This document shows, piece after piece, positions 1-57,540 of a stretch of DNA of 57,540 nucleotides. The notes under the pieces were generated by a model, which was not told the DNA's origin, did not search any database, and saw nothing but the letters and a program-made list of their open reading frames with translations. The translations under genes were made by a program, and so were the position numbers. This DNA comes from Spirochaetota bacterium (lineage in GTDB: Bacteria; Spirochaetota; UBA4802; UBA5550), in contig QKCL01000012.1 in NCBI GenBank assembly GCA_003246895.1, positions 1 through 57,540 of the forward strand. The letters run 5' to 3'. Position 1 is the first letter of the stretch. Every line of letters starts with the position of its first letter.

Positions 1-38
1 TTTATATTAAGAATTTTAGTCGGGTATGAATTATTTTC

Positions 39-68
39 TTGATTCGCATGCATGAAATAACATATTGT
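39..68 (+). promoter_or_regulatory. Candidate sigma-70 promoter of rnpB
   Basis: TTGATT at 39-44 and TATTGT at 63-68 are separated by 18 bp. Transcription would start near 75, exactly where the P1 helix of RNase P RNA begins. Seen in sequence; promoter activity is inferred. Confidence 0.5.
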
Positions 69-75
69 AAATCAA

Positions 76-435
76 TTTTCAGAGGAGAACGGGCAATTGC
101 GCGGTCCCTTTAGGGAAGTGAGGAAAGTCCGGACATCACAGGGCAGAGTGCCGGGTAACACCCGGGCGCCGTGAGGCGATGGAAAGTGCAACAGAAAATA
201 TACCGCCCTTTGTACATTGTACAGAGGGTAAGGGTGAAATGGCGAGGTAAGAGCTCACCGCGTCGGCCGTAAGGTCGTCGGCAGTGTAAACCCCACTTGA
301 TGCAAGACCAAGTAGTCAACCGTTTAAGGGCTGCCCGTCCTGGGTTGAGGGTAGGTCGCAAAGATCTGTATGGTAACATGCAGGCAAGATTGATGATTGC
401 CTAAACAGAATCCGGCTTACGGTCTCCTCTGAAAA
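76..435 (+). ncRNA. rnpB: RNase P RNA, bacterial class A
   Basis: This is the catalytic RNA of ribonuclease P, which removes 5' leaders from tRNA precursors. The conserved core is plain: GAGGAAAGTCCGGAC near 119, ACAGAAAATATACCGCC near 190, GGTAAGAGCTCACCG near 245, and the 3' core ACAGAATCCGGCTTA near 406. The ends pair as a 13-bp P1 helix, 76-88 with 423-435, which sets the boundaries. The stem-loops between fit the usual type A fold of about 350-400 nt. sppA starts only 22 bp downstream, so it may receive read-through transcription. Confidence 0.97.
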
Positions 436-457
436 TAACATATAAAATGGTGAACTG

Positions 458-1405
458 ATGGACAAACAGAGAAAGATAACTGCTGCAATTCTCGTGATGC
501 TTGTTATTCTGTCTGTGCTAACGATAGTACAGATCAGCATGAAAATTGATGAAAGGAAAGGTAAAACCCTGACATTCGGAGTATCCCAGTCAGGAGACGG
601 AGTTGCCATTGTAAGAATTGACGGCGCCATTCAGATGATAGGTGACAGCGGGCCATTCGGAGGTCCCCAGGGTGCAGAAGCCGTCATTAACAAGCTCGAT
701 GAACTGGGAAGGGACAGCAGCGTTAAAGCCATAGTTTTAAGAATAAACTCTCCTGGCGGTACAGTCGCCGCAACACAGGAAATTTATCAAAAACTGATGA
801 AGTTGAGAAAAAAAGGAATAATACTGGTCGCATCAATGGGGGAAGTCGCTGCCTCGGGAGGGTACTATGTGGCAGCTGCCTGTAATCATATAGTGGCCAA
901 TTTTGGTACCATAACAGGTTCAATAGGTGTTATCGCTGTTTCTCCGAACCTGAAGGGGCTGTTTAAAAAGTTAGGTATAGAAATGAATGTAATAAAAAGT
1001 GGTAAATACAAGGATATCCTTTCTTCCCACAGGGATGTTACACCGGCTGAGAGAGCCCTGCTTCAGGAGATGATTGATTCATCATATAACAGGTTTGTTA
1101 AGGATGTATGCGCCGGTAGAAACCTTGAGGAGTCTGCTGTCAGACCTGTGGCAGACGGAAGAGTCCTGAACGGAGAAAATGCTCTCGAGCACAGGCTTAT
1201 TGACCAGATTGGAACCTTTGAAGATTCGATAATAAAGGCGAAGGAGCTGGCAAAACTTCCTGAAGATGCGCCTGTTTTCAGAAAAAAATATTCTCCCATT
1301 GAACAGATGCTGGAAGGTCTGGGAAATGCGTATCGGGGGAGAGAGCTGTTTACAAAGGCTTTAATGCCGGGAACCGGTAGTCTTGAATACAGGTATCTGC
1401 CATGA
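458..1405 (+). CDS. sppA: Signal peptide peptidase SppA, family S49
   Basis: A 315-residue membrane-anchored serine protease that degrades signal peptides left in the membrane after protein export. One N-terminal membrane segment (about residues 8-26) precedes the S49 domain. NSPGG at about 97-101 and the nucleophile context AASGG, with Ser133, are present. The Lys of the Ser-Lys dyad should be Lys183 or Lys185 in SGKYKDI. The length fits the short single-domain SppA, not the 600-residue E. coli type. GGTGA at 449-453 supports the ATG. The stop overlaps the start of the next gene as ATGA, implying translational coupling. Confidence 0.92.
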   Translation: MDKQRKITAAILVMLVILSVLTIVQISMKIDERKGKTLTFGVSQSGDGVAIVRIDGAIQMIGDSGPFGGPQGAEAVINKLDELGRDSSVKAIVLRINSPGGTVAATQEIYQKLMKLRKKGIILVASMGEVAASGGYYVAAACNHIVANFGTITGSIGVIAVSPNLKGLFKKLGIEMNVIKSGKYKDILSSHRDVTPAERALLQEMIDSSYNRFVKDVCAGRNLEESAVRPVADGRVLNGENALEHRLIDQIGTFEDSIIKAKELAKLPEDAPVFRKKYSPIEQMLEGLGNAYRGRELFTKALMPGTGSLEYRYLP

Positions 1406-2016
1406 TGCAGTATTTGAGATCCCTTGTATGGACAGATTATTTCTTCTACTCCATCTCGGATTTTCGTGAGGTTTACAGAAGAATCAGGCTTGATGGCGGT
1501 AAATCAATTGCTCTGAGTTTTATGGTTCCTTTTTTTGTGTCGGCGGTTTCGGTGATATCAGTTTCTCTTGCGGGAGGTGCTGTGACCGGTTTTTTTTATT
1601 ACAGAATAACCTACGGTATTATTCTGGCGTTTATTCTGGAGGTGTTTCAGGTATTTATATACTCTGCCCTCATGGACGGGGTATCCCAGCTTCAGGGGCT
1701 CAGGGGTAATGTGAAGGAGATTGTGGCCGTTGTAAATTACGCACAGTTTCCCAGAGTGTTTATTCTCCCACTGGTCAGTTTTTTTGCAATCATAGATTTT
1801 GGAGTGTTTTTCTTTTATGCAGTGGGTATTGCCGTCTTTTTTGTATGGTATGTGGTGAATCTTATGCAGGGACTCTCTGAAATGCATTCCATTGATATGG
1901 GCAGGGCATTTGCTATCTATATATTGCCGGCTGTTGCATTCGGTTTGATTGGAATTTCTGTTCTTGTTCTCGTGAGTGTGCTTATGGGAGGATATATAGG
2001 TTCATTGGGAATCTAA
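1402..2016 (+). CDS. YIP1-like multi-pass membrane protein
   Basis: A 204-residue hydrophobic protein with about five predicted membrane segments, starting near residue 40. The N-terminal 35 residues are polar and aromatic and end in FREVYRRIRLDGGKS, a layout typical of the YIP1 family (PF04893), where a short cytoplasmic lead precedes the membrane bundle. The biochemical role of bacterial members is unknown. It overlaps sppA by 4 bp, so the two are probably co-translated, perhaps with related membrane-quality roles. Family assignment is from overall pattern only. Confidence 0.6.
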   Translation: MMQYLRSLVWTDYFFYSISDFREVYRRIRLDGGKSIALSFMVPFFVSAVSVISVSLAGGAVTGFFYYRITYGIILAFILEVFQVFIYSALMDGVSQLQGLRGNVKEIVAVVNYAQFPRVFILPLVSFFAIIDFGVFFFYAVGIAVFFVWYVVNLMQGLSEMHSIDMGRAFAIYILPAVAFGLIGISVLVLVSVLMGGYIGSLGI

Positions 2017-2030
2017 ACCCCCAATGAACC
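1999..2030. terminator. Stem-loop between convergent genes
   Basis: An 11-bp perfect inverted repeat, GGTTCATTGGG at 1999-2009 and CCCAATGAACC at 2020-2030, overlaps the stop codon of the upstream gene and ends 6 bp before the stop of the opposing aminotransferase gene. No U-tract follows on either strand, so it is at best a weak intrinsic terminator. It may instead block RNA decay. Confidence 0.45.
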
Positions 2031-2036
2031 ATTCTG

Positions 2037-3248
2037 TTAAACAAGTTTCTCAACAGCTTCCTTGATTCTTTTGAGGCCTTCTATTATATTTTCATCCGAT
2101 GTGGCAAAAGACATTCTGAAATATTTATCGTTTCCAAAACCTATTCCCGGTACAACGGCGCTTCTTGCCTCTTCAAGGAGATATGTCGCAAGAATTGATG
2201 AATTGAATTCATCATCGTATTTGTCACATATCTTTTTCCATCCGGAAAATTTATATATCTCTGTGATGTCCGGGAATGCATAGAAAGTACCAACCGGGTT
2301 ATAACAGGTCATTCCTGGAATATCATTGAGTCCGCTTATAATAAGTTTTCTCCTTCTGTCAAAAGCTTCCACCATTTTACCAACTACAGTCTGGTCTCCG
2401 GTGAGGGCCTCAATTGAAGCCCACTGGGAAATTGAGGTTGGATTTGATGTGGACTGGCTCTGGAAAGTCTCAAGTTTTTTGATGAAAGCTTCATCACCCG
2501 CTACATATCCGATTCTCCAGCCTGTCATGGCATATGCTTTCGACACACCATTTACTGTCAGAGTCTGTCTTTTGAGTGTTTCTGAAATATTTGCAAAGTT
2601 AACAAATTCAAATCCGTCATATACAATTGATTCATAAATATCATCTGATATGATAGTTATGTCGGTTCCTTCGAGTATTTCACCGATTGCTTCCATTTCT
2701 TTTCTGGTATAACCGGCACCGGTAGGATTGGATGGTGAATTGAATATGATGGCCTTTGTCCTTCTTGTGATGTTCTCTTTAATCATCTGGGGAGTTATCT
2801 TGAAGTCTGTGTCCATATCTGCATTTATTATTACAGGAATTCCTCCGGCAAGCTCAACCATGGCCGGGTAGGAAACCCAGTACGGAGCAGGTATGATTAC
2901 TTCATCTCCATCGTTTATCAAACTCTGGATTATATTGTAGATTGAATGCTTTGCTCCGCAGTTTACTGTAATCTGGGAGAGCTCGTAATTCAAATTATTG
3001 TCTCGTCTGAACTTATCTGAAATTGCCCTTTTGAGTTCAGGAAGTCCTCCTGCAGGTGTGTATTTCGTCTTTCCTTCCTCAATGGCTCTTATTGCAGCAT
3101 CCTTTATGTGCTGTGGTGTGTCAAAGTCCGGTTCTCCTGAACCAAAACCAATTACATCAAAGCCCTGAGCCTTAAGCTGGCCTGCCTTTGCTGTAACTGC
3201 CATTGTGGGTGAGGGTTTTAGTTTTAAAATTCTCTCTGAAGCTTTCAT
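2037..3248 (-). CDS. aspC: Aspartate-type aminotransferase, PLP class I
   Basis: Transfers the amino group of aspartate (or a related amino acid) to 2-oxoglutarate, using pyridoxal phosphate in the cytoplasm. The N-terminus, with SPTMAVTAKAGQLKAQG and GSGEPDFDTP, is typical of the aspartate aminotransferase I-gamma group. Lys237 in SKAYAMTGW is the PLP Schiff-base lysine, and SPSNPTG and the Arg near FRMSF are also present. I chose ATG 3248 (403 residues) because AGGTGA lies just upstream; an in-frame extension to 3311 has no ribosome site and no family match. A prephenate or other substrate preference cannot be excluded. Confidence 0.9.
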   Translation of the reverse strand: MKASERILKLKPSPTMAVTAKAGQLKAQGFDVIGFGSGEPDFDTPQHIKDAAIRAIEEGKTKYTPAGGLPELKRAISDKFRRDNNLNYELSQITVNCGAKHSIYNIIQSLINDGDEVIIPAPYWVSYPAMVELAGGIPVIINADMDTDFKITPQMIKENITRRTKAIIFNSPSNPTGAGYTRKEMEAIGEILEGTDITIISDDIYESIVYDGFEFVNFANISETLKRQTLTVNGVSKAYAMTGWRIGYVAGDEAFIKKLETFQSQSTSNPTSISQWASIEALTGDQTVVGKMVEAFDRRRKLIISGLNDIPGMTCYNPVGTFYAFPDITEIYKFSGWKKICDKYDDEFNSSILATYLLEEARSAVVPGIGFGNDKYFRMSFATSDENIIEGLKRIKEAVEKLV

Positions 3249-3430
3249 GATATTCACCTGTCTGTCAGTGGATGACCTATGTGTAAGATATACTGAAAAA
3301 ACAGTATCCAAAAAATGACTAAAATCTTTGAAATAGTCAGTGTCAAGTTTTTTATTCGGGAAAAGATTTTTTATTGAAATAAGGATGAAAATAGTTTTTT
3401 TTGTACTAAATAAAATAAAAGAGTTTTAAT

Positions 3431-4393
3431 ATGAAAGTTAAATTATGGGGAGTTCGCGGGTCCTATCCGACACCGCTTTCAAACGAACTGATTGAAAAAA
3501 AAATATATAAGGCCCTGTCTCTTGCAAGACCAGGGGATATTTCTTCTGAGGAAGCACTGAGGGAATTTATTTCAACACTTCCCCTTTCCATACGCGGTAC
3601 CTACGGCGGCAATACCACATCCATTGAAGTGAGAACTTCCTCGGGTGAGATTATTCTTATCGACTGTGGTTCCGGCTTTGCTTCGCTCGGGAAAGAGCTT
3701 ATGCAGGAGGATTTCGGTAAAGGTAAGGGGAGTGCGAATATATTTGTCACTCACACTCACTGGGATCATATTCAGGGGATTCCTTTCTTTGCTCCTCTCT
3801 ATGTTCCGGGTAATCGTTTTAATTTTTATTCACCGCTCTCCGACATAGAAGAGAGAATCCTCTATCAGCAGAAACTTTCTCATTTCCCTGTGACCTTTGA
3901 TTCCATGGGGGCTTCAAAACGTTTTTTTTCTGTAAATTACGATGAATACTTTTTCATCAATGATGTGAAAATTTTTACCAAAAAAATGCCCCATCCGGGA
4001 GGATCCTACGGCATAAGAATTGAGGACGGAGATCACGTTTTTGTATTTACCAGCGACTGTGAATTCAGTGTGAACGAAATTGAATACATAAAATCATTTG
4101 AAGAGCTTTTTGTAAATGCTGACGTTCTTCTTTTTGACGCACAGTATACATTTAATGAATCGGTTACTGACAAGATTTCATGGGGGCATTCATCCGCATC
4201 AATAGCAATTGATATTGCATCAAACTACAATGTGAAGAATCTCCTCCTGTTTCATCACGATCCAAACTATGATGATGATAAACTGGACAGCATACTGTAT
4301 AATGCCAGATCCTATGTTGAAATGAACAGAAACCTCAGGGAGAATATTTCCATAGATCTGGCAAGAGAGGGGATGGTATTTGATCTGGAGTAA
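3431..4393 (+). CDS. MBL-fold metal-dependent hydrolase
   Basis: A 320-residue metallo-beta-lactamase-fold protein. The metal site is complete at THTHWDH (His108, His110, Asp112, His113), with further ligands likely at HPGGS, TSDCE and the late FHHDPN motif. The N-terminus KLWGVRGSYPTP is characteristic of a group related to PhnP and cyclic-nucleotide phosphodiesterases, in which GGNTTSIEV forms the first strands. The substrate is unknown; phosphodiesters are the best guess. It is a single gene, divergent from the aminotransferase and convergent with the next gene. Confidence 0.8.
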   Translation: MKVKLWGVRGSYPTPLSNELIEKKIYKALSLARPGDISSEEALREFISTLPLSIRGTYGGNTTSIEVRTSSGEIILIDCGSGFASLGKELMQEDFGKGKGSANIFVTHTHWDHIQGIPFFAPLYVPGNRFNFYSPLSDIEERILYQQKLSHFPVTFDSMGASKRFFSVNYDEYFFINDVKIFTKKMPHPGGSYGIRIEDGDHVFVFTSDCEFSVNEIEYIKSFEELFVNADVLLFDAQYTFNESVTDKISWGHSSASIAIDIASNYNVKNLLLFHHDPNYDDDKLDSILYNARSYVEMNRNLRENISIDLAREGMVFDLE

Positions 4394-4420
4394 ATAAGCA
4401 GATCAAAAGATGCCCGTTAA

Positions 4421-6679
4421 TCAGCTGCTCAGGTATTTTTCAAGGTACTCTGTGAGGTCACTGATGTTTTTTCTTATCATGACTTTAAATTCAGGAGGAA
4501 TATTCTGATCCAGAACAACCTTGTAGTAGTTCAGGGCGTCTTTTACTCTCCTCTGCTTTATGTATTCTTCGGCTTTTTCAAGCATTGGTTTGTATTTGTA
4601 GAATGCATACTCCAGTATATTCTGTTCCCTGGAAAGGCTCGATGCATCGGGCAGTTTTTTGAAGTCGTAGCTTACCTTCAGAATAGGAAGTTCACGTTTT
4701 TTTACCCTGTCCGCTCTCATGAATTTTTTATAAAATTCATATTCCGATTTTTTCTGTTTATCAAAATCAGAATCAGATAGAGAATATTCCATTTCATCCC
4801 TGGATCTATCTCCAATGATTTCAAAGGGAGATTCTTCCTCATCTCTGTGTGGATCCCCAATTATTTTTTCAAAAATATCCTCATCACTCAGAGTACTGTC
4901 ATCCTTGAGCTTGCCCATGTCACTGAGAAGGTCAAAATCATTGGGATTTTCTTCTTCATCCCTGATTCTTTCAGTTTCCTTCGATCTCTCAGGCTCCGGT
5001 TCGGGCTCCGGTTCGGGCTCAGGTTCGGGCTCAGGTTCAGGCTCTGGTTCAGGTTCTGGTTCAGGCTCCGGTTCAGGCTCTGGCTCCGGTTCTGGTTCTG
5101 GCTCCGGTTCGGGCTCCGGTTCGGGCTCTGGTTCAGGTTCGGGCTCTGGTTCAGGTTCCGGTTCGGGCTCCGGTTCAGGCTCTGGTTCTGGTTCTGGCTC
5201 CGGTTCTGGTTCAGGTTCTGGCTCCGGTTCAGGCTCTGGTTCTGGCTCCGGTTCAGGCTCTGGTTCTGGTTCCGGTTCAGGCTCTGGTTCAGGCACTGGT
5301 TCCGGTTCAGGCTCAGGCTCTGGTTCAGGCTCAGGTTCGGGCTCCGGTTCTGGCTCCGGTTCAGGCTCAGGTTCTGGTTCAGGTTCTGGTTCAGGCTCAG
5401 GTTCGGGCTCAGGTTCGGGCTCAGGTTCGGGCTCCGGTTCGGGCTCAGGTTCGGGCTCAGGTTCGGGCTCCGGTTCGGGCTCAGGTTCGGGCTCAGGTTC
5501 GGGCTCAGGTTCGGGCTCAGGTTCGGGCTCCGGTTCGGGCTCAGGTTCGGGTTTCGGCTGTTCTTTCATCCTGCTGGAAATTTTGTCCAGAATCTCCATT
5601 ATCGGTTCCGGATCAATGTGAATGGGCAGAGGCGCTTCGTACTTTGCTTCAATGATTGTAGGTTTTATTTCAGATTCGGGTACAGGGGCATTGCTCAATT
5701 TTTCAATTTTTTCATGAAGCCTGTCTATGGTTTTTTTCAGGTCAGAAACAGTATCAATCTCCCTCTTGATTCTGTTCATGAGATCTTCATTTCGTGCCTG
5801 TTCAAGCTGCATGCTGAATTTCTGTATGTCGTCGTTTCTCTTCTCTTTGAGATCCTGAAGTTCCTGACGGGCCTGGTTTCTGTCCTGGGTCAGGGACCCG
5901 AATTCCTCCTTCAGGTCCTTTAGCTGGCCCTGAAGATTCGTAAGGTCCGCATATTCCTCAAGGGACAGCTTCTCCTCCGATGTATTTCTTATATATTCAA
6001 TGTCGTTTTTTACGACTGAAATTTCTTTTGACAGCTTTTCAGTTATTTTGTCGATGAACTCATCTGATTTGAAGTTTCTGTCCGAGACGTCTATGTTGAT
6101 TGTCTGCGGTACGGGGCCGTCAATTTTGAGCTTCAGCTCGCCGCCGCCAGTCGACGTCTGTTCTGTTCTTTCTGTTCTGTTCTTTATATCCTCTACGCGT
6201 CTTGTTCGAAAATGTTTAAGGTAATCCGTGTTGGTTTCAATTTTGTTTTTTATGTCAGAGTCGTTTATCCTGCTCCTGACCCCCTCGTAAAGAGATATTG
6301 CTGTCTCATAGTCCGATTTTTGGGCGTAGACCTCTGCATTAATTACGGTTCTTTTGAAAAGCTTAAATCTTGACTTATCTGGAATTATTTCATCTGCAGA
6401 ATACGGCAGTTTGAATTCAGTTCCGTAGGGGAGGGATTCTCCTGGACGCTGTTGTAATGGTTCACCTGTTTCACCGGCATGTTTTTTGTCGGGAAATTCT
6501 TTTTCGATCTCCCTGTCAGATGCTCTCCGTCTGAAGAGTTTTTCCGGAGAATCGTCATTTTCATCTTTGTCTTTATTTTCACCGCCCGCACCCAGCGCAG
6601 GTTTGTTTCTGTCCCCCATGAGAGCCCAGAGCAGAAGGAGAAGTATTGTTAAAAATGCCAGTATCAGGATTATATTCAT
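4421..6679 (-). CDS. Membrane-anchored protein with giant Glu-Pro rod
   Basis: A 752-residue protein that I do not recognise as a named family. Residues about 2-19 form one membrane segment. Residues about 105-160 look like a TPR-type helical repeat ([12 protein letters not shown]). Residues about 205-325 are a charged predicted coiled coil. Residues 377-563 are almost pure alternating Glu-Pro, about 93 repeats, with a single Val substitution (codon at 5294-5296). Residues 564-640 are acidic. The last 75 residues again contain a TPR-like unit ([12 protein letters not shown]). By analogy with the Pro-rich linker of TonB, the rod could span the periplasm, but topology is not shown. It is a single gene with no clear ribosome site. 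Confidence 0.85.
4991..5551. repeat. Tandem repeat encoding the Glu-Pro rod
   Basis: 561 bp made of alternating Pro and Glu codons on the minus strand. The stretch from about 5395 to 5551 is strongly homogeneous at 12 bp (on the minus strand GAACCTGAGCCC and close variants). The stretch from 4991 to about 5390 uses more varied synonymous codons. This fits recent expansion at the N-terminal side of the rod. The same DNA gives long spurious reading frames on the plus strand. Confidence 0.95.
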
Positions 6680-6841
6680 ATCATTAGTCAGTATAATTAT
6701 TGTAATAGTATATTTTCGGTTTATTCAAGCCTAAAATAAATTTCAGTTTTTTAAAAAATGAATAAAAAAACATTGGACACCGGTAACATTAAATAGAATT
6801 TTTACAATAATAATAAGGTGACTTCTTAAAAATACTGTTTG

Positions 6842-6918
6842 GGGGTTACCTTGAGGGCACAACAACTGATATAACCGGTATTTCCATATAAAGGGAAACC
6901 CCGGATTTGAGAGTTGTT
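6842..6918 (+). promoter_or_regulatory. Possible pseudoknotted leader of the DUF1858 gene
   Basis: Two complementary pairs interleave upstream of the gene: GGGGTT 6842-6847 with AACCCC 6897-6902, and AACAACT 6861-6867 with AGTTGTT 6912-6918. The crossing order is that of an H-type pseudoknot. No known riboswitch was recognised, and short pairs like these can occur by chance. Confidence 0.25.
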
Positions 6919-6949
6919 TATAATGTAAACTGAAAATTAGAGGTGTTTG

Positions 6950-7162
6950 ATGAGTTCAGAGAATACAAAAGTTAACAAAGATATGACATTTGCAGAGCTG
7001 CTGCAGATAAGACCAAATGCGGCAATGGTTCTCTCAGGTTATGGTCTTCACTGCATAGGCTGCCACCTGAGCGTGAGTGAAACTATTGAACAGGGGATGA
7101 AAGCCCATGGCCTTGGTGATGATAAAATTCAGGAGCTTGTTGACGAACTGAATGCAGAGTAA
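6950..7162 (+). CDS. DUF1858 redox-disulfide domain protein
   Basis: A 70-residue stand-alone DUF1858 domain, the fold also found at the N-terminus of ScdA/RIC iron-sulfur repair proteins and in small proteins linked to hybrid-cluster (prismane) proteins. The signature is MTFAELLQIRPNAA followed by GLHCIGCHLS, where the CxxC pair could form a redox disulfide or bind metal. ATG 6950 is preceded by AGAGGTG, better than the in-frame TTG one codon earlier. No hybrid-cluster or repair gene lies beside it here. The role is probably in nitrosative or redox stress, inferred from the family only. Confidence 0.85.
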   Translation: MSSENTKVNKDMTFAELLQIRPNAAMVLSGYGLHCIGCHLSVSETIEQGMKAHGLGDDKIQELVDELNAE

Positions 7163-7169
7163 CTGGAAT

Positions 7170-7202
7170 GCTGCAGGGCACCGGAATATGGTGTTTTGCA
7201 GC
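7170..7202. terminator. Stem-loop between convergent genes
   Basis: A 13-bp stem (7170-7182 with 7190-7202), including three consecutive G-U pairs when read as plus-strand RNA, has a 7-nt loop and sits between convergent stop codons. The following AGTTTATG is a poor U-tract, so efficiency is uncertain. Confidence 0.45.
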
Positions 7203-7205
7203 AGT

Positions 7206-9350
7206 TTATGCCAGCAGTACCACCATTGAATTCCTGTTCACTTTCACGGAATCTCCATTGATTACTATACCTTTACCTTCTTCGGTAATATCATTTCCGT
7301 TTCTTCTGCTTGTGTCTATTATGAGTTCCCATTTAAAACCGGAATAGGGCATTGGAAGCCTGAAAGCCTTATCTTCTTCTGTAGCATTGAAGGCCATGAA
7401 TATGTCCCTGTCTCTGTTTCCCATGGTGTCAGGTGCATATTCGCCGTTTAAATATAGAGCAAGGATATTTTCATCGGAATCCCATTTCGGGGAATTGAGA
7501 CGTTCATTATACCATATTATATCGGGTTTTCCGTGACTTTCTGAATTTTTGCCGGTGAAGAAGCTGTGTTTTCTGAAAATCTGATGTTTTTTTCTGAAGG
7601 ATATCATCTTTTTAGTGAATTCAAAAATTTCTCTGTTTTCCTCTACCAGGTTCCAGTCAATCCATGATATTTCATTGTCCTGGCAGTATGAGTTGTTGTT
7701 GCCTTTTTGTGTTCTTCTGAATTCATCTCCTGCAAGGAGCATGGGAATGCCGAGTGACAGAAAAAGTGTGGCAATAAAGTTTTTGATGCTCCTGATCCTC
7801 AGGTCTTCTGTCTGTTTATCATCGGAGGGGCCTTCTGTTCCGAAGTTGAAGCTGTAGTTGTTGTTCTCTCCGTCCTTGTTAAGTTCGCCGTTTTCGATAT
7901 TATGTTTCTGGCTATAGCTCACAAGATCGTTTAACGTGAATCCGTCGTGGCAGGTGACAAAGTTTATGCTTCTTGTAGGAGATGAGCTGAAGTAAAGGTC
8001 TGAGCTTCCAGTCAGCCTTGTTGCAAAGGCTCCCTTTAGGCCGCTGTCTCCTCTCCAGAATCTCCTCACGTCATCCCTGTATCTTCCGTTCCATTCAGAC
8101 CATCTGCCGGGGAATTCTCCTACCTGATAGGCTCCGCCTGCATCCCATGCTTCGGCAATAATTTTTCTGTCACGTAAGATCGGGTCTTCCTCAATCCACT
8201 CAATGAGCGGCGGATTGTTAAGCATTTCTCCGTCCTGATCCCTCCCCAGAATGGATGCAAGGTCAAAACGGAAGCCGTCAACATCCATCTCGATTACCCA
8301 GTATCTGAGGCAGTCTACAATGAACTGACGGACAAGCGGGTGGTTGCAGTTGAATGTATTTCCGCATCCTGAATAGTTTTTGTAGTCCCAGCTGTTTTCT
8401 TCAAGTATGTAATATATGCTGTTGTCAATGCCCCTGAAGGAAAGAGTAGGCCCCCTGTAGCTGCCTTCATGTGTATGATTAAACACAACATCAAGAATTA
8501 CCTCTATGCCCGATTCATGGAATTTTTTTACCATGTCACGGAATTCCTTGACCTGTTCACCTGTATTGCCCTTTGATGCATAGCTGCCCTTTGGGGCGAA
8601 GAAGGAGATTGTGCTGTAGCCCCAGAAGTTCTTTAGCTTTTCACCTGTAACCGGGTTGGTCATTGCGTTTTCATTCTCATCGAATTCCTGAATGGGAAGC
8701 AGTTCAACAGCGTTTACTCCAAGTTCCTGAAGATATGGAATTTTTTCTGTGAGGCCTGTGTATGTCCCGGGGGCGTTTACGCCGGATGAGTCGTGGGCGG
8801 TATATCCCTTCAGGTGAAGTTCATATATAATGAGGTCATTTTCCGGGATTTTCAGAAAGCTCTTCTCTGAATTGTCTATGGATGCCAGTACAATGCTTTT
8901 GGGTACATTGTATGTGCTGTCCTCTCCGTTCCAGGAAAGGGGTTCATGTTCGGAGTTTAGAATTACTCCCCGGGCCTTGTTCAGGTCCCAGGTGAAATTG
9001 CCGGTAAGGGCTCTTGCATATGGGTCAAGGAGAAGTTTGTTGTAATTGAACCTGTGTCCGGATTCAGGCCTGTATTCTCCATCAATTCTATATCCGTAAA
9101 CCTGGCCTTCAGTGAGCCTGTCTATCCAGATATGCCATATGTCACCGGTTTTATTGAGATTCCTGTCCAGAACAATTTCAGTAAAGGCCGCATCCGGTTC
9201 CTTGCCATGAAAAAGGACAAGGGAAACAGAGCGCGCATGTCTGCTGAAAATGGAAAACTGAATTCCGTTGTTGATAATATTTGATCCAAGGGGGAGCGGG
9301 GTCCCCGGAGAAGTTATGAGAAAGTCGTATTTAGTCTGTCTCTGTGTCAT
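7206..9350 (-). CDS. glgX: Glycogen debranching enzyme, isoamylase type
   Basis: A 714-residue GH13 enzyme that hydrolyses alpha-1,6 branches of glycogen or limit dextrin in the cytoplasm. A CBM48-type N-terminal domain (about 15-110) precedes the barrel. Catalytic motifs are intact: DVVFNHTHEG, GFRFDLAS with nucleophile Asp363, IAEAWDAGG with acid Glu400, and VTCHDGFT with His468-Asp469. Length and order match GlgX/TreX enzymes. Its start overlaps the stop of the upstream DUF1573 gene by 4 bp (ATGA), so the two are co-translated, an odd pairing functionally. No glycogen synthase or branching enzyme is in the window. Confidence 0.93.
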   Translation of the reverse strand: MTQRQTKYDFLITSPGTPLPLGSNIINNGIQFSIFSRHARSVSLVLFHGKEPDAAFTEIVLDRNLNKTGDIWHIWIDRLTEGQVYGYRIDGEYRPESGHRFNYNKLLLDPYARALTGNFTWDLNKARGVILNSEHEPLSWNGEDSTYNVPKSIVLASIDNSEKSFLKIPENDLIIYELHLKGYTAHDSSGVNAPGTYTGLTEKIPYLQELGVNAVELLPIQEFDENENAMTNPVTGEKLKNFWGYSTISFFAPKGSYASKGNTGEQVKEFRDMVKKFHESGIEVILDVVFNHTHEGSYRGPTLSFRGIDNSIYYILEENSWDYKNYSGCGNTFNCNHPLVRQFIVDCLRYWVIEMDVDGFRFDLASILGRDQDGEMLNNPPLIEWIEEDPILRDRKIIAEAWDAGGAYQVGEFPGRWSEWNGRYRDDVRRFWRGDSGLKGAFATRLTGSSDLYFSSSPTRSINFVTCHDGFTLNDLVSYSQKHNIENGELNKDGENNNYSFNFGTEGPSDDKQTEDLRIRSIKNFIATLFLSLGIPMLLAGDEFRRTQKGNNNSYCQDNEISWIDWNLVEENREIFEFTKKMISFRKKHQIFRKHSFFTGKNSESHGKPDIIWYNERLNSPKWDSDENILALYLNGEYAPDTMGNRDRDIFMAFNATEEDKAFRLPMPYSGFKWELIIDTSRRNGNDITEEGKGIVINGDSVKVNRNSMVVLLA

Positions 9351-9724
9351 TTTTCCACAACATTTGCCAGGAGTACGAGCCTTATTTTGCCATGTTCCGG
9401 ATCATCGGAATATACATAAACGGATTTTGTCAGTTCCCCGAGTCTTCTGTCTGTATAAAGCTCAACCTTTACTTCGCCTGATTCACCGGGCTTCACAGAT
9501 TTTTTTGTGACCAGCGTCCCAGTACAGCTGCACCCGGCCCGCACCCTTGTGATGTTGAGGGTTTTGTCCCCCCTGTTTGTAAACCTGAAAGTATACATAA
9601 CCTTTGATTCCATTTTTATGTTACCGAAATTGTGTATCTGGTTTTCAAATGCCAGTTTTCCCGATGCAAAGGCAGGAAGTGCCAGCAAAAGCATGAAGGC
9701 AAAGGAAAAATTCAATAATTTCAT
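9347..9724 (-). CDS. Exported DUF1573 protein
   Basis: 125 residues with a clear signal peptide (hydrophobic 7-20, cleavage after AFASG) followed by a single DUF1573 domain, an Ig-like beta sandwich. The signature is FGNIKMESKVMYTFRFTNRG then AGCSCTG and KPGESGEVKVELYT. These proteins are exported, and their function is unknown. AAGGA just upstream fits the ATG. It is the first gene of a two-gene operon with glgX. Confidence 0.88.
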   Translation of the reverse strand: MKLLNFSFAFMLLLALPAFASGKLAFENQIHNFGNIKMESKVMYTFRFTNRGDKTLNITRVRAGCSCTGTLVTKKSVKPGESGEVKVELYTDRRLGELTKSVYVYSDDPEHGKIRLVLLANVVEK

Positions 9725-9908
9725 GTTAAATCCTTAAATCTGTTTTGTATATCTGAATAATAATTATCAGGAAATGATGAGTCAATTCTTATTTAAATTA
9801 AAAATTTTTTAAAAAAAATAAAAAGTGTGCTAATGCTTTTTCGCCGGTTGCCGATAAAAATAGTGATTGATAATAAATTACACTCCTATATGTAATTTTA
9901 CCAGGTTG

Positions 9909-9948
9909 AAGGCTTTTGTGGATAGCGCTATCCGCAAAAGCCTTTTTT
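9909..9948. terminator. Strong bidirectional intrinsic terminator
   Basis: A nearly perfect 36-bp palindrome at 9909-9944, AAGGCTTTTG...CAAAAGCCTT with a GGATAGCGCTATCC core and one T-G pairing, runs into a six-T tract. It lies between two divergently transcribed genes, so it would stop transcripts entering from either side rather than end an adjacent gene. Confidence 0.7.
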
Positions 9949-9996
9949 ATTGCAAGGTTTATTAGCTCGATGCCAGTTGTCACAGGCCTGAAAAAA

Positions 9997-10046
9997 CAGC
10001 CAGTCGTAGCCGCGGCAGAAACAATTGCGGATACATTGACTGGCTG
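9997..10046. repeat. Nested inverted repeat, possible structured RNA
   Basis: CAGCCAGTC at 9997-10005 pairs with GACTGGCTG at 10038-10046, and inside it CCGC pairs with GCGG. There is no T-tract after it. It could be a cruciform, a small RNA or a protein site; nothing in the sequence decides. Confidence 0.4.
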
Positions 10047-10147
10047 CTGTTGGTATTCTATTTCTGCATGTTTCTCTCTTACCCGGAATATTTAATTCTT
10101 GATTTTTTTTAAAAATATGATAACTGAGTATCAAGAGGGATTATTGT

Positions 10148-10756
10148 ATGATTTTTGAAATCAATGAGAAAAATCCTCAGAAACGTCTTATCGATAAAAC
10201 TGTGGATATTATTTCACAAGGCGGTGTTGTTGTTATTCCCACAGACACTGTCTATGCCTATGCCTGTGACGTGATGTCCAGAAATGCAGTGGAGAAGCTC
10301 TATCGCATAAAGAAAATGGACCGAAAGAAACCTCTCAGCTTTCTTTTTGATGATATTGCCTCTATAAATGAATATGTCAGAAATCTTTCAACAGAAGCAT
10401 TCAAGATAATAAAAAAAACCCTGCCCGGTCCCTATACATTTATTTTCAATGCATCCAAGGTGGTTCCCAAGGTGGTTCTTACAAATCAGAAAACCATCGG
10501 GGTGAGAATTCCGGATAATAATATCGCAAGGGAAATTGTCAGGGAACTGGGGCGGCCGGTTATTGTAAGCAGTGTTGAAAATAGTGATGGGGAATTTGTT
10601 ATAAGTCCCGGTGAAATTGAAAAGAAACATCATCATCTTATTGATCTGGTAATTGATTCCGGTCCGGGAATACTTGAGCTTTCCACTGTGGTGGATTTTT
10701 CCGGTGATGAAATAAAGGTTTTAAGAGAAGGAAAGGGTGATTTATTCTTTACATAA
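10148..10756 (+). CDS. Sua5/YciO/YrdC family protein
   Basis: 202 residues of the YrdC fold. Members make threonylcarbamoyl-AMP for the t6A modification of tRNA (TsaC/Sua5) or are the less understood YciO group. Seen here: GGVVVIPTDTVYAYACD, the K-x-R segment RIKKMDRKKPLSFL, PGPYTFIF, GVRIPDNN and PVIVSSVEN. The wording around KKPLSF and the short C-terminus without a Sua5 domain look closer to YciO than to true TsaC. The ATG follows AAGAGGG. It is the first of a run of co-directional genes to 12.36 kb. Confidence 0.8.
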   Translation: MIFEINEKNPQKRLIDKTVDIISQGGVVVIPTDTVYAYACDVMSRNAVEKLYRIKKMDRKKPLSFLFDDIASINEYVRNLSTEAFKIIKKTLPGPYTFIFNASKVVPKVVLTNQKTIGVRIPDNNIAREIVRELGRPVIVSSVENSDGEFVISPGEIEKKHHHLIDLVIDSGPGILELSTVVDFSGDEIKVLREGKGDLFFT

Positions 10757-10803
10757 TTCCGCTAAATAATTTATGTGAGATATATTTACAGGTGAGGTAT
10801 AAG

Positions 10804-11130
10804 ATGTCTGAAGGTCTTCGAAGTTTATTAATAGTATTAAAGGCGATATTTATTTATGTTGGGCTCGGCGCGGTTGTGGCCTTCATATTTTATTATTTTA
10901 AAAGAAGAGACCTCTTTGGTGGGTACATCGGTGGTCTTGTTGTAGGTGTAATTGGCGCTCTTATCGGTGGGCTGGTTCTTGACAGGCTTTTTTATGAAAA
11001 AGCGGTTATAATTCTTGATTTTCTTTCCAGGGGTGCAGGGGTTAATATAATTGCCGGTTTCCTCGGAGCCTATATTGCTCTTAACATAATGAACAAGCTC
11101 AATCATGACAGGGAAAGAAAAAAATATTAA
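10804..11130 (+). CDS. Small Gly-rich membrane protein, GlsB/YeaQ-like
   Basis: 108 residues with three hydrophobic segments. The centre, GGYIGGLVVGVIGALIGG, resembles the GlsB/YeaQ/YmgE (transglycosylase-associated, PF04226) family of small stress membrane proteins, and a third segment with GFLGAYIAL follows. ATG 10804 is preceded by AGGTGAGG; the in-frame GTG four codons earlier lies inside that ribosome site, so I reject it. The family call is tentative and function is unknown. Confidence 0.7.
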   Translation: MSEGLRSLLIVLKAIFIYVGLGAVVAFIFYYFKRRDLFGGYIGGLVVGVIGALIGGLVLDRLFYEKAVIILDFLSRGAGVNIIAGFLGAYIALNIMNKLNHDRERKKY

Positions 11131-11142
11131 TTTTTGAAGACA

Positions 11143-11775
11143 ATGATATTCCGGAAGCGATATCTCCTTATTATTCTGCTTTTTTTAAATCTGTCATATG
11201 GCAGAAATCTCTTTTCCATGCAGCACAGACTGGTGGGGGGGCAGCTTGTACCTTCCTTTGCATCCTCATATCTCAATATTGAATCCAAATCCATTAAGGT
11301 GCAGGAGAATGCCTCATGGGCATATGCATCGGGATTCGGCTTTTTCTTTGATTATCAGGCAAATCCCTATATCTCTTTTCGTTTTGACTGGTTCTTTTAT
11401 CCAGGACTAATGAATACGAGTACTGAAAATTCAGGGGAGAATCTGAGCAGAATAAAGGTTAATGAGGCAGGATTTACAGTAAAGAGGCACTTTGAGGGGA
11501 ATCTTTTTAATCCATGGTTCGGTGCAGGGCCCTATATGCAGTACACTGTTCCAAATGAAGTTGACTCTTATGTGCTTCACATCCTTCTTTCCTTCGGCTT
11601 TGACTATGAAATCTCAGACGGAGTTTTTCTTTGCCCTGACTTCAAAGTTGGGCTTGGAATTAAACTCATCAGTTCAAGTGAAGATTCAGTTGTGGTTGAA
11701 CTGCCTTCTGGAAGTGATTTTTCCACAAGCGGTATTGTTGTGTTTATGAAGATAGGCCTTGCCAGGTCTTTTTGA
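11143..11775 (+). CDS. Outer-membrane beta-barrel-like protein
   Basis: About 210 residues with a signal peptide (hydrophobic stretch after FRKRY, ending near SYG). The rest alternates short amphipathic strands rich in aromatic residues and Gly (for example SFRFDWFFYPGL and WFGAGPYMQYTV) and ends in a strand finishing IGLARSF, a C-terminal Phe typical of outer-membrane barrels. An eight-stranded OmpW/OmpX-type barrel is plausible. ATG 11143 was chosen over the TTG at 11134, which has no ribosome site. No closer family was recognised. Confidence 0.65.
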   Translation: MIFRKRYLLIILLFLNLSYGRNLFSMQHRLVGGQLVPSFASSYLNIESKSIKVQENASWAYASGFGFFFDYQANPYISFRFDWFFYPGLMNTSTENSGENLSRIKVNEAGFTVKRHFEGNLFNPWFGAGPYMQYTVPNEVDSYVLHILLSFGFDYEISDGVFLCPDFKVGLGIKLISSSEDSVVVELPSGSDFSTSGIVVFMKIGLARSF

Positions 11776-11784
11776 GGTGTATAA

Positions 11785-12360
11785 ATGAAAAGAACAAGAG
11801 AAATAAAATTTATAACATTGGCTATTGCTTCATTTTTAATCGTGTCATGTATAAGCAGGCCGGTTTATTTCAATGGTAAGGATGAAAGAATTGACCGTTC
11901 AAAAAGCAGAATAGCGGTTATGCCTTTCAGGGACTTTAAGAGCAGGGAAGGGAATAATTCCGGGACTCTTGTGAGGAATATCTTTGAAAGCAGTTTAAGA
12001 AAAAGAGGATTTATAACTATAAATTACGAAAAGAATTTATCTGAAATTCCAGAGTCTCAGCTTGAAGATTTTAGGTTGAGCAGTAAGTGGGTGAAGGATA
12101 ATTCGCAGTCAATACAGGCTGATTATGTTCTCTTCGGGTATGTCTATGACTATACCGTATTTCAGATGACAACTTCATTCCTGTATCTTTTTTCATGGCT
12201 TGAAACAACCTATTCTGTGGGCATTACGGCAAAGATAATTTCATGTTCAACAGGAGAGATTGTATGGTCAGGGGCTTTTTCAAGCAAGTCCTATACGTTT
12301 AATGATGCTGCAAGGGAATCTGTTGATTCCCTTCTGAGAACAGTGAGGTTTAAAAAATAA
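11785..12360 (+). CDS. Lipoprotein, CsgG/LpoB-like fold suspected
   Basis: 191 residues. The N-terminus has basic residues, a hydrophobic stretch and the lipobox LIVSC, so Cys22 should be lipidated. The mature part (RIAVMPFRDF, TLVRNIFESSLRKRGF, ADYVLFGYVYDY, TAKIISCSTGEIVWSG) follows the strand-helix pattern of CsgG, LpoB and DUF799 lipoproteins, which act at the outer membrane in secretion or peptidoglycan control. The fold call is by pattern only. It lies 9 bp after the barrel gene and is probably co-transcribed with it. Confidence 0.7.
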   Translation: MKRTREIKFITLAIASFLIVSCISRPVYFNGKDERIDRSKSRIAVMPFRDFKSREGNNSGTLVRNIFESSLRKRGFITINYEKNLSEIPESQLEDFRLSSKWVKDNSQSIQADYVLFGYVYDYTVFQMTTSFLYLFSWLETTYSVGITAKIISCSTGEIVWSGAFSSKSYTFNDAARESVDSLLRTVRFKK

Positions 12361-12378
12361 ATCCTCTGGTTTTTTTAA

Positions 12379-12612
12379 TCAGGCAGCAAACATGTCCACT
12401 GATTTGACATCCTTGATGGGGATCTGCTGTGTTCTGTTTGATTTGTCTATGGCATAAATAATATCATCAATTATTTCCCTGTTTTTGTATAGCTCTACTT
12501 CTCTTCCGTCGTTGAGAATAACAACAATATCAAGTCCTTTGATATCGAGATATTTTTCCAGTAACTTTCTGAATGAATTGTTTTTTGCGCTCTTTGTCCT
12601 TGACTGTTTCAT
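12379..12612 (-). CDS. Small hypothetical protein
   Basis: 77 residues, basic at the N-terminus (KQSRTKSAKNNSF), then a compact alpha/beta stretch (LDIVVILNDGREVELYKNREIID) and PIKDVKSVDMF at the end. I do not recognise the family; the pattern hints at an RNA-binding Sm- or Hfq-like strand order, but this is weak. ATG 12612 has GGAG 8 bp upstream, while the longer in-frame TTG start has no ribosome site. Confidence 0.6.
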   Translation of the reverse strand: MKQSRTKSAKNNSFRKLLEKYLDIKGLDIVVILNDGREVELYKNREIIDDIIYAIDKSNRTQQIPIKDVKSVDMFAA

Positions 12613-12681
12613 GGTTAATCTCCGTTTCAATTATGTCACATAAGAAATATCGTCATTTTCAAATTTTACATTACAACTTTT

Positions 12682-13617
12682 TCATTGAAAATCGATTCTC
12701 CAGAGTGCCCAGCCTCTTATTTTTAATTTTTTTGCAATTTCCTTCATCTTTTCAGCTGTGTCCATGTCTGAAATATAGCAGATATTGCCCTTTTCGATCA
12801 ATACGGCTGAACCGGATTTGTCTCTTCTGAGTTTCAGGCTGCCGTATCTTTTAATGTATGAAGGATATACTGAAAATATTTTACCATTGCTGTAGCAGTA
12901 ACCATAGTATGGTATTCCCAGAATGATTTTATCTCTGCCTGCAAGTGACACCGCCAGGGAAACGTTTTTTTCAGCCCAGGAGATGTCTGTTACCGGGCCG
13001 GGTTTTCTCCCACCGGCCTGCATGTCATAGCACATGATTACTATGAGATCAAGGTACGGAGATATTTCTTCGAGATTGTGGAGTTTCCGGTATCTGTTGT
13101 TTTCCTGTATTGGTGGGTATGCGGCAAATGTAATAAGTTTCCCGGGGGATAAGATTCTTATCTCCTTCAAAAATATTGTGATATTTCTGCTGTATGAAGG
13201 GTTCAGGTTTTCAATGTCCATGTGAATTCCCCTGAGATTTTTTTCTGTCATGAACCTGTGGAGCGATAAAGCTGCCTTTGACCTGAGTGCCGGATCAGCA
13301 AGTACCTTCTGGCCGGCAGAGGTATCAGTAAAAGTAATTAGGGGCAGATGCAGCTTTTTTTTCCGGGAAACGGCGGCTTCAATTTTTTTTAACTTTTCGG
13401 ACTGCCTGACTGTAATTTTTCCGTATCCGTTTATCATATATCCGGTGCAGGATATTATATCGTACTTTTCGATCCGTTTTTCCAGATCCTCCGGGGAAAT
13501 ACGGGTATAGAGGGGCAGGTATCCCCATTTGAGGGGGGTATTGTCCGTGGAAAAAGATTCCTGGGGCAGAATAGCCATTATCATGAGAGTGATTATGCAT
13601 ATCATAAAACTTTTCAT
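12682..13617 (-). CDS. Exported GH18-like glycoside hydrolase
   Basis: 311 residues. A signal peptide (1-23, ending SFS) precedes a GH18-type barrel related to the spore-germination YaaH/YdhD group that acts on chitin or peptidoglycan. LRGIHMDIENLNP carries the acid Glu of the family DxxDxDxE motif, although the first Asp is replaced, and YLDLIVIMCYDM and KIILGIPYYGY are the usual barrel strands. The C-terminal GWALWRIDFQ matches the last strand. It is probably secreted to the envelope. GGAGGAGC just upstream supports the start. Substrate is unknown and activity is not certain. Confidence 0.78.
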   Translation of the reverse strand: MKSFMICIITLMIMAILPQESFSTDNTPLKWGYLPLYTRISPEDLEKRIEKYDIISCTGYMINGYGKITVRQSEKLKKIEAAVSRKKKLHLPLITFTDTSAGQKVLADPALRSKAALSLHRFMTEKNLRGIHMDIENLNPSYSRNITIFLKEIRILSPGKLITFAAYPPIQENNRYRKLHNLEEISPYLDLIVIMCYDMQAGGRKPGPVTDISWAEKNVSLAVSLAGRDKIILGIPYYGYCYSNGKIFSVYPSYIKRYGSLKLRRDKSGSAVLIEKGNICYISDMDTAEKMKEIAKKLKIRGWALWRIDFQ

Positions 13618-13702
13618 TTTGCAGCTCCTCCTGTGGAAATAATTCTTTATTTTTTTTAGGCGGATTTTATTTTTGCAAGATAATATTGTTCCGGAGAGAC
13701 AT

Positions 13703-13990
13703 GTGGAAAGAAATTATGCAGCTGAGTTTGACAGGAGACTGAAGAAATTCCGGAAGTGGGGTATATACCTGGCACTTTGGGTCCTCTCAATCTTTACAGG
13801 ACCTTTTATTGTTATTGCAGTAGCCGGAGCCGGGGAAATTCTCGTGCTTTACATGGGGATCACTGCACTTGCCGTGATGCCTGCTTTCATACAGATGGTG
13901 AGGCTATGCAGGTGTCCCAAATGTGAAAATTTTATCGGTTTCAGGGGGGTGGAGAACTGCCCCATATGTGATACCAGACTGAAGCAGTAG
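13703..13990 (+). CDS. Small membrane protein with C-terminal zinc ribbon
   Basis: About 96 residues. Two membrane segments (ALWVLSIFTGPFIVIAV and ILVLYMGITALAVMPAF) are followed by a cytoplasmic zinc ribbon with CRCPKCEN and CPICDTR. I do not recognise a family. GTG 13703 has GGAG 6 bp upstream; an in-frame TTG at 13673 would add 10 residues but its ribosome site is poorly placed. It is divergent from the GH18-like gene. Confidence 0.6.
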   Translation: MERNYAAEFDRRLKKFRKWGIYLALWVLSIFTGPFIVIAVAGAGEILVLYMGITALAVMPAFIQMVRLCRCPKCENFIGFRGVENCPICDTRLKQ

Positions 13991-14012
13991 TATAGCCGCA
14001 CCAGCTCTTGAA

Positions 14013-14522
14013 TTATTCGCTGAATTCTACGGGAGCTTCGGATTTGATTTTAATTTTATAGAAAAAGCTTTTGCTGTCAAGTGTTGAGAATCTCAGGCGG
14101 TATCTGCCCGGAGAGAGTCTTGAGAGGGGGGCTTCCTCTTTTGTGCAAATTTTTACGGGGCTGTAGGTTGTCCATTCGTTGTTATAGTTTTTCCCGATTG
14201 GTACATACTGAATTACAGACCCCTTGTCTCCGGTTTTTAATAGCTTTTCCACGTGAAAATATGTCCTGATGTTTTCCCTTCCTATGGGGAATGTTTTTCT
14301 TAATTTAACAGAATCCACTGATATCTCAAGGCATTTGACTTCCCTGGTGAGAGTGAAGAATTTTTCAAGGGTTCTTGTGTCATCAATTTTCAAGGAGGAT
14401 TTTTCTGTTTTTTCAGAATAGTTTCCGTATTCAAAGGCCGGCACATTCGTTGCTGTCTTATCTGTGCTTGTGCAGGATATGATTGTGAAATATAGTGTGA
14501 GTATGGATAATATTCGTGACAT
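14013..14522 (-). CDS. Putative lipoprotein, unknown function
   Basis: 169 residues. The N-terminus, hydrophobic and ending in FTIISC, is a relaxed spirochaete-type lipobox with Cys17 as the likely lipid site. The mature part is mostly beta, with VKCLEISVDSVKLRKTF and a C-terminal RYRLRFSTLDSKSFFYKIKI strand pair that suggests an Ig-like or jelly-roll domain. No named family was recognised. Confidence 0.6.
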   Translation of the reverse strand: MSRILSILTLYFTIISCTSTDKTATNVPAFEYGNYSEKTEKSSLKIDDTRTLEKFFTLTREVKCLEISVDSVKLRKTFPIGRENIRTYFHVEKLLKTGDKGSVIQYVPIGKNYNNEWTTYSPVKICTKEEAPLSRLSPGRYRLRFSTLDSKSFFYKIKIKSEAPVEFSE

Positions 14523-14595
14523 TTTTATTTTTTTCTTGCCCGCTTTTAATCTATGCTGTCATATCAGATAATTTCATAAAAACGGATTAAATTCA

Positions 14596-14985
14596 ATGAA
14601 AAATATTAAAAGAATTTTATATATCTGCAGCCTTTTTATCTTTTTTGGATGTTCACAGTTTGACCAGCGCATGGAAGAACGGTTTCCCGTAAGAATTTAC
14701 GGCACAAATATTGATAAAAACCGTGAATTTGCAGGTAATTTTATTAAAATAAACGGAGCTGATGTTTTAAGGAAGGATGTTCTCGGACGCTTCAAGGGAA
14801 TAGATCCTTCTGAACTTGATGATATATATATTCAGTGGAAAAGAATTCAGGTTATTTCCCAGAAAAAAGATGATATATACATAATATTCGGCTTTAAATC
14901 ATCGGAAAAAAAATTCAAGGGCAATGAGGTCCTGTTCTTCCTGAAGAAAACCCTCGAAGACAGAGCCCGAACTATCAGAAATTAA
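14596..14985 (+). CDS. Putative small lipoprotein
   Basis: 129 residues with a short basic N-terminus, a hydrophobic stretch and the lipobox FFGC, giving Cys19 as the lipid site. The rest is charged, with IYIQWKRIQVISQKKDDIYIIFGF as alternating strands. No family was recognised. Its 3' end overlaps the opposing azlD gene by 11 bp. Confidence 0.6.
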   Translation: MKNIKRILYICSLFIFFGCSQFDQRMEERFPVRIYGTNIDKNREFAGNFIKINGADVLRKDVLGRFKGIDPSELDDIYIQWKRIQVISQKKDDIYIIFGFKSSEKKFKGNEVLFFLKKTLEDRARTIRN

Positions 14986-15277
14986 GGGCCATCCATGCAG
15001 CAGCTATAGATGCTGTGACCGGCAGTATGAGGCCGCCCCTGAACCATGCAACAATGGCTGCAGCTGCAAGTCCGGCAATTCCGGCCATGGGAGCGTCCGG
15101 GTATGTGGTGAAAATTCCGGGCAGAATAAGAGCGCCCAAAGCTGTTATCGGCATCAGTTCAAGAACCTTTGAAGTGTATGTTCCTTCCATGTCCCGCGAT
15201 TTTATCCAGAAAGGGGTTGCCCTGAGTGCGTAGTTTGCAAATGCGCATATAATTATTATCAGTGTGATTTCGTTCAT
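14975..15277 (-). CDS. azlD: Branched-chain amino acid exporter subunit AzlD
   Basis: 100 residues with four hydrophobic segments. ALRATPFWI near the N-terminus and LELMPITALGALILPGIF are typical of AzlD (PF05437), the small partner of AzlC in export of branched-chain amino acids or analogues. It overlaps the azlC stop (TAATG), so the two are translationally coupled. Confidence 0.88.
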   Translation of the reverse strand: MNEITLIIIICAFANYALRATPFWIKSRDMEGTYTSKVLELMPITALGALILPGIFTTYPDAPMAGIAGLAAAAIVAWFRGGLILPVTASIAAAWMALNF

Positions 15278-15999
15278 TATTCCTGTCTCCGGCCGGCTTT
15301 AACCGGTATCATGCGGTGTATAAAAAATCCTCCAATTCCTGCGGTGGCTGTCATAGAGATTACTATTGACCATCCGGGAGGAATATGAAATACATAGTGA
15401 AGAAAAGAATTCAATGCCCCCGAAGAGAGTGCGAGAACAAGGGCAAGTGTGCTTCTCTTTACTTCAGGGACAAGGAGCGCCACGAAGAGTGCAAAGAGAG
15501 CTATTGCCACTGCCTGCTGCAGTGTTTTTGGAAGGAGATTTCCTGCCGTGACACCTGTTATCGTGCCGGTAACCCATCCCAGCCATGAAACTGACTGGAG
15601 CCCGAAAATATAATCTGTTCCTGTTTTCCCCTCTCTGAAAGATATCACGGAAAACACCTCATCAGTTACTGCCGCAGGGACCAGTATTTTTGAAAAGATA
15701 GAATGCAGACCGAGTTTCTTGGCCAGGGATGCTGACATCATGAAATAGCGCATGTTGAGCATTGCCACAGATGTAACTATCTCCCCCATGGCGGAACCTG
15801 CTGAAATAAGATTAATTGCGAGAAACTGTGCAGCACCTGTGAGGTTTGTCATGGAAAAAAGAACAGCCTGAAATGAACTTAGGCCTGAGTTTATCGCCAG
15901 CAGCCCGAATGCTATTGAAGTTGTGTAATATCCAAGGAAAATCGGTATTGCATCGAATGCCCCCTGAACAGTGCCGGGTCTGTCATTTTTTCTGTTCAT
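15277..15999 (-). CDS. azlC: Branched-chain amino acid exporter subunit AzlC
   Basis: About 240 residues of the AzlC family (PF03591), the main permease subunit. AFDAIPIFLGYYTTSIAFG, GAAQFLAINL and NMRYFMMSASL are the family landmarks, with about seven membrane segments. I prefer ATG 15999; ATG 16029 would add ten residues but overlap the upstream gene by 47 bp. It forms one transcription unit with the TetR regulator upstream and azlD downstream, so regulation by that TetR protein is likely. Confidence 0.88.
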   Translation of the reverse strand: MNRKNDRPGTVQGAFDAIPIFLGYYTTSIAFGLLAINSGLSSFQAVLFSMTNLTGAAQFLAINLISAGSAMGEIVTSVAMLNMRYFMMSASLAKKLGLHSIFSKILVPAAVTDEVFSVISFREGKTGTDYIFGLQSVSWLGWVTGTITGVTAGNLLPKTLQQAVAIALFALFVALLVPEVKRSTLALVLALSSGALNSFLHYVFHIPPGWSIVISMTATAGIGGFFIHRMIPVKAGRRQE

Positions 16000-16936
16000 T
16001 TTTGCCCATAACCCCGTGAAAGAGAACATCTATGAGACCGGGGATTTCTTCAGTGAGATCATAGTTCCTTCCGTTACGGTACCATTTTATATAGACTCCG
16101 TCAATATAACCGAGAAGCCCATAGAAAACAGAATAAAAATCCATGGTACGGAGTTTCTGTTCCCTGTTCTGGGATACAATTCTCTCCTTGAACATTGGGA
16201 GGTTTGATGTGAGGAAATCGTAATATATGACCTTGTTGCTCACCCCCCTTGAGTTTGATTCTGTCTGTATGAGATGATAAATTACAGGGTTTGCAGAAAT
16301 ATATGTGACCCAGTATGTGATCATTTTTTTTATCTGAATGAGAATATCGTCATCTGTAGAGTGTATCTCGTTTACATTTGAAACGATTTCAGCGAGGTGC
16401 TTTGACAGAAGTTCGTCAAGGAGAACCTCTTTGTTTTTGAATATCCGGTAAACCGATGCCTTGCCGATTCCGGCAGCTTCGGCAATTTTATCCATGGTCG
16501 CCTTTCTGTAGCCTTCATTTTCAAAGACCTTTAGTGCGGAGCTGAATATGAGGTCTCTTTTTTCATCCTTTGAAATTCTTTCGCCCCTTGACTGCTGTTC
16601 GGGAGATTCCTGGATCTTCAGGATTTTATATAGAAAATCCGGTTCTATATGTACTCCGGAGATTCCGTTTATGGAAAGTTCAGATGTAAATGATTTAAGT
16701 AGAGAGGATGCTGCTGGAAGCATTTTCTTTTCAATGAGATACTTGAGCAGCTTGTTTATATAGTATGAGAGGACCTCTTCTATTTTATTGCTTTGAGAGT
16801 TTTCCCTGATGAGAAAGGACAGTCTTTTTTTGAATTCTGTTTCCTTAAAACTTCCATCGGGATTAAAATAGTTGCCAATTTCGCTGTAGAATGTTAATTT
16901 GTCATCAATGTTTGTGGTATTTTGTGAATCACTCAT
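15983..16936 (-). CDS. TetR-family regulator with long N-terminal extension
   Basis: 317 residues. The DNA-binding domain lies at about 125-170 (ALKVFENEGYRKATMDKIAEA then GIGKASVYRIFKNKEVLL), unusually far from the start; most TetR proteins begin with it. The first 115 residues are a separate mostly helical segment of unknown role. The C-terminal half is the usual ligand-binding bundle. AAGGA precedes the ATG. It is the first gene of an operon with azlCD and probably controls it through the palindrome 18 bp upstream. The ligand is unknown. Confidence 0.88.
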   Translation of the reverse strand: MSDSQNTTNIDDKLTFYSEIGNYFNPDGSFKETEFKKRLSFLIRENSQSNKIEEVLSYYINKLLKYLIEKKMLPAASSLLKSFTSELSINGISGVHIEPDFLYKILKIQESPEQQSRGERISKDEKRDLIFSSALKVFENEGYRKATMDKIAEAAGIGKASVYRIFKNKEVLLDELLSKHLAEIVSNVNEIHSTDDDILIQIKKMITYWVTYISANPVIYHLIQTESNSRGVSNKVIYYDFLTSNLPMFKERIVSQNREQKLRTMDFYSVFYGLLGYIDGVYIKWYRNGRNYDLTEEIPGLIDVLFHGVMGKNEQKK

Positions 16937-17250
16937 AATAAATCCTTAATTTATGGACGAACTAGTCCGTCCATTTTCTCAGTTTGCCCGTTCCTGTCAA
17001 GAAAAAATGATTAGTCTTTGAATATTTCCGGGATTTGCTATTTTTTTTTACCCAGATAAAATATTCTTGCTTAATGGGTATGAATATTTTTTTAATAAGG
17101 AGATTCTGGAGAAATAATTTATGGGATTTCCTGTAAACAGATGTTTATAATTTCTGTGGAGATTTTGGGACTTTTTCGCAAGAGGTTTTAAAGTTTTTCG
17201 CAAATTTGTATGATAATTAATATGTTAATTTTATTATAAAGTGGATTTAT
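16937..17250. other. Intergenic region between tetR and smc
   Basis: 314 AT-rich bp between divergent genes with no supported coding sequence. It contains the TetR operator candidate and a direct repeat TTTTTCGCAA at 17172-17181 and 17194-17203, 22 bp apart, close to two helical turns and 48 bp before smc. Confidence 0.5.
16954..16973. promoter_or_regulatory. Candidate TetR operator
   Basis: A 20-bp palindrome, TGGACG-AACTAGTC-CGTCCA, with one mismatched pair, ends 18 bp before the TetR start codon. Size, symmetry and position fit an autoregulatory TetR operator. Binding is inferred. Confidence 0.6.
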
Positions 17251-19989
17251 ATGTTTTTAAAGTCAATGGATATGTTTGGTTTCAAGTCTTTTGCTGATAA
17301 GACCCATGTTGAATTTGAACCTGGAATAACTGCAATTGTCGGGCCCAATGGATGCGGAAAGTCAAATGTAGTAGACTCCGTTAAATGGGTTCTCGGGGAG
17401 AAGCAGGCCAAGAATATTCGCGGGCAGACAATGGAGGATATTATTTTCTCCGGTACTGACCAGAGAAAGCCCCTGTCTCTTGCAGAGGTTTCCCTCACTC
17501 TTGATAATACCGACAGGGTTCTTGACTTCGATTCTGACAGCGTTACTATCTCCAGAAGAATTTTCAGAGACGGTGAATCAGAATATCTCATAAACAAATC
17601 TCCCGTAAGGCTTAAGGATATTGACAAGCTCTTCATGGATACAGGTATCGGTAAGTCCTCTTATTCCGTAATGGAGCAGGGGAAGATGGACCTTATACTC
17701 TCCACCAAGGCAGAGGATAGAAGGTATCTTTTTGAAGAAGCTGCAGGTGTGTCCAAATACAAAATGCAGAAAAAGGAATCTCTTAAAAAACTGCATGATA
17801 CCGGTGAAAACCTAAACCGCATAAACGATATACTCAAGGAGATCGAAAGAGAGAAGGATCTCAAAGGTAAACAGGCTGAAAAAACAAAAGAGTATCTTGG
17901 ATATAAGGAAAAACTTTCGGATCTTGATGTTAAGATTAATATTCTTAAATACCGCGATCTTGTTAAAAAATTTGAAAAAAATCAGGTCGATTTTGACAGA
18001 CTGAAGAAAGAAAGGGGCGAAATAACAGGGAGAGTTTCCCAGACAAGTGTTGAAAACGAGAAAGATGAGAAAAAGAAGAATGATCTTCAGTATCAGCTTT
18101 TTGAGATAGAGAAGAAACTTGATGCCTACAGGGTCAGGAAAGAGAATATTGATATTTCAACAGGCAGGAACAAGCAGCTTGTTGAAGAGCACCAGAACAG
18201 AAAATCTGGACTTGTCAAAAAAATCCAGGATAGGCAGGAAACCAGAGAGAGGCTCCTTGAAGAGAAGAAAAAAAATGAAGAGAACCTGATCCAGATAAAG
18301 GAAAAAATAAAAGAGGACAGGGAGAGACTCAGGGAATTCTTTGAGAAAAGAAAGGAAAAAATAGAATCCATACATAAATCAAGGGATAAAATTGATGAGA
18401 ATTCAGGGATTGTACGCGACACAGAAACTGCCCTGAACAGACTCAGAGAGGCTCTTGAAGTAGTAATAAAAAAACTGATAGATGCAATCGAGAAAAGAAA
18501 AATTGAGCTGGAGGATTCGGAACAGGAAAGGCAGGAGGTAAAGCGAATCATTCTTGAGGAGCTTAACCAGCTTGAGATGAATCTGAATAACACCAGAGAT
18601 GAACTTAACCTGAGGTCAATTGACGAGGCTGTTAAGTATCTTTCTAGAGTCAATATCAGTTCCCTCAGGTCAAATATCGAGAAATTTGAAAGCTATGAGG
18701 ACGGTTTCCGTTCCATACTCTTTGACAAGACCGGTATTCATGCCGAGAAGGAGAGTCTGGATAAGCAGATTCGTGAATCTGTCATAAAGATTGATGAGCT
18801 CAGGGCTGAAAATGTAATGCTCGATGAATTTATTCAGAAAGAGCAGAAGGAACTTGAAAACATAAACAGCCTAATAACAAGAATCGAACGGGATCTTGCC
18901 AAGTACGAAAATGACAGCAACTGGATTGAGAAACAGATGTCTTCCCTTAATCTCCAGCTGGATGATGTTAAAAAGCAGATTGATAACTTCAATGAAGACC
19001 TAGCAAGGACTGAAAAGGCCATTGTTGAACTTGAAAGAGAGATCAGGGAATCACAGGACAAACTCATACAGTTTTCAGAGAAGAGTGAGAGTCTCAGAAA
19101 GGAAGTGGAGGAGCTCACCAAGAAACGCAGTGAAATTGAAGAGAACATTGTTCTGAGGAAAACAGCTTCACGGAAGGATGAAGAGGAACTTGAAAAGATT
19201 GTATCACGCATCGGAAGTATCGAAAGGGCGGGAGTTGAAATCTCCTTCAAAAGAGACGGAATACAGGATTATCTCTGGACAGAATATGAAAAGAATGCCA
19301 GTGATTTTGCAAATATAAAAATAAACGAAACAATGACTGAGGAATTCAACGGCGAGATGCAGGATCTTAAAAAGAAGATTCAGGATCTGGGGCCCATTAA
19401 TAATCTTGCCATTCAGGAGTTTAAGGATCTGAAAAAGAGGTTTGAATACTATCTTAACCAGAAAACGGATATAGAAAAGGCCAGGGAAGATATTGTTTCA
19501 GTCATTGAAGATATTAACAGGACTTCTGTGGAGATGTTTCTGGTCACATTTAAGCAGATTCAAAAAAACTTTGCCGAGGTTTTCCAGAGGCTCTTTGAAG
19601 GCGGAGAAGCCTTTGTCGAGTTAAACGATACTGAAAACGTTCTGGAGTGCGGAGTTGACATAATGGTAAGGCCTCCGGGCAAGAAGTTTAAAAATATAAA
19701 TCTTCTTTCAGGGGGTGAGAGGGCGCTTACTGCCATTGCTCTGCTTTTTGCAACATATATGGTCAAGCCGTCTCCATTCTGCTTTCTTGACGAGATTGAT
19801 GCACCTCTTGATGAAGAGAATATTGGAAGATTCGTCAAAATGGTAAAGGAGTTCTCAAAAAGCACCCAGTTTATCATTGTGACACACAATAAAAAAACCA
19901 TGAGCATCAGTGATTCAATTTACGGCGTTACCATGGTTGATCCCGGTGTTTCACAGCTGGTGTCCATAAAAATGGAAAAAGGGGAATAG
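17251..19989 (+). CDS. smc: Chromosome condensation ATPase SMC, short form
   Basis: 912 residues. SMC dimers organise and segregate the chromosome with ScpAB. Walker A is GPNGCGKSN (31-39). The C-terminal head has the signature LLSGGERALTAIALLFA and Walker B FCFLDEIDAPLD, followed by VTHNKKTM. Two long coiled-coil arms (about 165-440 and 490-715) join them. Usual bacterial SMC is about 1150-1200 residues, so the arms are short. At the midpoint (about 440-490) I see no canonical hinge motif, only a brief non-coil stretch. No scpA or scpB is in the window. Confidence 0.93.
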   Translation: MFLKSMDMFGFKSFADKTHVEFEPGITAIVGPNGCGKSNVVDSVKWVLGEKQAKNIRGQTMEDIIFSGTDQRKPLSLAEVSLTLDNTDRVLDFDSDSVTISRRIFRDGESEYLINKSPVRLKDIDKLFMDTGIGKSSYSVMEQGKMDLILSTKAEDRRYLFEEAAGVSKYKMQKKESLKKLHDTGENLNRINDILKEIEREKDLKGKQAEKTKEYLGYKEKLSDLDVKINILKYRDLVKKFEKNQVDFDRLKKERGEITGRVSQTSVENEKDEKKKNDLQYQLFEIEKKLDAYRVRKENIDISTGRNKQLVEEHQNRKSGLVKKIQDRQETRERLLEEKKKNEENLIQIKEKIKEDRERLREFFEKRKEKIESIHKSRDKIDENSGIVRDTETALNRLREALEVVIKKLIDAIEKRKIELEDSEQERQEVKRIILEELNQLEMNLNNTRDELNLRSIDEAVKYLSRVNISSLRSNIEKFESYEDGFRSILFDKTGIHAEKESLDKQIRESVIKIDELRAENVMLDEFIQKEQKELENINSLITRIERDLAKYENDSNWIEKQMSSLNLQLDDVKKQIDNFNEDLARTEKAIVELEREIRESQDKLIQFSEKSESLRKEVEELTKKRSEIEENIVLRKTASRKDEEELEKIVSRIGSIERAGVEISFKRDGIQDYLWTEYEKNASDFANIKINETMTEEFNGEMQDLKKKIQDLGPINNLAIQEFKDLKKRFEYYLNQKTDIEKAREDIVSVIEDINRTSVEMFLVTFKQIQKNFAEVFQRLFEGGEAFVELNDTENVLECGVDIMVRPPGKKFKNINLLSGGERALTAIALLFATYMVKPSPFCFLDEIDAPLDEENIGRFVKMVKEFSKSTQFIIVTHNKKTMSISDSIYGVTMVDPGVSQLVSIKMEKGE

Positions 19990-20074
19990 GCGGGAGAAAA
20001 GTGCAAAAAAAACTCCTCATGTACCTCTAATTCCCGGATTATGTCACATTTCCTGAAAGTTGACCTATATTTTA

Positions 20075-20103
20075 TTGACAAACTTTCCTGCTTCTGTTAT
20101 CTT
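20075..20103 (+). promoter_or_regulatory. Sigma-70-type promoter
   Basis: TTGACA at 20075-20080 and TATCTT at 20098-20103 are 17 bp apart, giving a start near 20110 and a leader of about 35 nt for the gene at 20146. The 3' end of smc is 85 bp upstream, so the gene has its own promoter. Confidence 0.6.
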
Positions 20104-20145
20104 GTAAGGAGGAGTGTGTAAAATCTACACAAAGGAGGGTGTAAA

Positions 20146-20703
20146 ATGAAAATTACTGCGGATAGTTTACTCGGTTCAGCACAAAAAATAAACAACAAGA
20201 GAAAACTTGATGAAAGTACCCTGAAAAATGGAAACAGCGGCCTTAAATCTGATTCCGTTTCAATCAGCAATAAAATTAATTCAAGAGTTGAATCTATCAG
20301 CCGTGAAATAGCACAGCTGCAGACTTCACTCTCTGAAAAACAGATCATCAGGGAAGGCCTTGCCCAGATGCAGTCTGGAAACCTTAACGAAGCTTCAGTA
20401 AATGAACTCTTCAGCAGGACAACTTTCAACAACAAAAAGGTTCTTGAGCAGTTTATGAACGGCAAATCTGATCAGACAACTGTTCAGGCCAAGACGGCTG
20501 AAATTGATAAACTTATTAATTCAGATGTAAATCAGATAAGAAAAGTTCAGGTTGAAGTTGACAACTTTGTTGCATCAAATCTTGCAGGTGACAAGTTTGA
20601 CAAACTCATGAGTGATACAAATAGTCTGCTTGGAGCTCCGGGTACAGACCTAAATTCAATTTCCAATCTTAATGCCGAAAAGGTCATGAGACTGGTTCAG
20701 TAA
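20146..20703 (+). CDS. Hypothetical helical protein
   Basis: 185 residues, with no signal peptide, no Cys and no Trp. An N-terminal flexible part with SDSVSISNKINSRVES is followed by long amphipathic helices. The Ser-rich VSIS segment resembles the N-terminal region of small flagellar or secreted proteins such as FlgM, but I cannot assign a family. It has a consensus-like promoter, a strong GGAGG ribosome site and its own terminator, so it is a monocistronic and probably well expressed gene. Confidence 0.7.
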   Translation: MKITADSLLGSAQKINNKRKLDESTLKNGNSGLKSDSVSISNKINSRVESISREIAQLQTSLSEKQIIREGLAQMQSGNLNEASVNELFSRTTFNNKKVLEQFMNGKSDQTTVQAKTAEIDKLINSDVNQIRKVQVEVDNFVASNLAGDKFDKLMSDTNSLLGAPGTDLNSISNLNAEKVMRLVQ

Positions 20704-21003
20704 GTTTTAAAAAAATATTCAGATTAAAAGGTATGCGGGTGCATACCTTTTTTGTTTTTTACGGTAACAATCATGAATTATTTTTATCTATTTTTATATC
20801 CTTAGCAAAACTGAAAAAAAAATAATTGTACTGACCTGCCTTTGGGTGTATTATTATCAGTAATCCATTTGATCTGTATATCAGTGGAATGTATGATAAA
20901 AAAAATATTAAAATAAAGTAAAATCTTTGACAAAATTTGTGTGTTTTTTTTTCGTACAATATAATTTTTATATTAAATCTCCGTGAAGATAGGAAGGAAA
21001 TTT
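20704..21003. other. Intergenic region before the zinc-ribbon gene
   Basis: 300 bp, AT-rich after the terminator. No gene seen. TTGACA at 20927-20932 and TACAAT at 20955-20960 are 22 bp apart, too far for a standard promoter, so the promoter of the following operon is not clear. Confidence 0.4.
20726..20760 (+). terminator. Intrinsic terminator
   Basis: A 10-bp perfect stem, AAAGGTATGC at 20727-20736 and GCATACCTTT at 20741-20750, has a GGGT loop and runs into a T-rich tract. It lies 24 bp after the stop codon. Confidence 0.88.
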
Positions 21004-21294
21004 ATGGCAGACGACTATTTAGAAAGAGATTTCGACGACGAAGTTTACGAAGACGATTATTATGCAGAACACTATGAGGATGAGGAACTTGAAGACTCAG
21101 AGGATGCATATCTTGATGATGAAGACGATGCTGAAGAGGGGAACCCTGAACGAAGAGTTCATATCAGTTATGCCTGCGAAGAATGTGACTACAGATGGGA
21201 AGACATTATCTACAAAAGGAAAGATGATATGGATGATTCCGAGACAGATGCAGTCTGTCCAATGTGCGGATCCATGAATGTAACACAGATATGA
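21004..21294 (+). CDS. Acidic zinc-ribbon protein
   Basis: 96 residues. The first 50 are extremely acidic (runs such as [14 protein letters not shown]), and the rest is a zinc ribbon with CEECDYRW and CPMCGS. I do not recognise a family. ATG 21004 follows AGGAAGGA; an upstream GTG at 20983 is unlikely. Its stop overlaps the uvrA start as ATGA, so the two are translationally coupled. The acidic, DNA-mimic-like composition could suggest a partner in DNA repair, but that is inference. Confidence 0.8.
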
Positions 21295-24101
21295 GCAGCA
21301 GAAACATCATAATCAAGGGAGCAAGAGAGCATAATCTCAAAAATATCTCCCTTGAACTTCCCAGGGACAAATTTATTGTCATAACCGGATTATCCGGTTC
21401 AGGGAAGTCTTCACTTGCCTTTGATACGATTTATGCAGAGGGACAGAGGAGATACGTCGAATCTCTCTCTGCATATGCAAGGCAGTTCCTTGGGCTCATG
21501 GAAAAACCGGATGTGGATTTTATAGACGGCCTCTCCCCGGCAATTTCCATAGAGCAGAAAACAACTCACAGAAATCCAAGATCAACTGTTGGTACTGTTA
21601 CCGAGATATATGATTATTTCAGGCTCCTCTTTGCAAGGATCGGAGTTCCTTACTGCCATTCCTGCGGTAAAAAGATCTCCTCCCAGTCTGTTGACCAGAT
21701 TGTTGAGTCCATAATGACATTTAAAAGCGGGAGCAAGGTTCAGATTCTCTCCCCACTGATCAGAGGGAAAAAGGGTGAGCATGCTGACAAAATCGAGAGC
21801 GCAAGAAAGAACGGATTTGTACGGGTAAGAATTGACGGTGAGTTATACAGTATTGATGAGATTCCTCCCCTCGATAAAAAGAAGAAGCACTCCATTGAGA
21901 TTGTAGTGGACAGGCTTGTCATAAAGGACGGAATCAGGCACAGGCTCACAGATTCTGTAGAGACCGCCATAGATATGTCCGAGGGGCTTCTTATCGCGCT
22001 CATTGATGATAATGAAAAACTCTATTCAACCGAGCTTTCATGCCCTGACTGCAATATCTCGATTCCTGAACTCTCTCCCAGAATGTTTTCATTCAACAGC
22101 CCATACGGTGCCTGCCCCGACTGTGATGGTCTCGGGTATATTCTTAAATTTGATCCCGATAGAATCGTTTCCGATGAGAACAAATCTCTCCTTGAGGGTG
22201 TTCTGGAGGTCTGGGGGAAGTCAACAAGCTACTGGTACATGGAAACAATCGAGGCCCTTGCATCTGCAATGAGTTTTGACCCTGCAACACCGTGGAAGGA
22301 TCTTCCGGATGAAGTGAAGGATGTCATCCTTTATGGTACAGGGAAATCAAAGGTAAGCTATGACATAAAGAGAAAGGATTCTCATTATAAGTTTTCACGT
22401 TCATTTGAGGGTGTTATTCCAAACCTCGAACGGAGATATACCGAGACTAATTCAGAAGACATGAGAATCTGGATGGAGAAGTACATGTCCAATAACGTGT
22501 GTCCATCCTGCGGAGGAAAAAGGCTCAGGCCCGAGGTCCTCTCCGTCAAAATAAACGGAATGACAATCAGTGACATGACGGGAATGTCTATAGGAAAAGC
22601 ATTCAGAAAATTTACAGAGCTTGATCTTAATGAAACAGAGAAGAAGATTGCCTATCAGATTCTCAAGGAGATCAACACCAGACTCAAGTTCCTGAACGAT
22701 GTTGGAATAGAGTATCTCACCCTTGACAGGGCGGCAGGGACTCTTTCTGGAGGGGAATCACAGCGTATCAGGCTTGCCACACAGATAGGATCGAGCCTGA
22801 CCGGGGTCCTTTACGTACTGGATGAACCGAGTATTGGTCTCCACCAGAGGGACAATGACAGGCTCCTTGCGACTTTGAAAAATCTCCGTGACATAGGCAA
22901 TACTGTTATCGTTGTGGAGCATGATGAGGATACCATACTTGAAGCGGACTTTGTTGTTGATATGGGACCTGAAGCCGGCGTAAATGGCGGGTATGTAGTT
23001 GCAACGGGTACTCCCGATGATATAAAGAACTGCAGAAAGTCACTTACCGGGAATTATCTTTCAGGCCTAAAGAAAATTGAAGTTCCACAGAACCGGAGGG
23101 AACCCAGAGGGGAAATCACGGTAGTCGGTGCAAATGAAAACAACCTGAAGGGTGTAAATGCATCATTTCCTCTTGGAGTTTTTACTGCAGTAACAGGTGT
23201 TTCCGGTTCTGGAAAATCATCGTTGGTAATTGAAACTCTCTACAGGGCCATGTCTTCAATAGTAATGAGGTCAAAGGAGTATCCCGGGGCTTTCGATGAA
23301 ATAAGGGGTCTTGAGGCAATAGACAAGGTCATTGACATAGACCAGTCTCCAATCGGAAGAACTCCACGGTCAAATCCGGCAACATATACAGGTCTTTTTA
23401 CTCCTATCAGGGAGCTTTTTGCAAAACTTCCTGAGTCCAAGGTCAGAGGATACAAACCCGGAAGGTTTTCATTCAATGTTTCCGGCGGAAGATGCGAGTC
23501 CTGTTTCGGAGACGGTGTCAAGAAGATAGAAATGCATTTTCTGCCGGATGTGTACATCACATGCGATGTGTGCAAGGGTAAAAGGTACAATCACGAGACA
23601 CTTGAAGTGAGATACAAGGGGAAGAATATCTTTGAAGTGCTTGATATGACAGTTGAAGAGGCGCTTCCATTCTTTGAAAATATTCCTTCAATAGCCAATA
23701 AGCTTTCAACCCTTCAGAAGGTGGGGCTTGGTTATGTCAAGCTGGGGCAGCCTGCGACAACTCTTTCCGGAGGAGAGGCCCAGCGTATCAAACTGGCGTC
23801 TGAACTTTCAAAGAGGAGTACAGGAAAGACAGTCTATATACTTGATGAACCCACGACGGGCCTTCACTTTGATGATATACGCAAACTCATAGATGTCCTC
23901 AACAAACTGGTTGATATGGGCAACACTGTTATTGTCATAGAGCATAATCTTGATGTGATTAAGACAGCAGACTGGATTATAGATATGGGGCCCGAAGGCG
24001 GTGATGCTGGAGGTACTGTTGTGGCAAAGGGGACGCCCGAACATATTGCAAAGGTTAAGGAGTCACACACAGGACGGTTTCTTAAAAGGATGCTGAAATA
24101 A
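21291..24101 (+). CDS. uvrA: Excinuclease ABC subunit UvrA
   Basis: 936 residues. UvrA is the damage-sensing ATPase of nucleotide excision repair and works as a dimer with UvrB. Both ATP-binding halves are complete: Walker [10 protein letters not shown] (33-41) and GVSGSGKSS near 635, signature motifs [13 protein letters not shown] and [13 protein letters not shown], and Walker [12 protein letters not shown] and [11 protein letters not shown]. Zinc-binding CxxC pairs occur near 118 (CHSC), 244, 260, 400 and 735. Length matches the family. ATG 21291 was chosen because it overlaps the preceding stop; the upstream frame extension lacks a match. Confidence 0.97.
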
Positions 24102-24109
24102 CATTCCTT

Positions 24110-24165
24110 GAGTGGTTTTGTCTTTAATCGTAATGCTTAATTCACTGATTATGGCAAAACCACTC
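24110..24165. repeat. Inverted repeat after uvrA
   Basis: GAGTGGTTTTG at 24110-24120 and CAAAACCACTC at 24155-24165 form a perfect 11-bp inverted repeat with a 34-nt loop between convergent genes. No T-tract follows. It could be a weak terminator or a remnant of a mobile repeat. Confidence 0.45.
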
Positions 24166-24175
24166 GTTGCGTCAC

Positions 24176-25096
24176 TTACTTTAATCTGTATGTTCTTAAC
24201 TTTCTGTGCATGTCATTTGTCACGGCGTTATTAAATGAGCTGTCAAATGCGACTCTCAGAATTTGTCCCCCTCTTATTGTCTTTAACTCCGTGAGATTCC
24301 CTGAACTGATGTTGTATATGTACGGCACATGGAAACATCCGCCTTTGCATTTCTCCACTGTAAAGGCCACTGAACTTCCATCATGTGAGAACTTGTAGTT
24401 GCTTCCGGGTTTTATTCCGTTAACTGAGGTGATTTTTTTTATATGCATCAGTGAATTACCTGAAACTGCATAAACTGTCCATGAATTTTCCCTGCCGTTG
24501 AAGAGAAGAACTCTTTTTTTGTCCCCTGAAAAAACAACAGTGCTGGCCGGATTGCCTGAATATGGTATTTGGAATCCACTGAGAACATCTTCTCTGCCTG
24601 TTTTAATGTTTATGAGGGAGCATGTTCCCTTGTCTCTTTCAACAAGAATAAAACCGCCTCCGGGGGAGATGGCCTTTATGTCAAATTTTTCATAACTTCT
24701 GGCATATCCGGATCCTGACATTTTTTTCCTGAAGGAATACACTGTCCTGGATGTGCCGGAGGAGACGTTTCCTTCCCTGACCGTAACAGTATCGCCTTTG
24801 GTATTAACATAAATTATTTCTGAACTGTTTTTCCATTCATATGCAGACACAGTATCCGCAAATTTCTGCCTGAAACTGCCCTTTGCCGATGAGCCGATAT
24901 AAAGATAATGGGGACTGTTGTATTTCTTTCCGTCTCCGGCAGTGAAGGCTATTTTTCTACCGTCGGGAGAGTATTTTATTTCAGGCCCTATCATGTATTT
25001 TTTGGGGGGGAAACTGGCGATTGTTCCTCCCAGAAGTGGAGCCGAAAAGGCCAGTATAGTAATCAAGATTGTAAATTTTACTGGAATTCCTGTCAT
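24176..25096 (-). CDS. Exported beta-propeller protein, TolB/WD40-like
   Basis: About 306 residues with an N-terminal signal peptide (hydrophobic FTILITILAFSAPLLGG). The mature part has repeats of the PD40 type, for example YSPDGRKIAFTAGD and FSHDGSSVAFTVE, as in the TolB propeller. It is probably periplasmic, with a scaffold or binding role. ATG 25096 has GGAG 9 bp upstream and starts at the signal peptide; ATG 25120 would add 8 residues and has no ribosome site. The start of a divergent VWA protein gene lies 175 bp away. Confidence 0.75.
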   Translation of the reverse strand: MTGIPVKFTILITILAFSAPLLGGTIASFPPKKYMIGPEIKYSPDGRKIAFTAGDGKKYNSPHYLYIGSSAKGSFRQKFADTVSAYEWKNSSEIIYVNTKGDTVTVREGNVSSGTSRTVYSFRKKMSGSGYARSYEKFDIKAISPGGGFILVERDKGTCSLINIKTGREDVLSGFQIPYSGNPASTVVFSGDKKRVLLFNGRENSWTVYAVSGNSLMHIKKITSVNGIKPGSNYKFSHDGSSVAFTVEKCKGGCFHVPYIYNISSGNLTELKTIRGGQILRVAFDSSFNNAVTNDMHRKLRTYRLK

Positions 25097-25201
25097 TGCA
25101 GCTTTCTCCTTCATTGTCATTTTTTTTAGTCTATCAGCTCATGATTTAATGTAAAGAAGGTTTCTGGTAAAGGTCAGATTGGGATGAGTATGAAAAGATT
25201 A

Positions 25202-25230
25202 TTGACATTGTTAAACCATGGTATAATAAT
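25202..25230 (+). promoter_or_regulatory. Candidate promoter inside an apparent N-terminal extension
   Basis: TTGACA at 25202-25207 and AATAAT at 25225-25230 are 17 bp apart. They fall downstream of the first in-frame ATG (25184) of the next gene and upstream of GTG 25271, which supports the GTG as the true start. Confidence 0.5.
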
Positions 25231-25270
25231 AGAATTATGTCGTATTAATTATAAAATTGGGGATCTTTCT

Positions 25271-27295
25271 GTGCCTATTAAGAGAATTAGTTCAATATTC
25301 TTTTCTGTGATTATTCTGATTTTCTCCTCATCAGCTGCTGTTTTTTCAGCCGATTCGGACCTTGTAAAGTTTGAAAAGGCAAAGGAAGAGTTCAGGAGAG
25401 GGGTTGTTTTTTTTAATAATATGCAGTACCTTGCGGCGGTTGAATTTTTCAGAAAGGCGGTTTCATCCTATCCAGATTACTATTCCGCAAGAGATTACCT
25501 CGCCAGGTCATATAAACTTGCAGGGTTCACCGATGCTTCCATTCTTGAGTATAAAAAGGCCGCTGGTATATACCCTGAGAATATTTCAATAAAGAACAAA
25601 ATAGACTACCTGAATTTTAAAAAATCTGGCATGAGCGGTTTTAGCTCCAACAGATATCTCCTGAAGGAAACTCTCAGGTCAGGAAATATGCAGCGTTTCG
25701 GTTTTCCAAATGCCATGGATTTTGCAATGGATTCCGAAAACAATCTTTACATTACATCATTTTCATCAAGTAAACTCGTCAAGGTTGACATACAGGGTAA
25801 GGGAACCGATATATTCAGGCCGAATTTTTCAGGCGGACTCTATGGGATTGATATCCTGAACAAAAGAGTGATTGTAAGTGACTTTAAAAGCGACATGATT
25901 ATTCTCATGACCACGGACGGTTCAGTTCTGAAAAAAATAGGGCAGTCCGGTAACGGAGACGGATCATTCCACGGCCCCGAGGGGGTGTGTTTTGACAGCA
26001 AGGGGAATATCTATGTGGTCGATTCCGGTAATTACAGAATACAGAAGTTTGATTCTTCAGGGAAGCATATTCTTTCATTCGGCAAAAGGGGCGATTATGA
26101 AGGAGAGTTTAAGAACCCTTCGGATCTTGCCGTACTCAACGATAAACTCTATGTAACAGATACTGCCAAAGGAATCATTGCTGTATTTGACCTCTGGGGG
26201 AATTACATTAAAGACGTTAAAAATAAAATGGTTATCTCTCCAAGGGGGATTGTTGTGCGGGGTAAATACCTTCTCCTTAGTGATGAAAAGGGGGGGGTCT
26301 TTTACCTGAACCCAGATGATGGAGAGACCATTGATCTTGTATCACAAAACGAAAAGATGACCAGTCTGCGTCCGGTTTCATCTGTCATGGGCGGTGACGG
26401 ATACCTCTATGTTCTTGATTCGGCCCTGAACAGAATCTATACCCTCTCTCCTGTTGAAAAACAGTATACTAACCTTGAGCTTGATATTACATCGGTTGAT
26501 ACGGCAAAATTCCCAACTGTTGCCCTGTACATGAATGTGAGAAACAGGAACGGAGATCCAATATACGGGCTGAAATCAGAAAATTTCAGCATTACGGAGG
26601 ACAATTCAAAAATTCAGAGGCTCTACAGTACCTATCTGAAGGACAGATTTACATCGGCATCATTTGTAATGCTCGTTGACAGAACAGAGTCCATGTCTGG
26701 AAGGCATAATGATATTCCATGGGCCGCTGATTTTATTCTCAAAAAGATGAGAAAGAATGACAGTGTCATGGTCATGAACTTTAACAGCAGGGTATGGGCA
26801 GGGTCAAATTATGACTGGAGCAGAAGAAGAACTCTTTCTGCGCTGAAAAAAAGAGACTACAGCAGCGGCAACATAATGGGGGATGCCCTTTACCAGTCAG
26901 TATCCAAGATGATAAACCGCATGAACCGAAGAAGTCTTTTCATGATTACGTCCGGCAGAACCGGAGAAAATTCATTTTCTAAATACTCTCCTGACATAAT
27001 AATTGATTATGCGAGGGAGCATTTTGTCCAGATAAATATAGTAACATTCTCGGAACCTGATCCGGAGCTTAAACGTATTGCCGAAAATACCGGGGGGAGC
27101 ATAATCCGCGTAGCTGAAGTCGATAAACTCAGGTCCGTCTATGACAGTGTAAGAAGCTTTCCTGAATACAGGTATGTAATAGTTTTTGATACCTACAAGA
27201 AGGCACCTTTCAAGGGGTGGTGGACCGACCTGAAAATCCAGGTTGATTACAAGGGCCAGAAGGGAATTGAATGGGGAGGTTACTTTGTTCCTTAA
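25271..27295 (+). CDS. Exported TPR, NHL-propeller and VWA protein
   Basis: About 674 residues. A signal peptide (IKRISSIFFSVIILIFSSS, ending VFSAD) precedes two TPR-like units (AVEFFRKAVSSYPDYYSAR), then an NHL-type propeller at about 130-400 (GPEGVCFDSKGNIYVVDSGN, KNPSDLAVLNDKLYVTD), then a von Willebrand A domain from about 480. The VWA metal site is DRTESMS, a variant of DxSxS. It is probably a periplasmic or surface complex organiser. GTG 25271 fits the signal peptide and the promoter; ATG 25184 is the alternative. The stop overlaps the next gene. Confidence 0.8.
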   Translation: MPIKRISSIFFSVIILIFSSSAAVFSADSDLVKFEKAKEEFRRGVVFFNNMQYLAAVEFFRKAVSSYPDYYSARDYLARSYKLAGFTDASILEYKKAAGIYPENISIKNKIDYLNFKKSGMSGFSSNRYLLKETLRSGNMQRFGFPNAMDFAMDSENNLYITSFSSSKLVKVDIQGKGTDIFRPNFSGGLYGIDILNKRVIVSDFKSDMIILMTTDGSVLKKIGQSGNGDGSFHGPEGVCFDSKGNIYVVDSGNYRIQKFDSSGKHILSFGKRGDYEGEFKNPSDLAVLNDKLYVTDTAKGIIAVFDLWGNYIKDVKNKMVISPRGIVVRGKYLLLSDEKGGVFYLNPDDGETIDLVSQNEKMTSLRPVSSVMGGDGYLYVLDSALNRIYTLSPVEKQYTNLELDITSVDTAKFPTVALYMNVRNRNGDPIYGLKSENFSITEDNSKIQRLYSTYLKDRFTSASFVMLVDRTESMSGRHNDIPWAADFILKKMRKNDSVMVMNFNSRVWAGSNYDWSRRRTLSALKKRDYSSGNIMGDALYQSVSKMINRMNRRSLFMITSGRTGENSFSKYSPDIIIDYAREHFVQINIVTFSEPDPELKRIAENTGGSIIRVAEVDKLRSVYDSVRSFPEYRYVIVFDTYKKAPFKGWWTDLKIQVDYKGQKGIEWGGYFVP

Positions 27296-27920
27296 TGCTG
27301 ATTTTATGGAAAGGACCAGGCGTGCCATGGTTCAGAAACTTGAACGCAAGGGCATTTCTTCCGGGTCAGTACTTGATGCAATGTACAGCGTCCCCAGACA
27401 TCTCTTTGTTTCAGAGGCTCTCTGTTACAGGGCATATGATGACACATCCCTTCCCATAGGGTTTGACCAGACCATATCAACTCCGTCTGTTGTGGCATCC
27501 ATGGTTGAAGCGTTGAGGCTTACCGGAGATGAGAAGGTCCTTGAAATAGGTTCAGGTTCAGGTTATCAGGCTGCTGTGCTTTCCATGCTTTCATCGCAGG
27601 TTACTGCAATGGAAATAATCCCGCAGTTAGCTGAACGGTCAAGTGCTGTGCTGAAGAAACTTAAATATCACAATGTTACGGTTGTTTGTTCCGGAGATTT
27701 TAATACAGTTGATGATGTTTTTGACAGGATAATTGTTTCGGCCGGTGCCGATATACTTCCCGCGGATCTGCTTGGGAAACTGAATACCAATGGTATACTT
27801 GTTATTCCCATCTCCGGGACGGGGAAGAATCATACCATTACAAGGTATATAAAAAAAAGTGACGGCGGATATTTTCAGGAAGTCATAGGCAATGCAAGTT
27901 TTGTTCCATATGTGGTTTAG
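27285..27920 (+). CDS. pcm: Protein-L-isoaspartate O-methyltransferase
   Basis: About 211 residues. PCMT methylates L-isoaspartyl residues of damaged proteins using S-adenosylmethionine, starting their repair. Landmarks are AMYSVPRHLFVSEAL, YDDTSLPIGFDQTISTPSVV (shortened family motif) and the SAM motif VLEIGSGSGYQAAVL, followed by FDRIIVSAGA. The start is uncertain: TTG 27285 has GGGGAGG at ideal distance and overlaps the previous gene by 11 bp; ATG 27306 is more downstream without a ribosome site. It is probably translated together with the VWA gene. Confidence 0.9.
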   Translation: MFLNADFMERTRRAMVQKLERKGISSGSVLDAMYSVPRHLFVSEALCYRAYDDTSLPIGFDQTISTPSVVASMVEALRLTGDEKVLEIGSGSGYQAAVLSMLSSQVTAMEIIPQLAERSSAVLKKLKYHNVTVVCSGDFNTVDDVFDRIIVSAGADILPADLLGKLNTNGILVIPISGTGKNHTITRYIKKSDGGYFQEVIGNASFVPYVV

Positions 27921-27990
27921 GGTATTTACTTGCTGATGTTTCCCTATGCCTTAAATATTAAATTATTTATTACCTATTCCGGAGAGTACA

Positions 27991-28518
27991 ATGTCAACAT
28001 TTGACGGAGTAAATCCCTGCAGGCCCGGTTTCGGCGCCTCATGTTCCTTCTGCTGCGGGAGCCATAATTACAGATTATCCAGAGAAGATATTGAGGAAAC
28101 ATTCATAAAAAGAGGAGATGGGGAAGGAGAGAACAGCAGGGTCCATCCTGAAAAGAGTCTCTTTAAAAAACTTGTAGAGGAAGGGATGCAGTGCTGTCAT
28201 GTCGGTTTTGCAGATTCTGAAAATGGAACCGTCAGCTGTCTGGTATATCATGAAGATGTAAGCGGCAGCGAAATGGAAGTTTTTTTTACAGGAACATGCA
28301 AAACCTTTCTCTGTGAGGCATGGAAAGAGCTCTCTGACCGGGAGATCCTTTTCGCGGCTGAACTTATGCAGGACTGGTACTATTACAGCCTCCTTATTAA
28401 TTCACCCGATGTGCTCCTTGAACTCTATGCGGAATATGGCGAACCGGGAAATGTACCTGAAGATGTTCTTGAAAACCTGCAGGATGAACTGTCAGATCGC
28501 ATTCAGGAGATGATTTAG
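27991..28518 (+). CDS. Cysteine-rich protein, possible metal or Fe-S cluster
   Basis: 175 residues with nine Cys in an ordered pattern: C10, C18, C21-C22, a CC pair at about 68-69, C83, and C103 and C108 (GTCKTFLCEAW). The pattern is reminiscent of the YkgJ/UPF0153 cysteine-cluster proteins but does not match it fully. It would coordinate zinc or an iron-sulfur cluster. The C-terminal third is helical and acidic. The function is unknown. The 3' end overlaps the opposing radical SAM gene by 4 bp. Confidence 0.7.
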   Translation: MSTFDGVNPCRPGFGASCSFCCGSHNYRLSREDIEETFIKRGDGEGENSRVHPEKSLFKKLVEEGMQCCHVGFADSENGTVSCLVYHEDVSGSEMEVFFTGTCKTFLCEAWKELSDREILFAAELMQDWYYYSLLINSPDVLLELYAEYGEPGNVPEDVLENLQDELSDRIQEMI

Positions 28519-30365
28519 GAAATCTTACGGATAATGCCTTCCGAAAGTGCATAGGCTGTGAAGTCAAGAGCTTCCTTTTTATTTAACGAACTGTTTTTTT
28601 TCACAACATCATCCAGTGTAAGCTTCCCGTTGAAAGAGTCAATGAAGGCTGCAAGTTCCCCGTCAATGACAACAGGTTTTGCATCTCCGCAATAGTTGAA
28701 GAGCAGGGTCATGTTCTGATTCGGCCTGAAGTTCTCTATGAATTCGTAGAGGTTATATTCTCCTACCTGCATGAGATCATCAAAGAAGTAGTTCAGCCTG
28801 AGAAAGGTCATTCCCCCGGCTTTAATGTATCTGCCTGAAGGCTCAGGTTTCAGTTTCCCTGTAATAACTGACGGTTCTTGGGAAACAGCTTTTTTAATTG
28901 CTCCGTGAATTCTGATTATGTCTTCCATTGCGCGGTTCAGCGGCATGAGATCATTACCAGAGAAAAGTTTTCTGGTAAATTCACATTGAAGCTTTATAAC
29001 TGATTCATCCGTAAGTGCGGTTCTTTTGGAATTTAGAAAAAGGCTGAATTCCATCAGCAGCTGTGACGGCTGAATTTCAAGAGTTTCGCATATCATGAAC
29101 ATCCAGCCGACGGCGCCCCCTTTGTTGTAGAATATATCGCATGCCTGTTTTATTCCATGAGCAGTTGTCATGTCATCTGCTGAGAAGGTATCTGTATTGA
29201 TCAGAGTGTAGGGGGCTTCATCTTTGAAATTCAAAGAGTATTGAACAGCTTTTTCGTAGAGATCGGTTCCCGGCAGCACAGAGAGCGGGAATATGTCAAG
29301 ATGATTGGGCTGAAGCCACAGGGCATAATCAATACTTCCCATGAAGCTGTTTATGTCATCACCGGGCAGACCGTATATGATATCCATTCCAAATACAATC
29401 CCGTATTCATTGAGCATGGAAATTTTTTCTGTAAATTTTTCCTCATTGAAAGATCTGTTTATTTTTTTCAGGGAGTTCTGGTTTGTACTCTGGAGACCGA
29501 TCTGGAGGCTGCAGTTTATTTCAGAAAAAAGTTCAACCATCTGTCTGGTGATGAATTCGGCCCTGATTTCGAATGTATAATGTACCGTAGGGGCAATGTC
29601 TTTTATCATCCCAAGTATCTCCAGGGTTCTCTCCTCCCTGTAGTTGAATGTGGGGTCAAGTACAAAAATCTGGTTTACCTTCTTTTCTTCAAAGAGTTTC
29701 AGTTCAGATTTCAGTCTATCCATCGAGTAGTATCTTATTCCTGAGTCGCCCCGTGACTCGAAACAGAATCCGCAGTTGAAGGGGCATCCCCTTGAAAGCT
29801 CCCACAGGATGCCCTTATAGTTTTCCGGTTTCAAAATTCCATTAAGATAGGGTGATGGTATCCTGTCCAGATTATCACCCAGTGTGCTCCTTTCTCCTGC
29901 AGCTTTATCAGTTGAAGCAGTATAAACTGCTTCAATTCCATCCTGTGTTTTCCCAAGAAGCAGGGCTTCCATTGATTTTAGCAGTGGAATCTCCCCCTCT
30001 CCTGAAATGACAAATGAAAAGTTACCTTCATTTAAAAGAGTAATAGGGGACGCTGTGGCTTCTGCACCTCCTGCAAAAACTGTTGCTGAAGGATAATGCT
30101 TTTTTATGAGCCCGGCAAGTTCTGTAAAATGTTTTCTGTTCCATGTGTATACGGAAAATCCGATAATGGAATCTCCGGATAAGGGGAGGGATGTGAAGAT
30201 TTCATCAATGCTTTGATTCATGTAAAATTCAGGAATCGATATATTCAGGTTCTGCCGAATGTTGTCATGTGATTCCAGAAATGATTTCAGAATAGACGTA
30301 GCCAGCGGTACTGCCTGGGGTGACTGTTCTATATGTATTGAAATAAGTATTAGTTCTCTTCTCAA
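28515..30365 (-). CDS. B12-binding-type radical SAM protein
   Basis: 616 residues. The first 150 follow the cobalamin-binding Rossmann layout (ATSILKSFLESH, GFSVYTWNRKHF, ATVFAGGAEATASP). The radical SAM cluster motif is CPFNCGFC (Cys194, Cys198, Cys201). The barrel continues with FVLDPTFNYREE and GLQSTNQNSLKKINRSF. The C-terminal 200 residues contain a DUF4080-like region. Such enzymes do radical methylations or rearrangements, but the substrate is unknown. The start is TTG 30365 with GGAGAG 6 bp upstream. No obvious biosynthetic neighbours are present. Confidence 0.85.
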   Translation of the reverse strand: MRRELILISIHIEQSPQAVPLATSILKSFLESHDNIRQNLNISIPEFYMNQSIDEIFTSLPLSGDSIIGFSVYTWNRKHFTELAGLIKKHYPSATVFAGGAEATASPITLLNEGNFSFVISGEGEIPLLKSMEALLLGKTQDGIEAVYTASTDKAAGERSTLGDNLDRIPSPYLNGILKPENYKGILWELSRGCPFNCGFCFESRGDSGIRYYSMDRLKSELKLFEEKKVNQIFVLDPTFNYREERTLEILGMIKDIAPTVHYTFEIRAEFITRQMVELFSEINCSLQIGLQSTNQNSLKKINRSFNEEKFTEKISMLNEYGIVFGMDIIYGLPGDDINSFMGSIDYALWLQPNHLDIFPLSVLPGTDLYEKAVQYSLNFKDEAPYTLINTDTFSADDMTTAHGIKQACDIFYNKGGAVGWMFMICETLEIQPSQLLMEFSLFLNSKRTALTDESVIKLQCEFTRKLFSGNDLMPLNRAMEDIIRIHGAIKKAVSQEPSVITGKLKPEPSGRYIKAGGMTFLRLNYFFDDLMQVGEYNLYEFIENFRPNQNMTLLFNYCGDAKPVVIDGELAAFIDSFNGKLTLDDVVKKNSSLNKKEALDFTAYALSEGIIRKIS

Positions 30366-30538
30366 GGTTATCTCTCCGTAAATGAGCAGAATTTATTTAC
30401 CGGTGCAATGTTGCAACAATTAAATTTTGTTAGGAGATATTTCAGGAACAGTAATTAACAAAAAAAATATATTTAATTCATCTGATGTTTACATAAATAA
30501 CAAATATGGAAAGGGTAAATATAGAGAAAATTTTGAAT

Positions 30539-31438
30539 ATGAATATAATAAAAAAGATAAATAAAAAATATGCAGTTTTATTATCAGGGATACTGCTGCT
30601 CTTTTACATACTCCTTGCTTGTAATAATGAAAGTGAATACCTTGTGGTTGGCATAGTGCCGTCAGAAAGCCCGGAAGTTTTGAAAAAAAATACGGCCCCG
30701 CTAATCGGCTATCTGGAGAAAGAAACAGGTTTTAATATTAAGATCTTCATTCCCGGAGATTACAGGGAACTGATCTCTGCAATGGAGAATAATTCAATTG
30801 ATATAGGATATTTTGGTCCTTTTTCATATGTTGCAGCATCTACCAGAAATAACATTGATCCGCTTCTTGTGAGAAACAGAAAAAATATGGGTCTGTACTA
30901 TAATTCTGTGATTATTACAAAAAAAAATTCAGGAATACAAAGAGTCGAAGACCTCAGAAATAAAACTTTTGCGTTTGTGAACAGTGCTTCAACTTCCGGC
31001 TATATAATCCCCCAATCCCTTTTTACAAGCAGGAGCATTGATATAGGAAAATTCTTTTCGTCATTCCATTTTTCAGGATCACATGATAAGGTAATAAACG
31101 ATGTACTGGATGGCAGGGCAAATGCCGGTGCTGTTTCAAATTCCATATTCCTGAAATTGAAACAGAACAGGCCGGAGGTTCTGGGCAGAATAAGAATTAT
31201 CTGGAAGTCGGAAAATATCCCGGGTTCTCTTTTTGCTGTGAGAAAGATGGTCTCTTCTCATAAGAGGGATATGTTTCTCAAGGCCATGATAAAGATACAT
31301 AAGGCAGATCCGGAAACTCTGAAAAGTTTTGATAAGACTATAGATAAATTCGTTACCTGTTCTGACAGTATGTATAATGGAATCAGAAATATAGCAAACA
31401 TTCTTGGTAAAGAATATATAGAAAAGAATTTTCTCTGA
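30539..31438 (+). CDS. PhnD-like periplasmic binding lipoprotein
   Basis: About 299 residues. The signal ends in the lipobox ILLAC (Cys28). The mature part is a PhnD-type binding protein of phosphate, phosphite or phosphonate ABC transporters: LVVGIVPSESPEVL, GYLEKETGFNIKI, DIGYFGPFSYVAA and FAFVNSASTSGYIIPQ. No ABC transporter genes are adjacent. Instead the next gene, 13 bp away, codes for a GGDEF-EAL receptor, so it probably acts as a sensor subunit, not a transporter part. The start could also be ATG 30506, which lengthens the N-terminus. Confidence 0.82.
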   Translation: MNIIKKINKKYAVLLSGILLLFYILLACNNESEYLVVGIVPSESPEVLKKNTAPLIGYLEKETGFNIKIFIPGDYRELISAMENNSIDIGYFGPFSYVAASTRNNIDPLLVRNRKNMGLYYNSVIITKKNSGIQRVEDLRNKTFAFVNSASTSGYIIPQSLFTSRSIDIGKFFSSFHFSGSHDKVINDVLDGRANAGAVSNSIFLKLKQNRPEVLGRIRIIWKSENIPGSLFAVRKMVSSHKRDMFLKAMIKIHKADPETLKSFDKTIDKFVTCSDSMYNGIRNIANILGKEYIEKNFL

Positions 31439-31451
31439 CAGGCTCAAGAAG

Positions 31452-33875
31452 TTGAATAAATACAGTTTAAAGTTAATCTCCGTCGTTGTAATTTTTTCCA
31501 TGGGCATCGCAATTCTTGCCTTTTTTTCTTCATTTACTTATTTAAGATTGAGTGACTATGTAAGTGCGAAGTACGCAGAAAATGCAAAGATAATGCTTCT
31601 GACAAGAAAGGATCACCTTAACGATAGGATGACAATAATTGAGAATACTGTCAGGTACATGGCTGAACTTTATGAATTCAGAAAAACAGGAAAAACTGCA
31701 GAAATTATTCGTGAAAAGACACTGCGTAAATATTTGAAGCTTCTGCCCGGTGTAAAGGAAATTTTTTATGCAGATCGAAACTGTTTTGTAACGACTTCAG
31801 TACACAAGGCCTACAGAACTGATTACAATGCTGCTGAAAGCGACTGGTATATAGATTCTGTTTACAGAACAAAAAAACTTACATGGTCAGAGCCCTTTCT
31901 CGATTTTGCTGATCAGCATATAGTGGTGTCTGTTTCTGCTCCGGTGCGCAATAATTCCGGAATAATTACTGGAGCTATTGCAGCCACCTTTGAAGTTTCT
32001 GTTTTCAGCAGCCAGCTTAGCAGTGACAGTCTGGGCAAAAATAGTTTTGCAATGATTGTGAACAGTTCAGGGAAGGTCATTGCCAACAGGGATAATTTTT
32101 TTATTGGAGAAGTGCTATTCGATGATATTTTATTTTCCGGATTTAGCGACTACAGGATCAGTATTTCAGATCATGATATAAAGGGAAACCCCTGTATTAT
32201 ATTTATGGTTAAGCTCAAGTCTTCAGGTATGTACCTTGCTGCAGCCCTGCGCAGGGATGAAATAAAGTCAATGCTCGTGAAGGAATTTTTGGACGTATTC
32301 TGGGTTCTGCTGTTTTTCCTGATTGTACTTGTTTCTGTTGCCTATGTTCTTTCCAGAAGAGCAATTGCGCCGCTCATGGAACTTTCAAGGCTCATGCTGG
32401 AGGCTGAGAAGGGGAACTATTCAGTCAGGGCTGTATATAAAAATTACAGGGAGATAGAACTTCTTTCGGAAAAATTTAATAATATGCTCGAGGGAATCAG
32501 AAATCGTGATGAAATACTGAAGACACGGGAACTTAAAATTAAGAATCTTGCATACTATGATTCACTTACGGGACTTCCCAACAGAGTCAGTCTCATAAAG
32601 AAAATAAATGACATAATGGCGGCTTACCGAAGAGAACGTTCAGACCTGAACAGAATTGACGGGGCTCTGTTGTATGTGGATCTTGACGGATTTAAAAAGA
32701 TAAATGATACTATGGGGCATCAGGTGGGAGATCTGGTTCTCCAGGAGGTTGCGTGCAGGCTGAAAAAAAATCTAAGGTACGGTCAGGTGTCTGCGAGAAT
32801 TGGAGGAGATGAATTTATCGTATTGATTCCGGGGATCGATTCCGTTGATCTTATCAGAAAAATTTCCGGCAGAATAATAAATATTCTCAACAAACCTATT
32901 TTTTTAAAGGGTGCATCATATGAAATTGGTGCAAGTATCGGAGTAACTCTTTATCCTCTGCACGGAGCAGAGCAGGAAATATTACTCAAGAAAGCTGATA
33001 TCGCCATGTACAAGGCAAAGAGAGACGGCAGGAACGGATGCCGTTTTTTTGAGGAAAATCTTGAAGAAGAAGTCTTAAAACGGAATAGTCTTGAAAATGA
33101 AATCAGAAGATCAATTGCAGAAAGTCTTTTCACTGTCAAATACCAGCCCCAGCTTGACATAAAAACTGGTAAAGTTGCTTCCTTTGAAGTGCTTCTTAGA
33201 ACCGAAAATGAAAATCTTGATAATATCCCGGTATGTGAAATAATAAGTATTGCGGAAGAAACTGGCCTGATTATTGATATCGAGAAATTTGTCATGGATC
33301 AAAGTCTGGGCTTTATCAGCAGAGTTAACAGCTTATATAACTGCAGAATGAAAGTATCCGTCAATGTTTCATCCAGTCATATTATGCATGATAATTTTGT
33401 TGGGAATATCATTAGTTTGCTGAAGAAAAATAATATTGAAGGAGATGTCCTTAATATTGAGGTAACTGAAACTACGATGATGAACTCCATGGATGTCGCT
33501 GTAAAAAGACTGGAGGAAATCAAGAAGCACGGTGTTGAAATCCATATGGATGATTTTGGAACTGGTTATTCATCACTCAGCTATCTTCAGAATCTGCCCA
33601 TTGATACTTTGAAAATAGACAGATCATTTGTCGAGTATATGGAAAGGGACAGCATTAAAAGAAATATAACTTCTTTCATAATAAAAATTGCCCACAGTAT
33701 GGGGCTTACTGTTGTTGCCGAGGGGATAGAAACAGAGAAGCAGTATCAGTTCCTGAAAAGTTTCAGCTGCGACATCGCCCAGGGTTTCTATTTTTTTAAA
33801 CCCCTTTCTGATTCGCAAATTATGGAAATAATTGAGGCACAGTTCAGGCCGGTACAATGCCTGAACCTGGAGTAA
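31452..33875 (+). CDS. Membrane GGDEF-EAL protein with periplasmic sensor
   Basis: 807 residues. An N-terminal membrane segment (6-28), a periplasmic CACHE-like sensor (about 30-275), a second membrane segment (about 280-303) and HAMP (to about 355) precede a diguanylate cyclase domain with intact GGDEF (451-455) and a c-di-GMP phosphodiesterase domain from about 555. The EAL motif is EVL (Glu579), with DDFGTGYSSL and VAEGIET present, so both activities are possible. The start is TTG 31452. The PhnD-like lipoprotein just upstream probably delivers the signal. Confidence 0.92.
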   Translation: MNKYSLKLISVVVIFSMGIAILAFFSSFTYLRLSDYVSAKYAENAKIMLLTRKDHLNDRMTIIENTVRYMAELYEFRKTGKTAEIIREKTLRKYLKLLPGVKEIFYADRNCFVTTSVHKAYRTDYNAAESDWYIDSVYRTKKLTWSEPFLDFADQHIVVSVSAPVRNNSGIITGAIAATFEVSVFSSQLSSDSLGKNSFAMIVNSSGKVIANRDNFFIGEVLFDDILFSGFSDYRISISDHDIKGNPCIIFMVKLKSSGMYLAAALRRDEIKSMLVKEFLDVFWVLLFFLIVLVSVAYVLSRRAIAPLMELSRLMLEAEKGNYSVRAVYKNYREIELLSEKFNNMLEGIRNRDEILKTRELKIKNLAYYDSLTGLPNRVSLIKKINDIMAAYRRERSDLNRIDGALLYVDLDGFKKINDTMGHQVGDLVLQEVACRLKKNLRYGQVSARIGGDEFIVLIPGIDSVDLIRKISGRIINILNKPIFLKGASYEIGASIGVTLYPLHGAEQEILLKKADIAMYKAKRDGRNGCRFFEENLEEEVLKRNSLENEIRRSIAESLFTVKYQPQLDIKTGKVASFEVLLRTENENLDNIPVCEIISIAEETGLIIDIEKFVMDQSLGFISRVNSLYNCRMKVSVNVSSSHIMHDNFVGNIISLLKKNNIEGDVLNIEVTETTMMNSMDVAVKRLEEIKKHGVEIHMDDFGTGYSSLSYLQNLPIDTLKIDRSFVEYMERDSIKRNITSFIIKIAHSMGLTVVAEGIETEKQYQFLKSFSCDIAQGFYFFKPLSDSQIMEIIEAQFRPVQCLNLE

Positions 33876-33934
33876 AATATTGAAGAATTGCCCGGTATTC
33901 ATCGATAATATGACCATAGATTACCGGATCAGCT

Positions 33935-34375
33935 ATGCAGAGAATTGAAAAAAAAGAACTTATAGAAATAGAGAGAATATATCTGAAAATCAATGATATT
34001 GAGCGTACCATTACTCTGCAGAATGAGTCACTGGAAAGTAATGAAGCTGATCCTGTTTCATATGTGAAATTTTCTGAAATGTACAGCTCAAGGGATATTT
34101 TGCTTAAAGAATATGTACGGCAGATATCTACGATTTGTGAAATGGAAGAAATGTTTAACGAATGGGTCCTTGCCCACATAGACCTCTATGCCGGATTGAA
34201 GCCAAAAAATGAAATGGGTGAGGCCTATAACAGAGAACGGATCAGAGTTATTGAAGGAACCATTAAACACTGGAGAGATGTACTGAAAGGTGACAAGGTT
34301 CCTGTCATGATTGATTACATCTATACTCCCGAAATAAGAGAAGAGCTTGGACAGGTTTTTTTACAGGATACCTAG
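33935..34375 (+). CDS. Hypothetical helical protein
   Basis: 146 residues, almost all charged helix, with a predicted coiled coil (RIEKKELIEIERIYLKINDIE) and no membrane segment. I do not recognise a family. It starts 60 bp after the GGDEF-EAL gene in the same direction and may belong to that transcript. Convergent with the esterase-like gene. Confidence 0.6.
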   Translation: MQRIEKKELIEIERIYLKINDIERTITLQNESLESNEADPVSYVKFSEMYSSRDILLKEYVRQISTICEMEEMFNEWVLAHIDLYAGLKPKNEMGEAYNRERIRVIEGTIKHWRDVLKGDKVPVMIDYIYTPEIREELGQVFLQDT

Positions 34376-34386
34376 TCTGTTTTCCA

Positions 34387-35346
34387 TCAACCTGCTGTGA
34401 GCATTCCGGTGATCCAATTAATTGATTTTTCAATCTGATCTCCTGAACCGCATGAATTGTCCCCTTCGGGATATACTTCAATTGTTTTGTCAACATTAAG
34501 TATGTTAAAGAGGCCCATTGCGCATTCTGTGGGAGAAATAGTATCATTTAGACCGGTAATGAAATATGCGGGGCAGCTTATTCTGTCTGAAAAATTTATG
34601 AGGTCGAAGTAACTGAGATTTGATTTAATAATATCCCTTCTTTTTTTCTGTATGGAGACTATGTCGTTTATCTCACTTGTTATTTCACCTGTGGAAATAT
34701 TCTGGGTCATTGGAATATTTATAAATTGCGGTGAATCGCAGATAATTGCAGCAACCCTGTCGCTGAAAGCTGCAGTAAAAAATGCAGCGGCAGCCCCCAG
34801 TCCTTTCCCGTAGATGCCGATTCTTCCGCAATCCAGGAATTTGATAAGCCGCAGCATGTCTATTGATTTAAGTGTGTCAAGGTACACAGATTTAACATAG
34901 TATGTTTCCAGATCTATAATGTTTTCAACCATATAACCGGGAGAGCTGGGTGCTTCGTTCTGGCTGTCTTCCGGTTTCTTCTCATCGAAGGGGGAGTGGC
35001 CTCTCAGGGTGATTAAAAAGTGTGAAAATGACCTGTCAAGATGTCTGATAAGATTTCTGTCAAATGTTCTATTGTAGTCATGGATATGAATAATGACTCC
35101 GGATTTCTCAACGGACTTTGACCTGTAAAGGATACCGTGAAGCCGGGTTTTTAGGAATCCGTTATATGAGACATCATGAACCTCAAACCTGGAAGTATCT
35201 TTTTTCTTATTCCGTGTAACTTCCGGCTCTATTGGAATTTTTTTTACTTCAACAATTGATTTTTCCCAGAATGGAATAAAGTTTTTCTCTCTTGTCATTT
35301 CAGGGAAATTCTGGTAGTATCTGTCCAGGCTTTTTATTACTGCCAT
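34387..35346 (-). CDS. Acetyl xylan esterase-like hydrolase, active site lost
   Basis: 319 residues with the AXE1-type alpha/beta hydrolase layout: N-terminal FHPF-like helix region, GVIIHIHDYNRT, FLITLRGHSPF, LDTLKSIDMLR and IYGKGLGAAAAFF. At the nucleophile elbow GxSxG reads GKGLG (180-184), so the Ser is replaced by Gly182. The acid Asp268 (GLNDTISP) is present, but where the family has YPxxGHE this protein has YPEGDN, so the His is lost too. It is predicted to be catalytically dead. GGAAG precedes the ATG. It is in an operon with a membrane protein and a HEAT-repeat protein. Confidence 0.75.
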   Translation of the reverse strand: MAVIKSLDRYYQNFPEMTREKNFIPFWEKSIVEVKKIPIEPEVTRNKKKDTSRFEVHDVSYNGFLKTRLHGILYRSKSVEKSGVIIHIHDYNRTFDRNLIRHLDRSFSHFLITLRGHSPFDEKKPEDSQNEAPSSPGYMVENIIDLETYYVKSVYLDTLKSIDMLRLIKFLDCGRIGIYGKGLGAAAAFFTAAFSDRVAAIICDSPQFINIPMTQNISTGEITSEINDIVSIQKKRRDIIKSNLSYFDLINFSDRISCPAYFITGLNDTISPTECAMGLFNILNVDKTIEVYPEGDNSCGSGDQIEKSINWITGMLTAG

Positions 35347-35349
35347 ATG

Positions 35350-35772
35350 TTACTTCCTGCCTGTTATTTCATATAGTAGATGGTAGTTTTCACTGAAGAG
35401 AAGGTATATTATCACACCCAGTACCGATACAGTTATGAGTGTAATAAAAAAGAGGGATATATAATGTGCCGGCCTCTTTATCATATATTTCACAGCATCA
35501 GAGGGGGTATCATATATTTTTCTGTTGTATCTGTATTTCTTTCTTATATACATTACGATTGATGCAGATGCCCCGAAGAGGACTGTATATTCAAAAATTT
35601 TGTTGAAAAGGTTCACATTGTTTATGGCAAATACAGAGAACGGGTAAACAACAATATCTACCAGTATGACACTGCACACAGCCAGAACAGTAATGAAGAC
35701 TGAAAGTGTTATTATCTCTCCGGTTCTGTCCCCCAGTCCCTTGCGTTCATATCTGTTTTCAACTGTTTTCAT
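35350..35772 (-). CDS. Small membrane protein, unknown
   Basis: About 140 residues with three predicted membrane segments (IITLSVFITVLAVCSVILVDIV, FEYTVLFGASASIVMY, YISLFFITLITVSVLGVII) and basic loops. No family was recognised. ATG 35772 has AGGAG 12 bp upstream and overlaps the previous gene by 14 bp; ATG 35796 is an alternative. It is the middle gene of a three-gene unit. Confidence 0.6.
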   Translation of the reverse strand: MKTVENRYERKGLGDRTGEIITLSVFITVLAVCSVILVDIVVYPFSVFAINNVNLFNKIFEYTVLFGASASIVMYIRKKYRYNRKIYDTPSDAVKYMIKRPAHYISLFFITLITVSVLGVIIYLLFSENYHLLYEITGRK

Positions 35773-36943
35773 TTTGTTTTTTATCTCCTGCGTCATTATC
35801 CTTGTCGCCCTCTTCTTCCTTATCGTCCTTGTCACTCTTGTCTTTATCGATTATGCCCTTTTCGATGAGAGCCTTTTTCGCGGCCCGCCTGACTTTTTCA
35901 CTGGGATCATTCTTCATCTTGTATTTTAATATGTCAATTGTTCTTTCATCGTCAAATTCCTTAATAAGGCTGATTGCCTTATATCTGACCCCTGCGTCGT
36001 TGCTTCTAAGGGAATCCATGAGCAGAGGCACAGACTCATTATCTCCCAGTTTTACGAGTGTAGCCACTGAATTTATGAAAAGCTGATAGTATTTGCCGCG
36101 CTTTTTGAATGGATAGGACTTTATCTCCTTTATCTTTTTCTTGACATCATCCTTTGCTGCAATAATTTTCAGGGAACCTATTGATTTTACGGCATAGGAC
36201 CTGATGAGCATCTCTTCATCTTCATCATTGTAGAGTTTTAGAAGAAAATCCTTCTGTGCTGCAGAACCTGTCTTGCCCACAAAAAGTACAAGCCTTTCCC
36301 GTGTCATTTTACTTGTATCTGGCTTGTTTATATTCTCAATTGCAAAATCCAGTATTTCCTTTGCTTCGAGATCGCCGAGTGTAACAATGAATGAATCTGT
36401 GACATTGGAATTCTCCTTCATGCTTCTTTTCTTAAGAAGTTCTATCAGTTTTGCCTTGCCTTCCATGGCCTTCATTTTTCTCAGGGCATAGGAGGCGCTG
36501 ATGACAACGTCTTCGTTTGAATCATCCAGCGCACGTATTATTGAAGGAACCGCCGGCTTGTATTTCATGTCTCCTGCAACGGTAAGGGCTGTTCTTTTTA
36601 TCTCGGAATCTTCATCATTGTCAATTACACCAGGAAGCTGCTCAAGGGCCTTGTCAAGCAGGGACTTGTCATTGATTCTGTTCATAAGTTTTAATGCATC
36701 TTTCCTGTCCTTCTGGACTCCGTATTTGAGGGTGGATGTTATTTTTTCCAGTTTTATTTTATCATTGGCAAGTTCTCTTGCTTTTTCCTTGTCTTCTTTG
36801 TTCTTCCGGGCATCCTTATTGCCGTTGTCTTCTTTTTTTGTCTTATCTGACTGTTTTTCAGGTGCACTGTTCTGGCCTTTAGTAGCAGCAATGGAGAGAG
36901 TTAATATAAAAAATAATATAGATAATTTTGTTAATAATTTCAT
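35759..36943 (-). CDS. Exported HEAT-repeat protein
   Basis: 394 residues. A signal peptide (1-22) and a charged linker precede about seven HEAT/ARM-like repeats (for example PSIIRALDDSNEDVVISASYAL and VPLLMDSLRSNDAGVRYKAISL), then a very acidic and basic tail (KDDKEEEGDKDNDAGDKK). HEAT repeats act as protein-binding scaffolds, here probably in the periplasm. AGAGGT supports the ATG. It is the first gene of the operon with the membrane protein and the esterase-like pseudoenzyme. Confidence 0.82.
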   Translation of the reverse strand: MKLLTKLSILFFILTLSIAATKGQNSAPEKQSDKTKKEDNGNKDARKNKEDKEKARELANDKIKLEKITSTLKYGVQKDRKDALKLMNRINDKSLLDKALEQLPGVIDNDEDSEIKRTALTVAGDMKYKPAVPSIIRALDDSNEDVVISASYALRKMKAMEGKAKLIELLKKRSMKENSNVTDSFIVTLGDLEAKEILDFAIENINKPDTSKMTRERLVLFVGKTGSAAQKDFLLKLYNDEDEEMLIRSYAVKSIGSLKIIAAKDDVKKKIKEIKSYPFKKRGKYYQLFINSVATLVKLGDNESVPLLMDSLRSNDAGVRYKAISLIKEFDDERTIDILKYKMKNDPSEKVRRAAKKALIEKGIIDKDKSDKDDKEEEGDKDNDAGDKKQNENS

Positions 36944-37145
36944 TGTTATACCTCTGTGTCTGTGAGTCTGATTAATATTATCGGTTTTTGAGTTTTAGCA
37001 TATCATTTTTTTTAAAATAATCGGCATTATTTGGGATTGATAGTGTAATTACCGTTCATTAATTGATTAAATATTAATAAAAAATTTATCAATTCTAAAC
37101 ACATCGGGAGTTTTATTCCATTGTAAGCATTTACATGGAGTAAAT

Positions 37146-39836
37146 ATGAATAAAAAATACAGATTGAATGAAGATGTAAACAATGAGATGGATAAGTTCA
37201 ACAGGGAACAGGCCCTGAAGTATCCTTCATCAGATATACTTAAAATTGACCTTCACTGCCATGACTATAACAGCGATGAACCGGACGAACTCATAGGAAG
37301 AATTCTGAATCTTCCGGAAACATGGATAAAATCTGAAGAGTTAATCGGTTCACTTGTGAAGCACGGATGCGACACCTTCACCATCACAAATCATAACAAT
37401 GCAAGGTCATGTTATGAGATGCAGGACAAGGGGAAGGACATACTGACCGGTGCTGAATTCAGCTGCACAGTTCCGGACTATGATGTGAGGATACATGTGC
37501 TGGCATACGGATTCTCCCCGCAGCAGGAAAGCAAACTTCTAAAATATAAAAACGATATATACAGGTTTCAGGCATATGCACTTGAAAATGATATTCCAAC
37601 TGTATGGGCGCATCCGCTATATCACTACAGAAAGGGTGAACACCCCACAATGGAATTTTTTGACAAGATGTCACTTGTCTTTCAGAGATATGAGGTACTG
37701 AACGGGCAGAGGGATACATGGCAGAATATGCTTGTGAAGACATGGATAGAGTCGCTTAATGAAGAGACCATACGGAAGTATGAAAAGAAATTCTGTATTA
37801 ATGCAGGAGATTTCTGCACCAGGCCCTACGAACGTGTCATGTGCGGAGGGTCTGATGCTCATATGGGAATCTTTGCAGGACTTACCGGAACAAGACTCTA
37901 TGTTGAAAATCTTCAGGAGAGATTAAAGGATACCTCCAGGTCATCACTTGCACTTGAAGCTCTTAGGCTTGGAAATACTGCTCCATTTGGAGGAACCAAC
38001 AACAGTGAAAAGATGGCTGTAGCATTCATAGATTATTTCTGCCAGATAGGCATGAATATGAAGGACCCGGGCCTTTTCCGTCTTCTCCTTCACAAGGGTG
38101 AGTCAAGGGACAAACTCGCTTCATTCCTGATACTGAACGGTATATCTGAGCTTCAGAGGCACAAGCTCACGCTTAACTTTTTAAAGGTCTTTCACAGCTG
38201 CCTTAACGGTAAGGAACCCGGTTACGGAAAGAAACTTCTTGTTAAAAAGGATTACAAGCCGGTTTTTAAAGAGGCGATTTCAATTGCCAGAGCCAGAAAC
38301 AATAATCCCGAGGAAATGAGCCGCCTCTTTGATGAGTCAATAAAAAACATCTACAGAAAGCTGACGGACCTCTCCTTCAAAAGACTTAATAAAAAAATAG
38401 ACCATATTAAAAGCAGGGGAAGCGGTATATTTGAATCTGCAGATATTGAAGATTTCATCGACAGGTTCGAAATACCCGGCCACGCAAGAAATCTCTTCGG
38501 CAGAAACGGTACAGCCGGTACTTCGAAAGAAGGCAGGAGAAAAGGGAAGCCCATGTCGGACGTAAACATGTCTGATTTTCTTGACGGACTTACATTCCCA
38601 TTCCTTGCATCATCAGTGATACTTGCAGCGGACTTTGTATCCACAAAGGTGCTGTACCAGGCAAGAACAATGCTTTCAGGCTTTTCAAAGAGGCTTGGAC
38701 GATTTGAACATCCCCAAAGGATGCTATGGCTCACAGATACCTTTGATGATAAAAACGGGGTATCCATGTCGTTGAGGCATATGCTGAAGGAGATACAGTC
38801 AAGAGATCTTCCCATAGACCTGCTTATCTGCAGCAATACAGTTGAACCGGAAGATCACCTCATAGTACTGAAGCCCCTTTCGGAATATGTACCGGCATTC
38901 TACAAGGATCAGCCCATGAGGATTCCCGATGTCATGGAGATTCACAGGCTTTTCAAGGAAGGAGAATATGACAGAATACTCTGCTCAACTGAAGGGCCCA
39001 TGGGGGCGGTGGCACTGTTTCTGAAAAATGCATATTCAGTTCCAGCAGCCTTCTATGTACACACGGACTGGCTCTCATACATGAAGAGTTCTCTAAACTT
39101 TTCAGATTCTGCTCTCAGCAGGGCAAGAAGGATGCTCCGTGCATTCTACGGTTCCTTTGACAAACTCATTGTTCTTAACAGGGAACAGAAGAAATGGTTC
39201 TCAGGTGAAGACATGGGAATGAAGAAGAAAAATGTGAAACTCACTGCACACTGGGTGGATGAAAAGTTCCGGAAGCATCCGCAGAAGAAGAAGGAACTTT
39301 TCGGTATTGAAGAAAACTCTCCCGTACTGCTCTATGTGGGAAGACTCAGTGAAGAGAAGGGGGTACGGGAACTTGAGTATATCCATGAAAAAGTTTCTGC
39401 AAAGGTTCCGGGTGTAAGGCTTGTAATTGCGGGTAAGGGGCCTGACAGTGAAAGGCTGAAGAAGAATATACCGGATGCTGTTTTCCTGGGCTGGGTGGGG
39501 CAGGATGAACTCCCCGGAATTTATTCATCCGCGGACATGCTCATACTTCCTTCAAAATTTGATACATTCGGCAATGTAATAATAGAGGCATTCTCCTGCG
39601 GATGCCCGGTCATATCATACAATACAAAGGGGCCCAGGGATATAATCGAAAATGACAAATCCGGCTATCTGGTCAGTTCCATGAAGAAAATGCCGGAAAA
39701 AATTTCCGCATATATGAACGATAAGGGGGTCATGGCTGCCATGAAGGCGAATGCACTTGAGCGGGCAAAGAACTATGATGTGGATGCCATTGTGGAAAAA
39801 TTTATGGAAGACATGGATCTTGCATCAGATGAGTGA
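37146..39836 (+). CDS. PHP phosphoesterase and GT4 glycosyltransferase fusion
   Basis: 896 residues. The N-terminal PHP domain (about 30-270) keeps all expected metal ligands: HCH (37-39), TNHN, GAEFSC, HVLAYG, WAHP and SDAHM. A helical linker (about 270-505) follows, then a family 4 glycosyltransferase (about 510-890) with a GT-B donor site, VLLYVGRLSEEKGV, VIAGKGPDSERL, SKFDTFGNVIIEAFSCGCPV. GGAG lies upstream of the ATG. The stop overlaps the next gene, a GH13 glucosidase, by 8 bp. A PHP phosphatase on a glycosyltransferase would suit making a sugar conjugate through a phosphorylated intermediate; that is inference. Confidence 0.85.
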   Translation: MNKKYRLNEDVNNEMDKFNREQALKYPSSDILKIDLHCHDYNSDEPDELIGRILNLPETWIKSEELIGSLVKHGCDTFTITNHNNARSCYEMQDKGKDILTGAEFSCTVPDYDVRIHVLAYGFSPQQESKLLKYKNDIYRFQAYALENDIPTVWAHPLYHYRKGEHPTMEFFDKMSLVFQRYEVLNGQRDTWQNMLVKTWIESLNEETIRKYEKKFCINAGDFCTRPYERVMCGGSDAHMGIFAGLTGTRLYVENLQERLKDTSRSSLALEALRLGNTAPFGGTNNSEKMAVAFIDYFCQIGMNMKDPGLFRLLLHKGESRDKLASFLILNGISELQRHKLTLNFLKVFHSCLNGKEPGYGKKLLVKKDYKPVFKEAISIARARNNNPEEMSRLFDESIKNIYRKLTDLSFKRLNKKIDHIKSRGSGIFESADIEDFIDRFEIPGHARNLFGRNGTAGTSKEGRRKGKPMSDVNMSDFLDGLTFPFLASSVILAADFVSTKVLYQARTMLSGFSKRLGRFEHPQRMLWLTDTFDDKNGVSMSLRHMLKEIQSRDLPIDLLICSNTVEPEDHLIVLKPLSEYVPAFYKDQPMRIPDVMEIHRLFKEGEYDRILCSTEGPMGAVALFLKNAYSVPAAFYVHTDWLSYMKSSLNFSDSALSRARRMLRAFYGSFDKLIVLNREQKKWFSGEDMGMKKKNVKLTAHWVDEKFRKHPQKKKELFGIEENSPVLLYVGRLSEEKGVRELEYIHEKVSAKVPGVRLVIAGKGPDSERLKKNIPDAVFLGWVGQDELPGIYSSADMLILPSKFDTFGNVIIEAFSCGCPVISYNTKGPRDIIENDKSGYLVSSMKKMPEKISAYMNDKGVMAAMKANALERAKNYDVDAIVEKFMEDMDLASDE

Positions 39837-41436
39837 GTTTGTCTGGTGGAAGCATGGTGTTATCTACCAGATCTACCCCAGAAGCTTCAGGGACAGCAAC
39901 AGTGACGGAGTGGGGGATATCAGGGGGATAACCGATTCCATTGATTATATTGCTGAACTGGGTGTTGACGCAATATGGATTTCCCCTGTAAACAAATCAC
40001 CCATGCTTGATTTCGGATACGATATTGAGGATTACCGTGAAATTGACCCGCTCTTCGGGACCATGGATGACTTTCTGGATCTCATGAAACAATGTCATGA
40101 CAGGAATATCAGAGTCATCATGGATCTTGTAGTCAACCATACCTCGGACAGACACAACTGGTTTCTGGAGTCGAGGTCATCAAGGAATAATCCAAAACGC
40201 GACTGGTATATCTGGCATCCAGGCAGCGGCACCAGGCCTCCCAACAGGTGGAAGTCCGCATTCGGTGGTTCGGCATGGGAGTTTGATGAAAGAACCGGCG
40301 AGTACTACCTTCATTCTTTTTTAAAGGAACAGCCCGACCTGAACTGGAGAAACCCTGAACTGAAAAAAGCGGTCTTTGACATGATGTCCTTCTGGCTGGA
40401 TCTTGGGGTGGACGGTTTCAGGCTGGATGTTGTCAACTGGTTTATCAAGGACAAGAAATTAAGGGATAACCCCGTCACAATGAGGCCCTTTCATCCGGAA
40501 AGGCACAAGTACGACAGGAACAGGCCCGAGGTCCATGATCTTCTCAGGGAAATGAGGGTCATGACTGACAGGTACAGGGACAGAATGCTTGTGGGAGAGG
40601 TCTTCACTCTCATCCCCGGAGATCCGGAGCTGTCGGCAAGGTTCATTGGAAACGGGATGGACCAGCTTCATATGGCCTTTGACTTTTCAATTATCTACAG
40701 GTTCTGGAGCGCCAGAGGATTTTACAGGGCCCTGAAAAAATGGTACAGGGCGATTCCTGCTGGCGGATGGCCTGCAATCGTTCTTTCAAACCATGATCAG
40801 CCGAGGGGAAGAAGCAGGTATCTGGGACCACCCGGATCGGATGCACGTGCAAGGGTTGCTTCTGTCTTTCTGCTCACTGTCCGGGGAACTCCATTCCTCT
40901 ATTACGGAGAGGAGCTGGGAATGAAGAATGCCAGGCTCCGCAAATCTGATATAGTTGATCCTCTCGGGCATAAGTTCTGGCCCATATACAAGGGGCGGGA
41001 CCTGTCAAGGGGACCCATGCCATGGGACGGCAGTGAAAACGGAGGATTTTCTCCTGTAAACCCATGGCTTCCTGCAGACCCTGACTGTGAAAACATATCT
41101 GTACTGAAGCAGTCTTCAGATCCCTATTCCATGCTCACCATGCACAGAAGAATTATTTCTCTGAGAAAACAGTACCGTGAACTTTCCATGGGAGACTTTA
41201 TTCCTGTTCTGAAAGGGTGGAGGGGGATAATTGCATATTACAGAAAATACGGTTCAGACACTTCGTTCATTGCGCTTAACTTTACTGCGTCAGAGAAAAA
41301 AATAGACCTCAATCACCGTGGGCAGTGGCGTGTGCTTTTTTCAACACACAGAACTTCCTACAAGTTTTTTACCGACCTTAAGTTCAGGCTTCACCCCAAT
41401 GAAGCCATTATAGTCAAAAGAATCGGGGATATGTGA
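39829..41436 (+). CDS. GH13 alpha-glucosidase-type enzyme
   Basis: 535 residues of the oligo-1,6-glucosidase/alpha-glucosidase branch of GH13. The barrel motifs are complete: VVNHTSDRHNWF, FRLDVVNWF with nucleophile Asp200, VGEVFTL with acid Glu257, and LSNHDQPR with His322-Asp323; QPDLNWRNPE is typical of the branch. Substrate could be trehalose, sucrose, isomaltose or a glucoside made by the partner gene. ATG 39829 lies inside the end of the glycosyltransferase fusion (8-bp overlap), so the two are translated together. Confidence 0.9.
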   Translation: MSEFVWWKHGVIYQIYPRSFRDSNSDGVGDIRGITDSIDYIAELGVDAIWISPVNKSPMLDFGYDIEDYREIDPLFGTMDDFLDLMKQCHDRNIRVIMDLVVNHTSDRHNWFLESRSSRNNPKRDWYIWHPGSGTRPPNRWKSAFGGSAWEFDERTGEYYLHSFLKEQPDLNWRNPELKKAVFDMMSFWLDLGVDGFRLDVVNWFIKDKKLRDNPVTMRPFHPERHKYDRNRPEVHDLLREMRVMTDRYRDRMLVGEVFTLIPGDPELSARFIGNGMDQLHMAFDFSIIYRFWSARGFYRALKKWYRAIPAGGWPAIVLSNHDQPRGRSRYLGPPGSDARARVASVFLLTVRGTPFLYYGEELGMKNARLRKSDIVDPLGHKFWPIYKGRDLSRGPMPWDGSENGGFSPVNPWLPADPDCENISVLKQSSDPYSMLTMHRRIISLRKQYRELSMGDFIPVLKGWRGIIAYYRKYGSDTSFIALNFTASEKKIDLNHRGQWRVLFSTHRTSYKFFTDLKFRLHPNEAIIVKRIGDM

Positions 41437-41460
41437 CCTCCGGTTTTACCTGCCCTTTTA

Positions 41461-42666
41461 TTACTGCTGCTGATTACTACTGCTGATTTCTTCAGAGTAT
41501 TTTACAAGAACCAGAGTCATGTCATCAACCTGTGTCTGTCCGAACTTGAACTCCCTGAGCCTTGAAAAAACGTTCTCCCTGATCTTTTCAAGATTATCTG
41601 TCCTGCTGTTGAGTATTGCTGAGAGGAAGTTCTTCTCTCCGAAAAATTCATTTCTCATGTCGGTCTGTTCAGTGATACCGTCTGTGGCGGATATTATTAT
41701 GTCACCGCTGTTTAATGAATGAACTGATCTTTCCGGTATTATTTCCCTCTGTATTCCAAGCGGGAAGTTGTTTTCAGATGTTTTAACTCTGAAGATTTTA
41801 CGGTCTCTCTGGAGATAGATCAGTGAGTGACCCATGTCGTATACGGCCATTTCACCTTTTTTTTCATTGAACTCAGCAAATATCCCTGTAACGAATATTT
41901 CTCCGTGAAAGAGTTCGTGAATGTATGAGTTCATGCTGCATATAAATGTATCAAGACCTGAATCAAAATTGAAAGAATGGAACATGCCTCCGATTGAAAC
42001 AGAAATGAGGGCTGCCTTCATTCCCTTGCCGGATACGTCACATATGGACATTATCCATCTATCTTCATCTATTTTCTTCATGCAGTGGAAATCTCCGCCT
42101 ATGCCGCCGGCCATCTTTGATGAACCGCAGAACTGAAGTTTCTCACCGGAAAGGGTGATATCGGATTTTACAATTGCCTTCTGGACATCCCTTGCTGCGG
42201 CAATATCCCGTGTCATCATGAGAGAGAAGTATTTGGTCAGTTCCCTGGTGGAAGTAAGGGCCCTGAATTTGTCCTCCTGATCGATGAGAACAAGAAAACG
42301 TATTTCATCATTTTCTATGAACTCCCTGACTTCATCTATGACTGAGAAAATATTCTTTTTATAATAAATTGTATCAGCCTTCATTACAAAGTCTGATACA
42401 GGTTTATTGTTGTGCAGTTCTCTTCCGAACTTCTGGCCCACAAGGCAGAGAAGTTCCTGCCTGTCTATTATTCCAAGAGGTATGAGATTTTCATCTGTTA
42501 CTGTGATGACATCAAGGTTCTTTCTGGTGATAAAGATTTCGGCAAGTTCACCTATGGTTGTATTTGAGTCAATATGGAATCTGTTTATTGATCTCTTGTA
42601 TATGGTCTCTCCTGATGTCTTTTCCTTTTCAAGTTTAAAGAGTCTGTTTTTGTTTTCCCGGTTCAT
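41461..42666 (-). CDS. CBS-domain SpoIIE-type PP2C phosphatase
   Basis: 401 residues. Two CBS-like domains (about 18-75 and 80-145) precede a PP2C SpoIIE domain with GGIGGDFHCMKKID, ICDVSGKGMKAALISVS and ATDGITEQTD. SpoIIE phosphatases dephosphorylate anti-anti-sigma factors in partner switching. CBS domains may sense adenylates. It overlaps the upstream sensor gene by 4 bp (ATGA), so the two form a coupled signalling pair. The target STAS protein is not in the window. Confidence 0.88.
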   Translation of the reverse strand: MNRENKNRLFKLEKEKTSGETIYKRSINRFHIDSNTTIGELAEIFITRKNLDVITVTDENLIPLGIIDRQELLCLVGQKFGRELHNNKPVSDFVMKADTIYYKKNIFSVIDEVREFIENDEIRFLVLIDQEDKFRALTSTRELTKYFSLMMTRDIAAARDVQKAIVKSDITLSGEKLQFCGSSKMAGGIGGDFHCMKKIDEDRWIMSICDVSGKGMKAALISVSIGGMFHSFNFDSGLDTFICSMNSYIHELFHGEIFVTGIFAEFNEKKGEMAVYDMGHSLIYLQRDRKIFRVKTSENNFPLGIQREIIPERSVHSLNSGDIIISATDGITEQTDMRNEFFGEKNFLSAILNSRTDNLEKIRENVFSRLREFKFGQTQVDDMTLVLVKYSEEISSSNQQQ

Positions 42667-44411
42667 TGTTCCTGATGCTTTCCGTTATTAAAATATTTTA
42701 CAAGCAGAACCTGATTTCCTTTTTTGTTGAAACTAAGTTCATCAAATATGCTGCGGGTCATCATGATTCCCCGTCCGTGCTCAAGGAGCACGTCCCCTTC
42801 ATTGTTATTCATACCTGAAAGAATTTTCTTGTAGTTGAATCCCTTCCCCTGGTCTGTAATTTTGTACACTGCTTTTTTGGGTGATACCATGTATTCTATT
42901 TTCACCCTGTGGTTTCTGTATTCAGGAAGTTTTCTCCTCTTGTTTATGAGTTCAAAGTAAGTATTTTCAAACATTGAAGCTGTCTTTTCTTCAAATGTAA
43001 TGTTCAGGTTTCCATGCTCAATGGCGTTTATTATCATCTCCCTTACAGCTATCCGCACCGGAGGTATTTCACCTGAGGGCATATAACGTTTCAGATTGTC
43101 TGTGATCTTGTATGAGATTTCCTCGGCGTCAAAGAGTCTGTTTTCAATTGCGTATTCTGTCTTTTCACTGACAAAAGCCTTTATCTGTTTGCCCTCGCTG
43201 TTTTTTACCGCCTTGCCCAGTATTTCAAAGTGATCTTCAAATTCAATGAACTCTATGGATACATCGAGGCTTACGGGCTCAATGAGATTGGTTGACTTGA
43301 ACTCTGCGGAAAACGAAAGTGGTTTCCTGGTCTTGATGGCCTTTTTAATCCTGTTTACAAGGATCTCCCTTGTCACGGCAAGGTCATCTCCGTAGAAACC
43401 TATGAGATCAGCCAGATTGAAACTATTTATTTTTTCCGGATTTATCTTCAGTATTGTCTTTATGGAATTATTTGCACTGATGAAATTAAGGTCTTCGTCG
43501 AGTGTGAATATTATATCACCGGTTCCTTCGACGAGAGACCTGTACCTGCTTTCGGAAATTGAAAGACGTGTGCTTTTCTCCATGGCCTCGTTACGGGCTG
43601 CTATGAGTTTCTCTTCGGTCTTTTTGTGTTCATTTATCTCATCACCCAGCTCAATGTTCATCTGCCATATTTCTCTTGTCCTTTCAATTACCTTCTCTTC
43701 CAGGAGATTGTGGGTGTTTATGAGTCTTGAGGCGAGTTCTCTTCCGTACATTATTATGAGAGTAATAAAGACTATGAATGTTGATAAACCTATGAGGCCG
43801 AAAATGATGGTAGTATGAAGCGTATCTTCACGGACTGAAGATTCCATGTCCTCAACAATTGAATTCAGTTCATTTACTATTTCCCTGTCCTTGCCGTGGG
43901 TCACCTTTACCATCTCGGGGACTTTTCTGAAGTTTGTATTTTCAAGTTCTACTATCTGTCTGGTAAAATAGCTGCTGATCTCCATGTGTTTTGATCGGAG
44001 CCTGTCTATTTTTTCAACCAGTTTACTGTTGCCCTTTGATTCAAGTTTAAGGTTAAAGAGAAGATTTGATACCTTCTGTGAGTGCTGGGAAAATTCATAA
44101 TAATTTTTCTGAAAGTCGGAATATCTGTTGCCCGTGAGGAGAATGTTTTTCCAGGACCCGAACTGGTCCTGTATCTCAATGACTGCAGTTCTTGCAAAAT
44201 TGATTGTGCTCAGGCCTTTACCTGTATGGTCAGATATACTGTAGGCAAAGTAGAACCCCAGAACGGAATTGATGATAAAAATAACAGTAAAGAATGTAAG
44301 TGCTGTTTTTATGAGCACACCGGTTTCACTTTTTTTTTCCTCTGCGTTGCCGCTGTCTTTTTCTGTCCTGTTCTTTATCCTGATTTTTTTAAATATTCTA
44401 TTCATTCCCAT
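42663..44411 (-). CDS. Membrane sensor with PAS and RsbW-like kinase domain
   Basis: 582 residues. Two membrane segments (about 35-57 and about 200-222) flank a helical periplasmic domain similar to four-helix MCP sensors. A coiled coil, a PAS domain (about 285-405, RYRSLVEGTGDIIFTLDEDL) and a HATPase of the RsbW/SpoIIAB type follow (VREMIINAIEHGN and DQGKGFNYKKIL). There is no DHp His. It therefore looks like an anti-sigma or switch-protein kinase opposed by the phosphatase next to it. Confidence 0.87.
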   Translation of the reverse strand: MGMNRIFKKIRIKNRTEKDSGNAEEKKSETGVLIKTALTFFTVIFIINSVLGFYFAYSISDHTGKGLSTINFARTAVIEIQDQFGSWKNILLTGNRYSDFQKNYYEFSQHSQKVSNLLFNLKLESKGNSKLVEKIDRLRSKHMEISSYFTRQIVELENTNFRKVPEMVKVTHGKDREIVNELNSIVEDMESSVREDTLHTTIIFGLIGLSTFIVFITLIIMYGRELASRLINTHNLLEEKVIERTREIWQMNIELGDEINEHKKTEEKLIAARNEAMEKSTRLSISESRYRSLVEGTGDIIFTLDEDLNFISANNSIKTILKINPEKINSFNLADLIGFYGDDLAVTREILVNRIKKAIKTRKPLSFSAEFKSTNLIEPVSLDVSIEFIEFEDHFEILGKAVKNSEGKQIKAFVSEKTEYAIENRLFDAEEISYKITDNLKRYMPSGEIPPVRIAVREMIINAIEHGNLNITFEEKTASMFENTYFELINKRRKLPEYRNHRVKIEYMVSPKKAVYKITDQGKGFNYKKILSGMNNNEGDVLLEHGRGIMMTRSIFDELSFNKKGNQVLLVKYFNNGKHQEQ

Positions 44412-44448
44412 GACCCTTTTGTATTGTGGTCATATAGAGTGAATAAAA

Positions 44449-45387
44449 TCAGTTTTTTATAAAGCCCGTGTTTAATAAATGTAAAGAATTTGCCCTTTCT
44501 TCCAGAATTCTTATACACAGAACAATTGTGCTGTTCACTTTCATTTCCATGGAGTGCATGGAGCCGAGTTTTTCAAAGTGACCGTTTATGAAATCTATTT
44601 CTGTTTGTCTTCCCCTAGAAAGGTCCTGGAGCATGGAGCACCTGTTTTCGGATGTGATTTCACAGACCCGGCGTACTCTATCTTTCATTGTTTCACTTTC
44701 TATGGAGCACGCAATGACTTCGGGAAGGGAGGTGATCTCCTCAATGATTGAATCCATGAGGGAGAGGCAGCTGCTGTTTTTTATGAGTTCTCCGTTTTTC
44801 ATGGAAAACATTGCTCCCAGCGGGTTTATGGCCGAGTTTATTACAGCCTTTTCATAGAGTATTTTTTCTACATTGCAGGAGAATACCATACCGAGACCTG
44901 CTGCTGAAAAGAGACTTCCTATTTTCTCTGAATATTCACCTTCTTCAACTGTTACATCACCGATGCCGCTGATTTTTACCCGGCTTTGGGAAATTTTCGC
45001 AGCACCAACGGTTGTGGTTCCGGCAAGTACAGGTACACCGGCGGCTCCTGCTGCTATGGTTTCCCTGTTTCCAAGGCCGTTCTGGAGGGAGAGAATTACC
45101 GCTCCCTTTTTTATAAAAGGTCCGATTGCCTTTATTAGTTCTCCTGTTGAGTAGCTCTTTACCAGAACAAGAATAAGGTCGCAGTCACTGATTATTTCAG
45201 GATCAGAGGATATGGTCACATGAAATGCGGTTTCATTGCCCTCAAGTTCAGCGGTTATGCCATCTCCTTCAATGGACCTGACAGTTTCACCGTCTTTTTC
45301 GTAAATGACAAATTCAACATGTGCCCTGTTTAAAAAAAATGCAAAGGCGGAACCCATTGCGCCTGCGCCGGTTATTGCAATCTTCAT
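44449..45387 (-). CDS. panE: 2-dehydropantoate 2-reductase, PanE/ApbA family
   Basis: 312 residues. PanE reduces ketopantoate to pantoate with NADPH for coenzyme A synthesis. The N-terminal Rossmann motif ITGAGAMGSAFAFFL, LVKSYSTGELI, ILSLQNGLGNRE and the C-terminal INPLGAMF match the family. The family includes related reductases of unknown substrate, so the pathway role is probable, not certain. Single gene divergent from the pepP-like gene. Confidence 0.85.
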   Translation of the reverse strand: MKIAITGAGAMGSAFAFFLNRAHVEFVIYEKDGETVRSIEGDGITAELEGNETAFHVTISSDPEIISDCDLILVLVKSYSTGELIKAIGPFIKKGAVILSLQNGLGNRETIAAGAAGVPVLAGTTTVGAAKISQSRVKISGIGDVTVEEGEYSEKIGSLFSAAGLGMVFSCNVEKILYEKAVINSAINPLGAMFSMKNGELIKNSSCLSLMDSIIEEITSLPEVIACSIESETMKDRVRRVCEITSENRCSMLQDLSRGRQTEIDFINGHFEKLGSMHSMEMKVNSTIVLCIRILEERANSLHLLNTGFIKN

Positions 45388-45516
45388 AATATTTCCATTA
45401 AATTATTTTTTTCTTGAGCCCCGGGCCCTAAAATAGCCTAATGCACTGATAATTCGGCAGTTATTTGTAGAGTCAGGCTCATGATTTTGCAACAGGTTTT
45501 TTACAAGGAGAGACAA

Positions 45517-46584
45517 ATGGCAATTTCCAGACTGAAAAAAATGCTCGCAAAGGGTGATGAATACCCCTTTCTCATTACAGATCTTAAAAATATAAAGTAC
45601 CTCACGGGCTTTTCCGGATCAAACGGATACCTCATTGTGGGGAAAAAACATAACTATTTTATATCAGATTCAAGGTACGAACTCTATTCAAAGAGTATTC
45701 TTAAAAAGAACATCAGGTTTGTGCTTCAGGGGGACAGTGTTTCAGAGACCATAGGCAGATGCCTCACTGAGGAGGGGTCAAAAAACCTCTTTGTAGAGTC
45801 ACACAGTATGACCCTGCAGCAGTTTCTGTCCATGAAAAAGGGGCTCCGAGGCATAAAACTCCAGCCTGTTTCAGAGGATTATGTAAATTCAATACGCATG
45901 ATAAAAAACGACGCCGAGATAGAGATACTCAAGAGGGCTGCTGCAATAACAGATGACTGCGTATCACATCTTCTTAAATATGTAAGGGCCGGTATTACTG
46001 AGTGGGATGTTGCCACAGAAATAGAGTACTTTTACAGGAAAAACGGCTGTTCAGGCTGTTCCTTTGACTCCATAGTAGCTTCCGGCCCCGGGGCTGCAAT
46101 GCCGCACTACATGCCGGGCAATAAAAAGATAAACAAGGGGGAGTGCCTGCTCATAGACATGGGCTGTACCCTTGAGGGATATAATTCGGACTTGACAAGA
46201 ACCATATTCATAGATAGCATAGATGATAAGTTCAACCGGATATATGAAACCGTAAAAGAGGCCCAGAAAGAGACCCTTGATGCGGTAAAAGCCGGAATTA
46301 CCACCAGAAAACTTGACAGTATTGCAAGGGGGTATATATCCTCCCATGGTTATGGTGAGTATTTCAATCACGGTCTCGGACACGGACTCGGTCTTGATGT
46401 CCATGAATTGCCGGCATTGAAACGCGATGGTGACCTTAAACTCATGAAAAACATGGTAATCACCATTGAACCGGGAATATATATTCCGGAACTCGGCGGA
46501 GTGAGAATTGAAGATATGGTCCTTGTCACACAGAAGGGCAGGGAAGTGCTTACCAGGTCTTCAAAGGAATTAATTGTAATTTAG
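45517..46584 (+). CDS. pepP: Xaa-Pro aminopeptidase, M24 family
   Basis: 355 residues. A creatinase-like N-terminal domain (to about 130) precedes the M24 pita-bread domain. Metal ligands are present: LIDMGCTLEGYNSDLTRT (two Asp), GHGLGLDVHELP (His), TIEPGIYIPELGGVRIEDM (two Glu). It removes N-terminal residues before Pro from peptides in the cytoplasm. ATG 45517 has AAGGAG 6 bp upstream; the in-frame ATG 45481 is unlikely. efp follows 14 bp after the stop, as in many bacteria. Confidence 0.92.
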   Translation: MAISRLKKMLAKGDEYPFLITDLKNIKYLTGFSGSNGYLIVGKKHNYFISDSRYELYSKSILKKNIRFVLQGDSVSETIGRCLTEEGSKNLFVESHSMTLQQFLSMKKGLRGIKLQPVSEDYVNSIRMIKNDAEIEILKRAAAITDDCVSHLLKYVRAGITEWDVATEIEYFYRKNGCSGCSFDSIVASGPGAAMPHYMPGNKKINKGECLLIDMGCTLEGYNSDLTRTIFIDSIDDKFNRIYETVKEAQKETLDAVKAGITTRKLDSIARGYISSHGYGEYFNHGLGHGLGLDVHELPALKRDGDLKLMKNMVITIEPGIYIPELGGVRIEDMVLVTQKGREVLTRSSKELIVI

Positions 46585-46598
46585 TTAAAGGGGTTTTT

Positions 46599-47162
46599 AT
46601 GGTTTCAGTAAATGATTTTAAGCGTGGTATGGTAATAAAGCTGGATGGAGAACTCTATACAGTAATCGAATATCAGCATGTTAAACCTGCGAGGGGTGCA
46701 GCCTTTGTCAGATCAAAGATCAAGAGTATAAAGAAAGGATCAACCATTGATAAAACATTCAGAGGCGGTGAAAAGGTTGAGGATGTAAAACTTGTGAAGC
46801 AGTCAATGCAGTATCTCTATGATGAGGGAGATAATCTTGTATTCATGGATACAGAAACATATGAGCAGGAGTCTATCCCTAAAGAAGCTATCGGGGATGC
46901 GATCAAGTTCATCAAGGTTGAGGATGTTGTTGATATCGCAATGTATGAAGGAGAGCCAATTACAATAGAGCCTCCTGCATCTGTAGTTCTTCTGGTAACA
47001 TATGCAGAGCCCGGAGTAAAGGGAGACACTGCAACAAATGTACTGAAGCCTGTTACGGTTGAAACAGGAGCTGAAGTAAGGGTTCCTCTTTTCATTAACG
47101 AAGGCGACTATATTAAGATAAACACCGAGACAGGTGAATATCTTGAGAGGGTGAAGAAGTAA
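46599..47162 (+). CDS. efp: Translation elongation factor P
   Basis: 187 residues with the three EF-P beta-barrel domains. EF-P rescues ribosomes stalled on polyproline, which is relevant here because this window encodes a 93-repeat Glu-Pro protein. The modified loop reads HVKPARGAAFVR, with Arg32 where the lysine-type EF-P has Lys. Arg at this place is the form modified by EarP rhamnosylation in known cases. The ribosome site is AAAGGGG. It is in one unit with pepP upstream. Confidence 0.96.
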   Translation: MVSVNDFKRGMVIKLDGELYTVIEYQHVKPARGAAFVRSKIKSIKKGSTIDKTFRGGEKVEDVKLVKQSMQYLYDEGDNLVFMDTETYEQESIPKEAIGDAIKFIKVEDVVDIAMYEGEPITIEPPASVVLLVTYAEPGVKGDTATNVLKPVTVETGAEVRVPLFINEGDYIKINTETGEYLERVKK

Positions 47163-47163
47163 C

Positions 47164-47385
47164 ATGTCAGTTAAAAGATACATCATGGAATGGGTCAGCG
47201 ACAATCCCGGCAGGGCTCTCGGGGCAACGCTTGGGCTTGTGCTGGGGCTTCTTGTTGTATTTTTAAGCATAATAAAGACGCTCATTGTGCTTCTCTTTAT
47301 ACTGCTCGGGTTTATTGTTGGGAAAATGGCGGATGATGGAATCATATCATCGGGATCATTTAAAAATCCCTTCAGAAGAAAATAG
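47164..47385 (+). CDS. DUF2273-like small membrane protein
   Basis: 73 residues. NPGRALGATLGLVLGLLVVFL and LIVLLFILLGFIVGKMAD form two membrane segments, as in DUF2273 proteins, which often sit near alkaline-shock (Asp23) genes. There is no such neighbour here. It starts 2 bp after the efp stop. Confidence 0.75.
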   Translation: MSVKRYIMEWVSDNPGRALGATLGLVLGLLVVFLSIIKTLIVLLFILLGFIVGKMADDGIISSGSFKNPFRRK

Positions 47386-47407
47386 CCGGTTTTAAAGCAA
47401 GGGAACA

Positions 47408-48562
47408 GTGACACGCCGAAAAGTCCGCAATTTTCAGTATACCAGGGAAGCATACAGGTCTATTCAGAAGAAACAGTATGGCAATGCCGTTGCCATACTG
47501 GAAAAATCAGGCGAGTCGGGGCTGCAGAGTGAATATAACCTCTTTCTCATGTCCCTGGCCCTTGTTTACAACAGTGAATTTCAGAGAGCCGGCGCAACCC
47601 TTGCAAGAATAGAAAGGCTCGATCCCTGCTATATCCCATATGTTCAGCTCAAATCATTTCTTTCCCTTAAATCCGCGGCAACACGGGAACAGGCCATAGG
47701 CATATACATCGAGGCTCTTGAAACAGTAACCTCAGACAGGCTTTTAAAGAAGATACTGAGAGAGATCGAGAATACTTCAGACTTTCCGTCATTTCAGAAG
47801 AACGCAAGGCTCCAGAGTTTTGTTGCAATTCCCAAACCTTCAGAGAAGAGTACGGCATCTGTAAGTATAAATCCGCGAAAGAGGCTCAAAGCCGGGTGGG
47901 TGATCCTTGCACTGTTTACTGCTGCAGTCTCCTCTGTCCTGTTTCTCAACAGGGAAAAAATTCTGAAATATGCGGGAATGGGAAGTTCAGTGGAAACTGT
48001 TAAAATAAAGAGCGACATAGACTCACTGACCCTGGGCAATGCGGATTACGGCCTCCTTAACAGAATTAACCGGGAGAAGACTCCGGAGTTCTACCATTCA
48101 AGAACAGATGTTATTTCCGATTTCAACAGGGCAAGGAGTCTTATTAAAGACAGGAAGTACAATGAGGCCCTGGTTATCCTGAACAGAATAAACAACAGCA
48201 ATGTGAATTACATAGCAAGGGAGAAGGTTGAATTCCTCATAAAGTTTGTCATAGATGCAGATGAAAGAAAATATGCTCCAGCGGATTTTGCAAGGATTAA
48301 GGCATCGCCGCACCTCTACAGGGGGGTGTCCATTCAGGCAAAGGGCAGGACCGCAAATGTACAGATCGGCAGAAAGGGTACGTCCTTTACCCTCATGGCG
48401 GACTATTCAAATGACAGGTTCAGTGAAGTTGTGGGGGTCTTCTCAAAAAACAGGATTGAACTGAAAAACGGGGAAATGGTAAATGTCCGGGGAATATTCA
48501 TACCTGTAAAAAACCAGTTCGGGAAATCCTATATTTCGGCAGAGTCCCTGGACAGGAACTGA
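47408..48562 (+). CDS. TPR membrane protein, unknown
   Basis: 384 residues. TPR-like helices (about 10-130, with AYRSIQKKQYGNAVAILEK and YNLFLMSLALVYNSEFQRA) are followed by one membrane segment at about 160-182 (WVILALFTAAVSSVLFL) and a C-terminal region with another helical repeat and a beta domain (SFTLMADYSN, VVGVFSKNRIELKNGEMVNVRG). The start is GTG 47408 with AGGGAAC upstream. No family was recognised. It is probably part of the efp unit. Confidence 0.7.
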   Translation: MTRRKVRNFQYTREAYRSIQKKQYGNAVAILEKSGESGLQSEYNLFLMSLALVYNSEFQRAGATLARIERLDPCYIPYVQLKSFLSLKSAATREQAIGIYIEALETVTSDRLLKKILREIENTSDFPSFQKNARLQSFVAIPKPSEKSTASVSINPRKRLKAGWVILALFTAAVSSVLFLNREKILKYAGMGSSVETVKIKSDIDSLTLGNADYGLLNRINREKTPEFYHSRTDVISDFNRARSLIKDRKYNEALVILNRINNSNVNYIAREKVEFLIKFVIDADERKYAPADFARIKASPHLYRGVSIQAKGRTANVQIGRKGTSFTLMADYSNDRFSEVVGVFSKNRIELKNGEMVNVRGIFIPVKNQFGKSYISAESLDRN

Positions 48563-48568
48563 GTTCTT

Positions 48569-49210
48569 TTATTTCCTTGCCGAAAATATCCAGTGGGATA
48601 TGCGGCTTTCTATATTCCCCATTACTGTTCTTTCCATTAGACCGAACTCGGCGTCACTGAAAACAGAGAAGAGTTCCTCGAGTTCATTGAGGCTGAAGAA
48701 TGAAACAACGGAACCTGAAAGGTCATGAAGGTCTGTTGACCATGTGTTGTTCCCCAGATGCGTCCCCCTCCTCAGGTATGTGTCGTTTTCACTTCTCAGT
48801 GTTCCGAAAAATGAACCGCCCCTTTTAAGTATTCTGTGGGCCTGGGAAATCATCCTGCCTGTTTCACTTTTCGGGGAGTAGTGGAGGGAACCCCATGCTG
48901 CTACAACGTCGAATGATTCATCCTTAAAGGGCATGTTCAGGTTTGAGCAGTTCACGAGTCCTGAAACTGAAAACCGCCGGGATCTTTTCAGTCCTTCGAT
49001 ACTGTAGTCCGATCCGAAGGCATGTTCTATGCCCATCTCCTCCATGAGTTTTATGTGCCTTCCGCTGCCGCATCCCATGTCAAGGGAAGTTATATTATCT
49101 CCATTAAATGAATCTGTGAATTTTGCAAGAAGCCTGACCAGATTTTCATCGGGGTATGCAAGCGAAGACCTGTCTCTTCTGTAGTGGCGTTCCCAGCTGC
49201 TATTTTCCAT
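48569..49210 (-). CDS. SAM-dependent methyltransferase
   Basis: 213 residues of the class I fold. The SAM motif is SLDMGCGSGRHIKLMEE, with FGSDYSIEGLKR and DESFDVVAAWGSLHY as later motifs, typical of the methyltransferase 11 group. The substrate is not evident. The start overlaps the end of the ATP-grasp gene by 11 bp, so a shared pathway is likely. Confidence 0.85.
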   Translation of the reverse strand: MENSSWERHYRRDRSSLAYPDENLVRLLAKFTDSFNGDNITSLDMGCGSGRHIKLMEEMGIEHAFGSDYSIEGLKRSRRFSVSGLVNCSNLNMPFKDESFDVVAAWGSLHYSPKSETGRMISQAHRILKRGGSFFGTLRSENDTYLRRGTHLGNNTWSTDLHDLSGSVVSFFSLNELEELFSVFSDAEFGLMERTVMGNIESRISHWIFSARK

Positions 49211-50417
49211 CTTCTATCCTGATATTGAGTTTTTCCTCTGCCTCTGTGCAGGCCTGAACAGCCGATTCGGTATTTTTTCCCCTGCATATTATTACACCGA
49301 TGCGGTCATGATTTGATCTGGGCTCGCACACGGACGCGCCTACGTCCTTGAAAATTTTCATGAAGACAAGCCCCTTTGTAAACCTGGCAGAATCTGTATT
49401 GAATGATTTGAGAATGCCTTCAGTACCTGTTATGTACTTCACCGCAACTGCCTGCTGGGGAAGTGAAGATGAGGGAAGCCTGAACTTCATGCCGCTTGAG
49501 GCTCTGATTGCATTTTCAATGAGGCTGTATCCGGTTGATTCGGGAACCATGACGTCGGGCAGAAATTCACCTCCGAATTCGGGAACCGCTTCAAGAAGGT
49601 AAATGTTCTCCCCCTGAACGATAAATTCCATGACCATGGGCGAGTTTTTAATTTCAAAGGCCTCTGCAATTTTCTGTCCCGTTTCGGTTATTGTTTCAGT
49701 AAAGCTGCTGTGTGTTGACGGGGACGTGTGGAGTACATCCACAAAATAGGGTTCCGGAGTGGTCTTCTTGTCGGTAATTATGATGTTGTGGTACTTTCCG
49801 TCAATTATTATGCCTGAAGAAATTATCTCCTCTCCTGCTACGGCCTTTTCAAAAATGTAGTCTCCGGGCTTTCTGTTCTTCATGAAGGAAGAAAATTCCT
49901 TAGCAGTCTTTATCATTCTAACGTCTGTCTTTGCGTGGCCCGTTCTGGGCTTTACAATGAGCGGGAATGTGGCGGCCGGAAGTTTTGAAATGTCAGTTCT
50001 GGGGCTCAGAGTAATTCTGGGCGGTACTGGAATGCCCGTACTGTGGTATGCCTGTGACATGGTTCTCTTGTCTATGAACTTCACGGAGTTTTCAAAGGGG
50101 ATGTGTTTCAGGTCGAACTTTTCGCATAGATAACTTGTGGTAATTATGGCATCACCGTATGATTTAGTCATTATGCCTGCAATTGTGCCGTCAAAGAGAA
50201 GCTCCCGGAGCTTTATGTATATATTCTCATAGTCCTTTACGGATTCCTGAATCTTAAGGTCGCAGTGGTAAAAACCGGGAGCCGCCGAGTTCTGGTCAAC
50301 GCCTATTACCTGAAATCCGCAGTTTCTGGCCTGTTTAATCAGGGGAATCTGGTTTATGCCCGCACCGATTGAAACGAAAAAGTTCATGGGCGATCTTTTC
50401 TTGATTTTTCTGAACAT
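49200..50417 (-). CDS. ATP-grasp ligase
   Basis: 405 residues. The N-terminal Rossmann part (FFVSIGAGINQIPLIKQARN then GVDQNSAAPGF) and the ATP-grasp core (FPLIVKPRTGHAKTD, YIFEKAVAGEEI, MEFIVQGENIYLLEAVPEFGGEF) are clear. Such enzymes join a carboxylate to an amine or thiol through an acyl-phosphate. It resembles carbamoyl-phosphate-synthase-like ATP-grasp proteins of peptide or sugar pathways. The start could also be ATG 50387. Its methyltransferase partner suggests a small modified product, unknown. Confidence 0.87.
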   Translation of the reverse strand: MFRKIKKRSPMNFFVSIGAGINQIPLIKQARNCGFQVIGVDQNSAAPGFYHCDLKIQESVKDYENIYIKLRELLFDGTIAGIMTKSYGDAIITTSYLCEKFDLKHIPFENSVKFIDKRTMSQAYHSTGIPVPPRITLSPRTDISKLPAATFPLIVKPRTGHAKTDVRMIKTAKEFSSFMKNRKPGDYIFEKAVAGEEIISSGIIIDGKYHNIIITDKKTTPEPYFVDVLHTSPSTHSSFTETITETGQKIAEAFEIKNSPMVMEFIVQGENIYLLEAVPEFGGEFLPDVMVPESTGYSLIENAIRASSGMKFRLPSSSLPQQAVAVKYITGTEGILKSFNTDSARFTKGLVFMKIFKDVGASVCEPRSNHDRIGVIICRGKNTESAVQACTEAEEKLNIRIEDGK

Positions 50418-50435
50418 GTCCGGCCGTCTGATGTT

Positions 50436-53400
50436 TTATTTTGGATTATTATTATCCAGAGCCAGCCATTTGTAAAGAGTATTTTTAAGTTTGTTCATGT
50501 CAAGGGGCTTTGATATGTAGTCGTTCATGCCTGAATTGAGACACCTGTCCCGGTCTTCGGGCATTGCATGGGCTGTCAGGGCGATGACAGGTACATTTTG
50601 GTAGGGTGTGTCCAGTATTTCACGTATCTGCATTGTGGTTTCAAAGCCGTCAAGTCCCGGCATCTGGCAGTCCATGAGAATGAGATCAAAGGGCTGGTGT
50701 GATTTTCTGAGAATGGATATGCATTCATGGCCGTCATTGGCAGTTTCCAGAGATATGCCGATTTTTTTCATCATTGCAATGACTACATTTCTGTTAACGG
50801 CATTGTCCTCCACAAGAAGGACCCTGAACTTTTCAAGTACTCCGGTATCGGCAATGAAGGCTGCAGTGTCAGACCCTGAATCTGTCGAAAGACCTGTTAT
50901 GGCCCTTGAAAGCTTAACGGTGAACCAGAAGCGTGAGCCCATTCCCGGAGAACTCTCCACTCCGATATCTCCGCCCATGAGATTAACTATTCTCTTTGAG
51001 ATTGACAGCCCCAGGCCCGTTCCCTGAAACCTTCGTGAATAGCTGCTCTCAAGCTGGGTAAAGGGGCTGAATATAATATCCTGGTCCTCCTTCCGGATTC
51101 CTATGCCCGGGTCTTCAACCTCTATGTGTATGGAAATACTGCTGCTGTAAATTCTGAAAATCCTTGCCCTGATCCATATTGTCCCTTCACCTGTGAATTT
51201 AACTGCATTGCCTGTCAGATTAAGTATAACCTGTTTGAGCCTCAGTTCATCGCCGATGAGTACATCGGGAATCTCTTCATCAATTTCACTCACTATGGAG
51301 ATGGATTCATTAAAGTTCAGAGAGTCCCGGACATCGGTTATAATATCCCTTATGGAGAGTTTTCCCTCTTTCAGGCCGAGATTACCTGTTTCGATTTTTG
51401 AAAGGTCAAGTATCTGGTTAACAAGGTCTAAAAGGGTGGAGCTGCTTGACTGCATTATCTCCACATATCTGCTCTGCTCACTGTCCAGGCTGGTATTCTG
51501 GAGCAGGCTTATCATGCCTGTTATTCCGTTCAGGGGTGTGCGTATTTCATGGCTCATGTTTGCCATGAAAAAGCTTTTAGCTTCTGCAGCGGCCTGTGCT
51601 TCACCGGCCATGTCCTCGGCAATCTGGATAGCCCGGTTCAGTTTTTCATTGGATCCGGTAAGGGACTGTTCAGTATTTTTGAGTTTTGTAATGTCGGAGA
51701 ATGTGATCAGAAGGCAAGTGCGGTTCAGGTAATCGATTCTTCCTGACTGAATGGATACCCATTTATTGTCACCTGTTGAGAGTTCCAGTTCGATTGAACT
51801 GTCGCATTCACAGACAGAGAAAATTTCATTGAAATCGTCGGGTGAGAAAACCCCGAATATCGACTCATGCTCCAGTCTGTGAGACGGAATCCCGGTGATC
51901 ATGGAACTTGCCTCGTTGGCATAGAGGCATACATGGCCGTCTATTATGAGAATGCCGAAGGGGCTTTTTTCCGTAATTGCCCTGAAGTTCTTCTCCCTCT
52001 TCTCAAGCTCCTGCCGTATGGACTCCTTTTCTGAAATATCATGGATGATTGAAAAGAGAATTTTACGTCCCTTCACATCTATTGGGCATGAATGGACTTC
52101 CACAGTTTTCTCGCTTCCGTCTGCAATACGGTGGGGGAATACAAAGTAGTTTTTCTCTTTTGTTGTGGCCAGGTTTCTCTGGAAGTCAACCTCTCTCCTG
52201 TCAAGGGCATTTATCTGCTGAATCTTCATGCCGATAAGCTGACCGGATTCATACTTGTAGAAATTGAGGGCCGATTTATTGGCGTCAATAATATCCCCCG
52301 ATTCAGGTTCTATCATGAGCATGACTGCGGTGTTGTTCTGGAACATGAACCTGAAGCGCATTTCACTCTCCTTCAGGTCCCGGATGGCGTGCTTTTCAGC
52401 GGTGATATCCATTGCTGTAAATGTAAACCCCTCATTTGAGTTGATGCGGTTGAAAAATGTGGAGGATAAAAGGATGTTCTTCTCCTCACCCTTGCTTGTT
52501 AACCAGCTTGTTTCAATCGTTTCTGTATTTCCGGCTTTCAGCTTTTTCTGCTTCAGTTCCCGGATTTTTCTGAATTCACTTTCTGATTTGTAGAGAAATG
52601 ACGCCTCCCTTCCGGTTATCTGGTCAATGGGGTAGCCGGTAATTTTGCAGATCATGTCATTTGCTTCAGTGATGATGCTGTCCTTCATGAGCCCGATGCC
52701 CACGGGTGCAGCCCTGAAGATGGACTCTATCTTGTTATCCTTCTCCTTCTGGTCTGTGATATCCTCGGACAGTACTACGAAGAGCCCATGGGCGGGTGAG
52801 TATACTGTCAGTTTAAGCCATTTTCTTATGTCGGAGAAGTATTTGTCTTTTACAAAGGAATCCCCTCGAAGGGCAACATCAGCATAATCCATGAGTGTCC
52901 GGCTGCACAGATTGGGGTAGATGTTTTTGCCGAAGCATCCGCAGATGTTTTCCCTGCTGAAGCCTGTAATCTGTTCAAAGGCCGGGTTTGCAAAGAGTAT
53001 TCTGTAGTCCACGGGAGTGCCTGTCTCATCAACTACGATTTCATTAATGGAAAGGCCGTTTGTCATGCGTTCAATTATGTCATTGCTGAAGAGCGGTTTT
53101 TCTGTTTCCACGGGAATGTGGATACTGTTCCTTCTCCTGCAGATCAGTGTCTGTGACAGTGAAAGCAAAGATATATCGCTGTCTGTTATCATGGCGCATG
53201 CGCTGTATCTTAATCCGGAAGATCTGTCCAGGTCGTCATCTGATTTAAGAATCAGAATAGAGGGCATGTTTCTGCATTGGAGCATGTCTAAAAGTATATT
53301 TATTCTGCTGTGTATCTCGGGTGAGTATAGAATTATTGCAAGGTCCAGGTCCGGGAGGAGAAATGAATCATCTATATTTTCGTAGTGCTCATGAATGAGA

Positions 53401-53489
53401 GTGAAACCGTTTATGAGGAAGAGATTGTCATTCAGGAATATTGTACTTCCCGGTTCAGCTATGAGTATTTTGCCAGTTGTTTCTGCCAT
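50436..53489 (-). CDS. Hybrid histidine kinase with several PAS domains
   Basis: 1017 residues, no membrane segment. A divergent receiver-like segment (about 5-115) is followed by about four PAS domains (about 140-600), a coiled coil, the dimerisation helix MSHEIRTPLNG with His647, HATPase with GTGLGLSISKRIV, and a C-terminal receiver with MDCQMPGLDG, Asp940 as phosphate acceptor. It is a cytoplasmic multi-input kinase. It is followed by the ATP-grasp gene 18 bp away, so they may share a transcript. Confidence 0.93.
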   Translation of the reverse strand: MAETTGKILIAEPGSTIFLNDNLFLINGFTLIHEHYENIDDSFLLPDLDLAIILYSPEIHSRINILLDMLQCRNMPSILILKSDDDLDRSSGLRYSACAMITDSDISLLSLSQTLICRRRNSIHIPVETEKPLFSNDIIERMTNGLSINEIVVDETGTPVDYRILFANPAFEQITGFSRENICGCFGKNIYPNLCSRTLMDYADVALRGDSFVKDKYFSDIRKWLKLTVYSPAHGLFVVLSEDITDQKEKDNKIESIFRAAPVGIGLMKDSIITEANDMICKITGYPIDQITGREASFLYKSESEFRKIRELKQKKLKAGNTETIETSWLTSKGEEKNILLSSTFFNRINSNEGFTFTAMDITAEKHAIRDLKESEMRFRFMFQNNTAVMLMIEPESGDIIDANKSALNFYKYESGQLIGMKIQQINALDRREVDFQRNLATTKEKNYFVFPHRIADGSEKTVEVHSCPIDVKGRKILFSIIHDISEKESIRQELEKREKNFRAITEKSPFGILIIDGHVCLYANEASSMITGIPSHRLEHESIFGVFSPDDFNEIFSVCECDSSIELELSTGDNKWVSIQSGRIDYLNRTCLLITFSDITKLKNTEQSLTGSNEKLNRAIQIAEDMAGEAQAAAEAKSFFMANMSHEIRTPLNGITGMISLLQNTSLDSEQSRYVEIMQSSSSTLLDLVNQILDLSKIETGNLGLKEGKLSIRDIITDVRDSLNFNESISIVSEIDEEIPDVLIGDELRLKQVILNLTGNAVKFTGEGTIWIRARIFRIYSSSISIHIEVEDPGIGIRKEDQDIIFSPFTQLESSYSRRFQGTGLGLSISKRIVNLMGGDIGVESSPGMGSRFWFTVKLSRAITGLSTDSGSDTAAFIADTGVLEKFRVLLVEDNAVNRNVVIAMMKKIGISLETANDGHECISILRKSHQPFDLILMDCQMPGLDGFETTMQIREILDTPYQNVPVIALTAHAMPEDRDRCLNSGMNDYISKPLDMNKLKNTLYKWLALDNNNPK

Positions 53490-53660
53490 CGGGACCTGCT
53501 GTGTAAAGGGTTATTCTATTATTCTATGCATAAAAGAACCGGATGTCAAGTTTTAGGGATGAATATTGGTTTAATTTCACATAACGCAAAAATTTTTTTT
53601 TAAAGATTTTGTACATCCCTGGAGATTTATCTTCTAATTGCCGAATGGTACATTTTTGTG

Positions 53661-53983
53661 CTGAACTTTTTAAAGTATCACCACGGATCGCACGGATATT
53701 CACGGATGAGTTAGGTTGAAAGTTTACACCGGCTCGTGTTTCTTTCAGTTGTTCCTGAATTTATCCCTCTCCATCCCTGACAGGGGTATGTGAACATTGT
53801 ATATAGTCCATGATCTGATACTCTGTCATCCCCGTCTTGACCGGGGATTCATTACAGGGGGAGTATCAGTTACCTGGATTCCAATGAGGTTGGGAATGAC
53901 AGTGATTCTTTATTTATCCGTGTAAATCTTTTCCATCCGTGGTTTAAAAATTCCCTTGTTTTTTGAATATGTGAAGGAGAGAA
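53661..53983. repeat. Array block A: L element, long spacer, R element
   Basis: L at 53661-53708 contains three CACGGAT half-sites after a TTTTTAAAGTATCACC lead. R at 53911-53983 contains two ATCCGTG half-sites 12 bp apart, then TTTAAAAATTCCC and GTGAAGGAGAGA as the start of the tail. The spacer is about 200 bp and is related to that of block D. The next gene follows the R tail directly. Confidence 0.9.
53823..53902. repeat. Nested REP-like double hairpin, copy 1
   Basis: CTGTCATCCCCG...CCGGGGATT forms one hairpin and GGATTCC...GGGAATGACAG another, with the outer ends CTGTCAT and ATGACAG complementary. The pattern is like the CTGTCATTCCC type of repeats scattered in many genomes. It lies inside the spacer of block A. 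Confidence 0.75.
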
Positions 53984-54157
53984 TCAACCGGGTGTATTTA
54001 AATAGCAGGTCCAGGCTCCTGTACTTCTGTTTAACTCAGTATAGGCCGTGGGTGACATCGTTTTTAACTGAAATGATGATCTCCTGCAAAACAAGGATTG
54101 ACTTATATATGCATGGATCTGTATATGAAGCAGAAGCTATTTAAAGAGAGAGAAAAG

Positions 54158-55063
54158 ATGAAACAGATAACCTTTGAAGATATCGAGAAAGCATTATTAA
54201 AAATTGAGAAGGAAGAAAAAAACAGCAGTAATTTTCTTGAAGATGAATTCCACAAGAGACAGCCTGTACTCTTTGATTTCCTGATCCAGCCGGAAGACTT
54301 GAATGACGATGAAAATGACCTGCTTATCGACATTGTCGAAACAGGGTGGTATATAATTAAAAGCGCCCTCAAGAGAGATATTGAAGTAAGTGAAGAATAT
54401 CTCTTTGAAATGTCAGAGCGGAATATGGCTGATTCAATGATAATGTTATCGGAAGAATCCAGTGATGAGGATGAGGGCCGTCTGGATGAGTTTATGCAAC
54501 GGTACAACGGACAGCCGGTTCTCATGAATTTACTAATGGATTCCATTGAGGGATATATTGAAGAAGCCGGAGATTCCCTGAGGCCGGAAATAATACCGAA
54601 TGTGGTCAATGATTTAAAGACTGCCATGGACTGCCTGCTTATTGATGAAGAGGATGCACTGAAGGAGAACTGTGAAGGGGATTACTCCCAGGACAGCTTC
54701 AACAATGTCCAGAGTGATACAAAGAGATATCTGGATGAATTTAAAAAAACTGAACGATATATGAAGCTCAGCCACGATGCAAAAGATGAGTCTGAATTAG
54801 TAGTGAATGCTTTCAGCGAAATAATGTATAATTCTTTTCTCATGGTACCCCGCAACTGGAACGGAAGAAGAACAGTTGAATGCTGTCTTGACATTCTGCC
54901 GAACAAGGTAATGGCAGGAGAGAAGTTCTACGCAGCACTTGTCCCGGTCCTTGAAGCCTTCATGCTTTTCTGTCATGAAAAGGGCTATGTCCCGGAAGGG
55001 GAACATATCGCATGGAGACTGAAAAACATTGAGGACCAGATCGCAGAGGAATTTAATAATTAA
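54158..55063 (+). CDS. Acidic hypothetical protein, array cargo
   Basis: 301 residues, acidic and largely helical, with no signal peptide or membrane segment. I do not recognise a family. The motif NWNGRRTVECCLDILP and the C-terminal region VPVLEAFMLFCHEKGYVPEGEH are the only Cys-bearing parts. ATG 54158 has AGAGAGA upstream; the in-frame ATG 54098 overlaps repeat-flank DNA. It is flanked by tail copies of the repeat at both ends, which suggests insertion into, or capture by, the array. Confidence 0.7.
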   Translation: MKQITFEDIEKALLKIEKEEKNSSNFLEDEFHKRQPVLFDFLIQPEDLNDDENDLLIDIVETGWYIIKSALKRDIEVSEEYLFEMSERNMADSMIMLSEESSDEDEGRLDEFMQRYNGQPVLMNLLMDSIEGYIEEAGDSLRPEIIPNVVNDLKTAMDCLLIDEEDALKENCEGDYSQDSFNNVQSDTKRYLDEFKKTERYMKLSHDAKDESELVVNAFSEIMYNSFLMVPRNWNGRRTVECCLDILPNKVMAGEKFYAALVPVLEAFMLFCHEKGYVPEGEHIAWRLKNIEDQIAEEFNN

Positions 55064-55089
55064 GATACCTGGGCCCGGCAAGGCTCTGC

Positions 55090-55390
55090 TGAAGGAGAGA
55101 CGCAATCGGGGAAATCGCAGAACCTGTTCCGGACCTGAACTTTTTTAAAGTATCACCACGGATCGCACGGATATTCACGGATGAATATGATAGTTGGGTT
55201 AAAGAATTACTTAAAACATAATCTTTTCTTTATCCGTGTAAATCTTTCCTATCCGTGGTTTAAAAATTCCTTTGTTTTTTAAATATGTGAAGGATAGAAA
55301 CAATTTAGGCAACGTGAGAATACGGTTCCGGTCATTGACATTTTAAAATATCACCACGGATTGCACGGATTGCACGGATATTCACGGATG
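55090..55390. repeat. Array block B-C: tail, L, short spacer, R, tail, L
   Basis: A tail copy (55090-55132, GAAGGAGAGACGCAATCG) precedes L (55133-55183), a short AT-rich spacer, R (about 55229-55300), another tail and L (55341-55390). The last L has one extra ATTGCACGG unit. 55166-55269 is identical over 104 bp to 57162-57265 in block F. Confidence 0.9.
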
Positions 55391-55433
55391 GGTGTTGGAA
55401 GAATTCTTATAATTTCATATCATGAATTACTGC

Positions 55434-55470
55434 TTGACTATGCATATACAATTGCTATTTTATATGCATA
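55434..55470 (+). promoter_or_regulatory. vapBC promoter with overlapping operator
   Basis: TTGACT at 55434-55439 and TATTTT at 55456-55461, 16 bp apart, form a promoter. A perfect 10-bp inverted repeat, TATGCATATA at 55439-55448 and TATATGCATA at 55461-55470, covers it. Toxin-antitoxin operons are usually self-repressed at such palindromes; binding is inferred. Confidence 0.65.
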
Positions 55471-55483
55471 GAGAGGAAGTGTT

Positions 55484-55675
55484 ATGAGAACAACAATTGA
55501 TATTCCTGAGAATCTTATAGATGAAGCAATGAAGCTGACTCATATCTCCACAAAAACAGATGTAATAAAGGTCGCATTGACAAATCTCATACAGAAAGAG
55601 AAAGTTAAAGCCTTAAAAAAGTTTGAGGGTAAAATTAATCTGAATATAAATCTGGATGAATTAAGAAAACGATGA
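55484..55675 (+). CDS. vapB: VapB-type antitoxin
   Basis: 63 residues. MRTTIDIPENLIDEAM is the ribbon-helix-helix start of the DUF2191/VapB family, followed by the helix STKTDVIKVALTNLIQKEK and a C-terminal tail that would occupy the toxin active site. AGGAAG precedes the ATG, and the start overlaps the toxin gene as ATGA. It neutralises VapC and represses the operon, probably through the palindrome upstream. Confidence 0.92.
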   Translation: MRTTIDIPENLIDEAMKLTHISTKTDVIKVALTNLIQKEKVKALKKFEGKINLNINLDELRKR

Positions 55676-56058
55676 ACCAGATTCTTGTAGATTCATCGGT
55701 GTGGATTGATTTTTTCAAAGGGTCGGAGAATATAAATTCTGAATTCTTCCATGAGTGTATCGATAATAATCTGATCTGCATCAATGATTTAATCCTGGCA
55801 GAGCTGGTGCCTTTTCTTGAGCATAAAAAGGAATTTGAGGTCATCGATATTTTAAAATCAGTGAATCGAATTCCTCTGGTCATAGACTGGGATGAAATAA
55901 TTCAGTACCAGTCCCTGAACCTTAAAAAGGGTGTGAACAGGGTTGGAATACCTGACCTCATTCTACTCCAGAATGCGGTAAATAATAATCTGAAGTTATA
56001 TACTCTCGACAGGCATTTTAAACTGATGAAAAAATTTATCGGTATTGATCTGGTTTAA
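55672..56058 (+). CDS. vapC: VapC-type PIN-domain ribonuclease toxin
   Basis: 128 residues of the PIN domain. The acidic residues that hold the metal are in place: Asp7 (ILVDSSVWIDFF), Glu44 (LAEL), Asp95 (IPDLI) and Asp113 (TLDRHF). VapC toxins cut tRNA or rRNA when the antitoxin is lost. Translation is coupled to vapB by the 4-bp overlap. The cassette lies between L elements of the repeat array. Confidence 0.93.
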   Translation: MNQILVDSSVWIDFFKGSENINSEFFHECIDNNLICINDLILAELVPFLEHKKEFEVIDILKSVNRIPLVIDWDEIIQYQSLNLKKGVNRVGIPDLILLQNAVNNNLKLYTLDRHFKLMKKFIGIDLV

Positions 56059-56071
56059 TATCAGTTCCGGA

Positions 56072-56503
56072 CAAGAACTTTTTAAAAGCATCACCACGGA
56101 TCACAGGGATATTCACGGATGGGTTAGGTTGAGAGTTACCCCGGCTCGTGTTTCTTTCAGTTATTCATGAATTTATCCCTCGCCACCCTGACAGGGTTTG
56201 CGAACATTGTATATAGTCCATGACCTGATACTCTGCCATACCCAGACTATACTCTGTCATCCCCGGCTGCGACCGGGGATCCATGTTTCAGGCAATTATA
56301 TTATGTATATTATTGATTCCCAATGAGGTTGGGAATGACAGTGATTCTTTACTTATCCGTGTAAATCTTTTCTATCCGTGGTTTAAAATTCCTTTGTTTT
56401 TTGAATATGTGAAGGAGAGAAGCAATCGTTACAATCTCAGGATTCGGTTGAGGCCCTGAATTTTTTAAAGTATCACCACGGATTGCACGGATATTCACGG
56501 ATT
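56072..56503. repeat. Array block D-E: L, long spacer, R, tail, L
   Basis: L (56072-56121, with a degenerate middle half-site), a long spacer like that of block A, R (56352-56430), tail, and L (56455-56503). In R, ATCCGTG 56355-56361 and ATCCGTGGT from 56374 are 12 bp apart. In the following L, ACCACGGAT 56475-56483 and CACGGAT 56496-56502 are also 12 bp apart, so R and L can pair as a long hairpin. Confidence 0.9.
56254..56341. repeat. Nested REP-like double hairpin, copy 2
   Basis: Same design as the copy at 53823: CTGTCATCCCCG with CCGGGGAT, then ATTCCCAATGAGGTTGGGAAT, outer ends CTGTCAT and ATGACAG. The first part is preceded by a partial duplicate CTGCCATACCC at 56233. Confidence 0.7.
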
Positions 56504-56518
56504 GATATTCTAATTTTA

Positions 56519-56809
56519 TTACATCCTGTCTACCCAGTAATAGGGCTTCTGGTGAGTATGAGCAAAAGCGATTATATAGACTGTTTCATCGTAAAGGTGA
56601 TAAACTATTTTATATGGGAAGCTGCTGAGTAAGACTCTCCGCGTTTCCTTTGTCTCCTGCTGCCAGGCATCGGGATATTTTTTTATACGTTCTATTGCCT
56701 TTCTGAAATCACTTTCCAGTTTTGAACCTAAGCCTGGGAAACGAAGATTGTAATAATCAACGGCATCACTGTATTCATAATATGCGGGGAGTAAGAATTC
56801 GACATTCAT
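56519..56809 (-). CDS. RelE/ParE-family toxin
   Basis: 96 residues of the RelE/ParE fold: FLLPAYYEYSDAVDYYNLRFP, GSKLESDFRKAIERIKKYPDAW, TRRVLLSSFPYKIVYHL and the C-terminal FAHTHQKPYYW. ParE members poison DNA gyrase and RelE members cut mRNA; the sequence does not decide which. It follows its antitoxin gene by 8 bp. The stop lies 16 bp from an L repeat element. Confidence 0.9.
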   Translation of the reverse strand: MNVEFLLPAYYEYSDAVDYYNLRFPGLGSKLESDFRKAIERIKKYPDAWQQETKETRRVLLSSFPYKIVYHLYDETVYIIAFAHTHQKPYYWVDRM

Positions 56810-56817
56810 GGGAAATG

Positions 56818-57006
56818 CTATTTGTAGGGAATTGTTTTAATTTTACCTTCGTGAAGAGCTTTAACCCGTTTATCAATCTCTTCTGCCCAGATCTGTTCCA
56901 TTGTCTGATTCGGTTCATCAAGACTTTTAAGAAGGCCGTCTACGAGAAGGCTCTTTTCATTGGGTGGCAGGTTTAATGCTTCTTTCAACAGGTCCTGTGC
57001 TTTCAT
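56818..57006 (-). CDS. Addiction-module antitoxin, PF09720-type
   Basis: 62 residues. NLPPNEKSLLVDGLLKSLDEP with WAEEIDKRVKALHEGKIKTI matches the unstable antitoxin family (putative addiction module component) that accompanies ParE/RelE toxins. AAGAGG lies upstream of the ATG, and a near-consensus promoter is 18 bp further. It precedes the toxin gene, as usual. Confidence 0.9.
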   Translation of the reverse strand: MKAQDLLKEALNLPPNEKSLLVDGLLKSLDEPNQTMEQIWAEEIDKRVKALHEGKIKTIPYK

Positions 57007-57023
57007 AATACCTCTTTTGTCAG

Positions 57024-57052
57024 AATTTAGAGCATAAGGAAGTTAATGTCAA
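57024..57052 (-). promoter_or_regulatory. Promoter of the ParE/RelE module
   Basis: On the minus strand TTGACA (57047-57052) and TAAATT (57024-57029) are 17 bp apart, giving a start 18 bp before the antitoxin ATG. Confidence 0.65.
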
Positions 57053-57131
57053 TAAATTTTAATTACTCAATTGCCGGACCAATGCAGCTTCGGATTTTAA
57101 TATTTACTGTTATCCCTGAATCTGAATCTGT

Positions 57132-57375
57132 GTTGAACTTTTAAAATATCACCAGGGATCACACGGATATTCACGGATGAATATGATAGTTGGGTTAAAG
57201 AATTACTTAAAACATAATCTTTTCTTTATCCGTGTAAATCTTTCCTATCCGTGGTTTAAAAATTCTTTTGTTTTTTAATCTGTGAAGGCGAGAAGCAATT
57301 GCGGTAATGTGAGAATCCGGTTGAGGCCCTGAATTTTTTAAAATATCACCACGGATTGCACGGATATTCACGGAT
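57132..57375. repeat. Array block F-G: L, short spacer, R, tail, L
   Basis: L (57132-57179), the short spacer identical to block B, R (57224-57300), tail, and L (57327-57375). The last L is followed at once by ATTTTTAAAGTAT, a second copy of the L lead, which contains the stop codon of the next gene. Confidence 0.9.
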
Positions 57376-57379
57376 ATTT

Positions 57380-57540
57380 TTAAAGTATAATTCTCTCAAT
57401 CTGGACTTTGGGATAAGAACCGAAATTAATAATCAGCCCAAGCTTTAAGCTGGTTACTTTTAGATAATTTATAAGTTGGGCACGATGGACAGGAAGAATG
57501 TTGTTTTGTACTTTTAATTCAATGATTATGCTGTCATAGC
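57380..57540 (-). CDS. GxxExxY-family protein, C-terminal part
   Basis: The last 52 residues of a gene that starts beyond the window edge. IIIELKV, HRAQLINYLKV and LKLGLIINFGS are the hallmark of the GxxExxY family (PD-(D/E)xK nuclease superfamily 3), where the E-x-K of IELK is part of the nuclease motif. The family is often multi-copy in environmental genomes. The stop is 5 bp from an L repeat. The N-terminal GxxExxY motif is outside the window. Confidence 0.85.
   Translation of the reverse strand, partial: YDSIIIELKVQNNILPVHRAQLINYLKVTSLKLGLIINFGSYPKVQIERIIL

What the first reader, a model, noticed from the sequence alone, without database searches (positions are those of the whole stretch)
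56355..56502. R and L elements pair as a hairpin with equal 12-nt spacing between half-sites
R has ATCCGTG, 12 nt, ATCCGTGGT. L has ACCACGGAT, 12 nt, CACGGAT. The two are mirror images with the same spacing, plus complementary TTTAAAA flanks, across a loop of about 90 nt. Equal spacing in independent arms argues for selection on a structure or on a dimeric protein site, not chance.
Basis: seen in the sequence. Interest (0 to 1): 0.55.

Follow-up and report, generated by a model that had tools for sequence, protein, structure and literature searches.

The report
Nuclease-linked heptamer repeats, probably mobile
The paired repeats are the ends of small, apparently mobile DNA units that belong to a widespread but undescribed partnership between short tandem DNA words and a tiny nuclease (the "GxxExxY protein"), whose amino acids change together with the DNA words.

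Summary
The R/L inverted pair is real (56355-56502). It is not mainly a hairpin: R and L are inverted arrays of a heptamer, CACGGAT. Nine more L or R arrays lie at 53.7-57.4 kb, with VapBC, another antitoxin-plus-ORF pair and a truncated GxxExxY (PDDEXK_3) gene. Of 80 GxxExxY genes from many phyla, 75 have such arrays within 150 nt (PIN control 2 of 30). The arrays are inverted around the gene, and both sides match in spelling (16 of 21 loci) and spacing (20 of 21). Spelling follows the protein: residues 7 and 8 predict heptamer base 5 in 11 of 11 informative independent contrasts each. Orthologous empty sites, and near-identical ~500-bp copies with 9-bp duplications in a variant branch, point to mobility. 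Best explanation: a Cas4-fold nuclease binds the arrays as element ends and helps move them and enclosed cargo; R-tail-L blocks are gene-less relatives. It works like RAYT/REPIN pairs, with an unrelated enzyme. Recognition is well supported; catalysis of movement is inferred. I found no description in the open library searched.

The parts
56355..56382 (-). R array: CACGGAT x2 around a decayed middle heptamer (gaps 2 and 3), read on the - strand
56383..56474 (.). Tail, 92 nt, repeated in the other R-tail-L blocks of the genome
   Evidence: 4-row alignment, mean column identity 90%
56475..56502 (+). L array: CACGGAT x3 (gaps 2 and 3)
53680..53707 (+). L array copy
53916..53943 (-). R array copy
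55155..55182 (+). L array copy (left end of a gene-less L-49 nt-R unit)
55232..55259 (-). R array copy (right end of that unit)
55353..55389 (+). L array copy with four heptamers
56093..56120 (+). L array copy, middle heptamer CAGGGAT
57151..57178 (+). L array copy, first heptamer changed to CAGGGAT
57228..57255 (-). R array copy; 57139-57278 is 97% identical to 55143-55282
57348..57375 (+). L array 4 bp beyond the GxxExxY stop codon, in the inverted downstream position seen across the family
57380..57538 (-). C-terminal 52 aa of a GxxExxY protein (PDDEXK_3), cut by the contig end
   Evidence: TIGR04256 7e-16; PF13366 1.2e-14
55484..55675 (+). VapB antitoxin, cargo between arrays
   Evidence: PF09957 2.6e-15
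55672..56058 (+). VapC PIN toxin, cargo between arrays
   Evidence: PF01850 1.2e-11; NF047959 below its cut-off
56818..57006 (-). PF09720-type antitoxin, cargo between arrays
   Evidence: 4.8e-14
56519..56809 (-). 96-aa ORF beside that antitoxin, probably its RelE/ParE-type toxin (recalled resemblance; no family hit)

Best explanation
R and L are ends of small, at least formerly mobile DNA units. Each end is an array of two to four tandem heptamers (here CACGGAT; in general C[AG]CNNA[GT], 1-3 nt apart), placed inverted at the two ends. Such arrays are the cognate sites of a minimal Cas4/RecB-fold PD-(D/E)XK nuclease, the GxxExxY protein, whose gene is normally flanked by them. The nuclease binds the arrays, probably as a multimer on repeated half-sites, with residues of its first helix reading heptamer bases 4-5, cuts at or near them, and so promotes movement or copying of whatever the two arrays enclose: its own gene, gene-less MITE-like units (the short L-R unit and the R-tail-L blocks of the window) or cargo such as toxin-antitoxin and defence genes. 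Shown here: the association, the inverted geometry, matched spelling and spacing of both ends, residue-base covariation, the predicted fold, occupied versus empty orthologous sites, and discrete ~500-bp copies with 9-bp duplications in one genome. Inferred: binding as a multimer, cutting, and that this protein rather than another recombinase does the moving.
For: Association: 75 of 80 GxxExxY loci have a heptamer array within 150 nt, against 2 of 30 PIN loci and 17 of 1842 control blocks per orientation; strict triples upstream 39/77, downstream 43/78, controls 16/1844, shuffled 0. Geometry: upstream forward 31, reverse 5; downstream reverse 29, forward 8 (10 ambiguous). Ends match in spelling 16/21 and spacing 20/21. 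Specificity: protein distance versus spelling, Mantel r 0.27 on cross-phylum pairs with permutation inside phyla, p 2e-4, N=68; res7 T with base5 G 42/43, res8 E with G 34/35, K/R with A 23/25; independent contrasts 11:0, 11:0 and 10:1, best of 61 control tests p 0.016; further loci T7 to G5 9/9, E8 to G5 8/8. Mobility: hisG-hisB site occupied in 7 and nearly empty in 15 of 26 species read; G100 element absent in G220 C502 and G029; G127: five 482-500-bp copies plus a 260-bp internally deleted one, 9-bp flanks matching 9, 8, 8 and 7 of 9 in four of six. Fold: pLDDT 93.9; Cas4 SSO0001 E 1.4e-4, Z 10.3. Genomes with arrays hold GxxExxY in 30 of 44, without in 38 of 252.
Against: No PD-(D/E)XK protein alone is known to me to do transposition; 9-bp duplications are usual for DDE transposases (recalled), so another enzyme may move the units. 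The G127 copies have their own terminal repeats (CTGACWTCTACCCACA) and subterminal GAT-type arrays, not C[AG]C arrays, so the cleanest mobility case is a variant. Arrays occur without a cognate nuclease: 14 of 44 array genomes have no GxxExxY hit; G273 has 31 CACAGAG triples but the nuclease at its hisG locus is flanked by CACAGAT; 0 of 30 CACGGAT loci have a GxxExxY ORF in their ~3 kb. Among 39 weaker family hits only 16 have C[AG]C arrays (21 with any triple), and some have palindromes instead. Orientation is not perfect (wrong-orientation arrays upstream 26 and downstream 29 of 135). Two of six G127 copies show no duplication (5 and 3 of 9). In the window itself no empty site or duplication could be tested, and the window's own nuclease lacks its N-terminus. 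The residue 25/base 7 link rests on one branch.
Confidence: 0.66

Rival explanations
1. The arrays are element ends moved by some other recombinase; GxxExxY is a passenger, or it only regulates or protects the element.
For: Arrays without any GxxExxY hit in 14 of 44 array genomes; 9-bp duplications in G127; arrays also bound other cargo, e.g. a 5.6-kb insert with helicase and AAA ATPase genes in G220; G273 arrays do not match the nuclease at its hisG locus.
Against: A passenger should not covary base by base with array spelling, nor be flanked by arrays in 75 of 80 loci across many phyla. In G127 every terminal-repeat pair (0-1 mismatch) belongs to a GxxExxY copy or its deletion derivative.
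Confidence: 0.2
2. The arrays are operators through which the nuclease, acting as a toxin or defence enzyme, controls its own gene; spread is by host recombination between repeats.
For: Upstream arrays often end a few nt before the ORF; residue-base covariation fits any DNA-binding role.
Against: Inverted arrays lie downstream as often as upstream (89 versus 87 of 135); dozens of matching end sequences lie elsewhere in G100, G178 and G220; empty sites and duplications.
Confidence: 0.07
3. One reading: R-tail-L is selected as an RNA or single-stranded DNA hairpin.
For: The block folds better than shuffles (z -2.46); REPINs, the nearest analogue, are predicted to form hairpins in ssDNA or mRNA (abstract of PMC3116915).
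Against: No compensatory change: 0 of 20 pairs vary in 4 copies; no Rfam match in the window except RNase P; arms occur singly; loops around a whole gene vary widely.
Confidence: 0.05
4. A chromosomal integron: gene cassettes separated by attC sites.
For: Toxin-antitoxin genes lie between repeats.
Against: No integron integrase over the family cut-off in the genome; cassettes in both orientations; I saw no attC core (GTTRRRY, recalled) at the ends.
Confidence: 0.02

Closest known systems
RAYT (TnpA-REP) with REP/REPIN elements
   Same: One chromosomal enzyme gene associated with a short repeat that also occurs in many gene-less inverted doublets; enzyme and repeat co-evolve (abstracts of PMC3116915 and PMC8266576).
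   Different: RAYT is an HUH/Y1 enzyme acting on palindromic REPs; here the enzyme is a PD-(D/E)XK nuclease and the repeat a non-palindromic tandem heptamer. The two Y1_Tnp genes of this genome lie on other contigs with no array in the stretches checked.
MITEs
   Same: Short gene-less units with inverted ends; in G127 a 260-bp internally deleted copy.
   Different: [quoted passage not shown] no such parent with these ends was seen. The MITE review PMC10969869 does not hold the words GxxExxY, heptamer or nuclease.
Rpn/YhgA (PF04754) recombination-promoting nucleases
   Same: PD-(D/E)XK nucleases proposed to aid DNA mobility; one paralog seems to have inserted repeatedly at one place (abstract and section headings of PMC5350276).
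   Different: RpnA showed little sequence specificity (abstract) and is a different Pfam family; no cognate repeat arrays are mentioned in what I read.
Cas4 nucleases
   Same: Best fold match is SSO0001 (that it is a Cas4 protein is recalled).
   Different: GxxExxY is about 120 aa. A passage of PMC8934634 mentions a GxxExxY domain beside a CRISPR-like reverse transcriptase; I saw nothing about repeats.
TAACTGA heptamer repeats of Beggiatoaceae
   Same: Intergenic tandem heptamers in several phyla (abstract of PMC4679880).
   Different: One spelling, direct repeats just before start codons, no linked nuclease in the abstract.

Membership tests
RAYT/REPIN | Y1/HUH transposase (PF01797) linked to the repeat | tested here: not met
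   Two Y1_Tnp genes in the genome on C88 and C50, no array in those ~3-kb loci; 12-nt-spaced arrays are on C7, C21, C31, C71, C86 and C91.
RAYT/REPIN | Palindromic repeat unit | tested here: not met
   The unit is a non-palindromic heptamer in tandem.
RAYT/REPIN | Inverted doublets around a short spacer, many gene-less copies | tested here: met
   R-tail-L and short L-R units; many copies of the ends in G100, G178, G220.
GxxExxY protein (TIGR04256) / PDDEXK_3 (PF13366) | Match over the curated score | tested here: met
   58.6 versus 35 bits and 55.1 versus 22 bits for the truncated window ORF.
PD-(D/E)XK nuclease superfamily | Fold and catalytic D...ExK | tested here: met
   Invariant D, E-x-K in A1 and A2; fold matches to Cas4-like and restriction enzymes. 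Activity not tested.
MITE | Terminal inverted repeats and target duplication | tested here: inconclusive
   Inverted ends met; duplications in a G127 variant, not testable for the window copies.
Integron cassette array | Integron integrase | tested here: not met
   No hit over the TIGR02249 cut-off in a 95.7% complete assembly.
Known structured RNA | Rfam family match | tested here: not met
   Only RNase P at 81-434 at gathering threshold.

The most novel reading that the evidence does not exclude
A bacteria-wide class of selfish DNA moved by a lone ~120-aa PD-(D/E)XK nuclease that recognises tandem heptamers through a readable amino acid-base code (residue 7 T = G at base 5; residue 8 E = G, K/R = A; residue 4 N = A at base 4), and that seeds genomes with gene-less repeat pairs and carries toxin-antitoxin and defence cargo.
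Probability: 0.5. Interest if true: 0.92.

Novelty: categorically new. Interest (0 to 1): 0.8.

Why it matters
"GxxExxY protein" is an annotation of unknown function present in 68 of 296 sampled genomes of this phylum, and its repeats are scattered in the spaces between genes. Linking the two gives the protein a substrate, gives the repeats a cause, and makes both testable at once. A PD-(D/E)XK enzyme with a modular tandem-heptamer site and covarying residues would be a new route to mobility and a possible programmable DNA-binding module. It also offers a reason why toxin-antitoxin and defence genes sit between such repeats.

Tried and rejected
Hairpin covariation on the window copies: uninformative, no pair varies. 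Rfam: nothing at the site. Integron: no integrase over cut-off. RAYT: present but unlinked. Phage or plasmid carriage: 0 of 50,697 phage and 8 of 72,556 plasmid records by tblastn with one query. Residue 25 as a code position: dropped as independent evidence (one contrast). Exact insertion points for C[AG]C-type units: not reached; hisG-hisB flanks are too diverged, G100 has two N at the junction, and the 9-base overlap at the G220 5.6-kb insert is degenerate by eye and is not counted as a duplication. Literature: GxxExxY gives 2 papers, read at the matching passages only; PF13366/PDDEXK_3 gives 1, seen in the listing; six array spellings in each give 0. The library lacks most subscription journals, so 'not in print' is claimed only for these searches. 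Fold search: families not listed are not excluded.

Rows dropped: one search left out copies with under ~100 matched positions, stops or X, and identical proteins (135 kept); 25 of 135 without an array call were not in the Mantel and residue tests; one search examined 39 of 40 fetched loci; alignment A2 holds 36 of the 44 sequences first tried, some left out only as a precaution after stop codons were met. The best 80 of 576 confirmed loci are biased towards the query branch. Phyla for the stratified permutation were assigned by me from record titles.

Full report
Observation. The two-heptamer pattern occurs 17 times in the window and never in 100 shuffles. The 12-nt spacing is therefore one heptamer plus its two gaps. 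Nine more L or R arrays lie between 53.7 kb and the contig end, with VapBC, a PF09720 antitoxin with a 96-aa ORF, and a truncated GxxExxY gene between or beside them. Exact 12-nt-spaced pairs occur 17 times in the 3.57-Mb assembly.

The hairpin reading. Four R-tail-L copies (three in the window, one on contig C71) have invariant arms, so covariation cannot be judged. The fold is somewhat better than shuffled (z -2.46).

The link to GxxExxY. The gene at the contig end stops 4 bp from an L array. The two other GxxExxY genes of this genome have arrays of other spellings, CACAGAT on C16 and CACGGAG on C21. In loci from the same phylum, tandem heptamers of many spellings sit at the ends of GxxExxY genes. 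A scan of GTDB genomes gave 80 loci from many bacterial phyla and one archaeon, the best of 576. Within 150 nt, strict triples occur upstream in 39 of 77 and downstream in 43 of 78; control blocks from the same loci 16 of 1844; shuffled 0. With a looser C[AG]C rule, 75 of 80 have an array on at least one side against 2 of 30 PIN loci. In a pooled set of 135 distinct genes, 110 have an array in the expected orientation on at least one side and 66 on both; wrong-orientation arrays occur upstream in 26 and downstream in 29; control blocks 17 of 1842 per orientation.

Both ends match. Where both sides have strict triples, the consensus heptamer is identical in 16 of 21 loci (shuffle mean 4.0, max 11) and the gap pattern in 20 of 21 (mean 6.7, max 16).

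A residue-base code. Heptamer spelling follows the protein (Mantel r 0.42, N=110; r 0.27 for 68 genes of the 80-locus set on cross-phylum pairs with permutation within phyla, p 2e-4). In L068 numbering, residue 7 T goes with G at base 5 in 42 of 43, A with A in 12 of 12, while S is mixed (29 A, 17 G); residue 8 E with G in 34 of 35, K/R with A in 23 of 25; residue 4 N with A at base 4 in 53 of 65. On a tree built without the N-terminal 30 residues, independent contrasts give 11 concordant and 0 discordant (10 unchanged) for residue 7, 11:0 (4) for residue 8 and 10:1 (3) for residue 4; residue 16 is 4:0 (6) and residue 25 has one contrast only. The best of 61 control tests on residues 31-120 has p 0.016. 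In 39 further genes, 16 of them with C[AG]C arrays, T7 to G5 held 9 of 9 and E8 to G5 8 of 8; of five F25 genes three had T and two A at base 7. Genes with F25 often carry other arrays ending in GAT, such as ACAGGAT and TTAGGAT. These residues lie in the first helix of the predicted structure.

Fold. AlphaFold2 gives pLDDT 93.9, pTM 0.87. Best PDB matches are SSO0001 (a Cas4 protein, recalled; E 1.4e-4; Z 10.3 over 99 residues), then exonuclease- and restriction-enzyme-like folds. By sequence no solved relative was found (best E 0.11).

Mobility. (a) G127 has five copies of 482-500 bp that carry little but GxxExxY, 90-97% identical with unrelated flanks, plus a 260-bp internally deleted copy with the same ends; 9-bp flanks match 9, 8, 8 and 7 of 9 in four of six and 5 and 3 in the others; cross-pairs reach at most 5. 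No other paired occurrence of these terminal repeats with 0-1 mismatch was seen. (b) hisG-hisB was searched in 118 genomes of one genus; of 29 loci read, 26 showed both flanks: seven with 484-743 bp between them, 15 with 21-101 bp, four intermediate. I printed 17 of them: the seven long ones carry GxxExxY sequence at the same spot. Two unit types, CACAGAT and CACAGAG, occupy the same intergenic site in different species. (c) The G100 unit (CACCGAT arrays) is absent from G220 contig C502 and from G029; its ends recur elsewhere in G100, G178 and G220. (d) In G220, a 5.6-kb segment bounded by inverted CACGGAT arrays sits where C502 is empty; it encodes a SNF2-type helicase, an AAA ATPase and a 336-aa protein with matches to defence models. 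The two G220 contigs could come from two strains.

Against a tight duo. Array-bearing genomes hold GxxExxY in 30 of 44 and others in 38 of 252 (three spellings), so 14 have arrays without a hit. G273 has 31 CACAGAG triples although the nuclease at its hisG locus is of the CACAGAT type. None of 30 CACGGAT loci has a GxxExxY ORF in its ~3 kb. Some family members lack arrays or have palindromes. Arrays may outlive their enzyme, or another enzyme may move them.

Conclusion. Cognate recognition of the arrays by GxxExxY is well supported by independent lines. That the arrays are ends of moving units is supported by empty sites and by the G127 family. That GxxExxY performs the movement is an inference by analogy to RAYT/REPIN, which the system resembles in layout but not in enzyme or repeat. 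For the window, R-tail-L is a gene-less member of this class.

Noticed in passing
window 53820-53900 and 56255-56340: A second, unrelated interspersed repeat (CCCCG...CGGGG / TTCCCAATGAGGTTGGGAATGACA palindromes) sits inside the L-R units; also next to the C71 block.
   Followed up: no
window 54098-55063: A 321-aa ORF without Pfam, NCBIfam or PADLOC match lies between the first R and the next L, with tail halves on both sides.
   Followed up: partly
L258, L259, L263 (G235, G267, G116): GxxExxY genes flanked not by heptamer arrays but by long palindromes (AACAAACGGATTTGTTC..., GTAGCTAACGCTAC...) on both sides.
   Followed up: no
L226 and L230 (hisG-hisB): Next to the CACAGAT unit lies a remnant TTCTGTGCTCTCTGTGAGG of a CACAGAG array, as if one unit had replaced or entered another.
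   Followed up: partly
L208 versus L209: About 450 bp with an array and coding-like sequence (by eye PIN-like) beside a GxxExxY gene in G100 is missing in the 95%-identical G178 locus.
   Followed up: partly
L182 near its end (own genome C16): A minisatellite of 21-nt units (ATTCATGGTCGAGAGCATCAG) follows the CACAGAT-type GxxExxY locus at the contig end.
   Followed up: no
L127, L132, L163 and others: Mixed spellings within one array (e.g. CGCAAAG next to CGCAGAG) hint at ongoing decay or relaxed specificity.
   Followed up: no
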